A stretch of 45,526 nt of DNA, taken from contig JADHNP010000012.1 in NCBI GenBank assembly GCA_016779445.1, positions 1 to 45,526 of the forward strand, read 5' to 3'. The stretch comes from Luminiphilus sp. Its GTDB lineage: Bacteria > Pseudomonadota > Gammaproteobacteria > Pseudomonadales > Halieaceae. Both the position numbers and the translations under genes were made by a program. The notes under the pieces are model-generated. The model did not search any database and was not told the DNA's origin. It was given only the letters and a program-made list of their open reading frames with translations. Of this stretch, positions 1-45,526 are shown piece by piece. Positions within the stretch are counted from its first letter, which is position 1. The number at the start of each line of letters is the position of its first letter.

Positions 1-1003
1 GCGATCGACCCCGTGAGCGTGTTGGTGAGGACTCTCCGCGGGACGCCAGCGCTTGCCAAGGCACTCCGAGTGAGGTCTGCATCGCTTCTGCGTCCAGAGT
101 CCGTTTCGGTTGATTGTTGAGCGCTTCAACCATGGCGGCAATATGTTCGGGGGTAGTGCCGCAGCAACCGCCAATAATGGAGGCACCCGCCGCGCGAGCG
201 AATAGTGCATAGTGTGCCATGAGCTCTGGACTGCCATGGAAGTGAATCGCGCCGTTAACATATTGAGGGATACCGCAATTACCTTTCGCAATCACCGGGA
301 TCTCAATGCCAGTCGCTATCATCCCTTGGGTCGAGTCCATCAATTCAGCAGGGCCTACGCCACAATTAGATCCTGCCATGTCGAGGCCAATTTCGACGGC
401 GAAGTGCGCAAAGTCGGCGGGTGTGATGCCCATCATGGAGCGCCGGGCGGTATCGAAAGTCAGGGTCGCACACACGGGTAGACCCGTCGCACGTCCTGCC
501 TCCGCGGCCGCTGCGACCTCTTCGAGTGATGACATGGTTTCGATCCAGATGACCTCTGCACCCCCCTCAGCCAGCGCGAGGGCCTGATCCTTGAAGATCG
601 CCACAGTTTGTTCATGAGTGAGCGATCCCATGGGCTCGAATAGTTCGCCGGTAGGACCGATGCTGCCGGCGACAACCGTGCGCCTTCCGGTGTCATCAAA
701 GTGCCTCTGTGCGGCTGTACGCGCCAGGTTGGCGGCAGCGATATTCAACTCGGCCACGCGATCTTCCGCTTTGTGTAACTTCAACCGCGGCGCATTGGCG
801 CCAAAGCTGTTGGTCAAAATGACGTCTGCACCGGCATTAAGGAAAGCACCATGGAGCCACAGCACATCCTCGGGTCGTTCCACGCACCAGAGATCAGGGG
901 GATAGCCCGCCTCTAGGCCCCGGTCAAAAAAATTAGAGCCGGTTGCCCCGTCCGCGACGCACCAACCCTGTCGGGCAATGATGTCTTCTAGTGGGTTGGT
1001 CAT
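1..1003 (-). CDS. homocysteine S-methyltransferase family protein (3' end outside window)
   Basis: The minus-strand frame opens with ATG at 1003-1001 and stays open to base 1, so the C-terminus lies outside the window. The protein starts MTNPLEDIIARQGWCVADGA and shows the family's early DGATGSN-type motif. Near its visible end it has NCGVGP and GGCCGTTPEHI, the cysteines that bind zinc in Pfam S-methyl_trans enzymes (BHMT, MmuM and the MetH N-terminal domain). The role is transfer of a methyl group from a donor such as S-methylmethionine, betaine or another onium compound to homocysteine in the cytoplasm. The donor cannot be told from sequence. The visible part has no cobalamin domain. It is divergent from the aminotransferase gene. 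The family call is firm; the substrate is unknown. Confidence 0.88.
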   Translation of the reverse strand, partial: MTNPLEDIIARQGWCVADGATGSNFFDRGLEAGYPPDLWCVERPEDVLWLHGAFLNAGADVILTNSFGANAPRLKLHKAEDRVAELNIAAANLARTAAQRHFDDTGRRTVVAGSIGPTGELFEPMGSLTHEQTVAIFKDQALALAEGGAEVIWIETMSSLEEVAAAAEAGRATGLPVCATLTFDTARRSMMGITPADFAHFAVEIGLDMAGSNCGVGPAELMDSTQGMIATGIEIPVIAKGNCGIPQYVNGAIHFHGSPELMAHYALFARAAGASIIGGCCGTTPEHIAAMVEALNNQPKRTLDAEAMQTSLGVPWQALASRGESSPTRSRGRS

Positions 1004-1039
1004 GGAAAGGCCCTGTTGTACGACGAAAAATAACGAGAC

Positions 1040-1049
1040 TATGATCATA
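1040..1049. promoter_or_regulatory. 10-bp palindrome in divergent promoter region
   Basis: TATGATCATA is a perfect 10-bp palindrome in the 165-bp gap between the divergent methyltransferase and aminotransferase genes. It is A/T-rich, as many repressor sites are, but I recognise no regulator consensus. It could be chance. Confidence 0.2.
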
Positions 1050-1168
1050 ACGCCTGATGAATATTTCGTTAACAAAATAGACCGAAAAGCGGTAAAAATA
1101 GGGCCAGAGAAATAGGCTGTTGTCATGGGTCATACTGTGCCCGTGGTGTTGGATCGGGGAAAAGGATC

Positions 1169-2332
1169 ATGCGCACAGAAAATCATGCCGAGTATGCCGA
1201 GCACGCCCTTGCGCTACTGAGTAGTGACACGATGAAGCGGATGACCTTCAGTCGTCGTCAGGCGCTTCAGGGCATGTTGTTGGGCGCAGCGGGGATGTCG
1301 TTATCGCTGGAGTCGTTTGGACAAATTACAATTCCACCAGGGGAGATTCGATTAATCTTTAACGAGAACCCCTATGGCCCAAGCCCCAAAGCGCTTGCAG
1401 AGGTGGCTAAAATTTTGCCAAAGACCGCTTATTACCCTGATGATATTGAAGGCGAACTGATCGACCTGTTTATGGAGCGACTTCGACTGGATCGGGACCA
1501 GCTCTTTTTGGCTTCGGGATCTAACGAGGGGCTGCAGGCCGCCATGCTGGCCTTCGGCAAGCAGGGCAAGATCTTGTCTCCGAGTCTGACCTACTCGGAA
1601 CACCTGCTTTATGCCGAGAATCTCGGTATCGAAGTAGAAAGAGTGCCGCTGAGGGCGGATATGGCGATTGACCTAGAAGCCATGGCGCGAGCGGTGGATG
1701 ACTCCGTCAGCCTCGTCTATCTCTGCAATCCCAATAATCCCACTGGTATGGCGATTGACGGTGACGAGCTCCGATCTTTTTGTCGAGAGGTGAGCGCCAA
1801 GGTTCCTATAATGATTGATGAGGCATACAGCGAGCTCACTGATAAGCCCGATTACACCTCCATGGTGGACCTTGTTCGTAGTGGCGCCAATATTCTGTTA
1901 ACACGAACGTTCTCCAAAATATTTGGTATGGCCGGTCTCCGAGTGGGGTATGGAATGGGGCACCCAGATATCGTCAAGGTTGTGAGAGACCATGTAATGG
2001 CGTGGCCAAATGGCGTAGGACTCTATGCGGCCTATCACAGTTATTTGGACGAAGATTTCATTGCCTTCTCTCGCGAAAAAATATTACAGGGTCGTGAGAT
2101 GGTTAACTCGACATTCCGTCGTCATGGGATAGAGCCACTCCCGTCTCAAACAAATTTTGTCTGCGCCGACATTGGACACGATGCGGATGTTTTCAAAGAG
2201 CAATTGGCTTCACGTAATGTGATCATTCGTGGCTCATATGACGACTACAGCACTTTCTCTCGCGTTAGCATGGGACGAATTGAGGATCTAGAGGTATTTG
2301 ATCGCGCGGTGACAGAGATCTGGGGTGGTTGA
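1169..2332 (+). CDS. Tat-exported HisC-like PLP aminotransferase
   Basis: This is a fold-type I PLP aminotransferase (class I/II, histidinol-phosphate aminotransferase-like). The core motifs are CNPNNPTG (about 186-193), IDEAY (D217) and TFSKIFGMAGLRVGYG, with K250 as the PLP lysine. The N-terminus carries a twin-arginine signal: RR at 29-30 in FSRRQAL followed by a hydrophobic stretch ending near SFGQ. This suggests export of the folded holoenzyme to the periplasm. I chose the first ATG because GGGGAAAAGGA sits just upstream; an internal ATG at 1232 would shorten the leader but keep the RR motif. Exported aminotransferases of this type occur in other bacteria, but their substrates are largely unknown. 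No his genes are nearby, so a role in histidine biosynthesis is unlikely. Confidence 0.85.
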   Translation: MRTENHAEYAEHALALLSSDTMKRMTFSRRQALQGMLLGAAGMSLSLESFGQITIPPGEIRLIFNENPYGPSPKALAEVAKILPKTAYYPDDIEGELIDLFMERLRLDRDQLFLASGSNEGLQAAMLAFGKQGKILSPSLTYSEHLLYAENLGIEVERVPLRADMAIDLEAMARAVDDSVSLVYLCNPNNPTGMAIDGDELRSFCREVSAKVPIMIDEAYSELTDKPDYTSMVDLVRSGANILLTRTFSKIFGMAGLRVGYGMGHPDIVKVVRDHVMAWPNGVGLYAAYHSYLDEDFIAFSREKILQGREMVNSTFRRHGIEPLPSQTNFVCADIGHDADVFKEQLASRNVIIRGSYDDYSTFSRVSMGRIEDLEVFDRAVTEIWGG

Positions 2333-2498
2333 TCCGTTCGTTGAAGGCTACTGTCGCCTTTTATTTATTGTTGTGATGTTTTAAGTAGGGCAAGATCGGC
2401 GATGAGACGCGGGCTTTCCGACGCTGTATCTAGCGCGGAATAACGGTTCGGGGTAAAAGCCTTATGAGCGCCTCTGAGAGACACACGTCTGGTTGCAT

Positions 2499-2523
2499 GC
2501 GCCAATCGTCAGGACAATTGCGC
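2499..2523 (+). repeat. imperfect inverted repeat upstream of cyclase gene
   Basis: GCGCCAATCGTC and GACAATTGCGC form an imperfect hairpin (one bulge, one mismatch, very short loop) about 55 bases before the cyclase start. It lies in the 246-bp gap after the aminotransferase gene, which shows no other gene. It could be an operator or a 5' UTR structure; weak evidence. Confidence 0.18.
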
Positions 2524-2578
2524 GGTTGTTTCACATTACATCGGTAGAGAGTGTTAATAATTGAGGGGACGGGCTTAA

Positions 2579-3589
2579 ATGGAAACGGATATTTTTGGGC
2601 AGGAAGCCAAGATACTGGCGGCTGCGAAGCAGATGATGGATGAGGGAGCGGCTTCTTCTGAGGACTACGCGGCCTTGACAACCCAGTACGGTAAACTCCT
2701 GCGCACTACCAAAAGAATTATCAAGCTAAGCGATAAAAATGAGCAGAGGCTCAATGAGTTAAAGCAGGAAGCGCAGGATACTAATACCCAGCTCGAGGGC
2801 ATGTCGTCACAATTATCTAAGTTTCTATCGCCGCAGTTGTATAACTCTATTTTTTCAGGCTCTAGGGCGGGCACTCGGGTTACCAGACGTAAGAAGCTCA
2901 CGGTATTCTTTTCCGACCTGTGCGGGTTTACCAACTTTGTAGAAAGCATGGAGTCAGAGGACGTAACGAATCTCCTGAACCTGTACCTTGAATCCATGAC
3001 AACCATCGCGCTCGACTATGGTGCGACGATCGATAAGTACATTGGCGACGGCATCATGCTCTTTTTTGGGGATCCTGAAACCAAAGGGCTCAAAGAAGAT
3101 GCCACGAGTTGTGTCAAGATGGGCCTCGATATGCTTAAAGAGCTCGATAATCTATCGGATCAGTGGGTGAACTATGGGATGCGAGAGCCCTTACAGATGC
3201 GCATCGGCATTGATACCGGCTTTGCAACTGTGGGGAATTTTGGCAGTGAATCGAGGTTGGACTACACCGCAATCGGTTCGGCAGTGAATCGAGCCTCGAG
3301 ACTGGAAACGGCAGCCGATCATGGCTCTATTTTTATATCCGAAGATACTTATAACCTGGTGAGGGAATCGATAGATGCTATTGAATTAGAGCCCATTCAC
3401 CTCAAAGGTATTGGCGAGTTCAAAGCGCGAAAGGTATTGGGAACAATAGATTCACAGACTATTTCGGTGAATTTTGGCAAGCGAAACCTTTCGTTAGTGC
3501 TCGATCGTATGTCGCAAGATGATTTAACGTTAACGAAATCCAGCCTTGTTCAGGCCCTGAGGGAGTTGGAGGAGTTTCAGGGGGAATAG
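2579..3589 (+). CDS. class III adenylate/guanylate cyclase with N-terminal coiled coil (SiaD-position effector)
   Basis: The 336-residue protein has a Glu/Gln/Lys-rich, probably coiled-coil N-terminus (about 1-90) and a class III nucleotide cyclase domain (about 105-290). Visible catalytic features are metal Asp113 in FFSDLCGFT and Asp157 in KYIGDGIMLFFG, K153 as the likely purine-specifying lysine, T230 in LDYTAIGSAVNRASRLE, and N237 and R241 as the transition-state pair. Lys/Thr pairing is typical of class IIIb adenylate cyclases, so cAMP is the likely product. No membrane segment is seen. The start is supported by GAGGGGAC upstream. The gene converges on a siaA/siaC/siaB-like operon. The N-terminal LLRTTKRIIKLSDKNEQRLN segment resembles, from memory, the SiaC-binding region of SiaD-type cyclases. 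I infer that this cyclase is the module's output enzyme. Confidence 0.9.
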   Translation: METDIFGQEAKILAAAKQMMDEGAASSEDYAALTTQYGKLLRTTKRIIKLSDKNEQRLNELKQEAQDTNTQLEGMSSQLSKFLSPQLYNSIFSGSRAGTRVTRRKKLTVFFSDLCGFTNFVESMESEDVTNLLNLYLESMTTIALDYGATIDKYIGDGIMLFFGDPETKGLKEDATSCVKMGLDMLKELDNLSDQWVNYGMREPLQMRIGIDTGFATVGNFGSESRLDYTAIGSAVNRASRLETAADHGSIFISEDTYNLVRESIDAIELEPIHLKGIGEFKARKVLGTIDSQTISVNFGKRNLSLVLDRMSQDDLTLTKSSLVQALRELEEFQGE

Positions 3590-3592
3590 CCC

Positions 3593-3630
3593 TCTATCGA
3601 GTAGCTTTTATTTTACCCAGCCTCGATAGA
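3593..3630. terminator. inverted repeat between convergent genes, possible bidirectional terminator
   Basis: TCTATCGAG (3593-3601) and CTCGATAGA (3622-3630) form a perfect 9-bp stem around a 20-base loop. It starts 4 bases after the cyclase stop and overlaps the end of the siaB-like gene. The convergent position suits a shared terminator, but the loop is long and there is no clean U tract. Confidence 0.35.
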
Positions 3631-4153
3631 CGAAAAGCGCACCGTCGTCGGATTCGACAAAGTCAAACTCGAACTTTTTGACTCTGCGGGCCATCTCGAT
3701 AAAACCCAATCCTGCGCCGCGAGAATCCTCTGGCGGGCCTTCTCTGAGTCTTTTTTTGTAGAGATCGCGAAGCTCCTTTTGATCCTTGACGCTAAGATCT
3801 ACGAGAGTCGCTTCTAGAATATCCTTTTTTGATGGGTCGACTACATTGACCGCTTCGATCAGAAAGCCATCTTCTGCAATGCTGATGGCAATAGTGCCTA
3901 TGCTGTCTCCCGTTGCCTTGGTCTTGTGGTGAGAGTACCGAATAATATTTTGTGCTTGCTCTATAAATACGCCGAACACGCGTTTAGCCACGATTTCTTC
4001 GGTCTCCTTGTCAGACAGCTGGTGTCGGACGGGGTTGGAAATAGTTGTCAGGAGATCCTCGGTCAGTGGCCCGGAATAGCAAAATAGGGTCTTCCTCTCT
4101 TGCATAAAACTATGCAATTCAACCGTGTCTTGGCTCGCAATATTGTCTGTCAT
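3608..4153 (-). CDS. siaB: SiaB-like protein kinase (GHKL-type ATPase fold)
   Basis: The 181-residue soluble protein matches the SiaB family. It has an N-box-like helix FIEQAQNIIRYSHH (E65, N69), a G1-like FLIEAVNVVD and a G2-like GAGLGFIEMARR (146-156), the ATP-binding elements of anti-sigma-factor-type GHKL kinases. In Pseudomonas aeruginosa SiaB phosphorylates SiaC, which stops SiaC activating its cyclase partner. Here the gene follows the siaC-like gene by 43 bases on the same strand and is last in the operon. GAGGAAAAGGAAA precedes the ATG. The family assignment rests on size, motifs and gene order. Confidence 0.82.
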   Translation of the reverse strand: MTDNIASQDTVELHSFMQERKTLFCYSGPLTEDLLTTISNPVRHQLSDKETEEIVAKRVFGVFIEQAQNIIRYSHHKTKATGDSIGTIAISIAEDGFLIEAVNVVDPSKKDILEATLVDLSVKDQKELRDLYKKRLREGPPEDSRGAGLGFIEMARRVKKFEFDFVESDDGALFVYRGWVK

Positions 4154-4196
4154 TTTCCTTTTCCTCGAATAATACGTCGCTATTCAGGAATTACTT

Positions 4197-4568
4197 TTAC
4201 GCCTGCTCGACCATCACCATGTTGTACGAGCACGCAGAGACATCCTCTTCAAAATCCTCTCCGGCCTCTTGCATCGTGTCATCCTCGGCACGGTATCGCC
4301 AGTTGACAGTGATGCTTTTCCCGCCTTCGGCGCTTTCTTCCAAAAACTCAAAGAAATCAAACAAAAATTTAGCTGAGGAGCTGTTGAAATAGTAGAGCTC
4401 TATATCGACTACAAACCCGCCTTCATCGTTGCCGAGACATTCCTCAAGCGCCTTCAGAATGGGATCAGACCACTCAGAAATATTCTCTGGGTAACATTCA
4501 CCACGAATGAGGCATGATGTAGGCGTCAGTTCAACCTGAGGTGTTCGCTGACCGGCTTCAAAAATCAT
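4197..4568 (-). CDS. siaC: SiaC-like switch protein (DUF1987)
   Basis: The 123-residue protein has the SiaC/DUF1987 layout: an N-terminal strand pair, GECYPENISEWSDPI, then YYFNSSSAKFLFDFFEFLEE with the phosphorylation site region, and a C-terminal strand ending in a DTMQEAGEDFEEDV tail. In P. aeruginosa the unphosphorylated protein binds and activates the diguanylate cyclase SiaD, and SiaB and SiaA set its phosphorylation. The start overlaps the end of the siaA-like gene by 4 bases, which suggests translational coupling, and GGAGA lies 7 bases upstream. The expected phospho-site carries serines (S63-S65) where I recall threonine in Pseudomonas. The probable partner here is the adenylate-cyclase-like protein next door. 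Confidence 0.82.
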   Translation of the reverse strand: MIFEAGQRTPQVELTPTSCLIRGECYPENISEWSDPILKALEECLGNDEGGFVVDIELYYFNSSSAKFLFDFFEFLEESAEGGKSITVNWRYRAEDDTMQEAGEDFEEDVSACSYNMVMVEQA

Positions 4569-6820
4569 GAGTCTTCTCCGACTACTGATACTGTACTTAA
4601 TTCGCTGTCGTCCTCAATCAGCGAGAAAGCAAGCAAGGTTAAATCATCTCGGAATGGCGCATCACCCCGATATAAATTCACACTACGCATTATATTTTTA
4701 ACGATCGTGGACGGCGTTTTTTCTAATGATTCTCTCAAGATCTTGATGACCCGTCGTCGACCGAAGGCAATAGGCTTTTCTTCAGGGCTCATAACATCGG
4801 TAATGCCATCTGTGAGCATGACAAAAGCACCTACTGGCGAGCTTATTTCATGGGTAGTGAAGCTGAAGTCAGCGGCCATTCTAGTGGAGCCCACAGATTT
4901 TCGATCTCCGCTTACCTCTGTTGCGCCTGTGCCATTGACATTAAAAATCGACGATTTTGCGCCCGCAAATTCGAGCTTTTGTTCTTTTCGGTAGTATATG
5001 CAGACGCCGCCGTCAAAGCCCTCTTCGCTGGTATTCTTTTGATCTGAGCGCGAGAGGGTTTCTTTCAATAATTCATTGACTGCGGTGAGATAGTTGCCGG
5101 CACTTTGGTAGTTTTTGGCATCGATCGCCTTGTCCAAGTGACTTCGAGCGATGATAGACAGGAAGGCGCCGGGCACACCGTGCCCTGTGCAATCCACTAC
5201 CGCGATATAGACTCGATCGGGGTAGTCTTTGATGAAGTAAATGTCTCCGCCAACCAGATCTCGAGGCTGCCATTCGACATTGATGTCGAAGTCGCCCGGC
5301 ATGGTCTTGGGCAGCAGCGCGTTTTGTAGCTTAGCTGCGTAACGAATAGAGCTGTTGATCTCATCTTTGGCAGCAACCAGTTCATGAGTGCGGGCATCGA
5401 TCAACGTCCCGACTTCGTCAGACATTCTGGAGAACGCTTTGGACATCACTTCTATCGAGGCGCGCTCCTTTTCCTCATCGCTACCTGATGAGACAGTGTC
5501 CCGCATGGCACTGATTTCCTCTTTGAGCATATCTCTGGCTTGACCTTCAAGCTGCTCGGCGAGGGAGGCCATTTTTTCAAACATGATTTGATCACGCTCG
5601 TCTCGTCTTTTCGCCCGATCCCGCCTTTGTACTTCTGCCTCTTGACGGTGATGTCGGTACTCATCAATGGTGCTCTGGAGTCGACTGACCTCGTCATTTT
5701 TTGAAGAAAGCAGCCCTGCATTGGTGGGCATCTCGACAGACAGATCGCCCTCACCCATTTTTTCTAGGAGATGAATGGCGTCCAAAATTCGGTTGAATGA
5801 GGAGGTGGTCATGAGAAACACTAACCCAAGAATGACCAGAGATACAGCCGCAAAAATCATGACGGCGGTTGTCTCTGCTTCTTTCAGTGTGGCGAGCAAT
5901 TCACCCTGATCATCAAAGATCAGAATTCGTAGGTCACTGGCCCTGATTTCCTTACTGAAAGGGATGGAAGAAACGCGAGTGCCTTCTTTCTCGGCGATAA
6001 AGCTGTAAGAGTAAGTTCCCGTTTCGGTAGCGTGGGACAGCCCGGCTCGAATCAATGTGTTGAGTTCGGGACTGCGCTCCTCTCCATAATAATCGTGAAC
6101 AGTGAGCGCTTTCTCGCCGATAGCGATAGCGGTTTCGATTTCAAAGTTTTCAGAAAACTGCTCCAGGCTATCGATAACGTTTCGGCCCACGACAACCATA
6201 GCGATTAAATCGTCGCCCGTGCTCATCAATGGAAATGCCAATGTGTCATTGATTGAGACCGGTTGTTCTCCAGATAGATCGCTGATCTGAGTAACGCGCC
6301 TCACAGAGCCGTTTTCGAGTGAACTGGCGAATGACCCGAATTTCAGAAAATAGTCGGGCTGTGCCGATTCAGCACAGGGATCTACACCAACAAGATACAG
6401 ACTGGATTCGCAGTAAAGCTGCAAGCCTCTTTTGTCATAGGCAATGGCGAATGTGATCTGTTCTTCCATGATGGCGTCAGAAAAAACCTGTTCAAACAAC
6501 CCTTCAGCGGTCTCAGCGTCTTTTTCTAGAATTGCCGTAAAGAGCGGGTTTTCACCATCTGATTCTTCGAATGGGTCTAATTCCGGGTCCCAGAAGTTAG
6601 CATTCCTTTCAGAGCCGTCCATGGGGTCGTATGCCAGTAAATTGCTGACAAACTGTGTGTCCATATTGCTAAACCAAGCAGAGGAATGCGCGGTAAGGCT
6701 CTCATCTGAGCTGTACTGTCCATGCGCACTATTCGTCTGAAGCGAGGAGTAGAGATTTGCGGCGAAAAGAATGCCAATACCTAACAAGATGATTAGCAGC
6801 ATTTTGCTTTTTATCGTCAT
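4565..6820 (-). CDS. siaA: SiaA-like membrane sensor PP2C/SpoIIE phosphatase
   Basis: The 751-residue sensor has TM1 (about 7-25), a large periplasmic region (about 26-315, probably CACHE-like), TM2 (about 318-338), a HAMP region (about 340-395), a charged coiled coil to about 490 and a C-terminal SpoIIE/PP2C phosphatase domain (about 505-740). Metal-binding signatures are DLVGGDIYF (D526), VVDCTGHGVPGAF (D543), MLTDGITD and FRDDLTLLAF. By analogy with P. aeruginosa it would dephosphorylate the SiaC-like protein in response to an extracytoplasmic signal. The periplasmic part has two cysteines (about C137 and C149) that could form a disulfide. It follows a TonB-domain gene by 13 bases and overlaps the siaC-like gene. 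The ligand is unknown. Confidence 0.9.
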   Translation of the reverse strand: MTIKSKMLLIILLGIGILFAANLYSSLQTNSAHGQYSSDESLTAHSSAWFSNMDTQFVSNLLAYDPMDGSERNANFWDPELDPFEESDGENPLFTAILEKDAETAEGLFEQVFSDAIMEEQITFAIAYDKRGLQLYCESSLYLVGVDPCAESAQPDYFLKFGSFASSLENGSVRRVTQISDLSGEQPVSINDTLAFPLMSTGDDLIAMVVVGRNVIDSLEQFSENFEIETAIAIGEKALTVHDYYGEERSPELNTLIRAGLSHATETGTYSYSFIAEKEGTRVSSIPFSKEIRASDLRILIFDDQGELLATLKEAETTAVMIFAAVSLVILGLVFLMTTSSFNRILDAIHLLEKMGEGDLSVEMPTNAGLLSSKNDEVSRLQSTIDEYRHHRQEAEVQRRDRAKRRDERDQIMFEKMASLAEQLEGQARDMLKEEISAMRDTVSSGSDEEKERASIEVMSKAFSRMSDEVGTLIDARTHELVAAKDEINSSIRYAAKLQNALLPKTMPGDFDINVEWQPRDLVGGDIYFIKDYPDRVYIAVVDCTGHGVPGAFLSIIARSHLDKAIDAKNYQSAGNYLTAVNELLKETLSRSDQKNTSEEGFDGGVCIYYRKEQKLEFAGAKSSIFNVNGTGATEVSGDRKSVGSTRMAADFSFTTHEISSPVGAFVMLTDGITDVMSPEEKPIAFGRRRVIKILRESLEKTPSTIVKNIMRSVNLYRGDAPFRDDLTLLAFSLIEDDSELSTVSVVGEDS

Positions 6821-6833
6821 GACAGGTGCTCGC

Positions 6834-7226
6834 CTACTTTTGAAGCTGGAACTGAACGCGGAACTTGATATCGCTTGTCAAAATTCGATTTCCATCCTCT
6901 TCGGGCACGTCAAAGTCCATACCTTTAACAAATTTCAAAGCTGATTTATCAAACATTAGCCTGGGTTGGCTCTCAATTACTCTCAAATCAATGAGTTCAC
7001 CTTCAGCGGACAAGTCGAAGCCAACAGTCACGAACCCCTCGACGCCCAAACGTTCTGCCCGCCGAGGATATTTCAGACTAGGGGTTTTTTTGATTTCAAC
7101 GACAACTTCGTTGCCGGCCGGAGATGTGCCCTTGACGCTTGCTGCAAATGAGGGAATGGCACTGAACAAGCATATTGCCAGGAGTAGTCGTGTGTTCAGC
7201 GCCAGTAGTTTTGTTTTGTTGTACAT
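6834..7226 (-). CDS. small exported TonB C-terminal-domain protein
   Basis: From the ATG at 7226 the protein has 130 residues: a signal peptide or anchor (RLLLAICLFSAIPSFAA) followed almost at once by a TonB C-terminal fold (SLKYPRRAERLGVEGFVTVG, then AEGELIDLRVIESQPR). The typical Pro-rich spacer of true TonB is missing, so it is unlikely to span the periplasm. It may instead be a periplasmic or outer-membrane adaptor. A longer reading from 7319 exists, but the signal peptide begins properly only at 7226, and AAGG precedes it. It is the first gene of the run tonB-like, siaA, siaC, siaB and stands 13 bases before siaA, so it may help the sensor perceive its signal. Confidence 0.75.
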   Translation of the reverse strand: MYNKTKLLALNTRLLLAICLFSAIPSFAASVKGTSPAGNEVVVEIKKTPSLKYPRRAERLGVEGFVTVGFDLSAEGELIDLRVIESQPRLMFDKSALKFVKGMDFDVPEEDGNRILTSDIKFRVQFQLQK

Positions 7227-7619
7227 GAGTTTATCCAACCTTCGAGTCGTTATTTGAGGCACAGCGTAGTATCGTCGTTGAGTGCTGGCCGAAATCTTTC
7301 TAAATGTCTGCCAAAGCAAAATCCCATACCCTTAATATCAGCGAGTTGCGCGCCAAAAAATCTGGTCGATGTATCAGCTATCGCACCGAATGTCGATGGG
7401 CGTGACGTTATAGCGGTAGAGAGTATTTTTCAACCTTGCGATTGCTCTGTGACGCAATTAATTACGCAAGGTAAAGTCTGGCGCGCTAAAATGATGCGAT
7501 GCGCGCCACGCTGGTGCACAAAGAAAAGTGGCGCTTCGCCATATTCAACCTGCATTCATTACTAGGAAGAACAAATACCGCTTGATTTAGCTAATGCCCT
7601 CACTTAGCATCACGCCACC
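7227..7619. promoter_or_regulatory. 393-bp divergent intergenic region with leader structure
   Basis: No convincing gene is seen here; an open frame of about 103 codons from 7254 has no family character. On the plus side it would hold the promoter and leader of the metal-uptake genes. It contains a direct repeat ACGCAA at 7452-7457 and 7464-7469 flanking AATTAATT-like sequence, a strong inverted repeat at 7479-7508 and a short hairpin at 7529-7541. I looked for a Zur palindrome and found no convincing one. Confidence 0.45.
7479..7508 (+). promoter_or_regulatory. GC-rich hairpin in metal-uptake leader
   Basis: TGGCGCGC (7479-7486) and GCGCGCCA (7501-7508) are perfect 8-bp inverted arms around a 14-base loop. 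A second hairpin, TGGCG-CTT-CGCCA, follows at 7529-7541. Both lie before the small exported protein and the receptor gene. No U tract follows, so control of translation or RNA stability is as likely as attenuation, and a protein-binding site is also possible. Confidence 0.35.
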
Positions 7620-7904
7620 ATGATCCGTTATCGAATGAAGCCTTATGCGCCCATCGTGCTGTTTGCCGCGATGCTGTTCGCTTTTGGCAATCTCGCCCAT
7701 TCGTTAGAGCATGATTATGGCCTGGGAGCCAGCCAAACCCATGCCGAGTGCAATCATTGCTCGGGTGAGAATAGTGCTGCTGTCAGTCCCCTAACTTTAA
7801 TGTCATTCACCTCGCTGAGCGAGGTGCACTATGAGCCGATTTCCTCTGGCTTTATCGCAACGCCCACTAATAGTTTTCAGGTCCGCGCCCCGCCTCTACG
7901 CTGA
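7620..7904 (+). CDS. small exported His/Cys-containing protein
   Basis: The 94-residue protein has a signal-peptide-like N-terminus (VLFAAMLFAFGNLAHS) and a short mature part with HSLEHDYG, THAECNHCSGEN and further polar sequence. His and a CxxC pair suggest metal binding, loosely like DUF2946-type proteins found beside metal transporters; I cannot confirm that family. No strong ribosome site is seen before either 7620 or the in-frame ATG at 7635. It ends 42 bases before the receptor gene on the same strand, so co-transcription is likely. An inferred role is periplasmic zinc or copper handling. Confidence 0.55.
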   Translation: MIRYRMKPYAPIVLFAAMLFAFGNLAHSLEHDYGLGASQTHAECNHCSGENSAAVSPLTLMSFTSLSEVHYEPISSGFIATPTNSFQVRAPPLR

Positions 7905-7946
7905 ACTTACCCCCCAAAGTTCTTTTACCTGTTTTAGGAGGCGATC

Positions 7947-10301
7947 ATGCCGCGCAGCGCATTATGCGCTCTCGCGGCCGTAGCGGTGATTCCGCTATCG
8001 GCTGTTGGGAGCGAAGAAACTTTATTGGAAGAGATTGTTGTCACCGCATCTTTTGTGGGCATCAAGGAATCTTCAGCAACAAGACCTATCCACGTCCTTA
8101 ATGGCGAAGAGCTGACTGCTCAGGGTACCCAGTCACTAGGTGAGCATGTAGATGCCTTGCTGGGTGTTTCTTCTGCTGATTTTGGTGCTGCAGTAGGACA
8201 GCCTATTATTCGTGGTATGAGTGGTAATCGGGTCAAAGTGCTTAATAACGGCACAGTGATTCGTGACGTCTCTGCATTGGGCCCTGATCATGCAGTCGAT
8301 GTCAGCCTGAGTGATGTAAAACAGATTGAGATCGTGCGCGGCCCATCGGCCCTGATGTATTCCAATGGTTCAATTGGCGGCATCGTCAATGTGGTTGATA
8401 ACAGTATTCCTGCCACTGACCTCGAGGGCTTCAGTGGTTCATTGGGTGCAGAAGCACAGTCTGTTAACGACGGTGAGGCGGTTGATTTATCTTTGCGCGG
8501 CAACTTGGGTGGCTTGAATCTTACCTACAGTTATCAGGATGCCGAGTTGGAGGATTACGAAATCCCCACCGGCGCGGTATTGGACGTCCACGATGATCAT
8601 GATGGCGAGGAGGGGCACGAAGGCGAGCATCACAGTGATGAGCACGAGGAAGAGCATGGGGAAATGGACACTCTTGCCAACTCTGATGTCTCGACAACAT
8701 CTCATCGTGTGGGCCTGTCTAAAACCGGTGATTGGGGTTACATCGGCCTATCCTACAGCGACCTCAGTAGCACTTACGGGATTCCTTTCCATTCTGAAGC
8801 CGCTCATGATAATCATGGACAAGAAGATGGTCACGATGCGGACCATGAAGATGATCACGAAGAAGGTCACGAAGACGCGGATGGGGAGCATCATTCTGAG
8901 TCTGGCGATGAGCGTATCTTCTCCAAAACTGATTCAGAAGTTATTGCACTGAGTGGTTCTTTTAAAACTTCCATCCCCTTTTTGAACGCGATCGACTTCG
9001 ATATAAAGAACACAGATTATGAGCTGTCCGAGCAGCATGCTGAAGATGAGCACGGTGAAGAAGATACACATGAGGGACATGATCATGCTGAGGGCCCGAC
9101 GGTTTTCAGTAATGAGGCCACGGAGATTTCTCTGGCACTAGATCTGAGCGCTGGTGAGAGAATTCGACGCGTCGTGCTGAACTACGCTGAAGAGGAAATA
9201 TCGATCATTGGTGAAGAAGCCTTCATGGCGCCGGTTGATTCCACTGAAACCACGCTAGGGTTCTTCAGTTCTGATGACCTGGGCTTCGCTTCATTGGATC
9301 TGGGTTTTCGCTTTGATCATGTAGAGCGCGACGGCTTCATCGCTGATATGCACCACGAAGATGAACATGATGAACACCACGAAGATGAGCATGACGAACA
9401 TCACGAAGGTCAGCATGATGAAGATCATGAGGATGAAATGGTGTACGAGCCTGCCGCATTCAGCGACGAGGTGTTCAGTGCTGCGGCAACGCTCAGGCGA
9501 GACCTAAATCAGCACGCTTCCGTCTCTCTGGGTCTCGCGAGTGTCAGCAAAACGCCCTCAGCCGTTGAGCTATTCATGAACGGTGAGCATCTGGCCTCCA
9601 GTCGTTATGAGGTGGGTGATGTCACGCTGGATACGGAGCGTTCCGATAATATCGATCTGGCCTTCAATTTTGATTCGCATGGATGGTTTGGTTCCGCCTC
9701 CATCTATTACAACCGAGTCGATAACTATATTTATCTGCGCGATGAGCTTGAGGATGAGCATGCGGCGCATATGGAGGAAGATCATGAAGATGAGCATCAT
9801 GACGAAGACCATGATGACGGGCATTTTGACCACGGTGGATTGATTCTCTCGGAGTACAGCCAGCAGGACGCTGAATTTACGGGATACGAGATCCAAATTG
9901 GGACGCGATTTGAGCTGCCGCGAGGACAACTCGAGTTAACACTTGGTCGCGATGAGGTCAATGCGGAGTTCACCCGAGGTGGGGATGTGCCTAGGATCGT
10001 GCCAGCGAGAAACCTATTTTCAGCACGCTATACGTTGGATGACTTTTCAGCGAAGCTCCTGGTGAAAGATGTGGAGCGTCAGAACAACGTCAGCCTTGGT
10101 GAGTCGAGCACAGAGGGCTTTACTCTGGTCAATGCTGACGCATCATGGTCATACAACATTAATGACTCGACGCGCCTAGTCTTGACCGCCTTTGCTCGTA
10201 ATCTCACTGATGAGCGCGCGCGCAACCATACATCCTTTGTTAAGGACCAGGTGCCGCTACCGGGGAGAAACCTCGGTGTTCGCATTCGTCTGAACTTCTG
10301 A
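7947..10301 (+). CDS. znuD: ZnuD-like TonB-dependent receptor with His-rich loops
   Basis: The 784-residue outer-membrane receptor has a signal peptide (LCALAAVAVIPLSAVG), a TonB box-like LLEEIVVTAS, a plug domain (GQPIIRGMSGNRVKVL, EIVRGPSALMYSNGSIGG) and a beta barrel ending NLGVRIRLNF with terminal Phe. Five segments rich in His, Asp and Glu interrupt the plug-to-barrel region and loops, far beyond the usual receptor. His-rich loops are the mark of zinc receptors such as neisserial ZnuD, so zinc (or another soft divalent metal) uptake is the best call. TTTAGGAGGCGATC precedes the ATG. The family is firm; the metal is inferred. A TonB-domain protein is encoded divergently nearby but seems tied to the Sia operon. 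Confidence 0.88.
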   Translation: MPRSALCALAAVAVIPLSAVGSEETLLEEIVVTASFVGIKESSATRPIHVLNGEELTAQGTQSLGEHVDALLGVSSADFGAAVGQPIIRGMSGNRVKVLNNGTVIRDVSALGPDHAVDVSLSDVKQIEIVRGPSALMYSNGSIGGIVNVVDNSIPATDLEGFSGSLGAEAQSVNDGEAVDLSLRGNLGGLNLTYSYQDAELEDYEIPTGAVLDVHDDHDGEEGHEGEHHSDEHEEEHGEMDTLANSDVSTTSHRVGLSKTGDWGYIGLSYSDLSSTYGIPFHSEAAHDNHGQEDGHDADHEDDHEEGHEDADGEHHSESGDERIFSKTDSEVIALSGSFKTSIPFLNAIDFDIKNTDYELSEQHAEDEHGEEDTHEGHDHAEGPTVFSNEATEISLALDLSAGERIRRVVLNYAEEEISIIGEEAFMAPVDSTETTLGFFSSDDLGFASLDLGFRFDHVERDGFIADMHHEDEHDEHHEDEHDEHHEGQHDEDHEDEMVYEPAAFSDEVFSAAATLRRDLNQHASVSLGLASVSKTPSAVELFMNGEHLASSRYEVGDVTLDTERSDNIDLAFNFDSHGWFGSASIYYNRVDNYIYLRDELEDEHAAHMEEDHEDEHHDEDHDDGHFDHGGLILSEYSQQDAEFTGYEIQIGTRFELPRGQLELTLGRDEVNAEFTRGGDVPRIVPARNLFSARYTLDDFSAKLLVKDVERQNNVSLGESSTEGFTLVNADASWSYNINDSTRLVLTAFARNLTDERARNHTSFVKDQVPLPGRNLGVRIRLNF
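8588..9838 (+). repeat. five degenerate His/Asp/Glu-coding repeat tracts
   Basis: Within the receptor gene, tracts at about 8588-8668, 8803-8900, 9031-9093, 9351-9438 and 9750-9838 are built of GAY/GAR/CAY codons in short degenerate repeats such as CACGAAGATGAGCATGAC. Tracts of this kind can expand and shrink by slippage, so length may vary between strains. They encode the putative metal-collecting extracellular loops. Confidence 0.7.
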
Positions 10302-10341
10302 GCTTCACGGCAGGTGCTTCCTTCGGGGGCCACCGGTCCGT

Positions 10342-11265
10342 TTATGGGGCGCTTAAGCCTGCCGCTTCTACCGTGTTCATATGAGCGGTCATCTCCGACA
10401 CCAGTAGCGGGATCACTTCGTCTGGCATGTTGTGCGCCATACCTTCAATCAATAAAAAGCGAGAGTCGTGAATCAGTGAGGCGGTATGACGACCGTGTTC
10501 CGGGGGTACTAATCCGTCGTCAGCGCCATGCAACACCAGTGTTGGTGCCTCAATACTGGCGACTTCGCTCGAACGATCACCAGTCTTAAAAATCGCCATC
10601 AGGTGACGCTGCATGGATTCTGGGTAAAAGCCGCGTTCGCGAATCGAGCGTTCGCGCTCTTCCTGAGCCTCTCCCGTTGCCAGGTTGCGCAGGCTCATTT
10701 CCGCCTCCTTCGTGGGTGGCGGCAGATGAGGCGCATTGGTGGTGGACATGATGGATATCAGACTGCGTGTTTTCTCCGGGTATTGTGCGGCGACAATCTG
10801 GGCAATCATGCCACCCATTGACGCACCGACAATATGGGCCTCCTCGTACCCAATTTCATCCATAAGTCCGGTGATATCTGCAGCCATGTCATCCAGAGTG
10901 TAGGGCGCCTTTACTGAAAATCCGAAACGATATTTAAGTAGTTCCCACCAAAGTAGGGGTTGCCCCCAGCTGTCAAACCGGGTTGATGAACCGGTGTCCC
11001 GGTTGTCCAATATGAGTATTTCATATCCGCCACTGGTCAGGCCTGCAATCAGCGCATCTCCCCAGGCCACATTGGAGCCGCCGAGCCCCATTATGACGAC
11101 CGCTTTGGGTTTATCGACCCCCGGCTCCACAATGCGATAAGCAATAGTCAGCTCGTTAACCTGAGCCTTTTTCAGGGGGTAACTGTCCAGATAAGCGCGG
11201 GAGTATTCCGCCTGTGCTAGAGAGGGCAGAGACAGACAAATAATGATCAGGATCAGAGATCGCAC
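10342..11265 (-). CDS. exported alpha/beta hydrolase
   Basis: The 307-residue protein has a signal peptide (SLILIIICLSLPSLAQA) and an alpha/beta-hydrolase fold. The oxyanion region is MGLGGSNVAW, the nucleophile elbow GASMGGM has S149, the acid is D249 or D250 in LHGADDGLVPPEHG, and the catalytic His is about H278 in GMAHNMP. It resembles esterase/lipase or haloperoxidase-like hydrolases of the periplasm; the substrate is unknown. It converges on the receptor gene with about 40 bases between and is divergent from the P450 gene. Confidence 0.82.
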   Translation of the reverse strand: MRSLILIIICLSLPSLAQAEYSRAYLDSYPLKKAQVNELTIAYRIVEPGVDKPKAVVIMGLGGSNVAWGDALIAGLTSGGYEILILDNRDTGSSTRFDSWGQPLLWWELLKYRFGFSVKAPYTLDDMAADITGLMDEIGYEEAHIVGASMGGMIAQIVAAQYPEKTRSLISIMSTTNAPHLPPPTKEAEMSLRNLATGEAQEERERSIRERGFYPESMQRHLMAIFKTGDRSSEVASIEAPTLVLHGADDGLVPPEHGRHTASLIHDSRFLLIEGMAHNMPDEVIPLLVSEMTAHMNTVEAAGLSAP

Positions 11266-11451
11266 AACGGTTCCTTATCTTAGGCGCGCAGAATTATACG
11301 TCGTAAATTGTGGAACCGATTCAGTCCGTGAGGGAACTCGGGTAGGACTTTACCGGTGTCTGATCTGAGCTGTACTTTTGACCGAATACCCCTAACATGG
11401 TTCGTCATGCCGCGAGCCCTTTCCATTCGCCTTGGCCAATTCGGAAACACC

Positions 11452-12840
11452 ATGACTAGCGCTCAACCGATGCAACATCACCCCTCTGTCAGCGACGATA
11501 TTTTGCTGGATACAGGTGCTCGAGACCCGATGTTCGAGGAAATATATCCCCGCCTGCCAGACTTTAAGTTGGGGGTTACTCATAGCTGGACCCGGGGTCA
11601 GCCTTTCGATTTTTATCGCCGCATGCGCGAAGAAGCGCCGGTAATGTGGTCGCAGATTAGAAAGCCGTCCTCCGGATTTTGGTCTGTAGTGCGTTATGAC
11701 GACGTGAAGCATGTCGAGCTCAATCCGCAGATTTTTTCTTCGCAACGCGGCAGTATCAATATGAGTGTCTTGCGCAATGATAAAGGCAAGGCTGAACGAC
11801 TCATGTACGCCGCCTACAACTCGCTTATTAACCTTGATGCCGATCTGCATCGAGATCTTCGCACCCAGCAGGCGGCCTTTTTTTTCCCGGCATATATCGA
11901 GACACTCAAAGAAAAGGTAGGGCGAAAAATTGACGACCTGCTCGACGATATGGAGCGTCAGGGGCCAGTCGTGGACTTTGCCAAGCTGTTTTCTATCGAA
12001 CTACCCATGTTCACTTTATGTGAAATGCTTGGAGTAGATGAAGAGGATCGCGCTGACATCATCAAATGGATGCATTACCTCGAACTGGCGCCCCAGTTCA
12101 TTACCCACCCATTTCGGATGTTACTGGCGGAGCCTTCTTTCCCTTTTCGATTCGAGAAGATTCTTCATGACATGTTTAGTTATGGCGAGCGGGTCATGGC
12201 GGATCGGATCAAAAACCCGCGGGATGACTTACTGACCATAATCGCCAATGCGACCCTTGGCGAAAAACCGCTCTCGCAAAGCTATCTTGATGGTTCCTGG
12301 CTGTTAATTATTTTTGCGGGTAATGACACTACTCGGAATTCTCTTTCGGGCACGATCCGTCTGCTGACACAATTCCAGGAACAGCGGCAGTTGGTGCTGG
12401 ACGATCCTTCTCTGATTGAGCGGATGTCGCATGAAGCCTTGAGAATGGTCTCACCTGTTATGCATATGCGCCGCACAGCCATGGAGGATACTGAGATTGC
12501 CGGCCAGCGTATTGCCAAAGATGAAAAGGTCATTATGTGGTACGGCGCAGCGAATAGAGACCCAGCCGTATTCCCTGATCCGGATAACTTCGACATGATG
12601 CGTGATAATGTCGAAAAGCATCTGGCATTTGGGCATGGTGTTCATCGATGTTTGGGCAATCGTGTTGCACAGCTACAGCTCAAAATGGCTTATGAGCGCA
12701 TCCTTGAGCGTTTCCCAAATATCCATTGGACGGGTAAACAAAAGATCGAACCGATCATTTTAGTGCACGCGATTTCCAGCTTACAGGTCAACCTGTATGG
12801 CAAGGATGGCAAACGACCGGTGATGGTGGCGACCTCCTGA
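11452..12840 (+). CDS. soluble cytochrome P450
   Basis: From the ATG at 11452 the protein has 462 residues and no membrane anchor, as in class I bacterial P450s. The I-helix oxygen-activation motif is FAGNDTTRNS, the K-helix ExxR is EALR, and the heme loop is LAFGHGVHRCLGNRV with Cys400 as thiolate ligand. The NDTTRNS and FGHGVHRCLGNR blocks remind me of alkane/terpene hydroxylases of the CYP153 kind, but I cannot fix the CYP family by eye. The frame is open from 11356; I prefer 11452 because GGAAACACC lies before it and the extra 32 residues look non-native. No ferredoxin or ferredoxin reductase gene is in the window. Confidence 0.88.
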   Translation: MTSAQPMQHHPSVSDDILLDTGARDPMFEEIYPRLPDFKLGVTHSWTRGQPFDFYRRMREEAPVMWSQIRKPSSGFWSVVRYDDVKHVELNPQIFSSQRGSINMSVLRNDKGKAERLMYAAYNSLINLDADLHRDLRTQQAAFFFPAYIETLKEKVGRKIDDLLDDMERQGPVVDFAKLFSIELPMFTLCEMLGVDEEDRADIIKWMHYLELAPQFITHPFRMLLAEPSFPFRFEKILHDMFSYGERVMADRIKNPRDDLLTIIANATLGEKPLSQSYLDGSWLLIIFAGNDTTRNSLSGTIRLLTQFQEQRQLVLDDPSLIERMSHEALRMVSPVMHMRRTAMEDTEIAGQRIAKDEKVIMWYGAANRDPAVFPDPDNFDMMRDNVEKHLAFGHGVHRCLGNRVAQLQLKMAYERILERFPNIHWTGKQKIEPIILVHAISSLQVNLYGKDGKRPVMVATS

Positions 12841-12936
12841 TTAACTTTGAGCGGCAGGTTTTTAAGCAGTAACGGCCAGTGTTGATTGAAGTGTGTTTGC
12901 TACCGCCCTAACCAAAAAAAGGAGTTACTGAGTGCT

Positions 12937-13881
12937 ATGGAGTCTGCTACCGACCAAGCTATGACCCGCGAGAGTCTTTACGGTGTGATGGAAGAGTCCA
13001 CCTATGGTGGCATTGTCAGTTTTATGCGTCGCCGATACTCCAGAGATTTGTCGCAGGCCGATGTTGCTGTGCTGGGAGTGCCATTCGATTGGGCAACAAC
13101 CAATCGTCCGGGTAGTCGTTTCGGGCCGCGTGCTGTGCGAGAGGCCTCGGCGAGTTTGGCATGGGAGCGACAAGCTGTGGGATGGGGATTCTCCCCATTT
13201 GACGAACTGGCGGTTGTCGACTACGGCGATTGCGACTTTGATGCTGGGAATCCTGCAGGGGTGCCTGAAGAAATTTATCAGTGCGCCAAACAGATTCTCG
13301 CAACCGATACGGCGCTCCTCGCCATTGGAGGAGACCACTTCATTTCTTATCCGTTGTTGCGGGCGCATGCCGAGAAGTACGGCCAACTATCTTTGATCCA
13401 CTTTGATGCTCATTCGGATACCTGGGCAGAGGAAAGTCAGAGAATCGACCACGGCACGATGTTTTTCCACGCGGCACGAGAGGAACTTGTTTCACCTTCC
13501 CAATCCGTTCAGATAGGTCTGCGCACCCATAACGACAGCGATCACGGTTTTCATATTTTCGACGCTCCCTCAGTCCACGATATGAAAGCAGTTGATCTCG
13601 CCAAGCGGATCAAGGACATCGTGGGGGATCAACCGTGTTACCTGACCTTCGATATTGACTGCCTCGACCCCAGTTTTGCCCCGGGCACAGGAACTCCTGT
13701 CGTAGGCGGGCTGTCCACCCACCAAGCGATGCAAATACTGCAGCACCTTAAAGGTGTAAACCTAGTGGGCATGGATGTTGTGGAGGTTGCACCCCAGTAC
13801 GACGTAGGTGACATTACCTCTCTGGCTGCGGCGACAGTGGCATTACAGCAACTCTGCCTCTTCGCCCGGGCGAGAGGGTAA
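12937..13881 (+). CDS. speB: agmatinase/ureohydrolase family enzyme
   Basis: The 314-residue protein carries all metal-binding blocks of the arginase/agmatinase fold: GGDHFISYPLL, HFDAHSDTW, TFDIDCLDPSFAPGTGTP and GMDVVEVAPQYD. These coordinate a dinuclear Mn centre that hydrolyses a guanidino group to urea. Agmatinase, releasing putrescine, is the most common function, but guanidinobutyrase and similar enzymes share these motifs. AAAGGAG lies 12 bases before the ATG at 12937; the frame extends to 12886. A cupin gene follows after 8 bases, which suggests an operon. It fits the polyamine theme of the later genes. Confidence 0.82.
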   Translation: MESATDQAMTRESLYGVMEESTYGGIVSFMRRRYSRDLSQADVAVLGVPFDWATTNRPGSRFGPRAVREASASLAWERQAVGWGFSPFDELAVVDYGDCDFDAGNPAGVPEEIYQCAKQILATDTALLAIGGDHFISYPLLRAHAEKYGQLSLIHFDAHSDTWAEESQRIDHGTMFFHAAREELVSPSQSVQIGLRTHNDSDHGFHIFDAPSVHDMKAVDLAKRIKDIVGDQPCYLTFDIDCLDPSFAPGTGTPVVGGLSTHQAMQILQHLKGVNLVGMDVVEVAPQYDVGDITSLAAATVALQQLCLFARARG

Positions 13882-13889
13882 GTGGCGTT

Positions 13890-14357
13890 ATGACGCAGGC
13901 AACGGATCGAGAGGTCAAAGAGACTCTAGAGCGAAAAGGTCATTACGCCATTAATTGGGAGGATCTCGATAAGATCGAACTTCCCACAGGCGTGATCTCT
14001 TCTATGTACCGAGTGGGTGATCCGACCCGCCTGGAATCGCCCACCGTATTCAAAGTGTTCTATCCCCCGGGTTGCGAGATTGAGGCGCACACCCACAATT
14101 GCGATTACACGGAAATTATTCTGGAGGGTTCGCAGCGGGTCGGTGCAACCTGGCATCAGGCTGGAGACATCCGTATCGGACTTGCTAACCGCGGTTATGG
14201 TCCTTTGGTTGCAGGCCCGGAAGGGGCGACAGTGTTGTTTATGTTTGCCACTGGCGCATGGCCCGCAATTAAGTTGGGCAACAATGATGGGTCTACTCTA
14301 GGCAGCGACATTCTCGAAGCACATTTCGAAAAACGACAGTCTGACCAGGGTGATTGA
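13890..14357 (+). CDS. cupin-domain protein
   Basis: The 155-residue soluble protein has a cupin core with the metal-ligand set HTHNCDYTEIILEGSQRVG in the first motif and GPEGATVLFMF in the second. It starts 8 bases after the agmatinase-like gene, so the two are probably co-transcribed. A substrate-binding, isomerase or small dioxygenase role is possible; none can be assigned. Confidence 0.75.
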   Translation: MTQATDREVKETLERKGHYAINWEDLDKIELPTGVISSMYRVGDPTRLESPTVFKVFYPPGCEIEAHTHNCDYTEIILEGSQRVGATWHQAGDIRIGLANRGYGPLVAGPEGATVLFMFATGAWPAIKLGNNDGSTLGSDILEAHFEKRQSDQGD

Positions 14358-14358
14358 C

Positions 14359-14389
14359 CCAGAGCGATGACCATATCCATCGCACCTGG
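14359..14389 (+). terminator. hairpin after cupin gene
   Basis: CCAG-A-GCGATG and CATCGC-AC-CTGG form a stem of 6 + 4 pairs with a small internal loop and an 8-base apical loop, directly after the cupin stop codon. No U tract follows, so intrinsic termination is uncertain. Confidence 0.35.
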
Positions 14390-14406
14390 ACCATAATAGT
14401 TAAGGG

Positions 14407-14535
14407 TTAATTCTGTTTCCAGTTCTCCCCTGCTTTATCAAAGTGTTTGTTGCCGCTTTGGGTCATCTGATGGGAATAGATTATTGCTCCGATGATGATC
14501 ACCAAAACCACTCCAAAAATGATGCCTGGTTTCAC
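14407..14535 (-). CDS. 42-residue single-pass membrane protein (GTG start)
   Basis: A short minus-strand frame starts GTG at 14535 and stops TAA at 14407. Its product begins VKPGIIFGVVLVIIIGAIIY, a clear transmembrane segment, followed by a polar tail with SHQMTQSGNKHFDKAGENWK. GAGGAT lies 9 bases before the GTG. The amphipathic layout (hydrophobic helix, then a charged tail) is typical of small bacterial membrane proteins. It stands alone between the cupin and dinB genes. I recognise no family. Confidence 0.5.
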   Translation of the reverse strand: MKPGIIFGVVLVIIIGAIIYSHQMTQSGNKHFDKAGENWKQN

Positions 14536-14781
14536 GCTGCAATCCTCGCTTGAATGTCTTGGGGGATTATGGGCTCTTTGATCATAAAGTGAAGGGTCTG
14601 TTCAAAGCCTTCTTGTCAATCAGAGCGTTCCGTTGGGCGTTTCCGTAGTAGAGCGCAAGACGATTTTCTTGAGGTGACACCGAGTAGTATGGGAGTAGGC
14701 TCCCAATTTGCATGGGCTAACTAGCTTTTTGCCATTAATCGCACTTTTTCGCCGTGACCTCAGTGGGTGTACCCTGCGCTT
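14536..14781. other. gap upstream of dinB
   Basis: No gene is apparent. It holds a small 6-bp inverted repeat, TGGGAG-TAGG-CTCCCA, near 14688-14703. I searched for a LexA site (CTGT-N8-ACAG) before dinB and did not find one. Confidence 0.4.
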
Positions 14782-15861
14782 ATGCAGCGCAAGATTATTC
14801 ATCTAGACGCCGATTGCTTTTATGCCGCGATAGAAATGCGCGATGACCCGGCGTTGCGCGGTATTCCTATTGCGGTGGGAGGCAGCGCAGAGCGCAGGGG
14901 GGTGCTGACTACCTGTAACTACGAGGCCCGTGCCTTTGGCCTGCACTCTGCAATGCCAACTGCGCAGGCCATGCGCCTGTGCCCATCGCTGACAGTTGTA
15001 GCGCCCCAAATGGGCAAGTATCGTGAAGCATCAAAGGCTATGCGCGCGATTTTTTCTGATTTCACCGAGATCATAGAGCCGCTCTCTTTGGATGAGGCGT
15101 ATCTCGATGTGAGTGAAATATCCGACGGAGATCTGACCGCTACCCGAATTGCCAAAGCGATACGACAACGCATTCGGGAGGAACTACATATAACGGTTTC
15201 GGCAGGTGTTTCGGTCAACAAGTTCATCGCCAAAGTCGCCTCGGACTGGAAAAAACCAGATGGTTTGACGGTCGTGCCTCCTGATCAAGTCGACGCCTTC
15301 GTTGCCGCTCTTCCAGTAAAGAAAATCCCTGGCGTGGGGTCGGTGACCGCAGAAAAAATGCACCGCTATGGACTGAGAAACTGTGCTGACATTCGCAATT
15401 GGAGTCTGTTTGAGCTCAGACGTCGCTTCGGCAAGTTTGGGTTAGTGCTGCATGAGCGAGCCCGGGGTCGTGATGAACGCCCCGTGCAACCCGCTCGCGT
15501 ACGGAAGTCGATCAGTGTTGAGCGGACTTTTGATGAGGATATCAGTGGGCCCGCAGAATGGGCGCCCATTATTGAACAGCTTTACACCCACTTGATGGAG
15601 CGAATTGAGTCAGCCAAGGCGTGGAATGGGATTACCAAGGCATTCATCAAGTTAAAATTTAATGACTTCACGACGACGACCGTAGAGCGGGTTGGTACCA
15701 AAGCCATTGAGACCGATTTTCAGCAGCTTTTATTGGAGGGGTGGGAGCGACGATTGCAGCCGGTCAGGCTCATTGGTCTGGGAGTGCGCTTGTTGGAGGA
15801 AGGCGATCAGATATCGGCGCCGCTACCTTTCTCGGATTCGACGCCCTCAGCTGAGGTATGA
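14782..15861 (+). CDS. dinB: DNA polymerase IV
   Basis: The 359-residue Y-family polymerase starts MQRKIIHLDADCFYAAIE, matching the DinB N-terminus and its first catalytic Asp. SLDEAYLDVS carries the other catalytic Asp/Glu. Helix-hairpin-helix thumb motifs (KKIPGVGSVTAEKM) and the little-finger domain follow. It performs translesion synthesis. The frame is open from a GTG at 14767, but homologous N-termini favour 14782. The C-terminus has QISAPLPFSD, which may stand in for the beta-clamp motif. No typical SOS box is visible upstream. Confidence 0.93.
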   Translation: MQRKIIHLDADCFYAAIEMRDDPALRGIPIAVGGSAERRGVLTTCNYEARAFGLHSAMPTAQAMRLCPSLTVVAPQMGKYREASKAMRAIFSDFTEIIEPLSLDEAYLDVSEISDGDLTATRIAKAIRQRIREELHITVSAGVSVNKFIAKVASDWKKPDGLTVVPPDQVDAFVAALPVKKIPGVGSVTAEKMHRYGLRNCADIRNWSLFELRRRFGKFGLVLHERARGRDERPVQPARVRKSISVERTFDEDISGPAEWAPIIEQLYTHLMERIESAKAWNGITKAFIKLKFNDFTTTTVERVGTKAIETDFQQLLLEGWERRLQPVRLIGLGVRLLEEGDQISAPLPFSDSTPSAEV

Positions 15862-15952
15862 GCGACATTACCTATTGACATTTTTTATGCCAATATAGGC
15901 AGGTCAACGCTTTATGCAGGTCTCCCGAAGCCTAATTCAGAGATAAATCCTT

Positions 15953-16564
15953 ATGTTGAAGCTACATTTCGCACCCAATAGCCGGGCCAGCCGCACGCTG
16001 TGGTTACTCGAGGAATTGGGCTTGGAATATGAACTGAACCGCATGGACTTTCATCCTAAAGATCTTAAATCGGATGAGCACCGGGCGCGTCACCCTCTAG
16101 GGCGGATTCCCGTGTTGGAAGATGGTGAAACCTCCATTTTTGAATCTGGCGCGATCGCCGAATATATCCTTGAGCGCCATAAAAATGGCGGCCTGAAGCC
16201 CGCTTCAGATGACCCGAATTTCCCCGAGTATCTGCAGTGGTTTCACTATTGTGAAGGGATGGTAATGCCGCCGATCAACACCATTGTCGTGCATACGCTT
16301 CTGTTACCCCCTGAGCGCCAGGACGAGACGGTAAGGGCTCAGGCGGAACGTTTGCTAGCAAAGGCCTGGGTGCCGGTTGAGGAGGCCATAGCGGGGCGCG
16401 ATTACCTGATTGGCGCATTTTCCGCTGCCGATACCATGCTAGGACACGCCTGCATCATGTCAAAGCGACTGGGGGTCATCACTGCTGATGTCTATCCCAA
16501 TCTGAGTGCCTATGCGGATCGTTTAATGGCGCGTCCCGCCTGTGCCAAAGCGTTTTCTGCCTGA
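15953..16564 (+). CDS. glutathione S-transferase family protein
   Basis: The 203-residue protein has an N-terminal thioredoxin-like domain (MLKLHFAPNSRASRTLWLLE; the HPLGRIPVLEDG motif with the cis-Pro that binds glutathione; FESGAIAEYIL) and a helical C-terminal domain (YLIGAFSAADTMLGH). Such proteins conjugate or reduce electrophiles with glutathione. The substrate is unknown. It stands 78 bases before the acyl-CoA ligase gene and may share its transcript. Confidence 0.87.
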   Translation: MLKLHFAPNSRASRTLWLLEELGLEYELNRMDFHPKDLKSDEHRARHPLGRIPVLEDGETSIFESGAIAEYILERHKNGGLKPASDDPNFPEYLQWFHYCEGMVMPPINTIVVHTLLLPPERQDETVRAQAERLLAKAWVPVEEAIAGRDYLIGAFSAADTMLGHACIMSKRLGVITADVYPNLSAYADRLMARPACAKAFSA

Positions 16565-16642
16565 TTCAGTCCGCGCTACACTCTCTCTGAAATTGGGTTG
16601 TCTGAACTGCCGACTATCTAGCGGGTGCGAGGAAGTGTTGAG

Positions 16643-18268
16643 GTGAATCTTTACGAAGGGGCCGAGCTACAGAAAACGGCTGCCAATTTTGCGCCATTGA
16701 CGCCGGTCTCTGCGCTTAAGCGCACTGAACGAATCTATCCGGATAGTCCGGCACAGATTCATGGCCGTATCCGCCGCGACTGGGCAGAGGTGGCTGATCG
16801 CTGTAAACGCCTTGCGTCGGCCTTATCTGAGCGCGGTGTTCGCAAGGGCGACACAGTTGCGCTCATTGCGCCGAATATCCCCGAAGCACTGGAGTGCGCG
16901 TTGGCGATACCGATGCTGGGTGCGGTACTCAACGCCAACAATGTGCGACTTGATGCGGCCACACTGGGTTATATCCTCGCTCATGGTGAGGCCAAGGTAC
17001 TTCTCGTTGATACTGAATTTTCCGCGTTGGCTCAGGAGGCGGTAACGCTGTCAGGTCGGGATCTGCTGATTGTCGATATAGAAGATCCCGAAGGCCCGGG
17101 CGGCGAGCGGATTGGCGCGTTGACTTACGACGCGCTGCTGGCAGAGGGGGTGCCAGAATTTCCCTATGCACCACCCGATGATGAATGGGACGCATTAGCT
17201 CTCAATTACACCTCTGGGACGACCGGGCAGCCGAAAGGCGTGGTGTATTCACACAGAGGCGCCTGGACGAATGCGGTGAATAATGTCGTGACCTGGGAGA
17301 TGCCGCATCACCCTGTGTATCTATGGACATTGCCGCTCTTCCATTGCAATGGCTGGTGCTTCCCCTGGACGATAACGCTGCTCGCTGGGACCCATGTTTT
17401 TTTGCGTAGCCCCTCAGCTGCGGGTATCTATCAGGCCTTCGCTAACCAGAGGGTCACGCATCTGTGTGGCGCGCCAATTATCATGTCGATGATTGCTAAC
17501 GCCGACGAGACGGAGCGATCAGATTTTAGTCAGACCGTCCGGATGATGACGGCGGCGGCTCCGCCCCCGCCACAGACGATTCTGGCGATGGAGCGAATGG
17601 GTATTTCAATTACTCATGTTTACGGATTAACAGAGGTCTATGGCCCCGCAGTGGTCTGCGCCAACAAGGCGAGCTGGTCCTCCTTGAGTGCCGAGGAACA
17701 AGCTAAGCTAAAGGCGCGTCAAGGCGTGGCATACGAGCTCCAGGAAGATGTTCTGGTGTTGGACCCGACCACCCGATTACCTGTTCCCTGGGATGGTGAA
17801 ACCCAAGGGGAGGTTGCGTTCCGCGGCAACATTGTTATGAAGGGTTATTTCAAACAGCTTGCGGCGACCGAGGAGGCTTTTGCGGACGGTTGGTTCTGGT
17901 CGGGTGATCTCGCGGTGCAGCATCCGGATGGTTATATTGAAATTAGGGATCGCTCCAAGGACATTATTATTTCTGGTGGCGAGAACATCTCGTCAATCGA
18001 AGTTGAGAATGCCATCTACAGCCACCCGGACGTGCTGTGTGCTGCAGTCGTTGCTCTGCCCGACGAAAAATGGGGAGAGGTGCCGTGCGCGTTCGTTGAG
18101 CTAACTGAAGGCAGCGATGTTACGGAGACAGAGCTGATCGCGCACGCCCGTAATCATCTTGCCGGGTTTAAGCGACCTAAGCGGGTGATCATAGCGCCAC
18201 TGCCAAAAACCTCGACCGGGAAAATTCGTAAAAACGAACTTCGTGAACGGGTGCGCTCACTAGATTGA
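16643..18268 (+). CDS. AMP-dependent acyl-CoA ligase (possible DmdB)
   Basis: The 541-residue adenylate-forming enzyme has the P-loop YTSGTTGQPKGV, the A5 motif YGLTEVYGP, the A7 region WFWSGDLAV, RDRSKDIIISGGENISSIE and the C-terminal catalytic lysine region PKTSTGKIRK. It activates a carboxylic acid to its CoA thioester via acyl-AMP. GTG at 16643 is preceded by GAGGA at good spacing; the frame runs back to 16625. Size and sequence style fit the medium/short-chain group that contains 3-methylmercaptopropionyl-CoA ligase DmdB. The convergent DmdA-like gene makes that role attractive, but paralogues with other substrates are common. Confidence 0.88.
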   Translation: MNLYEGAELQKTAANFAPLTPVSALKRTERIYPDSPAQIHGRIRRDWAEVADRCKRLASALSERGVRKGDTVALIAPNIPEALECALAIPMLGAVLNANNVRLDAATLGYILAHGEAKVLLVDTEFSALAQEAVTLSGRDLLIVDIEDPEGPGGERIGALTYDALLAEGVPEFPYAPPDDEWDALALNYTSGTTGQPKGVVYSHRGAWTNAVNNVVTWEMPHHPVYLWTLPLFHCNGWCFPWTITLLAGTHVFLRSPSAAGIYQAFANQRVTHLCGAPIIMSMIANADETERSDFSQTVRMMTAAAPPPPQTILAMERMGISITHVYGLTEVYGPAVVCANKASWSSLSAEEQAKLKARQGVAYELQEDVLVLDPTTRLPVPWDGETQGEVAFRGNIVMKGYFKQLAATEEAFADGWFWSGDLAVQHPDGYIEIRDRSKDIIISGGENISSIEVENAIYSHPDVLCAAVVALPDEKWGEVPCAFVELTEGSDVTETELIAHARNHLAGFKRPKRVIIAPLPKTSTGKIRKNELRERVRSLD

Positions 18269-18272
18269 TGGC

Positions 18273-18291
18273 ACTGCGCAGCAGCGCAAGT
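18273..18291. terminator. short hairpin between convergent genes
   Basis: ACTGCGC-AGCA-GCGCAAGT folds into a 7-pair stem with one bulged A and a 4-base loop, 5 bases after the acyl-CoA ligase stop. It lies in the 89-bp gap facing the DmdA-like gene. No U run follows, so this is a weak terminator candidate. Confidence 0.3.
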
Positions 18292-18357
18292 TGATCATCA
18301 CAAGTGACGACAACGTAATCCAACCGTTTGGACCGCGACAGCTTTGCGGATCAACGA

Positions 18358-19512
18358 TTACCCAGCGCCCGAGGTAATACGCTTTTTGGGGTCGTAAAAT
18401 GGCTTGGGCACTATGGTCGCCGAGCGTCGTTCGCCGGACATCTCGACAATAAATTTGGTGCCGACTTCAGCACTGTCAGTCGAGATCATGGCGAGCGCAA
18501 TATTCTGCTTTAGCCGAGGTGAGTAGACCGCTGAGGTCACTTTTCCCACGGCTGTGTTATCTGCCGTTACTAGCCAAAATTCGGTGTTAGGTCCGGGCAG
18601 AGGTTCCCCCTCAATGACAAGGCCGACCTGAGACCGAGCGACACCTGACTGTTTGATGTCACGGAGCGCCGCTTTGCCAATAAAGTCAGCGGGCATCTCA
18701 AGGTCTACTAATCGGTCTAAGCCAAGCTCAAACGGATTGGTTTCGTCGTCCATATCTGCATGATACGAGAGCATTCCGCCCTCTATCCGCCTTATTGAGG
18801 AGGTGTGCCCCGGCTTGAGCCCCAGCGGTTCTCCAACGGCCATGAGCTTTTCCCACAGGGCATCCCCCTGACCGCCATCCAGAAGATATATTTCGTAACC
18901 TAACTCGCTCGACCATCCCGTTCGGGAGATAACCAAGGGAATCCCGTCGAGCTCAAAGTGATCAAACCAGTAATATTTCAGATCACGAATACGCGCGCCA
19001 AAGAGCGCCTCCATAATGTCGCCGCTCTTTGGTCCCTGAAGTTGCAAGGGCGACACGTCGGGTTCACTAATTTTGATTTGAAGACCTGAATGAGTAGCCA
19101 CTCCCAGCGCCCACAACAGGACATCACTGTCGGCGAGAGAGAGCCAAAAACGATCTTCCGCCAAACGCAGCAAAACCGGATCGTTGATGATCCCGCCATC
19201 AGCGTTGGTGATCAGCACATACTTGCATTGACCCACAGCACACTCGGAGAGGTTCCGCGGCGTCAGTAATTGGGTGAATTGGGCCGCATCCGGGCCAGTG
19301 ATTTCAACCTGCCGTTCAACCGCGACGTCGCATAGGATCGCGTCGTTCACGAGGTTCCAAAAATTTTGCTCCGGATTGCCAAATGAACGCGGAATATACA
19401 TGTGGTTATAGACCGAGAAATCGGTCGCTCCCCAACGCACCGTTGCATCGAAGTAAGGGGATTTGCGGATTTGTGTGCCGAAGCCGAAGGTTTTTACGGG
19501 TGAGCGGGACAT
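18358..19512 (-). CDS. dmdA: DmdA-like DMSP demethylase / GcvT-fold methyltransferase
   Basis: The 384-residue protein has the GcvT tetrahydrofolate-binding fold. Blocks I recall from Pelagibacter DmdA are present in order: an early YNHM, VERQVEITGPDA, SLADSDVLLWA, EPDVSPLQLQGPKSGD, SRTGWSSELGYEIY and IRRIEGGMLSYHADMDDETN. DmdA moves a methyl group from dimethylsulfoniopropionate to tetrahydrofolate, giving methylmercaptopropionate. The neighbouring convergent acyl-CoA ligase could take the next step. GcvT-fold paralogues that do not act on DMSP exist, so the substrate needs tree placement. GAGATAAGCT precedes the ATG. Family is firm; DmdA identity is moderate. Confidence 0.7.
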   Translation of the reverse strand: MSRSPVKTFGFGTQIRKSPYFDATVRWGATDFSVYNHMYIPRSFGNPEQNFWNLVNDAILCDVAVERQVEITGPDAAQFTQLLTPRNLSECAVGQCKYVLITNADGGIINDPVLLRLAEDRFWLSLADSDVLLWALGVATHSGLQIKISEPDVSPLQLQGPKSGDIMEALFGARIRDLKYYWFDHFELDGIPLVISRTGWSSELGYEIYLLDGGQGDALWEKLMAVGEPLGLKPGHTSSIRRIEGGMLSYHADMDDETNPFELGLDRLVDLEMPADFIGKAALRDIKQSGVARSQVGLVIEGEPLPGPNTEFWLVTADNTAVGKVTSAVYSPRLKQNIALAMISTDSAEVGTKFIVEMSGERRSATIVPKPFYDPKKRITSGAG

Positions 19513-19715
19513 AGCTTATCTCTACAGTAACTGGTCGGAACCGACAGCTCGTCAGCGCCGCGGAACTTGGACATGCTCAGAATCCGGCGTTATACACGCT
19601 TTTTTAAGCACTGAATACTAAAATAGAGGGCCGATTTCTTGAGATTTCAGCGGCGTTTACATTGCCGAAAAACAATCCATTCTCATGTTGGTGCCGTATC
19701 GGGTTCGCATTCTGC

Positions 19716-19733
19716 AAAGTACCCAAAAGTACC
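19716..19733. repeat. 10-bp-spaced direct repeat before SulP gene
   Basis: AAAGTACC occurs at 19716-19723 and 19726-19733, one helical turn apart, 15 bases before the SulP start. It could be an activator site or chance. The rest of the 236-bp divergent gap shows nothing I can name. Confidence 0.2.
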
Positions 19734-19748
19734 TAAGTCGGTAGCCTC

Positions 19749-21224
19749 ATGACAAATATCCGCCAAGAGTGGTTCTCCAACATACGCAGCGACCTTTTGG
19801 CCGGGCTGGTGGTGGCGCTGGCGCTGATCCCTGAAGCGATTGCCTTCTCTATTATTGCCGGCGTGGATCCGCGTGTGGGTCTCTATGCCTCGTTTTGCAT
19901 TGCTGTGGTTATCGCCTTTGCCGGGGGCAGGCCGGGAATGATTTCTGCAGCGACTGGCGCGATGGCGCTATTGATGGTTACGTTGGTGCGGGAGCATGGC
20001 CTGCAATATTTGTTTGCGGCAACGGTGCTCACCGGAGTACTGCAGATCATTGCTGGTTGGATCCGATTGGGTGAGCTCATGCGCTTCGTGTCGCGCTCTG
20101 TGGTCACGGGTTTTGTAAACGCGTTGGCCATTCTCATTTTTATGGCCCAATTACCCGAACTGATCGATGTACCCTATGCGGTGTATGTTATGGCCGGCGC
20201 GGGTCTGGCGATTATTTATGGTTTACCGTACGTCACGAGGATGGTGCCGTCACCACTGGTCGCGATTGTATTGCTGACTGCTGTTTCGATCTATTTTGGT
20301 ATTGATGTTCGCACCGTGGGTGATATGGGAGATTTGCCCTCAACACTGCCTGTCTTCTTGGTTCCTGACATTCCTCTCAACTTGGAGACGCTGCAAATAG
20401 TCCTTCCCTACGCCGCAACATTGATGGTGGTGGGATTGCTGGAATCCCTTATGACCGCCACGATTGTCGATGATCTGACTGATACGTCTAGCAACAAGAG
20501 CCGAGAGTGTGTGGGGCAGGGCGTCGCCAATATCGCAAGTGGTTTTCTGGGAGGCATGGCAGGTTGCGCCATGATTGGTCAGTCGGTGATTAATGTGAAA
20601 TCGGGAGGGCGGGGCCGCCTGTCAACGCTCAGTGCAGGGATCTTCTTGCTTCTGCTGTTGTTATTTTTCAGTGACTGGGTCCGTCAGATACCGATGGCGG
20701 CACTGGTGGCGGTTATGGTCATGGTGTCCATTGGCACCTTCAACTGGGACTCTATCCGCAACCTTCGTACTCATCCGCGGAGCTCCAGTGTCGTCATGGT
20801 GGCGACGGTAATCGTCACGGTGGCGACCCATGATCTGGCGCAGGGTGTGCTGTCGGGGGTGTTGTTATCTGGCTTCTTTTTTGCACATAAAGTGGGCCGC
20901 ATTCTCATTGTGAAATCACAGTCTGGTGATGAAGGTCGTCTCAGAACGTACACGGTGCTGGGCCAGGTATTTTTTGCCAGTGCTGATCGCTTTAATCAGT
21001 CGTTTGACTACAAAGAGGTGATAGAAAAAGTGCGAATTGATGTCAGTCGGGCCCATTTTTGGGATATCACCGCTGTTAGCGCACTCGATAAGGTGGTCCT
21101 CAAGTTTCGTCGTGAGGGCGCCGATGTCGAGGTGATTGGATTAAATGAAGCCAGCGCCACGATGGTTGATCGCTTTGCGCTACACGACAAAGCTGAAACT
21201 GACGATCTGTTGCTACCGCACTGA
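19749..21224 (+). CDS. SulP family anion transporter with STAS domain
   Basis: The 491-residue protein shows the SLC26/SulP layout: an N-terminal cytoplasmic start, [20 protein letters not shown], about ten to twelve membrane segments, and a C-terminal STAS domain (about 390-491; [20 protein letters not shown]). Such proteins carry sulfate, bicarbonate or dicarboxylates with Na+ or H+. The short STAS and the pairing with a universal stress protein gene 9 bases downstream are typical of BicA-like members, but substrate cannot be fixed. Confidence 0.9.
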
Positions 21225-21233
21225 CCTAAATCT

Positions 21234-22100
21234 ATGAATCAGCCAAAGAAAATTCTTGCCTGTGTTGATCAATCTCCCTATGCCGATTATGTCGCTGATT
21301 ACAGTGCTTGGGCCGCACGCAGATTTTCGCTGCCCCTGGAGCTGCTACATATCATTGACCGCCATCCCGAAATCGCGACCAGCGACGATCATAGTGGTGC
21401 GATCGGCTTTGATGCGCAGGAAAACCTGCTGAACCGACTAACTGAGGAGGAGGGGCAACGATCTCGTGAGATCCGCGAGCGCGGTCGTGTTTTTCTCAAC
21501 GGCTTAAAACAACGGTGTGAGCGGGCCGGAACGGACGATGTGGATATTCGGCAGCGTTACGGACAACTTTTAGACACACTGGATGAGCAACAGCGGGATG
21601 TTGCGCTATACGTATTGGGTCGACGCGGCCGCTCAGCAGCGCACACCCAACGTGATTTGGGTCGACACGTTGAGCGCATCAGTCGCAAGATTCAGCGACC
21701 TATCCTCACGGTTGCCAGCGAATTTTCTGAGCCAAAAAGCCTACTGGTAGCCTATGACGGGAAGCGTATGACCCGGGGTTGTATTACCTTGATTGCGGGT
21801 AACGCCGCCCTTGCGGACTTGCCCGTGCACGTAGTGATGTCAGGTAAGCAAACTAATGAATCAGAGAAACAGCTTCATTGGGCCACAGAAACTTTGGTGC
21901 TTGGGGGTTTTTCGGTGGAGACCGCTTATTTGCCCGGTGACCCTGAGCAACAAATTATGCGGGTGCTCAATGACCGTGAAATCGACATTCTGGTCATGGG
22001 TGCCTACAGCCAATCTCCGCTAAGAAGCCTGTTCTTTGGCAGTAAAACGAACGATCTTCTCAGGGCGTCGCGGGTGCCCACCGTTACGGTACATCTATAA
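21234..22100 (+). CDS. tandem universal stress protein (UspA/UspE type)
   Basis: The 288-residue protein has two Usp domains: the first from KKILACVDQSPYADYVADY to about 165, the second from KSLLVAYDGKRMTRG to the end. The second keeps an ATP-binding-like loop, MGAYSQSPLRSLFFGSKTND. It is soluble, follows the SulP gene by 9 bases and is surely in the same operon. In known SulP-Usp pairs the Usp is thought to modulate transport or stress response; this is inference here. Confidence 0.88.
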   Translation: MNQPKKILACVDQSPYADYVADYSAWAARRFSLPLELLHIIDRHPEIATSDDHSGAIGFDAQENLLNRLTEEEGQRSREIRERGRVFLNGLKQRCERAGTDDVDIRQRYGQLLDTLDEQQRDVALYVLGRRGRSAAHTQRDLGRHVERISRKIQRPILTVASEFSEPKSLLVAYDGKRMTRGCITLIAGNAALADLPVHVVMSGKQTNESEKQLHWATETLVLGGFSVETAYLPGDPEQQIMRVLNDREIDILVMGAYSQSPLRSLFFGSKTNDLLRASRVPTVTVHL

Positions 22101-22111
22101 AAGTACTGAGC

Positions 22112-22552
22112 CTAACCCGCGGCTTTAAGCAATTTAAAAAAAGCCAGCTGACTGCTGAACCAGTTGCTGTGCTTTGGAAGCGCATCTTGGATATCCGTTT
22201 TGCGGGTCCCATAGAACACGTGCATGGCGCTTTCGGGTAGCGCATTTGGGTCGGTGAAGTTTTGCGCAGTAATGAAGGCGTAACCTTTGCCATCCTTACC
22301 CATTTTCGCCATCACCGGTTTGTGGCAGTGATCACAGATGCCACGATCAATCGCTACAAAGCGCTTGTACTTACCATAACTCACCGCCTGATCAGGCATT
22401 GTGACGTCGTTCAGCTTGAACAACACAACATCGGCAAATGGCGCGTCGTACTTTTTCTGACAAATAGTGCAGTGACAAAAAAAACGAACAATAGGCTCGC
22501 CACTGACCGAGAATTGATTAACGCCGCAAGGACATTGGCAGGCTTGTTCCAT
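22112..22552 (-). CDS. GFA-family zinc protein
   Basis: The 146-residue protein has the paired zinc-cysteine motifs of the GFA (glutathione-dependent formaldehyde-activating) fold: CQCPCG near the N-terminus, FFCHCTICQKKY, and CDHCHKPV. Members are often named S-(hydroxymethyl)glutathione synthases, though most have unknown substrates. It converges on the Usp gene with an 11-base gap. Formaldehyde from demethylation would fit the neighbourhood, but that is only a suggestion. Confidence 0.83.
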   Translation of the reverse strand: MEQACQCPCGVNQFSVSGEPIVRFFCHCTICQKKYDAPFADVVLFKLNDVTMPDQAVSYGKYKRFVAIDRGICDHCHKPVMAKMGKDGKGYAFITAQNFTDPNALPESAMHVFYGTRKTDIQDALPKHSNWFSSQLAFFKLLKAAG

Positions 22553-22740
22553 GAGTCAGTTGGTACTCTTGTAGCGAGAGATGAGTTTTGAGTATGCCAC
22601 CACTGCACAGCAAGAGGTGACTGACGGCGCGGTTTTTGATCTCGGCAAGCTCATCTGGGTCTGCAAGCCAAGAAAATGTCGAAGGAGTATCCTCTCTCTA
22701 TTGAAAATCAGTTTCGGTATATCCGGGGCAGGAGTTTCCC

Positions 22741-24513
22741 ATGAGACCTCGAAAATTATTTTTGTTGCTCGCGCTTCTGGCGCTCTTGACGGCTTGCCGG
22801 GATGCCGCAGTCAGTCCGCGCGATGCCAGCTCTGAGACTCATCCGGCTGTCGACCTTGTGATCCACAACGCGCGCATTTATACGGTGAATCAGCATCAGC
22901 CGTGGTCACAAGCGGTGGCAATTAAAAATGGTAAGTTTGTTCGGCTTGGCAAAGATTCGGAACTCGCGGCACTCCCGGCGCGCCGACGACTAGATTTACA
23001 ACAGCGATTGCTTCTGCCAGCAATGGTCGATGGCCACTCTCATCCAGGTTATGTCAGCGTTGAGGATTTTGGCGAGGTAAACGGAGAAACACCCGAAGCG
23101 CTATTGTCATCGGTAAAAAAATACGCCGATCAACACCCTGAACAAAAATGGCTGCGTTTGTGTTGCTGGCCTACGACGATGTTTGTGAACGGAGATCAGG
23201 GACCCAAAAAGGAAGTGCTCGATGCGATCCTGCCAGATCGTTTGGTGTGGTTCGAAAGCGAGACCGCGCACGATTTCTGGTTGAATTCTGCTGCCTTGGC
23301 GGAGCTTGGTGTGTCGCGTAAGACACCCGACCCAAAACCCGGGTTGGCAATGTATGCGCGAGATAAAAATGGTGATCCAACCGGCTGGGTAAAAGAGGGA
23401 GCGGGAGTGCAACATTTTTCCACTCAGTTTGCCTTGTCTACGCCCGATCATATTAAACGGCACAAAGATCGAGTTGCTGACATCCTGCAGCATATGAGCA
23501 AACACGGTTTAACGGCCATTTTTGACGCGGGTAATAAAGGCTACGGTGATCATGTTTACGACGTGATCGCCACCTTGGAGAGAGAAGGTAGACTTCCTCT
23601 CCGGTACTTTGGGACTTACCAAATCTTTACCCCCGAGCGCGCTAAGATCGCGGTAGATGAAGTAAAGCGCTACCAACGAGAATATGGCGGTGAGCTGTTG
23701 CGCTTTAATTCGGTGAAGCTTTTTATGGACGGAATCAGCGCGAACCAGTCGGCGTCCTATACGCGCCCGTATCTGGGGAGCAATATTGCCAGCGAGCCAT
23801 TACTTACCACAGAAGAGTTGACCGCTCTTTTGTTGCGATTACACGAAGAGCGTTTGGATCTCATGGTGCATAGCATCGGTGATCGAGCAACACGGACGGT
23901 ATTGGATGCGGTTCAGGCCGCCCGCTCAGTGGTTCAAGATGACTTTTATCCGCGAGTAACAGTGGCTCATCTCGCGCTTGTTGATCCTGTCGATATCCCG
24001 CGGATCAGCGCACTGGGAGTGGTGGCAAATTTTTCGCCTTGGTGGTTTGGAGTGGAGTCGAGCTCAGTTGTCTCAGACCTTCTGGGCAAAGAAAGATATA
24101 ACGCGATGTATCCTGCGAGATCCGTGTTCGAGAGTGGCGCAACCGTTACCTTTTCCAGTGATGAGTGGTGGGGTGGAGACATGTTGCCCACTTATCTGAG
24201 TCCGTATCTGGGGATGCAGACCGGCCACACTCGTCAATACCCGAAGGAGTGGTGGCAGACAGCAGATGATGGTGTTCGGTTGCCTGCCTCGGAACGCCTC
24301 ACTTTGGAGCAACTGGTGACAGGTTATACACGACACGGTGCTTATCAGCTTCGATTGGAGGATCAACTCGGTTCAGTTGAAGTGGGTAAGGCGGCCGATT
24401 TTATTGTGCTAGATCAGGATCTCTTCACTATGAAACCCGATGAGATCTGGCGGTTGCAACCTTCACTGGTAGTTATGGAGGGTAAAGTGATGCAGGGAGC
24501 CTATCCGGAGTGA
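22741..24513 (+). CDS. YtcJ-like amidohydrolase lipoprotein
   Basis: The 590-residue protein has a lipoprotein signal (FLLLALLALLTAC, Cys19 acylated), then an amidohydrolase-3 domain. It begins VDLVIHNARIYTVNQHQPW and contains the metal motif MVDGHSHPGY, a later His in LMVHSIGDRATR and the C-terminal KAADFIVLDQDL. This family hydrolyses C-N bonds in amides or ureas with a dinuclear metal site. Export to a membrane surface suggests scavenging of external N-substituted compounds. GGCAGGAG lies at good spacing before the ATG. Substrate unknown. Confidence 0.87.
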   Translation: MRPRKLFLLLALLALLTACRDAAVSPRDASSETHPAVDLVIHNARIYTVNQHQPWSQAVAIKNGKFVRLGKDSELAALPARRRLDLQQRLLLPAMVDGHSHPGYVSVEDFGEVNGETPEALLSSVKKYADQHPEQKWLRLCCWPTTMFVNGDQGPKKEVLDAILPDRLVWFESETAHDFWLNSAALAELGVSRKTPDPKPGLAMYARDKNGDPTGWVKEGAGVQHFSTQFALSTPDHIKRHKDRVADILQHMSKHGLTAIFDAGNKGYGDHVYDVIATLEREGRLPLRYFGTYQIFTPERAKIAVDEVKRYQREYGGELLRFNSVKLFMDGISANQSASYTRPYLGSNIASEPLLTTEELTALLLRLHEERLDLMVHSIGDRATRTVLDAVQAARSVVQDDFYPRVTVAHLALVDPVDIPRISALGVVANFSPWWFGVESSSVVSDLLGKERYNAMYPARSVFESGATVTFSSDEWWGGDMLPTYLSPYLGMQTGHTRQYPKEWWQTADDGVRLPASERLTLEQLVTGYTRHGAYQLRLEDQLGSVEVGKAADFIVLDQDLFTMKPDEIWRLQPSLVVMEGKVMQGAYPE

Positions 24514-24514
24514 G

Positions 24515-24607
24515 CGGTATCAGCCTTGGCATCTGCTTAGGATCCGCTCGACAGCAAACGCCTATCGTCCGACGACGTTAAGGTGTCTTGGGTAAGCGTT
24601 GATACCG
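24515..24607. repeat. 8-bp inverted repeat flanking a convergent gap
   Basis: CGGTATCA (24515-24522) and TGATACCG (24600-24607) are perfect inverted arms 77 bases apart, bracketing the gap between the amidohydrolase and the SpdH-like gene. A long-range stem or chance are both possible; no target-site duplication or transposase is present. Confidence 0.2.
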
Positions 24608-24619
24608 AAGTTTGATTAT

Positions 24620-26515
24620 TCACGGACTATCCGACAATTCTCTGATCGCCCGATGCGCCTGATCGATGGCGACATGCGTATAGGCGGAAGCGCCGGCATC
24701 GGCATTGGCGATTGCAATCGAACCAAAGGGTTGTCGAGCAATTTGATGTGGCGCTTTCCCGGGCTCCCACTCAGGATCCCATAGTTGCATATATTCATAG
24801 GCATATCCGTGAGGCCAGCGATTGACGGTAATGGCGAGAATGTCCTCTGCCACATCAAAACCAGCGGGCCCCAGTAATTCATCAAGCACCGTTCGAACTT
24901 CACGTTCAAAATCACTAAATGTTAGATCCAGCAACTGTTGCCGCGAGGCTCTCAACTGACTGCGAATATCGATAGCGTCTTTTGGTGGTGAGATTGAGCC
25001 CCAGAAAACGAGTGAAACGGCCTCACTTGGATTTTCTGAGCGCTCATAACCCCCTGTCGAAATGCCCTTGAATAGAAAAAGTCTGGCGTGAAGTCGACCG
25101 GGACAGGAAATAGCGTCAACGCCCAGTTTGTTCAAAGCCTCACTGTTTCGTATCAGCACGTTGGTCAGAATCATGGGCACTTTAACCTGATACTTGAGGG
25201 CCTCCTTTTGGGCGGTGCCCATTGTTGGGCACAAATAAGGAATGATGCTGTGATAACAGGCCAACACAGCGTGCTGCGATGAAATTCGTCTCAGCTTACC
25301 TGTGGAGGACGCGTAGGTTACTGCTACGCCTTTATCCGTATTCTCCAGCCCGATCACAGTGGAATTGAGACGGAGTCGCACTGAGGCGGCTTCTTCATCT
25401 AATTGTGAGTAGTCAAAGCGAGCCAACGCCACGTTATCTGCGGTCGCTTCGGGCGCGACATGAGGCATCAGCTTAGCGACTATTAAGCGGACTAAACTTG
25501 CGTTGCCATCTGGCCACATTGCAACTGGGTAGCCAGCGCTGTCCTGGCTCCACTCCTCGCCAAATAGGTGCGCGCCAGGATAACCTTCCCAGAGGGCCTC
25601 TCCTGCTGATATCGCGCGCATTTCCAGCCCCCAGGACCCATGCTCCTCTTTGTCGAAAAGTTGCACGGCATCCTCGGTTAAGCCACCGTACTTGCGCAGA
25701 AAATCAGGGTAACTGGTATTTGCCAAAATACGCCCGGCTTTGTCTTCTGACCAACCTTCGAGGGTAGGGCCGCTGCGGTAAAACTGTTTCAGTGAGAGAC
25801 GGCCCGCTTCGGAGATGGGAACGCTATCGATGTCTTCGTCGCTAAGTTGCGCAGACAGGTTAAAGTTTGTGACCAGTCGACTGGTACCATAAGTATCCTG
25901 ATCGAACCACATCGCCGGGCTATTAGGCGCATCCCGCCCATAGGCGAAGGTCATGTTGTCTCGCATGGCCTCGTAGTCAACGTCATGGTCAGCCATAAAT
26001 GTTTTGACGACCTCGCTAAAGCGCCACCATTCCAGGTTGTGGGTACCACCAAGTGACAGCACCATGTCGCCGCTCTGGTGAAACTCGTTACGTTTGGCAT
26101 GACCACCAAAATCATCATGATTTTCGAGTAGTAATATGCGTACCGTCGGTCCGAAACGTTGCTGATAGTAGTGGGCTGCGGCGAGTCCGGAGATTCCTGC
26201 TCCAACAACAATCAGATCGTAATGCTCTGTTATTGGCTCGTCGGTGGTCAAGACAGCTCCGTCTCGTGCTAATGCGTGGGCGATTTCATAAGCACCAGAA
26301 TGTGATCCGCGCATACCGGTTTTTATTGGTGGGTAAGCGATTGCAGAGGTATCGGCGCCACCTTCGTTAGAAGTCATGTGAGGCATAGCACGGCCCTGGG
26401 CAGCCAGCGCGCCAGATTGAAACGCTGCACCGGCAACCACCGCGGCTCCTTGCACAAAGTCCCGTCGGCTTATCGGTCGTTCCATGCCTAATTTTTTATC
26501 CGATTTTTTTTTCAT
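24620..26515 (-). CDS. Tat-exported flavin oxidoreductase, spermidine dehydrogenase-like
   Basis: The 631-residue protein has a near-perfect twin-arginine signal, ISRRDFVQGAAVVAGAA, then GMRGSHSGAYEIAHAL, the FAD-binding YDLIVVGAGISGLAAAHYY and LLENHDDFGGHAKRNEF. The C-terminus (PFGSIAIANADAGASAYTHV) closes the FAD site. The order of these blocks is what I recall of SpdH, which cleaves spermidine oxidatively in the periplasm, and of its many uncharacterised relatives. Polyamine oxidation fits the agmatinase-, PuuA- and PuuB-like genes in the window. An internal start at 26485 would also keep the Tat motif. Fold and export are firm; the substrate is inferred. Confidence 0.82.
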   Translation of the reverse strand: MKKKSDKKLGMERPISRRDFVQGAAVVAGAAFQSGALAAQGRAMPHMTSNEGGADTSAIAYPPIKTGMRGSHSGAYEIAHALARDGAVLTTDEPITEHYDLIVVGAGISGLAAAHYYQQRFGPTVRILLLENHDDFGGHAKRNEFHQSGDMVLSLGGTHNLEWWRFSEVVKTFMADHDVDYEAMRDNMTFAYGRDAPNSPAMWFDQDTYGTSRLVTNFNLSAQLSDEDIDSVPISEAGRLSLKQFYRSGPTLEGWSEDKAGRILANTSYPDFLRKYGGLTEDAVQLFDKEEHGSWGLEMRAISAGEALWEGYPGAHLFGEEWSQDSAGYPVAMWPDGNASLVRLIVAKLMPHVAPEATADNVALARFDYSQLDEEAASVRLRLNSTVIGLENTDKGVAVTYASSTGKLRRISSQHAVLACYHSIIPYLCPTMGTAQKEALKYQVKVPMILTNVLIRNSEALNKLGVDAISCPGRLHARLFLFKGISTGGYERSENPSEAVSLVFWGSISPPKDAIDIRSQLRASRQQLLDLTFSDFEREVRTVLDELLGPAGFDVAEDILAITVNRWPHGYAYEYMQLWDPEWEPGKAPHQIARQPFGSIAIANADAGASAYTHVAIDQAHRAIRELSDSP

Positions 26516-26603
26516 TGCGGTGGCGCCCTTTTTTCTGGATGCAGTTTTTGATGTGTCATTGGCGAGATTTCAGGCTGCTGGGTAATTCACCAGCAGGCAT
26601 CGC

Positions 26604-26813
26604 TTAATTGTCCCCTCTGCTGCTCAGGTAGGAGAACGTAACAAAGCTCAAAGCCATGCCAAGTCCCAATATCATTACAGAAAACATCCCGCGTAGCGGT
26701 TGGTCAGGCGACCATGTTTGGCTCTGATCCAGCCAAAAATGAAGGTAAAGCGAGAACATCCAGGGTGCCAGTACCGAACACCAGAATATCAGTTGACCTA
26801 AAACGCGAATCAT
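26604..26813 (-). CDS. 69-residue two-pass membrane protein
   Basis: The small protein has two hydrophobic segments, GQLIFWCSVLAPWMFSLYLH and MFSVMILGLGMALSFVTFSY, joined by a polar Trp/Asp/Gln-rich link. A strong ribosome site (AGGGGGGGCAGTAG) precedes the ATG, which supports real expression. It lies between the SpdH-like gene (same strand, 88 bases downstream) and the divergent ferric-reductase-like gene. I recognise no family. Confidence 0.65.
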   Translation of the reverse strand: MIRVLGQLIFWCSVLAPWMFSLYLHFWLDQSQTWSPDQPLRGMFSVMILGLGMALSFVTFSYLSSRGDN

Positions 26814-26956
26814 CTACTGCCCCCCCTAGTACCACCAGTTTGGCATTGATTAAGCCATCATCATTATGGGCCTATAGAGCCAGAGTCTAACCTGAGCCAG
26901 AATTGACACAATGGCCTTCATAGACGAGCCTGTCGTTACGGAAAAAGGAGATGGGT

Positions 26957-27826
26957 GTGCACGCAAGATGGGTCAATGGGTGGCATTTATTCGCTGTGAC
27001 ATCAGCGACGATCACCGCCTTTATGCTCGCACGGTTACTGTCGACGAACTTTTCTTCACCTCAAGACCTCTCGGCGATGATCCAATACTCCGTGCGCTGG
27101 GCGGTACCTTTCATCTTTCTGGTTATCGCGATTTCTGCCCTCTATCGATTGTTTCCTAGTGACGTTACCCGATGGTTAATGCGTAATCGCCGTTATATTG
27201 GATTGTCCTTTGCTGTAGCGATGGCCTGGCAAGGGGCATTTATTTTTATCGTTTCTTATTTCCATTCTGCACACTACTACGCGGAAATTTACTATCTCCG
27301 TGATGAGTTAGAAGGCAGCAGTGGCTATCTACTATTAGCTGTTATGACTTTGACCTCGTTTGGCGTTTTCCGGCGGCACATATCGCCGGGGCAATGGCGG
27401 TTTCTTCACCTGAGCGGTGTGACTTTTTTGTGGGCCTATCCTTTCAGCGTTTATTGGTGGAACGTGTTCTATTATCAAACGCAGCATTGGTTCGATGTTG
27501 TTTTTTACGCCCTCGGATTCGCGGCATTTTCGCTGAGAATACTTGCCTGGGGGCGGAAGCGAATCGAAGACGATGTCGCTTGGTTTCAGCGCGGTATTGG
27601 TGGCTGTGTAATGCTCTTCTCTTTATGGCTCGCGGCCACCGGTCATCTTTGGCAACCTGCATTATCAGCAGCGTTACTGTCTCGTGCCTGGTCTGCCGAG
27701 CTGGAATTATGGTTGCCATTCTGGCCCTTTGAACCCTTTTTACCCCTATTCACATTGGCTCTTGGAGTATGGTTGTTTTCTGGAGCGAGGGTGGTTCATG
27801 GACTGCCGCGGCGCGCTGCTGTGTGA
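26957..27826 (+). CDS. ferric-reductase-like membrane protein
   Basis: The 289-residue integral membrane protein has about seven hydrophobic segments. The block RRYIGLSFAVAMAWQGAFIF followed by SYFHSAHYY, and WRFLHLSGVTFLWAYP, recalls the heme-binding ferric-reductase-like transmembrane domain (FRD, the fold also used by MsrQ), with histidines that could hold heme b. No flavin or NAD domain is attached. AAGGAG directly abuts an ATG at 26951, which would leave no spacing; the in-frame GTG at 26957 has ideal 6-base spacing, so I take it as the start. The partner and electron donor are not seen here. Confidence 0.68.
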   Translation: MHARWVNGWHLFAVTSATITAFMLARLLSTNFSSPQDLSAMIQYSVRWAVPFIFLVIAISALYRLFPSDVTRWLMRNRRYIGLSFAVAMAWQGAFIFIVSYFHSAHYYAEIYYLRDELEGSSGYLLLAVMTLTSFGVFRRHISPGQWRFLHLSGVTFLWAYPFSVYWWNVFYYQTQHWFDVVFYALGFAAFSLRILAWGRKRIEDDVAWFQRGIGGCVMLFSLWLAATGHLWQPALSAALLSRAWSAELELWLPFWPFEPFLPLFTLALGVWLFSGARVVHGLPRRAAV

Positions 27827-27904
27827 CGGTTTATGGAGTGGTTTGAATTCGTCCCTCCAACGCGCTTTCACAATCCATCTATAAAGTCGGGACCATCGCT
27901 GGCA

Positions 27905-27914
27905 CCCTATAGGG
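27905..27914. promoter_or_regulatory. 10-bp palindrome before flavoenzyme operon
   Basis: CCCTATAGGG is a perfect palindrome about 120 bases upstream of the three-gene flavoenzyme/GcvT-like operon, in a 210-bp gap with no gene. It is a plausible operator, with no match to a consensus I know. Confidence 0.25.
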
Positions 27915-28036
27915 AAAGTGGTCAGGGCATGTGCCATACAGTAGTGTTAACTATCAACTTCTGATTGACTGAGAACCTTGCCGATAGCTGAGTAAGTGGG
28001 CAGCTTTGGTGAGCGGAAGCGGACGAGCGAGTGGCG

Positions 28037-29581
28037 ATGACGGCACGGGATACGATCATTATCGGCGGCGGGCATAATGGGTTGGTTTGCGCCACTGTGT
28101 TAGCCAAGTCAGGTCAAAAGGTGACGCTGGTAGAAGCCAATCAGGCGCTCGGTGGCATGGCTGCGGAATGTGAATTTCATCCGGGCTTTAAGACTTCGCT
28201 AGCTCAAACTCTTTACGCAATGCCGCAGTCGCTGATCAGCGAACTCGATCTCTGCGCCCATGGACTTGAAATCAGCACCGAGAGCTTGCCGCTCGTGGCG
28301 CTGTCGCCATCGGGAGCGCACCAGACTGTTGCTGCTCGATCCCTCAATGGCAATAAGGAAAGCGATATAAAGGCGTACCCACAATACGCTGCGATGTTGT
28401 CCAAATTTGCAGGTGCCCTAGCGCCTTTTTGGGAGCGAACGATGCCGAGGGTGGGCGCGACGGGTCTATCAGACCTGATGACCTTCGGTAAGCTGGGTCT
28501 CAAACTGCGCATGCTCGGAAAGCAAGACATGTTGGAGTTTCTTCGGGTGGCAACGCTACCAATGCGCGATCTCCTGGATGAGTACTTTGAGGATGATGTT
28601 CTCAAAGCGGCGTTGTGCTGGGATGCGCTTGCCGGCTCCCAGTTGGCGCCGCGATCACCCAATCAGGCAGTTCTCACTTTGCTTAATCGCAGGTCGGGAA
28701 AAGATGGTGGGCAGCATGCCATACCCAAAGACGGCATGGTGGGACTGATTCGCGCGCTGGAGCGTGCCGCCATTCAGGCCGGGGTAACAATCAGGACCGA
28801 TTGTCCGGTTAGATCAGTGCAAGTGGCTGGCGATGAAAATGGCCAACGGTGCACTGGTGTTGAACTTGCCAATGGCGAAATTTTATATAGCGAGCGGGTG
28901 GTGTCGAGCGCAGATCCACAAACGACATTTTTGAAGCTGGTCGGTGCAGCGCACCTCGAGGTTGAGTTCACGAATCGTATTCGTCGTCTTAGAACCAAGG
29001 GGTATGTTGCGCGAGTGCACCTGGCGTTGTCCGCGCTGCCTCGCTTTGAGGGATTAGACTCGCCCTCGGGCAGACTGATTATTGCCCCGACGATGGACAC
29101 TATTGAATTTGCTTGGGATGCCGCGAAGTACGGTGAATTACCCGACGAGCCTGTGATGGAAGTGTTAATCCCGTCACTGCATGCCCCCAGTATTGCACCT
29201 CAAGGTCAGCATGTGCTCACCGCCAATGTAATGTACGTTCCCCACGACCTCAAAAGCGGTTGGACTCCCGAGAAACGCGATGCGTTTCTTGCCATTATCA
29301 TGGATAAACTGGAGGCCTACGCGCCGGGTATTCGAGACCTTGTGCTGGCTTCAGAGCTTCTGACCCCGGCTGATCTTGCTGCGCAGTACCATGTTACTGA
29401 TGGCCATTGGCATCACTGCGAGCCTGCGATTGATCAGCTCCTGATGATGCGCCCCACTTATGAGGCTGCGCAATATGCCACGCCTATTACGGGTCTGTAT
29501 CTGTGCGGTGCCGGCTGTCACCCAGCGGGCGATGTGAGCGGCAACCCTGGTCGTAATGCGGCCAAGGAGATCCTGTCTTGA
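28037..29581 (+). CDS. PYROXD2/phytoene desaturase-like FAD oxidoreductase 1
   Basis: The 514-residue protein starts with a dinucleotide-binding fold (TIIIGGGHNGLVCATVLAKS, then ALGGMAAECEFHPG) and ends with the FAD-closing block LYLCGAGCHPAGDVSGNPGR. This is the phytoene-desaturase/PYROXD2 branch of flavoproteins, which oxidise C-C or C-N bonds of unknown small substrates. No membrane segment or signal is seen. Its C-terminal motif departs from its three paralogues in the window (HPAGDV rather than HPGGGV), so it may have a different partner or substrate. GTG at 28031 is an alternative start two codons earlier. It is first in an operon with paralogue 2 and a GcvT-like gene. Confidence 0.85.
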   Translation: MTARDTIIIGGGHNGLVCATVLAKSGQKVTLVEANQALGGMAAECEFHPGFKTSLAQTLYAMPQSLISELDLCAHGLEISTESLPLVALSPSGAHQTVAARSLNGNKESDIKAYPQYAAMLSKFAGALAPFWERTMPRVGATGLSDLMTFGKLGLKLRMLGKQDMLEFLRVATLPMRDLLDEYFEDDVLKAALCWDALAGSQLAPRSPNQAVLTLLNRRSGKDGGQHAIPKDGMVGLIRALERAAIQAGVTIRTDCPVRSVQVAGDENGQRCTGVELANGEILYSERVVSSADPQTTFLKLVGAAHLEVEFTNRIRRLRTKGYVARVHLALSALPRFEGLDSPSGRLIIAPTMDTIEFAWDAAKYGELPDEPVMEVLIPSLHAPSIAPQGQHVLTANVMYVPHDLKSGWTPEKRDAFLAIIMDKLEAYAPGIRDLVLASELLTPADLAAQYHVTDGHWHHCEPAIDQLLMMRPTYEAAQYATPITGLYLCGAGCHPAGDVSGNPGRNAAKEILS

Positions 29582-31200
29582 AGCGATATGACGCTATTGT
29601 TATTGGCGCGGGTCACAATGGATTGACTGCTGGCGCCTATCTCGCCAAGGCTGGATTGGATGTCGTCATCCTTGAAAAGAATGATTATATTGGTGGCGCG
29701 GCCGTCACCCGGGAGATGCATCAAGGCTGGTTTTACTCTAGCTGCTCCTACGTTTGCTCAATGATGCGGCAATCTATCCACCGTGACCTGGATCTTATGC
29801 GACACGGATTGCTGCTGGTGCCGTATCTCGGCACAGTGAATTTCAGTGATCAAGGCGATCGGGTGCTGATTGATTATCCGGACGATGAGGCCGCATATCT
29901 GGAGTTGCGGCGCCACTCACCCCATGATGCCGACGCCATGTCACGGTTTCAGGCGGATCTCGGCCGCTATGCGCAGCTGATTCGCAAGACCTTACTCAGA
30001 ACGCCGCCCGATCCAAGCTCCTTCAAGCCGCGAGATATTCAGGAACTGCTGTGGTTGGCCAAACAGTTTTGGAATTTGGGCGAGCGCGAGCTCTATGAGT
30101 ACATTCGTTTCTTTACGATGAGTGCAGCGGATTTTCTGCACGATTATTTTGAGAATGACCTGATCAAAGCCGCCATGGCGAGTCCTGGCATTATCGGTAC
30201 CGCATTGGGCGTGTACTCACCCGGATCCGCCTACATTTTGCTTCATCATGTGATGGGAGATGTGGACGGTAATGTTGGGGCCTGGGGTCTTGCTCGAGGT
30301 GGTATGGGTGCCATCTCTCATGCATTAGCCGGGGCACTGAGAGAGCATGGTGGCGACATTAGAACCGAGGCGCCGGTCCATCAGATTTTGGTCAAGGATG
30401 GCGCTACGGTTGGCGTTGCTTTGGAAAACGGCGATGAGCTTTTCGCGAATATTGTGGTGTCGAACCTTGATGCGAAACGCACTTTTACTCAGGTGATGGA
30501 CCGCGCGGACTTGCCAGAGGGCATCTACGAGCGGGCCAACAATTTCAAAATTCGCGGCTCGTCGGGCAAGGTCAATATCGCTTTATCTGGGATGCCTAAG
30601 TTCAACCATGTGCCTGACAACCGCTACGTAAATCGCGGTGGGCAAGGCTTTACTGGCTCTATGGAGACGATGGAGCGGGCTTATGACTGCTGGAAACGTG
30701 GTCGCTGGTCGGATGACCCTTTTATCGAGGCGGTGATTCCATCTGCATGGGATCCCACCGTGGCACCTCCGGGATGCCATTGGATGTCGACTTTCATTCA
30801 GTACTGCCCGCCCACCCTTGCTGAGGGAGAATGGACATCTGAGAAACGGGATGCTTTTGGTGCGACAGTGATTAATAAAATTGAGCGCTATGCTCCGGGT
30901 TTCAAAGAGTTGGTGGTGCATGCAGAAGTCCGGACTCCGCACGACATCGAGAATGAGATCGGGCTGACAGAGGGCAATATTTTTCAGGGAGAACTCACCA
31001 TCGATCAGCTGCTGTTCAATCGGCCTTTTCCGGGATATGGGCAATATCGTATGCCATTGAAAAATATGTACATGTGCGGTTCTTCCACTCATCCAGGTGG
31101 TGGTGTGTCCTCAGCGTGTGGCGCCAATGCAGCGCGAGAGATTTTGCGAGACCTGCGCAAGACTAATACCGTTCCAGAGGACGACTTCTACGATGAGTAA
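29578..31200 (+). CDS. PYROXD2/phytoene desaturase-like FAD oxidoreductase 2
   Basis: The 540-residue protein shares the fold of its upstream neighbour: AIVIGAGHNGLTAGAYLAKA, IGGAAVTREMHQGW, and the end block MYMCGSSTHPGGGVSSACGA. It starts with TTG at 29578, overlapping the previous stop as TTGA, with AAGGAG 8 bases upstream; this is strong translational coupling and suggests a fixed protein ratio or a complex. The substrate is unknown. The SSACGANAARE ending differs from the TGxPGxNAA of paralogues 3 and 4. The gene overlaps the GcvT-like gene by 8 bases. Confidence 0.87.
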   Translation: MKRYDAIVIGAGHNGLTAGAYLAKAGLDVVILEKNDYIGGAAVTREMHQGWFYSSCSYVCSMMRQSIHRDLDLMRHGLLLVPYLGTVNFSDQGDRVLIDYPDDEAAYLELRRHSPHDADAMSRFQADLGRYAQLIRKTLLRTPPDPSSFKPRDIQELLWLAKQFWNLGERELYEYIRFFTMSAADFLHDYFENDLIKAAMASPGIIGTALGVYSPGSAYILLHHVMGDVDGNVGAWGLARGGMGAISHALAGALREHGGDIRTEAPVHQILVKDGATVGVALENGDELFANIVVSNLDAKRTFTQVMDRADLPEGIYERANNFKIRGSSGKVNIALSGMPKFNHVPDNRYVNRGGQGFTGSMETMERAYDCWKRGRWSDDPFIEAVIPSAWDPTVAPPGCHWMSTFIQYCPPTLAEGEWTSEKRDAFGATVINKIERYAPGFKELVVHAEVRTPHDIENEIGLTEGNIFQGELTIDQLLFNRPFPGYGQYRMPLKNMYMCGSSTHPGGGVSSACGANAAREILRDLRKTNTVPEDDFYDE

Positions 31201-32413
31201 GACGGACATCCTGAGAAACGATCCGACGGATCCCTATGCTGGGGAACGCCTCAAGCTCTCTTACTTTCACGAGCGAGAGTCAGCGTTGAATCTCCGTGAC
31301 GCATGGTCATCCTGGAACGGCTTTAAATTTGCTGACTATTATTACGACGTGCACTACGAGTATTTCTGTATACGCAACACCTGTGGAACCTACGATATTT
31401 GCCCGATGCAGAAGTATTTGGTGGAGGGAGAAGACGCGCTGGTAATGCTAAATCGAATGGTCACCCGCGATTTACGCAAGCTCAGAGATAATCGTGTGAC
31501 TTATGTGGCTTGGTGTACTGATTCAGGACGTCTCATAGACGATGGGACGATTTTCCGTCTGGGCGAGGAGCGCTATCTCTTAACCTGCGGCAGTCCTTGT
31601 CTCGCTTGGCTGCGAAAAAGCGCGTTCGGATTTGATCGAGTTCAGATCACCGATGCTACAGAGGACTGGGCCGCGCTGTCGCTGCAAGGCCCTACCAGTT
31701 TTGCGGTGTTGCAGCGCATGGGGTTTGGGAATGTGGCAGCGCTTAAGCCCTTTGATATTGGCCATTATCCGTTTAGGGACACTACTTTGATGATATCCCG
31801 CACAGGTTTTACGGGTGACCTTGGATATGAGTTGTGGGTTGATCCGGAGCACGCCCTACCCATGTGGGATGCGCTGTATAGCGCAGGGGCAGATTTTGGT
31901 ATTCAACCCTACGGGGAATCCGCCACCAACATGGCACGCCTTGAAGCTGGCTTCATCATGCCCTACATGGAATTTAATGAGGCCCTTAAGACGGTTAATT
32001 TCGAGTACGATCAAACGCCGTTTGAGCTAGATCTTGGATGGCTGGTGGATTTTAAGAAGCCCCATTTCAACGGGCGTTCGGCCTTGCTAGCACACAAGCA
32101 GCATGGCCCAAAAGTTATTCTGACCAAGCTGAATATTGAGGGTAACAAGCCTGCGGAGGAATCAATTCTGTACGGTGACAAAAAATGTTCTCAAGAAATT
32201 GGCTACGTCACATCGGCAATGTGGTCTCCGGCGGTCAAGGCAAATATCGCGCTGGCCATGGTAAATAGTGAAGCTTTGTCTGGAGACATCTGGGCGGAAA
32301 TCTATTACCAGAGGGAGTTACGACATCATCACAAGGTCGCACGATGTACTGTTCAGGATAAGCCATTTTGGTCTCCAGACCGCGCGCGCGCCACGCCGCC
32401 GGAGTTGGTATAG
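31193..32413 (+). CDS. GcvT-fold aminomethyltransferase-like protein
   Basis: From the ATG at 31193 (inside the last codons of the flavoenzyme gene, with AGAGGA upstream) the protein has 406 residues. It shows the GcvT/DMGDH tetrahydrofolate-binding fold: NTCGTYDICPMQKYLVEG, SLQGPTSFAVLQRM, SRTGFTGDLGYELWVDPE, NMARLEAGFIMPYMEFNEAL and a C-terminal barrel. GcvT-fold proteins beside flavoenzymes usually trap the one-carbon unit released in oxidative demethylation, as in dimethylglycine and sarcosine oxidation. It is only distantly like the DmdA-like protein at 18-19 kb. An earlier frame start (31097) lies wholly within the upstream gene and is rejected. Substrate unknown. Confidence 0.85.
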   Translation: MSKTDILRNDPTDPYAGERLKLSYFHERESALNLRDAWSSWNGFKFADYYYDVHYEYFCIRNTCGTYDICPMQKYLVEGEDALVMLNRMVTRDLRKLRDNRVTYVAWCTDSGRLIDDGTIFRLGEERYLLTCGSPCLAWLRKSAFGFDRVQITDATEDWAALSLQGPTSFAVLQRMGFGNVAALKPFDIGHYPFRDTTLMISRTGFTGDLGYELWVDPEHALPMWDALYSAGADFGIQPYGESATNMARLEAGFIMPYMEFNEALKTVNFEYDQTPFELDLGWLVDFKKPHFNGRSALLAHKQHGPKVILTKLNIEGNKPAEESILYGDKKCSQEIGYVTSAMWSPAVKANIALAMVNSEALSGDIWAEIYYQRELRHHHKVARCTVQDKPFWSPDRARATPPELV

Positions 32414-32438
32414 GGACCGGTCTGTTATTGGGCATCGT

Positions 32439-33296
32439 CTATGAATTGAGCGCACGGTGGCTGTCGGCTTCCGCTTCTTTTAGCTCCTTTTGCCAGTCTG
32501 AGAGATTCATTCCGATGGCCATGAAGCCAAGAATCCACAGTGCTTCATCCCAGGCAAATATCCAGTGATCGCGATATGCCCAGTAGCCTGCGATGATCCA
32601 CAGCGCTCCGTAGAAAATGAGCTTGATATGGGTGGCAAAGGATAAAAGTGAGCTGTTGCTGACACCACGATCCTGCAATTTGATGCGCAGCTCTATGAAC
32701 AGCATGATAAACAGCCAGAGCACCACCTCGATGGCGTCCGCCCATGCCAGCTCCAGCTCGACCTTCATACCAGCGGCGTCACTGATCGCTTGCCCCTGTG
32801 AGAAGACATAAAACTCGCTGCTGGAGGATAGCCAGCCACAGTTGACGGGATCCAGCTCCCAATATTCGAGATTCCGGGTAAACGACAGTCCTTGATCTAA
32901 GAAAGAACAGAGCTCAGTGCCAGTGTGGTGGATGGCGCTTTCCAAGTCTAAAAGGTATTCAGAGAAGGCGAACACGGCATGACCTATTGCGAAATAACAG
33001 ACCACTCTGATCACATTCATGACCAATAGCCTTCCTCGCGTGAAGTCGTCATCCGACAGCACATAAGTTTCGAGCTCTAGAAGCAAGAGCAGGACAAACC
33101 AGCCGAGCTCATCCAGTGTGGTGGCGAAGTTGGCGGTCCAGTCGTGCCATTGCCAACCAGCGTGAAAGGTGTGCCGGGCTTGCTCAATATCGTTGCCCAC
33201 GTAGTGAGCAAAATTTAAAAGTAATAGGGGATATACAACTAGCTTTATCCGCTGCTTGAGGTCCAGCCTTTGCCACCAAGAAATTGCTCTATCCAT
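32439..33296 (-). CDS. six-pass membrane protein of unknown function
   Basis: The 285-residue protein has about six hydrophobic segments, among them LVVYPLLLLNFAHYVGNDIE, ELGWFVLLLLLELETYVL, MNVIRVVCYFAIGHAVFAF, IEVVLWLFIMLFIELRIK and LIFYGALWIIAGYWAY. Between segments 3 and 4 lies a long, probably periplasmic, loop with two Cys (TELCSFLDQG and DPVNCGWLSS). Acidic residues sit inside the membrane helices. I recognise no family; an ion channel or a receptor-like membrane protein are possible. ATG at 33296 is chosen over the upstream TTG at 33332; neither has a clear ribosome site. It converges on the GcvT-like gene. Confidence 0.7.
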   Translation of the reverse strand: MDRAISWWQRLDLKQRIKLVVYPLLLLNFAHYVGNDIEQARHTFHAGWQWHDWTANFATTLDELGWFVLLLLLELETYVLSDDDFTRGRLLVMNVIRVVCYFAIGHAVFAFSEYLLDLESAIHHTGTELCSFLDQGLSFTRNLEYWELDPVNCGWLSSSSEFYVFSQGQAISDAAGMKVELELAWADAIEVVLWLFIMLFIELRIKLQDRGVSNSSLLSFATHIKLIFYGALWIIAGYWAYRDHWIFAWDEALWILGFMAIGMNLSDWQKELKEAEADSHRALNS

Positions 33297-33621
33297 ATTC
33301 GGTTGATATTTTCGGATACTTGTTGCTTGCAATCGAGTCTGACATTGTTTGTCTCGTCGGGCGATATTTGTTGCGTCGTGCTAACAATACTGTGCTCCAA
33401 ACTCCGTGGTGTCTGGCCCGATAGGGAAGCATTCTGAGTTAGAGTCTATCGGTGAGCGCATTGCGCTTGCTGAAACCGAGCGATCCAAAACTGCCGGATA
33501 ACCACTCCCGCAATAGAAGAATTGCGTCGGGTCTGTCACTGCCTAGCAGCATATGGTTGCTTAGCGACTATCAATCACTCACTATCAGTCTGTCCGTTTT
33601 TGCAGGGTGGCGACTGTATCG
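33297..33621. promoter_or_regulatory. 325-bp divergent region with palindrome and direct repeats
   Basis: No gene is seen. A 13-bp palindrome AGCGCA-T-TGCGCT lies at 33455-33467. ACTATCA occurs twice in the same direction, at 33567-33573 and 33581-33587, about 35 bases before the AraC-type regulator. AraC proteins often bind direct repeats, so these could be its own sites. Confidence 0.35.
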
Positions 33622-34389
33622 ATGAGAAAAACTGAAGCCGTGTCGTTTGTTGCCAGTTATTTGGACGCTTGGAATGAGCGTAACGCTGGATCCGTCACAG
33701 ATCACCTTTGCTCTGACGGACACTACATCGACGAGGTCTCGCATGAGGATATGACTCGCGAGACGCTTTTCGAGGCCTTGCTGGACTATTTCCACAGTGA
33801 ACATTACTTTTACGAAGTCACGGGCGACATCCTTTGCAGTGGAACGACTATCGCTTTTCAGTACTGTGCCAAGCCATTGGAGCCTGGTAAGCAGTCAAGT
33901 CCGTGGCATGGTGCGGAGTTCATCACCTTAAGCGGTAAATCGGCGCTCGAAATTCGCGATTATTATCAGTTGCCTAAAGAAAGGGCGCTCAACGGCAACG
34001 GCAAAGGTCGATATGTGAAGTCCGGGCTAAGTCAGGGGGGCATGGCAGAACTGCTCGACAATCTTGAGCAAGTGATGGAGCGAGAACAGCTGCACCTTGA
34101 CCCTGATTTATCGTTACCGAAGCTTGCCGAACATCTTAACGCTACAGTCAATTATGTATCTCAGGCTATTAATGCAGGGCTCCAATCAACGTTTTTCGAT
34201 TACGTCAATCGTAAGCGTGTAGATGAGGCCTTAGGGTTGATTCAGTCAGATGCGGAACCCCACAGGGCAATGCTCGATATCGCTCTGGCAGTGGGCTTCA
34301 ATTCCACCTCTACTTTTTACAGCGCTTTTCGCAAGGTGACAGGTGTGACGCCAGGGGCCTATCGGCGCCGCGTCACACGCCAGGCCTAA
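33622..34389 (+). CDS. AraC-type regulator with N-terminal SnoaL/NTF2-like domain
   Basis: The 255-residue protein joins two modules. Residues about 1-125 (AVSFVASYLDAWNERNAGSV, HYIDEVSHEDMTRE, then WHGAEFITLSGKSALEIRDYY) look like a SnoaL-like/NTF2-fold domain, which usually binds small hydrophobic ligands in a cone-shaped pocket. Residues about 155-255 form a tandem AraC helix-turn-helix (LPKLAEHLNATVNYVSQAIN; DIALAVGFNSTSTFYSAFRK; VTGVTPGAYRRRV). The fusion suggests a ligand-sensing transcription factor. GTG at 33607 is possible, but ATG at 33622 has AGGGTGG upstream. It abuts the gamma-glutamyl ligase gene (5 bases, convergent) and probably controls amine genes around it. Confidence 0.8.
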   Translation: MRKTEAVSFVASYLDAWNERNAGSVTDHLCSDGHYIDEVSHEDMTRETLFEALLDYFHSEHYFYEVTGDILCSGTTIAFQYCAKPLEPGKQSSPWHGAEFITLSGKSALEIRDYYQLPKERALNGNGKGRYVKSGLSQGGMAELLDNLEQVMEREQLHLDPDLSLPKLAEHLNATVNYVSQAINAGLQSTFFDYVNRKRVDEALGLIQSDAEPHRAMLDIALAVGFNSTSTFYSAFRKVTGVTPGAYRRRVTRQA

Positions 34390-34394
34390 CGTAT

Positions 34395-35777
34395 TCAGAG
34401 CGCTCTCAGGTACCAGGCATAGTCGAGATCAGGAACTTGAGCGTGGTATGAGTTGCTCTCCCCTTGACGGATACCCGTATAGATGCGACTGAATTCGTGC
34501 CCCAAGTAATCTGGGAGTACCTGACTTCGTCTGAACAGATCAATGGCGGAGTCCACTCTCGATGGCAGTGTGGTGTCATCCTGAGAGAGATCTGCATCAC
34601 GCGCCACTGGGTCACCGGGATCAAGTTGGATGGTTAACCCATGATGAATGCCCGCGAGCACTGCTGCGAGGACAAGATACGGATTAGCTTCTGCACCCGC
34701 TACGCGGTGTTCAATACGACGGTTGTGCTCAGTGGATCTCGGGATCCGAAGTGCGACCTCTCGGTGATCATAACCCCAGCTTTTTCCAGAGGGGGCTAAT
34801 GCACCCGCTTTAAAGCGACGATATGAATTTGCATGGGGCGCAAAGCAGAGCATTGACTCGTCCAGTAACCTTCCCAAGCCACCAACGGCGTGCCTGAGCC
34901 GTGGCATCAGCCTGGGGGGCTCCACAGGCTCGGGGTCGGCGAAAATATTCTCGCCTGCGGAGTCATAAACACTGGCATGGATGTGCATCCCGCTGCCGGC
35001 CAGTTCAGCAAAAGGTTTGGCCATAAACGTGGCGCCGTAACCATGCTTTCTGGCGACGCCTTTCACGATACGCCTGAGCAAGAGCGCATGAGTTCCAGCA
35101 ACAATGGCATCTTCCTGATGAAGCGTATTGATTTCCCATTGGCCCGGAGAAAACTCTCCGTGTAGTGTGGTTAATGGAACCCCCTGCATTTCGCTGGCAA
35201 TTCGCACATCATTGAGAAATGCGTCACAGTCAAACAAGTCGTCCGCCATGCAGTATTGAATGCCTTCTTGTTCCAGTATCGTGCCGGGGATATTGCCTTT
35301 GAGCGGCACGGGTCGGGTATCGTTTGCATTCGCAAGCAGATAAAACTCGAGTTCTGTCGCAACCGTTGCTGCCAAGCCATCTGCAGTAAATCGTGATAAC
35401 ACGTTCGATAATGGTTGGCGGGGATCAACCCAGTCCAACTCACCATTATCCTGAGTGTAGGCCACCATCACTTGTGCCACCGGGGAGTCGTACCACGGCA
35501 CCGCCGCCAAGGTTCCTGTCACGGGAAGAATGATTTGGTCAGGGTCGCCGCCGAGCTCCGAGAGAGGGATCTCATCGTACCAGTCACCTTTTGCGCCCAA
35601 TAAAGGCGCTGATCGAGGGGTCAAGAAATCCCCCTTAAATAAGCGCAGAAATTCCGAACGATGAATCCGCTTTGCACGGAGGATGCCCGAAATGTCGGGC
35701 ATCAGCAGCTCTAGAACTTGAGTGTCGGGATTGGCAGCTAAAAACTGCTCGAGTTCGGTTACATCGGCATATTTCAT
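34395..35777 (-). CDS. puuA: glutamine synthetase-like gamma-glutamylpolyamine ligase
   Basis: The 460-residue protein has the glutamine synthetase fold: ELEFYLLANANDTR, the AGSGMHIHASVYDSAGENIF block, FAPHANSYRRFKAGALAPSG and the C-terminal EHRVAGAEANPYLVLAAVLA. It lacks the adenylylation-site region of GlnA. This is the PuuA/GlnA-like branch, which ligates glutamate to putrescine or another amine with ATP. Divergent from it after 177 bases is a PuuB-like oxidase, the next step of the gamma-glutamylated putrescine route. No puuC or puuD gene is in the window. Substrate could also be another primary amine such as ethanolamine or isopropylamine. Confidence 0.8.
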   Translation of the reverse strand: MKYADVTELEQFLAANPDTQVLELLMPDISGILRAKRIHRSEFLRLFKGDFLTPRSAPLLGAKGDWYDEIPLSELGGDPDQIILPVTGTLAAVPWYDSPVAQVMVAYTQDNGELDWVDPRQPLSNVLSRFTADGLAATVATELEFYLLANANDTRPVPLKGNIPGTILEQEGIQYCMADDLFDCDAFLNDVRIASEMQGVPLTTLHGEFSPGQWEINTLHQEDAIVAGTHALLLRRIVKGVARKHGYGATFMAKPFAELAGSGMHIHASVYDSAGENIFADPEPVEPPRLMPRLRHAVGGLGRLLDESMLCFAPHANSYRRFKAGALAPSGKSWGYDHREVALRIPRSTEHNRRIEHRVAGAEANPYLVLAAVLAGIHHGLTIQLDPGDPVARDADLSQDDTTLPSRVDSAIDLFRRSQVLPDYLGHEFSRIYTGIRQGESNSYHAQVPDLDYAWYLRAL

Positions 35778-35954
35778 GTAGTGTCACTGTTCTTCGCCTG
35801 TGCGCCAAGCTTAGAGCGACAGCTGAATTTGTCTACCAGTCGTATAGGCCGCCATTCAGGACAGGCCCAAGTCCGATAAACTATTCTGCTATCCAGCAAG
35901 GAGCACGCTATTTCGCGGCGTGTTCGTCTTAACCTGCATTTTGGAGACCGACCA

Positions 35955-37256
35955 ATGCTCGGACTGCGTGCCATCAAAGACTCCTCGGAGCATACCGGCT
36001 CCTATTACGCCGCGTCTCGCCAACCTACTACCGATTATTCCTTCCTTTCCGAGGCGGCGACTTGTGATGTCGTTGTTGTAGGCGGGGGATTTTCTGGGGT
36101 CAATACCGCCGTTGAACTGACCGAGCGCGGCTACGAGGTGATATTAATCGAGGCAAATAGAATTGGCTGGGGCGCCAGTGGACGTAACGGCGGGCAAATT
36201 ATTGGTGGTATTGGTCATACACCTGAGCGCTTCAAAAAACTTATCGGCGAGCAGGGAATTAAAACGATTTACCAGATGGGCATTGAAGCCCGTGACGTTA
36301 TAAAAGAGCGGATTGAGACCTATGGTATTGATTGCGATCTCAAGTGGGGCTACTGCGACGTGGCGTTGAAGCCGCGGCATATGAAGGAATTTGCCATTTG
36401 GAGGGACTGGGAAAGAACCATCGGTAATCCGCATCCTTACACGCTGCTTGATGCGTCTGAACTCAAAAGCTTTGTCAATTCTGATCGATACCTTGGTGGA
36501 CTGCACAATACTGCCAATGGCCACATACATCCCCTAAATTTGTGTGTTGGAGAGGCGGCAGCGGCAGTGAGGTGTGGCGCAAGAGTGTTTGAGCAGACAC
36601 GCGCCATAGAGATTATCCCAGGAGACAACCCGGTGGTAAAAACGGAGCACGGCAGCATCACCGCTAAGCAGATCGTCCTCGCAGGTAACGCCTACATGGG
36701 CAAGCTCATTCCCAAACTCAGTTTGCGCGTTTTACCCTCAGCGAGTTCGGTTATTGCCACTGAGCCGCTTTCAGAAGCCCTCGCGACAAAGCTTTTACCC
36801 GGCGATGTCGCCGTCTGTGATCCTAGAACAGCACTGGACTATTTCAGATTGTCGGCCGATCGTCGCATGCTGTTCGGTGGGCTTTCCAATTACACCGGTA
36901 TGGAACCAAAGAATCTTGTGCCAGTGATGCGTAAGAAGATGCGTAATGTGTTTGCTGAACTCGCGGATATCAAAATTGAGTATGCGTGGAGTGGTTGGAT
37001 TGGAATTGGTATTAACCGCATGCCGCAGCTCGGAAAATTGGCGCCGAATATTCGTTACATTCAAGCCTATTCAGGACACGGAGTTGCACCGACGCATATG
37101 ATGGCGAAAATCACGGCCGAGAGTATTGCTGGTGAAACCAACCGTTTCGACGTCATGGCGGCCATACCCCACATGGCCTTTCCCGGAGGGCGCGTGCTTG
37201 GCAGGCCGTTGCTCGCTGCTGGGATGGCGTATTATAAATTTCTTGATCTGTTCTAG
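35955..37256 (+). CDS. puuB: PuuB-like FAD-dependent amine oxidase (DAO family)
   Basis: The 433-residue protein has an FAD-binding start, DVVVVGGGFSGVNTAVELTE, the GWGASGRNGGQIIGG block of DAO-family oxidases, and a C-terminal YSGHGVAPTHMMAKI. GGAGACCGACCA precedes the ATG. In E. coli PuuB oxidises gamma-glutamylputrescine to the aldehyde; position next to the PuuA-like ligase supports that role here. Related enzymes act on sarcosine or other amines, so the assignment stays tentative. A short cupin gene follows on the other strand. Confidence 0.82.
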   Translation: MLGLRAIKDSSEHTGSYYAASRQPTTDYSFLSEAATCDVVVVGGGFSGVNTAVELTERGYEVILIEANRIGWGASGRNGGQIIGGIGHTPERFKKLIGEQGIKTIYQMGIEARDVIKERIETYGIDCDLKWGYCDVALKPRHMKEFAIWRDWERTIGNPHPYTLLDASELKSFVNSDRYLGGLHNTANGHIHPLNLCVGEAAAAVRCGARVFEQTRAIEIIPGDNPVVKTEHGSITAKQIVLAGNAYMGKLIPKLSLRVLPSASSVIATEPLSEALATKLLPGDVAVCDPRTALDYFRLSADRRMLFGGLSNYTGMEPKNLVPVMRKKMRNVFAELADIKIEYAWSGWIGIGINRMPQLGKLAPNIRYIQAYSGHGVAPTHMMAKITAESIAGETNRFDVMAAIPHMAFPGGRVLGRPLLAAGMAYYKFLDLF

Positions 37257-37266
37257 CGGTCAGCGA

Positions 37267-37638
37267 TCATGAGGCTTCGTGGGGAACCATCATTGCATAC
37301 ACCTTACGCACTTTTTTAATCACTTCAGCAGTGCCTTTCCAGCCACGGGGAAACACCCAGCTATCGCCTTCCTTCACTTCGGTAACGACACCGGCTTGGG
37401 AGGTGAATTTCCAGTGACCTTCCAGTAGGTAACAGAATTCCGTGAGCTCGAGATCCAACTCTAAAACACCAGGCTCGCATTCCCACGTTCCGGTATATAG
37501 CTGACCTCCCGCAAGATCGCTCTCAAAGAATCCGGCATTGGTCTGCAGGGGGAGCGCACCCACTGGCGCGCCAAAAGATTCACACGCCTCGAGATTAACC
37601 AGCCCCGCCGGGTTTTTCTGAACGCTGATTTCCATCAT
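37267..37638 (-). CDS. cupin (DUF861/EutQ-like)
   Basis: The 123-residue protein has a single cupin barrel: YTGTWECEPGVLELDLELTE, FCYLLEGHWKFTSQAG, then EGDSWVFPRGWKGTAEVIKK. The ending WKGTAEV-KVRKVYAMM is typical of DUF861 cupins, often found next to amine or ethanolamine pathways. GGGAGG stands 7 bases before the ATG at 37638, so the few residues upstream in frame are not used. Convergent with the PuuB-like gene (10-base gap). A similar, but exported, cupin is at 44921-45379. Confidence 0.75.
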   Translation of the reverse strand: MMEISVQKNPAGLVNLEACESFGAPVGALPLQTNAGFFESDLAGGQLYTGTWECEPGVLELDLELTEFCYLLEGHWKFTSQAGVVTEVKEGDSWVFPRGWKGTAEVIKKVRKVYAMMVPHEAS

Positions 37639-37909
37639 TGCTTGGCCTCCCGCCATATCACCGTGTTAGCTGACTGTTGGTTGATAAAAAGCCAGACACG
37701 CATTACCAGTCTATGCCTTTAAGGGCACGGATGCTTCCTAGCCCATATGCAGAGAGTCAGGGTGACGCTTTATGGCGTAAGCTGGACGGTGATAATCGTA
37801 ATACAGCGTAGGTAATTGCAAGAGCACCGATGCGCTGTGACCGGCATAAACTGGAGTTTGGAGCGATTCAAATGGCTCAGAGTTACTATTCGCGGGGGCG
37901 CAGGTCGTT

Positions 37910-39640
37910 TTGAGTATTTTCGCCATTACGATCGCCCTGTCTGTGCTCACTTTTGTATTCATTGGTAGCTACGCCGGCCGACAGGTTAAAACTCTCGACG
38001 ATTATTATGTAGCAGGGCGTCGCGCACCCACCTTTCTCATTGTCGGTACGCTGGTAGCAAGCAACATGAGTACTACCGTATTCATGGGAGAGGCTGGCTT
38101 CACTTATGCTGGCCAGTTGGGCCCCTATTTGTTGCTGCCGGGATTGACTGTTATTGGCTATGCGTATGGAGCGTTATTCTTTGGCACGTTTCTGAGGCGA
38201 AGCCGCGCGACGACGGTGGCTGCCTTCTTCGGTGAGCGCTTCGCGTCACCGGAGCTGCAGCAGATAGCGGGCTGGACGATTATATTGGGGCTCGGTGGGT
38301 ATCTTTTGGTAGTAACGCAAGGTGCAGCATTGCTGCTATCTGACCTTACCGGCATTAGCTATGAAGCTGGCATCGCGATTGCGTGGTTGAGTTATTCGGT
38401 GTTCACGCTGTATGCCGGATCAAAAGGCGTCGTGATTACCGATACGTTGATGTTTTTGCTATTCACTGGTGCATCCATGTTCGTTGCTATCCATCTTCTC
38501 GAGGGGTTTGGCGGGATTTCTCAGACGATTCAGGATCTGACGCGGCTAGAGGAAAAGCCGGATCTTACGAGTTGGCACGGCACTATTGGTGAAGGCACCG
38601 CTTGGCCCACTGCATTAGATTTTTTAATTTGGATCGTGGTGATCGACCTATCGTGGAGTTTGGTCTATGCCGTGAGCCCATGGCAGTCTAGTCGTCATCT
38701 TATGGCAAAAAGCGAGCATGTCGTGCTTCGAGCATCGATCTACACCGTGTTGGTGGTTATCTTCCTGCAATTAGCGATATACGGGGCGGGTGGTTTTGTG
38801 AATCTCGCAAATCCGAACATAGAGAATGAAGAAACAGTCTTGATATGGGCGGCGACTCATTTAGTGCCAGCTTTGCTCGGCGCGGTGCTGGTTGCGGGCA
38901 TTGTATGTGCGGCGCTGTCATCGGCGTCGACGTTCTTGTCCTTGATTGGCTTTAGCGCCAGTAATGATCTGACGGTAAAAACGAGTGCGACCAATCTCAA
39001 CAGGACCCGTCTTGCCATGGCCTCAATCAGCGCAGTAGTGCTGGTGCTCAGTCTTTTCCTACCTCATGACCTTTTCTGGATCACGCTTTTCATTGGGACA
39101 GTCTTTGCCTCTAGCTGGGGGCCAGTGGGGCTAATGAGCATTTGGAGTCGATCGATTACTGCGCGTGGAGCTCGCTGGGGCATGATTGCAGGATTGCTAG
39201 CGAACATTGCGCCGGCAGCGCTGGACTATCTGGGCTTTATTGACTTGCCAAGTTATCTCGAGCCGGTATTGCTTGGCATCGTGGCTTCGATCATGTTTAC
39301 CTATTTGGGATCCAGAGGCGATGCTATTACGCAGCAAGAGCGCGACTATTTAGCATTTCTCCATCGGACTCCCGCTGAGGACATCAGCCAAGATGCAACG
39401 CGCATTACCTTGGTGGCACCGATGCTTCTTATTGCTTACGGGTGCCTCATGCCATTTTTGCTATTACATTTTTATGTTGAGCCTTATCAGATCGGTGCGG
39501 GCGTGATTGCGGTAGGTGAGAGTATTGATTGGAGCGGGCTGGAGCCATGGTTTGTATTGGGTCCGCTGGTCATCCATGTGCCGCTAGGGGTTGTTGCCTG
39601 GCGGGTGATTCGTAAACGCTACACACCTGAAGCCGCATAA
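37910..39640 (+). CDS. sodium/solute symporter (SSS family)
   Basis: The 576-residue protein has the SSS fold with about 13 hydrophobic segments: an N-terminal FAITIALSVLTFVFIGSYAG, the conserved LDDYYVAGRR, STTVFMGEAGFTYAGQLG and LVAGIVCAALSSASTFLSL near the sodium site. It starts with TTG at 37910; the ribosome site is weak. Such carriers take up solutes like proline, acetate, pantothenate or amines with Na+. Its place among amine genes suggests an amine or methylated osmolyte as cargo, which is inference only. Confidence 0.87.
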   Translation: MSIFAITIALSVLTFVFIGSYAGRQVKTLDDYYVAGRRAPTFLIVGTLVASNMSTTVFMGEAGFTYAGQLGPYLLLPGLTVIGYAYGALFFGTFLRRSRATTVAAFFGERFASPELQQIAGWTIILGLGGYLLVVTQGAALLLSDLTGISYEAGIAIAWLSYSVFTLYAGSKGVVITDTLMFLLFTGASMFVAIHLLEGFGGISQTIQDLTRLEEKPDLTSWHGTIGEGTAWPTALDFLIWIVVIDLSWSLVYAVSPWQSSRHLMAKSEHVVLRASIYTVLVVIFLQLAIYGAGGFVNLANPNIENEETVLIWAATHLVPALLGAVLVAGIVCAALSSASTFLSLIGFSASNDLTVKTSATNLNRTRLAMASISAVVLVLSLFLPHDLFWITLFIGTVFASSWGPVGLMSIWSRSITARGARWGMIAGLLANIAPAALDYLGFIDLPSYLEPVLLGIVASIMFTYLGSRGDAITQQERDYLAFLHRTPAEDISQDATRITLVAPMLLIAYGCLMPFLLLHFYVEPYQIGAGVIAVGESIDWSGLEPWFVLGPLVIHVPLGVVAWRVIRKRYTPEAA

Positions 39641-39649
39641 AGTTAGCTC

Positions 39650-39685
39650 AAACCGCATTAGTGGCGTGGTTTAGACGCTTAAGCG
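39650..39685. terminator. inverted repeats between convergent genes
   Basis: AAACC-GC and GC-GT-GGTTT (39650-39672) can pair with a 2-base bulge; then CGCTTAAGCG (39676-39685) is a perfect 10-bp palindrome. Both sit in the 46-base gap between the symporter and flavoenzyme 3. A shared terminator is possible. Confidence 0.3.
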
Positions 39686-39686
39686 A

Positions 39687-41270
39687 TCACGCATCTTTTA
39701 AAATTCGCCGTGCAGCATTGTGTCCTGGTGCACCCGTTACACCGCCACCCGGGTGGGCGCCTGATCCGCATAAATACAAGCCCCGGATGGGTGTAGCATA
39801 TTGAGCAGCGGATGGATGCGGTCGCATGTTAAACAGTTGATCGGGTTCCAGCCGTCCATGGCAGATGTCTCCGCGGGTCATGCCAAGCATGCGCTCGATG
39901 TCCAGTGGTGTTAAACATTGGTAGCCGACGAGGTGTTCTCTGAGATTGGGGAAAAAGCGCTCTACGTAGTCAAGGATGTGATCAGCAATGCTGTCTTTTT
40001 CTTCGTCCCATGAGCGGCCTTCGCTCAATTTATAGGGCATATATTTACACAGCAGACTCATGACATGGTGGCCGGGTGTGTCGGTCAGTGTCTCGTCCAT
40101 AACACTGGGTATGATCGCTTCAATAATGGGTGGATCAGCCGGTTCGCCTCGCTTAGCACTGTGGAATGCTGCGTTAAGGTGATCAGCACTCTCAATCATT
40201 GTAATGCTGGCTCGATGATGCGGTCCCTCGGGTCCCGGTAGCGCAGCGAACTTGGGAAGGGCGGATAGGGCCAGGTTCATTCGCAATGATGCGGATTCTT
40301 GTCGAAAACTTTTTATATCTCGAGCGAAGTCCTCAGGCAGGTGCTGCTCCCCTAAAAGCTTCAAAAATGTCCGATTTGGATCTGTATTCGCTGCCACAAC
40401 AGGCGCGGTAATGACCTCGTTAGAGGTGAGCGTCACACCAGTCACCTTTCCTTCTATGACGTTAATGCGCTCTACCGCAGCATCTGTGCGAACTTCTACC
40501 CCTTTCGCAAGAGCTGACTGCATCATGGCCTGCGTGATACCACCCATGCCCCCTTTTACAATCCCCCAGGAGCCCGGTTTGCCATTCACTTCGCCTACCG
40601 CGTGGTGGAGCATGGCAAGGCTAGCTCCAGGCTGGCTAAGTGGCGCGTAGTTTGCCGGCATGATGTGTGCCGCTACCATGGCTTTCACTTTGGGGCTTTC
40701 AAACCATCGATCAATGATAGTTTCGGGGGCGCCAATAAAGAACTGCATCAGGCGCCAGCGAGCATCAGCATCGAGTCGGAAAACGTCTACACCCATCTTC
40801 AGCAATGAGAGCAGATCTCCCATACCTTGTTCACCAAGTTTGGGAGGCTCGTTCAGCCATTGTTTAGCCAGTAGTTGACCAATTTGATCGACAGAGGTTT
40901 CAAATGCCTCGTAGGCATGAAAGTCGGTATCAGAGAATTTCCCAAACTGCTTTCGGTTAAATTCCTTATCTGCGGTGAGGAGTAGGTAATCTCCTCCTGA
41001 GTCAATATATAGGGCGTTATTCAGGGTAATGGCTTCGTAACCGAAATCTGAGAGCTTCAAGTCGCTAATGACTTCCGGGCGCAGCAAGCTAACAACATAG
41101 GAAAAAGTGGAGTTGCGGTACCCAGGGTAAAACTCTTCCGTTACCGCTGCGCCACCCACGACTGGCCGCTGTTCGAGAACGCATACCCGCATTCCTCCCT
41201 TGGCGAGATAGTTGGCGGTGGTAAGGCCATTGTGGCCTGCTCCGATGACAATGGCGTCGTATTGGCTCAT
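39687..41270 (-). CDS. PYROXD2/phytoene desaturase-like FAD oxidoreductase 3
   Basis: The 527-residue protein begins AIVIGAGHNGLTTANYLAKG, with VVGGAAVTEEFYPGYRNSTF, and ends LYLCGSGAHPGGGVTGAPGH. It is closest, by eye, to paralogue 4, which is divergently transcribed across a 179-base gap. The Ser-rich SYVVSLLRPEVISDLKL block matches SYSVSLLHPQVIADLSL in paralogue 4. These enzymes bind FAD by the N-terminal Rossmann fold and have no known substrate in bacteria. No signal peptide. Confidence 0.87.
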   Translation of the reverse strand: MSQYDAIVIGAGHNGLTTANYLAKGGMRVCVLEQRPVVGGAAVTEEFYPGYRNSTFSYVVSLLRPEVISDLKLSDFGYEAITLNNALYIDSGGDYLLLTADKEFNRKQFGKFSDTDFHAYEAFETSVDQIGQLLAKQWLNEPPKLGEQGMGDLLSLLKMGVDVFRLDADARWRLMQFFIGAPETIIDRWFESPKVKAMVAAHIMPANYAPLSQPGASLAMLHHAVGEVNGKPGSWGIVKGGMGGITQAMMQSALAKGVEVRTDAAVERINVIEGKVTGVTLTSNEVITAPVVAANTDPNRTFLKLLGEQHLPEDFARDIKSFRQESASLRMNLALSALPKFAALPGPEGPHHRASITMIESADHLNAAFHSAKRGEPADPPIIEAIIPSVMDETLTDTPGHHVMSLLCKYMPYKLSEGRSWDEEKDSIADHILDYVERFFPNLREHLVGYQCLTPLDIERMLGMTRGDICHGRLEPDQLFNMRPHPSAAQYATPIRGLYLCGSGAHPGGGVTGAPGHNAARRILKDA

Positions 41271-41329
41271 AGAGGACCCGAAAGATCAGAAAATGAATGA
41301 TTGTTGACAGCGCTTGGCTTGTAACGCGG

Positions 41330-41341
41330 GCAATCGATTGC
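41330..41341. promoter_or_regulatory. 12-bp palindrome between divergent flavoenzyme genes
   Basis: GCAATCGATTGC is a perfect 12-bp palindrome midway in the 179-base gap between paralogues 3 and 4. A shared operator for both genes is plausible. A TTGACA-like element lies about 20 bases to its left, without a clear partner. Confidence 0.35.
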
Positions 41342-41449
41342 TCGCGATCGACCAGCGATGCATCTTAGGCAGTATGCGTCCGAGAAGGCCTGCATGTCGA
41401 TATCCTCATTCCAGTCTACAATGCCGATAAGGTTTTAAGGTGTCAGTTA

Positions 41450-43039
41450 ATGGCGACACAGGCTTCCGAATCGGACGTCATCATTATCGGTGGCGGGCAC
41501 AACGGGTTGGTTTGCGCGGGATATCTGGCGAGGGCTGGAAGGTCGGTGCGTGTTTTTGAAGCACGGGACGTGCTAGGAGGCGCGGCGATTACTGAGGAGT
41601 TTCATCCCGGATTTCGTAACTCTGTTTACTCCTATTCCGTCAGCTTGTTGCATCCGCAGGTTATCGCTGATCTGTCGCTAGAGAGGCATGGTCTGGAGAT
41701 TATGGAGCGCGCGGCGGGTACGCTCAGTTTGCTGGACAATGATCACTTGCTGTTGACCCGCGACGATGCGCAGGCGCGTGCTGAGATTGCGCGATTTTCG
41801 GCGCGTGATGCCGATCGTATCGAACAGTTTGAGAGTGAGATAAGCACCGTCGCAATCGCCCTCAGGCAGTTAGCGATTCAGTCGCCTCCCGACTTTGGCG
41901 GCGGCTGGCGCGATTTGATGCAACTGTTATCAGCGGGAAACGTTGCAAGAAAGCTCGGTGCCCAAGCACAGAAGGTACTGGCAACATTGATGACCAGCTC
42001 ATTGGGTGACTACCTTGATAGCTGGTTTGAAGGGGAGGCCTTAAAAGGCGTACTCGGGCTTGAGGGTGTAATCGGTAACTTTGCAAGCCCCTACCAGTCG
42101 GGCACGGCCTATATTTTGCTGCATCATGCTTTTGGCGAGGTTGGAGGACGCGCTGGAGCGTGGGGAATTGCCAGAGGCGGCATGGGGGCAATTAGTGACG
42201 CCATGGCAAGCTTTGCACGAGCGCAAGGCGTTGCATTGGAAACGGGTACACCGGTGGAAGAAATCTTACTGGATGGGAAGAAGGCCGTGGGTGTCAGGCT
42301 CGCGGATGGACGAACTTTTAACTCGCGCCAGGTGGCCGCGAACGTACATCCGCAAACCTTGTTGACCCGGATGTTGGATCCGAGTCTGCTCAATGAGGAA
42401 GACCGGCGTCGTGTCGATGGCTATCGCAGTCATTCAGCAACCTTTCGTATGAACGTCGCGTTATCCGAGCTGCCACAGTTCACTTCAATGGCGGGCCGAG
42501 GTGATGCGCATTTTCAGGGCGCTATCGAGGTGTCGCCTTCGCTCGCCTACATAGACCAAGCGTATCTTGATGCAAAGCAAACAGGTTGGGCGAAAAAACC
42601 TGTTATCTCGATGCAGGTTCCCACCACACAGGATGACTCTCTTGCGCCTCCGGGCGCACATGTGGCCAGTTTGTTCTGTCAGCACTTTCAGCGTCACCTG
42701 CCCAGTGGCCAAAGCTGGGATGATGTTAGAGAACAGGTTGCAGATGAGGTGATTAATACGATTGACGCTTACGCGCCTAATTTCAAAGGCGCTGTTCTTG
42801 GGCGACAGATCAAAACCCCCCTCGATATTGAGCGTGATTTGGGAATGATCGGCGGCGATATCTTCCACGGTGCGTTGCATCTTGATCAGTTCTACGCGAT
42901 GCGACCGATACCGGGCTACGCGTCCTACCGTATGCCAGTGGATAATGTCTTCTTATGTGGTTCCGGAGCTCATCCCGGTGGTGGCGTGACAGGTCTCCCG
43001 GGTCGAAACGCAGCACAGGCAATGTTGCGCAGTCGGTAG
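41450..43039 (+). CDS. PYROXD2/phytoene desaturase-like FAD oxidoreductase 4
   Basis: The 529-residue protein starts VIIIGGGHNGLVCAGYLARA, continues LGGAAITEEFHPGFRNSVYS and ends VFLCGSGAHPGGGVTGLPGR. AAGG lies 10 bases before the ATG. It is paired with divergently transcribed paralogue 3 and shares more blocks with it than with paralogues 1 and 2. Function is likely oxidation or desaturation of an organic substrate with FAD; the electron acceptor and substrate are unknown. Confidence 0.88.
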   Translation: MATQASESDVIIIGGGHNGLVCAGYLARAGRSVRVFEARDVLGGAAITEEFHPGFRNSVYSYSVSLLHPQVIADLSLERHGLEIMERAAGTLSLLDNDHLLLTRDDAQARAEIARFSARDADRIEQFESEISTVAIALRQLAIQSPPDFGGGWRDLMQLLSAGNVARKLGAQAQKVLATLMTSSLGDYLDSWFEGEALKGVLGLEGVIGNFASPYQSGTAYILLHHAFGEVGGRAGAWGIARGGMGAISDAMASFARAQGVALETGTPVEEILLDGKKAVGVRLADGRTFNSRQVAANVHPQTLLTRMLDPSLLNEEDRRRVDGYRSHSATFRMNVALSELPQFTSMAGRGDAHFQGAIEVSPSLAYIDQAYLDAKQTGWAKKPVISMQVPTTQDDSLAPPGAHVASLFCQHFQRHLPSGQSWDDVREQVADEVINTIDAYAPNFKGAVLGRQIKTPLDIERDLGMIGGDIFHGALHLDQFYAMRPIPGYASYRMPVDNVFLCGSGAHPGGGVTGLPGRNAAQAMLRSR

Positions 43040-43124
43040 GCACTTTATCAACTGAAGATTTATGGGAAGTGCAGTTGCTGCGTTCCGCACTGCCTATAGT
43101 GAGAAGGCAGGAGATATATCAACC

Positions 43125-43154
43125 CATGCGCCACACCTGCATGCGCCACACCTG
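43125..43154. repeat. 15-bp perfect tandem duplication
   Basis: CATGCGCCACACCTG occurs twice head to tail (43125-43139, 43140-43154) in the gap between flavoenzyme 4 and the sulfatase. It looks like a recent slippage duplication, since the copies are identical. No gene spans it with conviction. Confidence 0.6.
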
Positions 43155-43228
43155 AATGTACCTTGAGAGTAGATGGTAGACCGCGCATTCCACAAGACAG
43201 CGGGCCCAAAGATAGCTTTACTCAGTGG

Positions 43229-44665
43229 TTAATCACCCACTGGGAGCTGCGGGTCGGTGGCCAGGGAGGCCTCGTGATCCTCTATGACTTGATACAAAGG
43301 AAAGTCTACCCAGGTGTCGTTTAGGTAATTAAGTTCCGGCACTTCTTCCTTGGGGTCAACGATGAGGTTGTACACCGATGGGTACGCCATTTCTCGGATG
43401 CTATAGGTATCCGAGTCCATTTCTTTCAGCAAAATTTTCCAATTTCGCCATTTTGCGCCAAAGAGCGTATTGCCGATATAAATCACCAAACTTTCCCGGG
43501 CGGACGTATCGGTTTCACCCATAAAAAAGTCGGATTGATCGACGCCATCCAGCACGCGATCTTTAGGTAGTGTTGCGCCAACGAATTTTGCAATCGTGGG
43601 AAATACATCCAGTTGGTGGACTACCTCATTAGAAACCCGCTGGGCGGGGATTTTCTGGGGCCAGCGAATAAGGAAAGGCACGCGAAGCGAGCCCTCATAG
43701 GGAGAAAACATACCGCTGCGCCAGGGTCCGGTGAAGCCGAATGAGCGCGGTACACCCTCTCTACCGTTGTCCGAGGTGAATATAAAAATCGTGTTTTCAG
43801 TGAGCCCCAACTCTTCCAATTTTGACAGCAGCTGTCCTACGTAAATATCTGTTTGTGCGAGCACGTCAGCAAAGCTGCCATGGCCCGTACTGCCATAGAA
43901 ATCGGGATGAGGATCCACAGGTTCGTGGGTTTGAGTGTAGGTAACAAAAGCAAAAAACGGCTTGCCAGCGGCGGATTGGCGCTCGATAAAACCGAGAGTG
44001 TTTTCAGTAATTTCTTGGTCCATCACTCTGCGCTTTTTGCGATCAAAGACCTCAAGTTCTGTCGGAGTAGTGCCTTTCCGACTCGACATGACATGGGCAA
44101 ACCGAATGTCAGGGTGAGCGTCCGGTTGAAAGCTATTACTGTCTGGCCAGAAGGCGCGATCCGAAGATCTAGGAATACCGATCCACTCGTCAAAGCCTTG
44201 ATCCGTGGGAAATCGCCCCTCTGTATCGCCCAAATGCCACTTCCCAAAAATGCCTGACACGTAATCATGCTCTTCAAGCAGCTCAGCCAGGGTGATTTCC
44301 CACTTCGTAATGCCATACCAGACACCTCTGGGGGGTAAATCTTCTCGCTGTCTGGTTCTGATTCCGTAGCGTCCCGTCATAAGAGCTGATCGCGAGGGCG
44401 TACACTCGGCCTCAACATTAAAGTTAGTCAGGCGCATTCCCTGTGCGGCGATGCTGTCAATGTTAGGCGTCGGCGCGCCTCTCATTGCGCCTCCACCATA
44501 GACGCCAATTTCGCCGTAGCCAAAATTATCCATCAACACAAGAACTACATTGGGTTTTTCAGCAGGAGAGGCATCGGAGGCTGCTGCTGAGAAGTGCGGC
44601 ATCACAATGAATGACAAGAGTGCCGCTAATCTGATTATTGCGATGATGCGCTGAGCGCTACACAT
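43229..44665 (-). CDS. secreted sulfatase (alkaline phosphatase superfamily)
   Basis: The 478-residue protein has a signal peptide (IRLAALLSFIVMPHFSAAA) and the formylglycine motif CTPSRSALMTGR with Cys88, which must be oxidised to become active. The first metal site reads VLVLMDNFGYGEIG, with DN where many sulfatases have DD; FTSDNGREG gives the later Asp/Asn ligands, and GIFGKWHLGD holds the conserved Lys/His. Such enzymes remove sulfate esters from polysaccharides, steroids or small molecules in the periplasm or outside. No formylglycine-generating enzyme gene is in the window. Fold and export are clear; the substrate is unknown. Confidence 0.88.
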   Translation of the reverse strand: MCSAQRIIAIIRLAALLSFIVMPHFSAAASDASPAEKPNVVLVLMDNFGYGEIGVYGGGAMRGAPTPNIDSIAAQGMRLTNFNVEAECTPSRSALMTGRYGIRTRQREDLPPRGVWYGITKWEITLAELLEEHDYVSGIFGKWHLGDTEGRFPTDQGFDEWIGIPRSSDRAFWPDSNSFQPDAHPDIRFAHVMSSRKGTTPTELEVFDRKKRRVMDQEITENTLGFIERQSAAGKPFFAFVTYTQTHEPVDPHPDFYGSTGHGSFADVLAQTDIYVGQLLSKLEELGLTENTIFIFTSDNGREGVPRSFGFTGPWRSGMFSPYEGSLRVPFLIRWPQKIPAQRVSNEVVHQLDVFPTIAKFVGATLPKDRVLDGVDQSDFFMGETDTSARESLVIYIGNTLFGAKWRNWKILLKEMDSDTYSIREMAYPSVYNLIVDPKEEVPELNYLNDTWVDFPLYQVIEDHEASLATDPQLPVGD

Positions 44666-44758
44666 ACGTCATCACGCCTCTCCGCTGGCCGGCAAGATCT
44701 GCAACATCATAGCGCAAGACGCGAAGCGTGGCCTTGTCCCGCTACAACCGGTTCGGGA

Positions 44759-44778
44759 GTACGATAGCGCCATCGTGC
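44759..44778. promoter_or_regulatory. imperfect 20-bp palindrome upstream of secreted cupin
   Basis: GTACGAT-A-GCGC-C-ATCGTGC is nearly symmetrical (one G:T and one A/C off) in the 255-base divergent gap between the sulfatase and the secreted cupin. It is a possible operator. The rest of the gap shows no gene I believe. Confidence 0.28.
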
Positions 44779-44920
44779 TTGCGAATAGTCTCTCTGGCCT
44801 CGAATCGGGAGGGCAACGAGGGGTTTTTCTCGTGCTCGTATGGCGCAAAGGTGACGTATCAGAAGTTGGTCGGAGTATGCTTGAGTTGCTACTAGACATG
44901 AAATTAAAGGAGATTCAGAA

Positions 44921-45379
44921 ATGATATTGGGGAAAAAATGCAATATAGGGGCGCTTCTCGCGATCCTTGGTTCGACACTAACACTCTCTTTCGCAGTACT
45001 CGCGGAATCTGTATATCCCGCCAAGTTATCTGCGGCTGACCTGTCCGGAATGGCCTTCAACCATCCTTCGACGGTGATCACAGAGGCGTCGGGTGAAAAG
45101 ACGCTCGACTTTTCTTCTTTGAAATCCTCTGATGGCAAATTTGCATCGGGCATGTACAAGGCTGGCGCGCAGGCCTTTGATATCGCGGAGCCTTATGGTG
45201 TGGATGAGTTCATGTTCTTTCTCGAAGGTGATGTAACGCTCACTTCTAGTGATGGGTCAGTCATTACCATTAGTGCAGGTGAGGCAGTTACCATACCCAA
45301 AGAATGGACAGGGCGCTGGGAGACTGATGGTTATCGGAAGATTTGGGTGATCTATTCATCCGACGGATCAGGGCTGTAA
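44921..45379 (+). CDS. exported cupin-domain protein
   Basis: The 152-residue protein has a signal peptide (IGALLAILGSTLTLSFAVLA) and a cupin barrel (EFMFFLEGDVTLTSSDGSV, then SAGEAVTIPKEWTGRWETDG). The EGDVTLTS and IPKEWTGRWE blocks align with LEGHWKFTS and FPRGWKGTAE of the cytoplasmic cupin at 37267-37638, so both are DUF861-like. AAAGGAG lies 8 bases before the ATG. A periplasmic cupin of this kind is uncommon. It is followed by another exported-protein gene, probably in the same operon. Confidence 0.78.
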   Translation: MILGKKCNIGALLAILGSTLTLSFAVLAESVYPAKLSAADLSGMAFNHPSTVITEASGEKTLDFSSLKSSDGKFASGMYKAGAQAFDIAEPYGVDEFMFFLEGDVTLTSSDGSVITISAGEAVTIPKEWTGRWETDGYRKIWVIYSSDGSGL

Positions 45380-45413
45380 TCTCAAGCGTGATTTGGGAGT
45401 GGGGTAAATAAAA

Positions 45414-45526
45414 GTGACGACAATGTTTTCAAAGAACCAGAAATTCCGGCAACTCCTGACGGCGATTTGTTTGCTCATGCTTGCCACTCCGCTATCGGCC
45501 GATCAAGTGACCTATCGTGTTTTGGT
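45414..45526 (+). CDS. start of an exported protein (3' end outside window)
   Basis: A frame with a signal peptide (RQLLTAICLLMLATPLSA, then DQVTYRVL) runs off the window end. GGGG stands 9 bases before the in-frame GTG at 45414; the ATG at 45423 would have 18 bases of spacing, so GTG is preferred. It follows the secreted cupin by 34 bases. Too little is visible to name a family. Confidence 0.55.
   Translation, partial: MTTMFSKNQKFRQLLTAICLLMLATPLSADQVTYRVL

Follow-up and report, generated by a model that had tools for sequence, protein, structure and literature searches.

Genes and features of the locus

The window, i.e., the whole stretch of 45,526 nucleotides of Luminiphilus sp. DNA that was analysed, contains a module in which the genes for a TonB_C protein, a SiaA-like PP2C phosphatase, SiaC and a SiaB-like kinase converge on the gene for a class IIIb nucleotidyl cyclase (Table 1). 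The cyclase gene is located on the strand opposite to siaB and does not belong to the sia operon; the convergent stops of the two genes are 18 bp apart (3590–3607). ORF coordinates and Pfam matches agree with the initial annotation, which had described this operon, its convergence on the cyclase and the 18-base spacing. The Guanylate_cyc, DUF6272, SiaC, SpoIIE and TonB_C scores all exceed the curated Pfam cut-offs (24.5 bits in the case of PF09345). The siaA gene and the siaC start overlap by 4 bp, and the listed ORF of the TonB_C gene opens at a TTG upstream of the ATG.

Table 1. Positions of the genes and features of the sia–cyclase module in the window.
Feature	Position	Strand	Evidence
Class IIIb nucleotidyl cyclase, 336 aa, predicted output enzyme (cAMP)	2579..3589	+	PF00211 91.7 bits; CyaB 3r5g E 1.1e-57; Foldseek 3r5g_B TMt 0.91
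Predicted SiaC-docking segment of cyclase, N-terminal residues 1–67 (helix 7–21, then start of long stalk helix 27–82)	2579..2779	+	A2 profile 80.7 bits, E 2.1e-22 (window row itself in profile); AF2 model
Core docking motif of cyclase, residues 36–64, corresponding to SiaD stalk motif around S82–Q86	2684..2770	+	DGC-trained PSSM 40.8; strict Pseudomonas-type PSSM 21.0
SiaB-like serine kinase (DUF6272), 181 aa, predicted SiaC phosphorylation	3608..4153	-	PF19788 109.6 bits; BLAST homology to genes flanked by siaA and siaC at GGDEF-type loci L049–L051
SiaC (STAS-like DUF1987 phosphoprotein), 123 aa, predicted cyclase partner	4197..4568	-	PF09345 105.7 bits; AF2 pLDDT 91.9, TMq 0.91 to 7e6g chain F
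SiaC S63 codon, corresponding to P. aeruginosa SiaC phosphosite T68	4380..4382	-	Alignment to 6kko and alignment A1
SiaA-like membrane sensor phosphatase, 751 aa	4565..6820	-	SpoIIE residues 534–732, 63.8 bits; two hydrophobic segments
TonB_C-domain protein, 130 aa from ATG, N-terminal hydrophobic segment	6834..7226	-	PF03544 55.5 bits

The switch proteins

The SpoIIE/PP2C domain of SiaA sits behind a membrane sensor with two hydrophobic segments, near residues 1–28 and 314–346. A TM-periplasmic-TM-HAMP-SpoIIE architecture had been proposed for this protein. The SpoIIE part stands, and the TM-periplasmic-TM part fits as judged by hydropathy alone. HAMP was not found among the Pfam matches at E ≤ 1, which comprise SpoIIE and a chance-level EURL match. 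At loci with a docking cyclase, a TonB_C gene immediately precedes full-length siaA in 23 of 30 cases; its product is a possible partner of the SiaA sensor.

Structure prediction consisted of two AF2 monomer models, of the cyclase and of SiaC. The latter has the fold of the SiaD-bound SiaC in 7e6g (Table 1). At the position of T68, the phosphosite of P. aeruginosa SiaC according to PMC8457831 and PMC7647112, the window SiaC has a phosphorylatable N-S/T-S context, N62-S63-S64; S63, already put forward as the phosphosite, aligns with T68. SiaC is predicted to be phosphorylated by SiaB and dephosphorylated by SiaA.

The closest known system is P. aeruginosa SiaABCD (PDB 7e6g), which, as described in the same two papers, likewise comprises a PP2C sensor, the SiaB kinase, the STAS-like phosphoprotein SiaC with Ser/Thr at the same place, and an output enzyme whose helical stalk, at the N-terminus, bears a SiaC-binding motif. 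The window module differs in having S63 for T68, one docking motif rather than two, a convergent output gene outside the operon, an attached TonB_C gene and a class III cyclase as the output: the output neighbour matches PF00211, whereas in the c-di-GMP system it is the GGDEF enzyme SiaD. HptB-HsbA-HsbD and BgrSTUWV-BgrR (PMC8457831) and Moorella MtT-MtG (PMC7647112) also use STAS/switch-kinase proteins to control a second-messenger enzyme; their outputs, as described there, are diguanylate cyclases (DGCs), unlike the window cyclase. A literature search of open-licence PMC papers found no pairing of SiaC with a class III cyclase among the matches listed.

The cyclase and its probable product

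Class III cyclases of subclass b are characterized by two metal-binding Asp residues, a Lys/Thr substrate pair and transition-state Asn/Arg residues. The window cyclase has all of them: D113, K153, D157, T230, N237 and R241, described as intact in the initial annotation, are invariant in 23 SiaC-linked cyclases and are shared with P. aeruginosa CyaB, a class IIIb adenylyl cyclase whose catalytic domain is 50% identical in the Foldseek alignment. Because the K153/T230 substrate pair is common to CyaB, the product is presumably cAMP rather than cGMP. The membrane domain of CyaB is MASE2. The window cyclase, in contrast to CyaB, has a predicted SiaC-docking stalk, and the hydropathy scan gave no above-threshold hydrophobic segment for it.

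In the AF2 model of the cyclase (pTM 0.60), the N-terminal helices have a modest pLDDT of about 58–75. A Foldseek search with this model returned cyclase domains, with no SiaD stalk among the best 50 of 708 matches.

A predicted SiaC-docking motif on the cyclase stalk

According to PMC8457831, the SiaD residues that contact SiaC in the crystal structure are K77, V78, R80, I81, S82, D83, R84 and Q86. They correspond to R46, I47, K49, L50, S51, D52, K53 and E55 of the window cyclase, the stalk of which carries one SiaABCD-type SiaC-binding motif, not two. Fifteen family cyclases conserve the motif, G060 diverging at S51; in this cyclase, as in several of SAR92 type, the equivalent of SiaD S82 is N. 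Other interface positions differ, both between SiaD and the cyclase (R74 to T43, Y85 to N54, Q86 to E55, M88 to R57) and between P. aeruginosa SiaC and the window SiaC (I71 to A66, R103 to T98, L107 to A102). A phmmer search of PDB chains with the cyclase N-terminus (103 residues) did not find SiaD, so the link between the two N-termini rests on profiles. A PSSM trained on 49 SiaC-adjacent DGCs gave at least 20 for 153 of 8,641 ORFs, the window cyclase included, and at most 14.3 for the other 8,488, with none in between. With the strict Pseudomonas-type PSSM the best non-motif ORF scored 12.8. Since this strict profile lifts only 25 of 43 docking cyclases, among them the window cyclase, above the best unrelated ORF, the distant ones are tied to SiaD via intermediate families. 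These data suggest that SiaC physically docks on the N-terminal coiled coil of the cyclase, as the initial annotation had supposed.

The predicted helix that holds the motif abounds in K, R, E and L, and the motif might be a generic charged coiled coil of many signalling enzymes, uninformative on SiaC. This reading was tested and seems scarcely credible. In 5,000 shuffles of the cyclase N-terminus the top PSSM score was 18.0, below that of the window cyclase. Among 45 scored cyclase-domain entries, the nine beside SiaC all reach at least 24.0, and the 36 others are all at or below 8.4. In nine genomes the segment occurs on 10 of 122 class III cyclase matches, and all 10 adjoin SiaC. The SiaC loci contain 69 GGDEF ORFs, of which 17 are motif-free; these 17 are large neighbours, and two of them lie within 1 kb. 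Finally, in a phylum sample SiaC was present in 52 of 54 genomes bearing the segment vs. 67 of 398 overall, the presence of the segment being judged from at most 14 first-look candidates per genome scored in the A2 search. With the 18 profile-contributing genomes removed, the figures are 34 of 36 vs. 49 of 380 (p 2e-34). One of the two segment-bearing genomes without SiaC has a marginal match over stop codons.

Distribution of the docking segment

The neighbourhood survey that the initial annotation had suggested revealed that class III cyclases of the docking type adjoin SiaC in several lineages. Non-redundant SiaC loci have 40 class III cyclases at a distance of up to 2.5 kb from SiaC, every one with the motif; three others, 3.2–3.3 kb away, are without it. 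The SiaC-to-cyclase frame of that annotation holds for the cyclase link and turned out to be too narrow: by the DGC-trained profile, HD-domain and histidine-kinase proteins beside SiaC carry the same segment. The enzyme classes that appear to bear the segment are DGCs, class III cyclases from two or more separate lineages, GAF-HD proteins of the HD-GYP type, and histidine kinases; the Pfam scan covered 8 of 43 'other' proteins. A docking protein was not found at 20 of 80 examined SiaC loci of the phylum sample, some of them near contig ends.

The residue at the SiaC phosphosite was also tabulated against the docking Q/E position. All 32 T-type rows have Q, and the S-type rows have E (48), Q (32), A (2) or D (2); at 27 of 159 loci the pattern did not pick up the site. 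This covariation was set aside as evidence, the T-type rows being from related lineages.

Co-occurrence of SiaC and the cyclase

In the family of the window genome (61 genomes), the full-length cyclase is present in 15 of 15 genomes with SiaC and in 0 of 46 without it (Fisher p 1.4e-14, uncorrected for phylogeny). The siaC-siaB genes converge on the cyclase in 14 of the 15; the remaining locus is broken at contig ends. Being kept so widely, down to about 50% cyclase identity, this arrangement is not due to chance. All 15 genomes also have cNMP-binding proteins.

No GGDEF match was found at E ≤ 0.01 in the window's own genome (assembly 87% complete), nor was any found in 9 of the 15 SiaC-bearing family genomes. 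The remaining six genomes have 13 GGDEF loci, none with the docking motif (best score 6.9). The initial annotation had named as counter-evidence a GGDEF SiaD that shares the N-terminus of the cyclase and is encoded elsewhere in the genome; a search of the 87% complete assembly did not find one.

The cyclase could still be a mere neighbour, with SiaABC controlling something else, e.g., an undetected SiaD: its gene is on the opposite strand, outside the sia operon, and the assembly is incomplete. This possibility was tested and is judged highly improbable. The cyclase itself bears the docking motif and follows SiaC through the family. No second docking segment was found in the genome among at most 14 first-look candidates scored with A2, and at other loci siaC and the cyclase gene are co-directional. 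Taken together, the family-wide co-occurrence, the motif and the lack of a detected GGDEF SiaD speak for the cyclase taking the place of SiaD, as originally proposed.

Proposed mechanism

We consider it likely that the locus encodes a SiaABC partner switch with a class IIIb adenylate cyclase as the output in place of SiaD, unphosphorylated SiaC docking on the enzyme and activating it. SiaB would phosphorylate SiaC at S63, and the membrane phosphatase SiaA, perhaps with the TonB_C protein, would remove the phosphate on an envelope signal. Unphosphorylated SiaC would then dock on the long N-terminal stalk helix of the cyclase (residues 36–64) and order a parallel stalk dimer, so that the two catalytic domains meet and cAMP is made. 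A SiaC-cyclase stoichiometry of 2:2 rather than 2:4 is predicted, because the cyclase has one docking motif vs. two in SiaD.

Both activation by unphosphorylated SiaC and the nature of the signal are what we infer. With the same wiring and the opposite sign, SiaC could dock and inhibit the cyclase, or SiaC-P could be the activating form. The direction of control is unreadable from sequence, and the cyclase has a single motif with the acidic E55 where SiaD has Q86. We nevertheless regard such a reversal as rather unlikely. Class III cyclases work as dimers whose catalytic domains follow the stalk. This geometry resembles that of SiaD, and docking is therefore expected to activate. The P. aeruginosa system also argues against the reversal: PMC8457831 describes a parallel stalk dimer of SiaD that is ordered, and the enzyme thereby activated, by unphosphorylated SiaC.

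Implications

It seems likely that SiaC is a general output adaptor whose docking segment, some 65–75 N-terminal residues long, is portable and has come to sit on four or more classes of enzyme. One phospho-switch chassis would thereby have been redirected to c-di-GMP synthesis, cAMP, two-component signalling and, probably, the breakdown of c-di-GMP, and would persist in a marine gammaproteobacterial lineage without detectable GGDEF by running on cAMP. If this is true, a phosphorylation switch changes its second messenger by swapping only the catalytic domain behind the docking helix. The docking motif would allow SiaC targets to be predicted from sequence, and the SiaC family would gain a role in genomes without a detectable c-di-GMP synthase. 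The module may also be a route by which envelope signals are passed to cAMP in marine bacteria.

Genes of the module

ORF calls and Pfam place the five genes of the module at the positions and in the families stated by the initial annotation (see the table), with 18 bp between the convergent stops of the cyclase gene and siaB; the HAMP domain that it also claimed in SiaA was not confirmed by the Pfam scan. The window SiaC matches P. aeruginosa SiaC (6kko) with E 3.3e-14 over residues 19–111, and in this alignment S63 falls on the T68 phosphosite. Its AlphaFold model (pLDDT 91.9) has a TMq of 0.85–0.91 against the SiaC chains of 7e6g. The catalytic domain of the cyclase is CyaB-like (3r5g, E 1.1e-57) and, when modelled, resembles CyaB with TMt 0.91–0.92; the product would be cAMP, judging from the Lys/Thr pair. 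In the model (pTM 0.60), this domain is preceded by a helix at residues 7–21 and a continuous helix at 27–82, the helices having a pLDDT of about 58–75.

Coordinates of the module genes and of related features in the window and at other loci
Location	Position	Strand	Feature	Basis
Window	2579-3589	+	Class III cyclase	Pfam family assignment
Window	3608-4153	-	SiaB-like kinase	Pfam family assignment
Window	4197-4568	-	SiaC	Pfam family assignment
Window	4565-6820	-	SiaA-like PP2C	Pfam family assignment
Window	6834-7226	-	TonB_C protein	Pfam family assignment
Window	7620-10301		Histidine-rich protein, 784 residues	
L225	4263-5957		Docking cyclase with PilZ domain	
L053	11567-13726		SiaA-type sensor fused to class III cyclase	
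L054	11524-13683		SiaA-type sensor fused to class III cyclase	
L276	8250-10349		SiaA-type sensor fused to class III cyclase	
L062	5474-6283		cNMP-binding protein, about 270 residues	
L064	4105-4905		cNMP-binding protein, about 270 residues	
L274	5976-6785		cNMP-binding protein, about 270 residues	
L275	6074-6886		cNMP-binding protein, about 270 residues	
L276	6608-7417		cNMP-binding protein, about 270 residues	

Docking motif on the cyclase N-terminus

According to the paper on the SiaC–SiaD structure (PMC8457831), SiaC T68 is wedged between the SiaD stalks and bonds to S82 and Q86; further SiaC contacts come from R74, K77, V78, R80, I81, D83, R84, Y85, M88, R90, and D91 of SiaD, whose second motif (S50, G52, Q54) lies 32 residues N-terminal of the first. 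Whereas SiaD has two motifs, the N-terminus of the window cyclase carries one, in which R46, I47, K49, L50, S51, D52, K53, and E55 correspond to SiaD K77, V78, R80, I81, S82, D83, R84, and Q86, respectively, and T43, N54, and R57 take the places of R74, Y85, and M88. Across 15 family cyclases this motif is well kept, with N in place of S51 in that of G060.

A 29-residue profile (PSSM), trained solely on 49 GGDEF proteins adjoining SiaC, was run on 8,641 ORFs from 176 loci, duplicates included: 153 scored at least 20 and none between 14.3 and 20. The window cyclase scored 40.8, the maximum of 5,000 shuffles of its N-terminus being 18.0. With a stricter profile built from 32 Pseudomonas-type SiaDs, the window cyclase scored 21.0, the highest-ranking of 8,488 other ORFs reached 12.8, and the top value among 5,000 shuffles was 19.0; only 25 of the 43 docking cyclases exceeded the best unrelated ORF. 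The neighbourhood survey that had been proposed found, at non-redundant SiaC loci, the motif in each of the 40 class III cyclases lying no more than 2.5 kb from SiaC and in two at 2.9 kb, and in none of the three at 3.2–3.3 kb. With the SiaD contact motif present and conserved, the idea that the cyclase N-terminus is the SiaC docking site holds at the sequence level, and docking is strongly indicated.

Co-occurrence in the family and the search for a GGDEF SiaD

SiaC was found in 15 of the 61 family genomes (G000–G060), as a single match in each. Full-length cyclase matches (E below 1e-100, start at residue 1–4) occur in exactly the same 15 and in 0 of the 46 SiaC-negative genomes, which hold at most more distant cyclases aligning only from residue 68 onward (Fisher p = 1.4e-14, a statistic that ignores shared descent). 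siaC–siaB converges with the cyclase in 14 genomes; in the fifteenth, G018, the module genes stop at contig borders. The named relatives comprise Halieaceae (Luminiphilus, OM60/NOR5), SAR92/Porticoccaceae, one OM182, and one SAR116-labelled assembly; MAGs and single-cell assemblies predominate, and some of the labels may be erroneous.

A GGDEF SiaD elsewhere with the same N-terminus, named at the outset as evidence against this reading, was looked for and not found: the window's own assembly (87% complete) gave no GGDEF match at E ≤ 0.01, and the cyclase N-terminus occurs in one place only. No GGDEF match was obtained in 9 of the 15 SiaC-positive family genomes, including G025 (96% complete), vs. 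6 of the 46 SiaC-negative ones (Fisher p 7e-4). The remaining six SiaC-positive genomes have 13 GGDEF matches, at whose loci the docking motif is absent in every frame (best score 6.9). EAL matches above the cut-off appear in 2 of the 15 genomes and cNMP-binding proteins in all 15. On contig C35 of the window's own genome (L277), a CRP-like protein with, by eye, a helix-turn-helix-like C-terminus is a possible reader of the cAMP; it adjoins a further class III cyclase, whose open frame spans 484 aa.

Docking segment, output classes, and cyclase lineages

A2, which aligns 25 docking segments drawn from the four output classes described below (GGDEF proteins, class III cyclases, GAF-HD proteins, and histidine kinases), was searched in 398 phylum genomes, with at most 14 first-look candidates scored per genome. 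It matched in 54, of which 52 have SiaC vs. 67 of 398 overall (Fisher p 8e-49); excluding the 18 positive genomes that supplied rows to A2, the figures are 34/36 vs. 49/380 (p 2e-34). The two matched genomes without SiaC are G169 (88% complete, in a genus that also has SiaC-positive genomes) and G331, where the match is marginal and spans stop codons. A2 missed 15 SiaC-positive genomes, seven being Pseudomonas-type loci with the motif on a GGDEF protein that is within, or identical to, the PSSM training set. The segment is present in 10 of 122 class III cyclase matches (nine genomes), and all 10 adjoin SiaC.

Removal of 16 identical SiaC copies left 160 loci: 159 carry SiaC, and the other is the G018 cyclase contig, which is separate from the G018 SiaC contig (counted under 'none'). 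GGDEF proteins serve as the docking protein at 52 loci (mostly the PSSM training set itself), class III cyclases at 43, and other proteins at 43; at 22 it is absent. The named-contig loci, picked by likeness to the window SiaC, have a bias to cyclases; taken by itself, the phylum sample (80 of 83 SiaC matches) gives cyclase 10, GGDEF 23, other 27, and none 20. The Pfam scan covered 8 of the 43 'other' proteins, the 35 outside it including other Azospirillum loci, and found four GAF-HD proteins (HD_5), apparently of the HD-GYP type, and four with histidine-kinase domains. In these GAF/HD proteins and histidine kinases adjoining SiaC (L120, L162, L172, L176, L178, L187, L194, L210), the segment is N-terminal. 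Within L165–L237, no docking protein was found at 20 loci; L190, L201, and L236 show weaker motif variants (scores 8.8–14.3) on nearby proteins of ~470–740 residues. The SiaC-adjacent docking cyclase of L225 bears a C-terminal PilZ domain, which may couple its cAMP output with the sensing of c-di-GMP.

The tree of 81 cyclase domains, several joins of which rest on long branches, needs four docking-label changes (bootstrap range 4–6). Its well-supported branches force at least two, hence two or more class III lineages bear the segment. At loci beyond those of the window's relatives, the cyclase and siaC mostly point the same way; in 8 of the 9 other phylum-sample loci, the cyclase is at most ~210 bp from siaC, as close as SiaD is. 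It precedes siaB in L223 and lies 2.9 kb away in L104 and L108.

Input side and proposed mechanism

In 23 of 30 cases at docking-cyclase loci, full-length siaA has a TonB_C gene immediately 5' of it, and this gene remains with siaA where siaA is separate from siaC (e.g., L061, L106, L107). The window TonB_C gene likewise tracks siaA, not siaC; apart from the TonB_C domain, its product seemingly has only a hydrophobic segment or signal peptide at the N-terminus. Divergent from this operon is the gene for the histidine-rich protein, outer-membrane receptor-like by eye, with a small upstream ORF; homologues of both adjoin the module in L059 and L063.

The three direct sensor–cyclase fusions, found in relatives (L053, L054, L276), share about 30% identity with the SiaA sensor over 480 residues and are located behind a TonB_C gene. 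A large upstream gene in L274 (from the genome of L053) and L276 shows weak likeness (E about 5e-5) to the TonB-dependent receptor of the window. A gene for a cNMP-binding protein, some 270 residues long, is located near the fusions. This family, by eye without an obvious DNA-binding domain, is found near SiaC-linked or sensor-fused cyclases: in L062 a homologue precedes the SiaC-linked cyclase by ~70 bp, and L064 and L065 encode one close to the module, split into two ORFs in L065. The family is a candidate for the pathway's cAMP receptor.

Searches of open-licence papers brought up no description of a SiaC–class III cyclase pair. PMC9239204 proposes STAS/PP2C control of c-di-GMP enzymes for Campylobacterota and, separately, ECF–cAMP links. 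The best reading of our data is that SiaA and SiaB would set the phosphorylation state of SiaC, which would control the cyclase through its stalk, with a sign presumed by analogy with SiaD. The recurrence of a SiaA-like sensor, TonB_C, and a cNMP protein at both cyclase types suggests that one kind of envelope input reaches class III cyclases by two routes.
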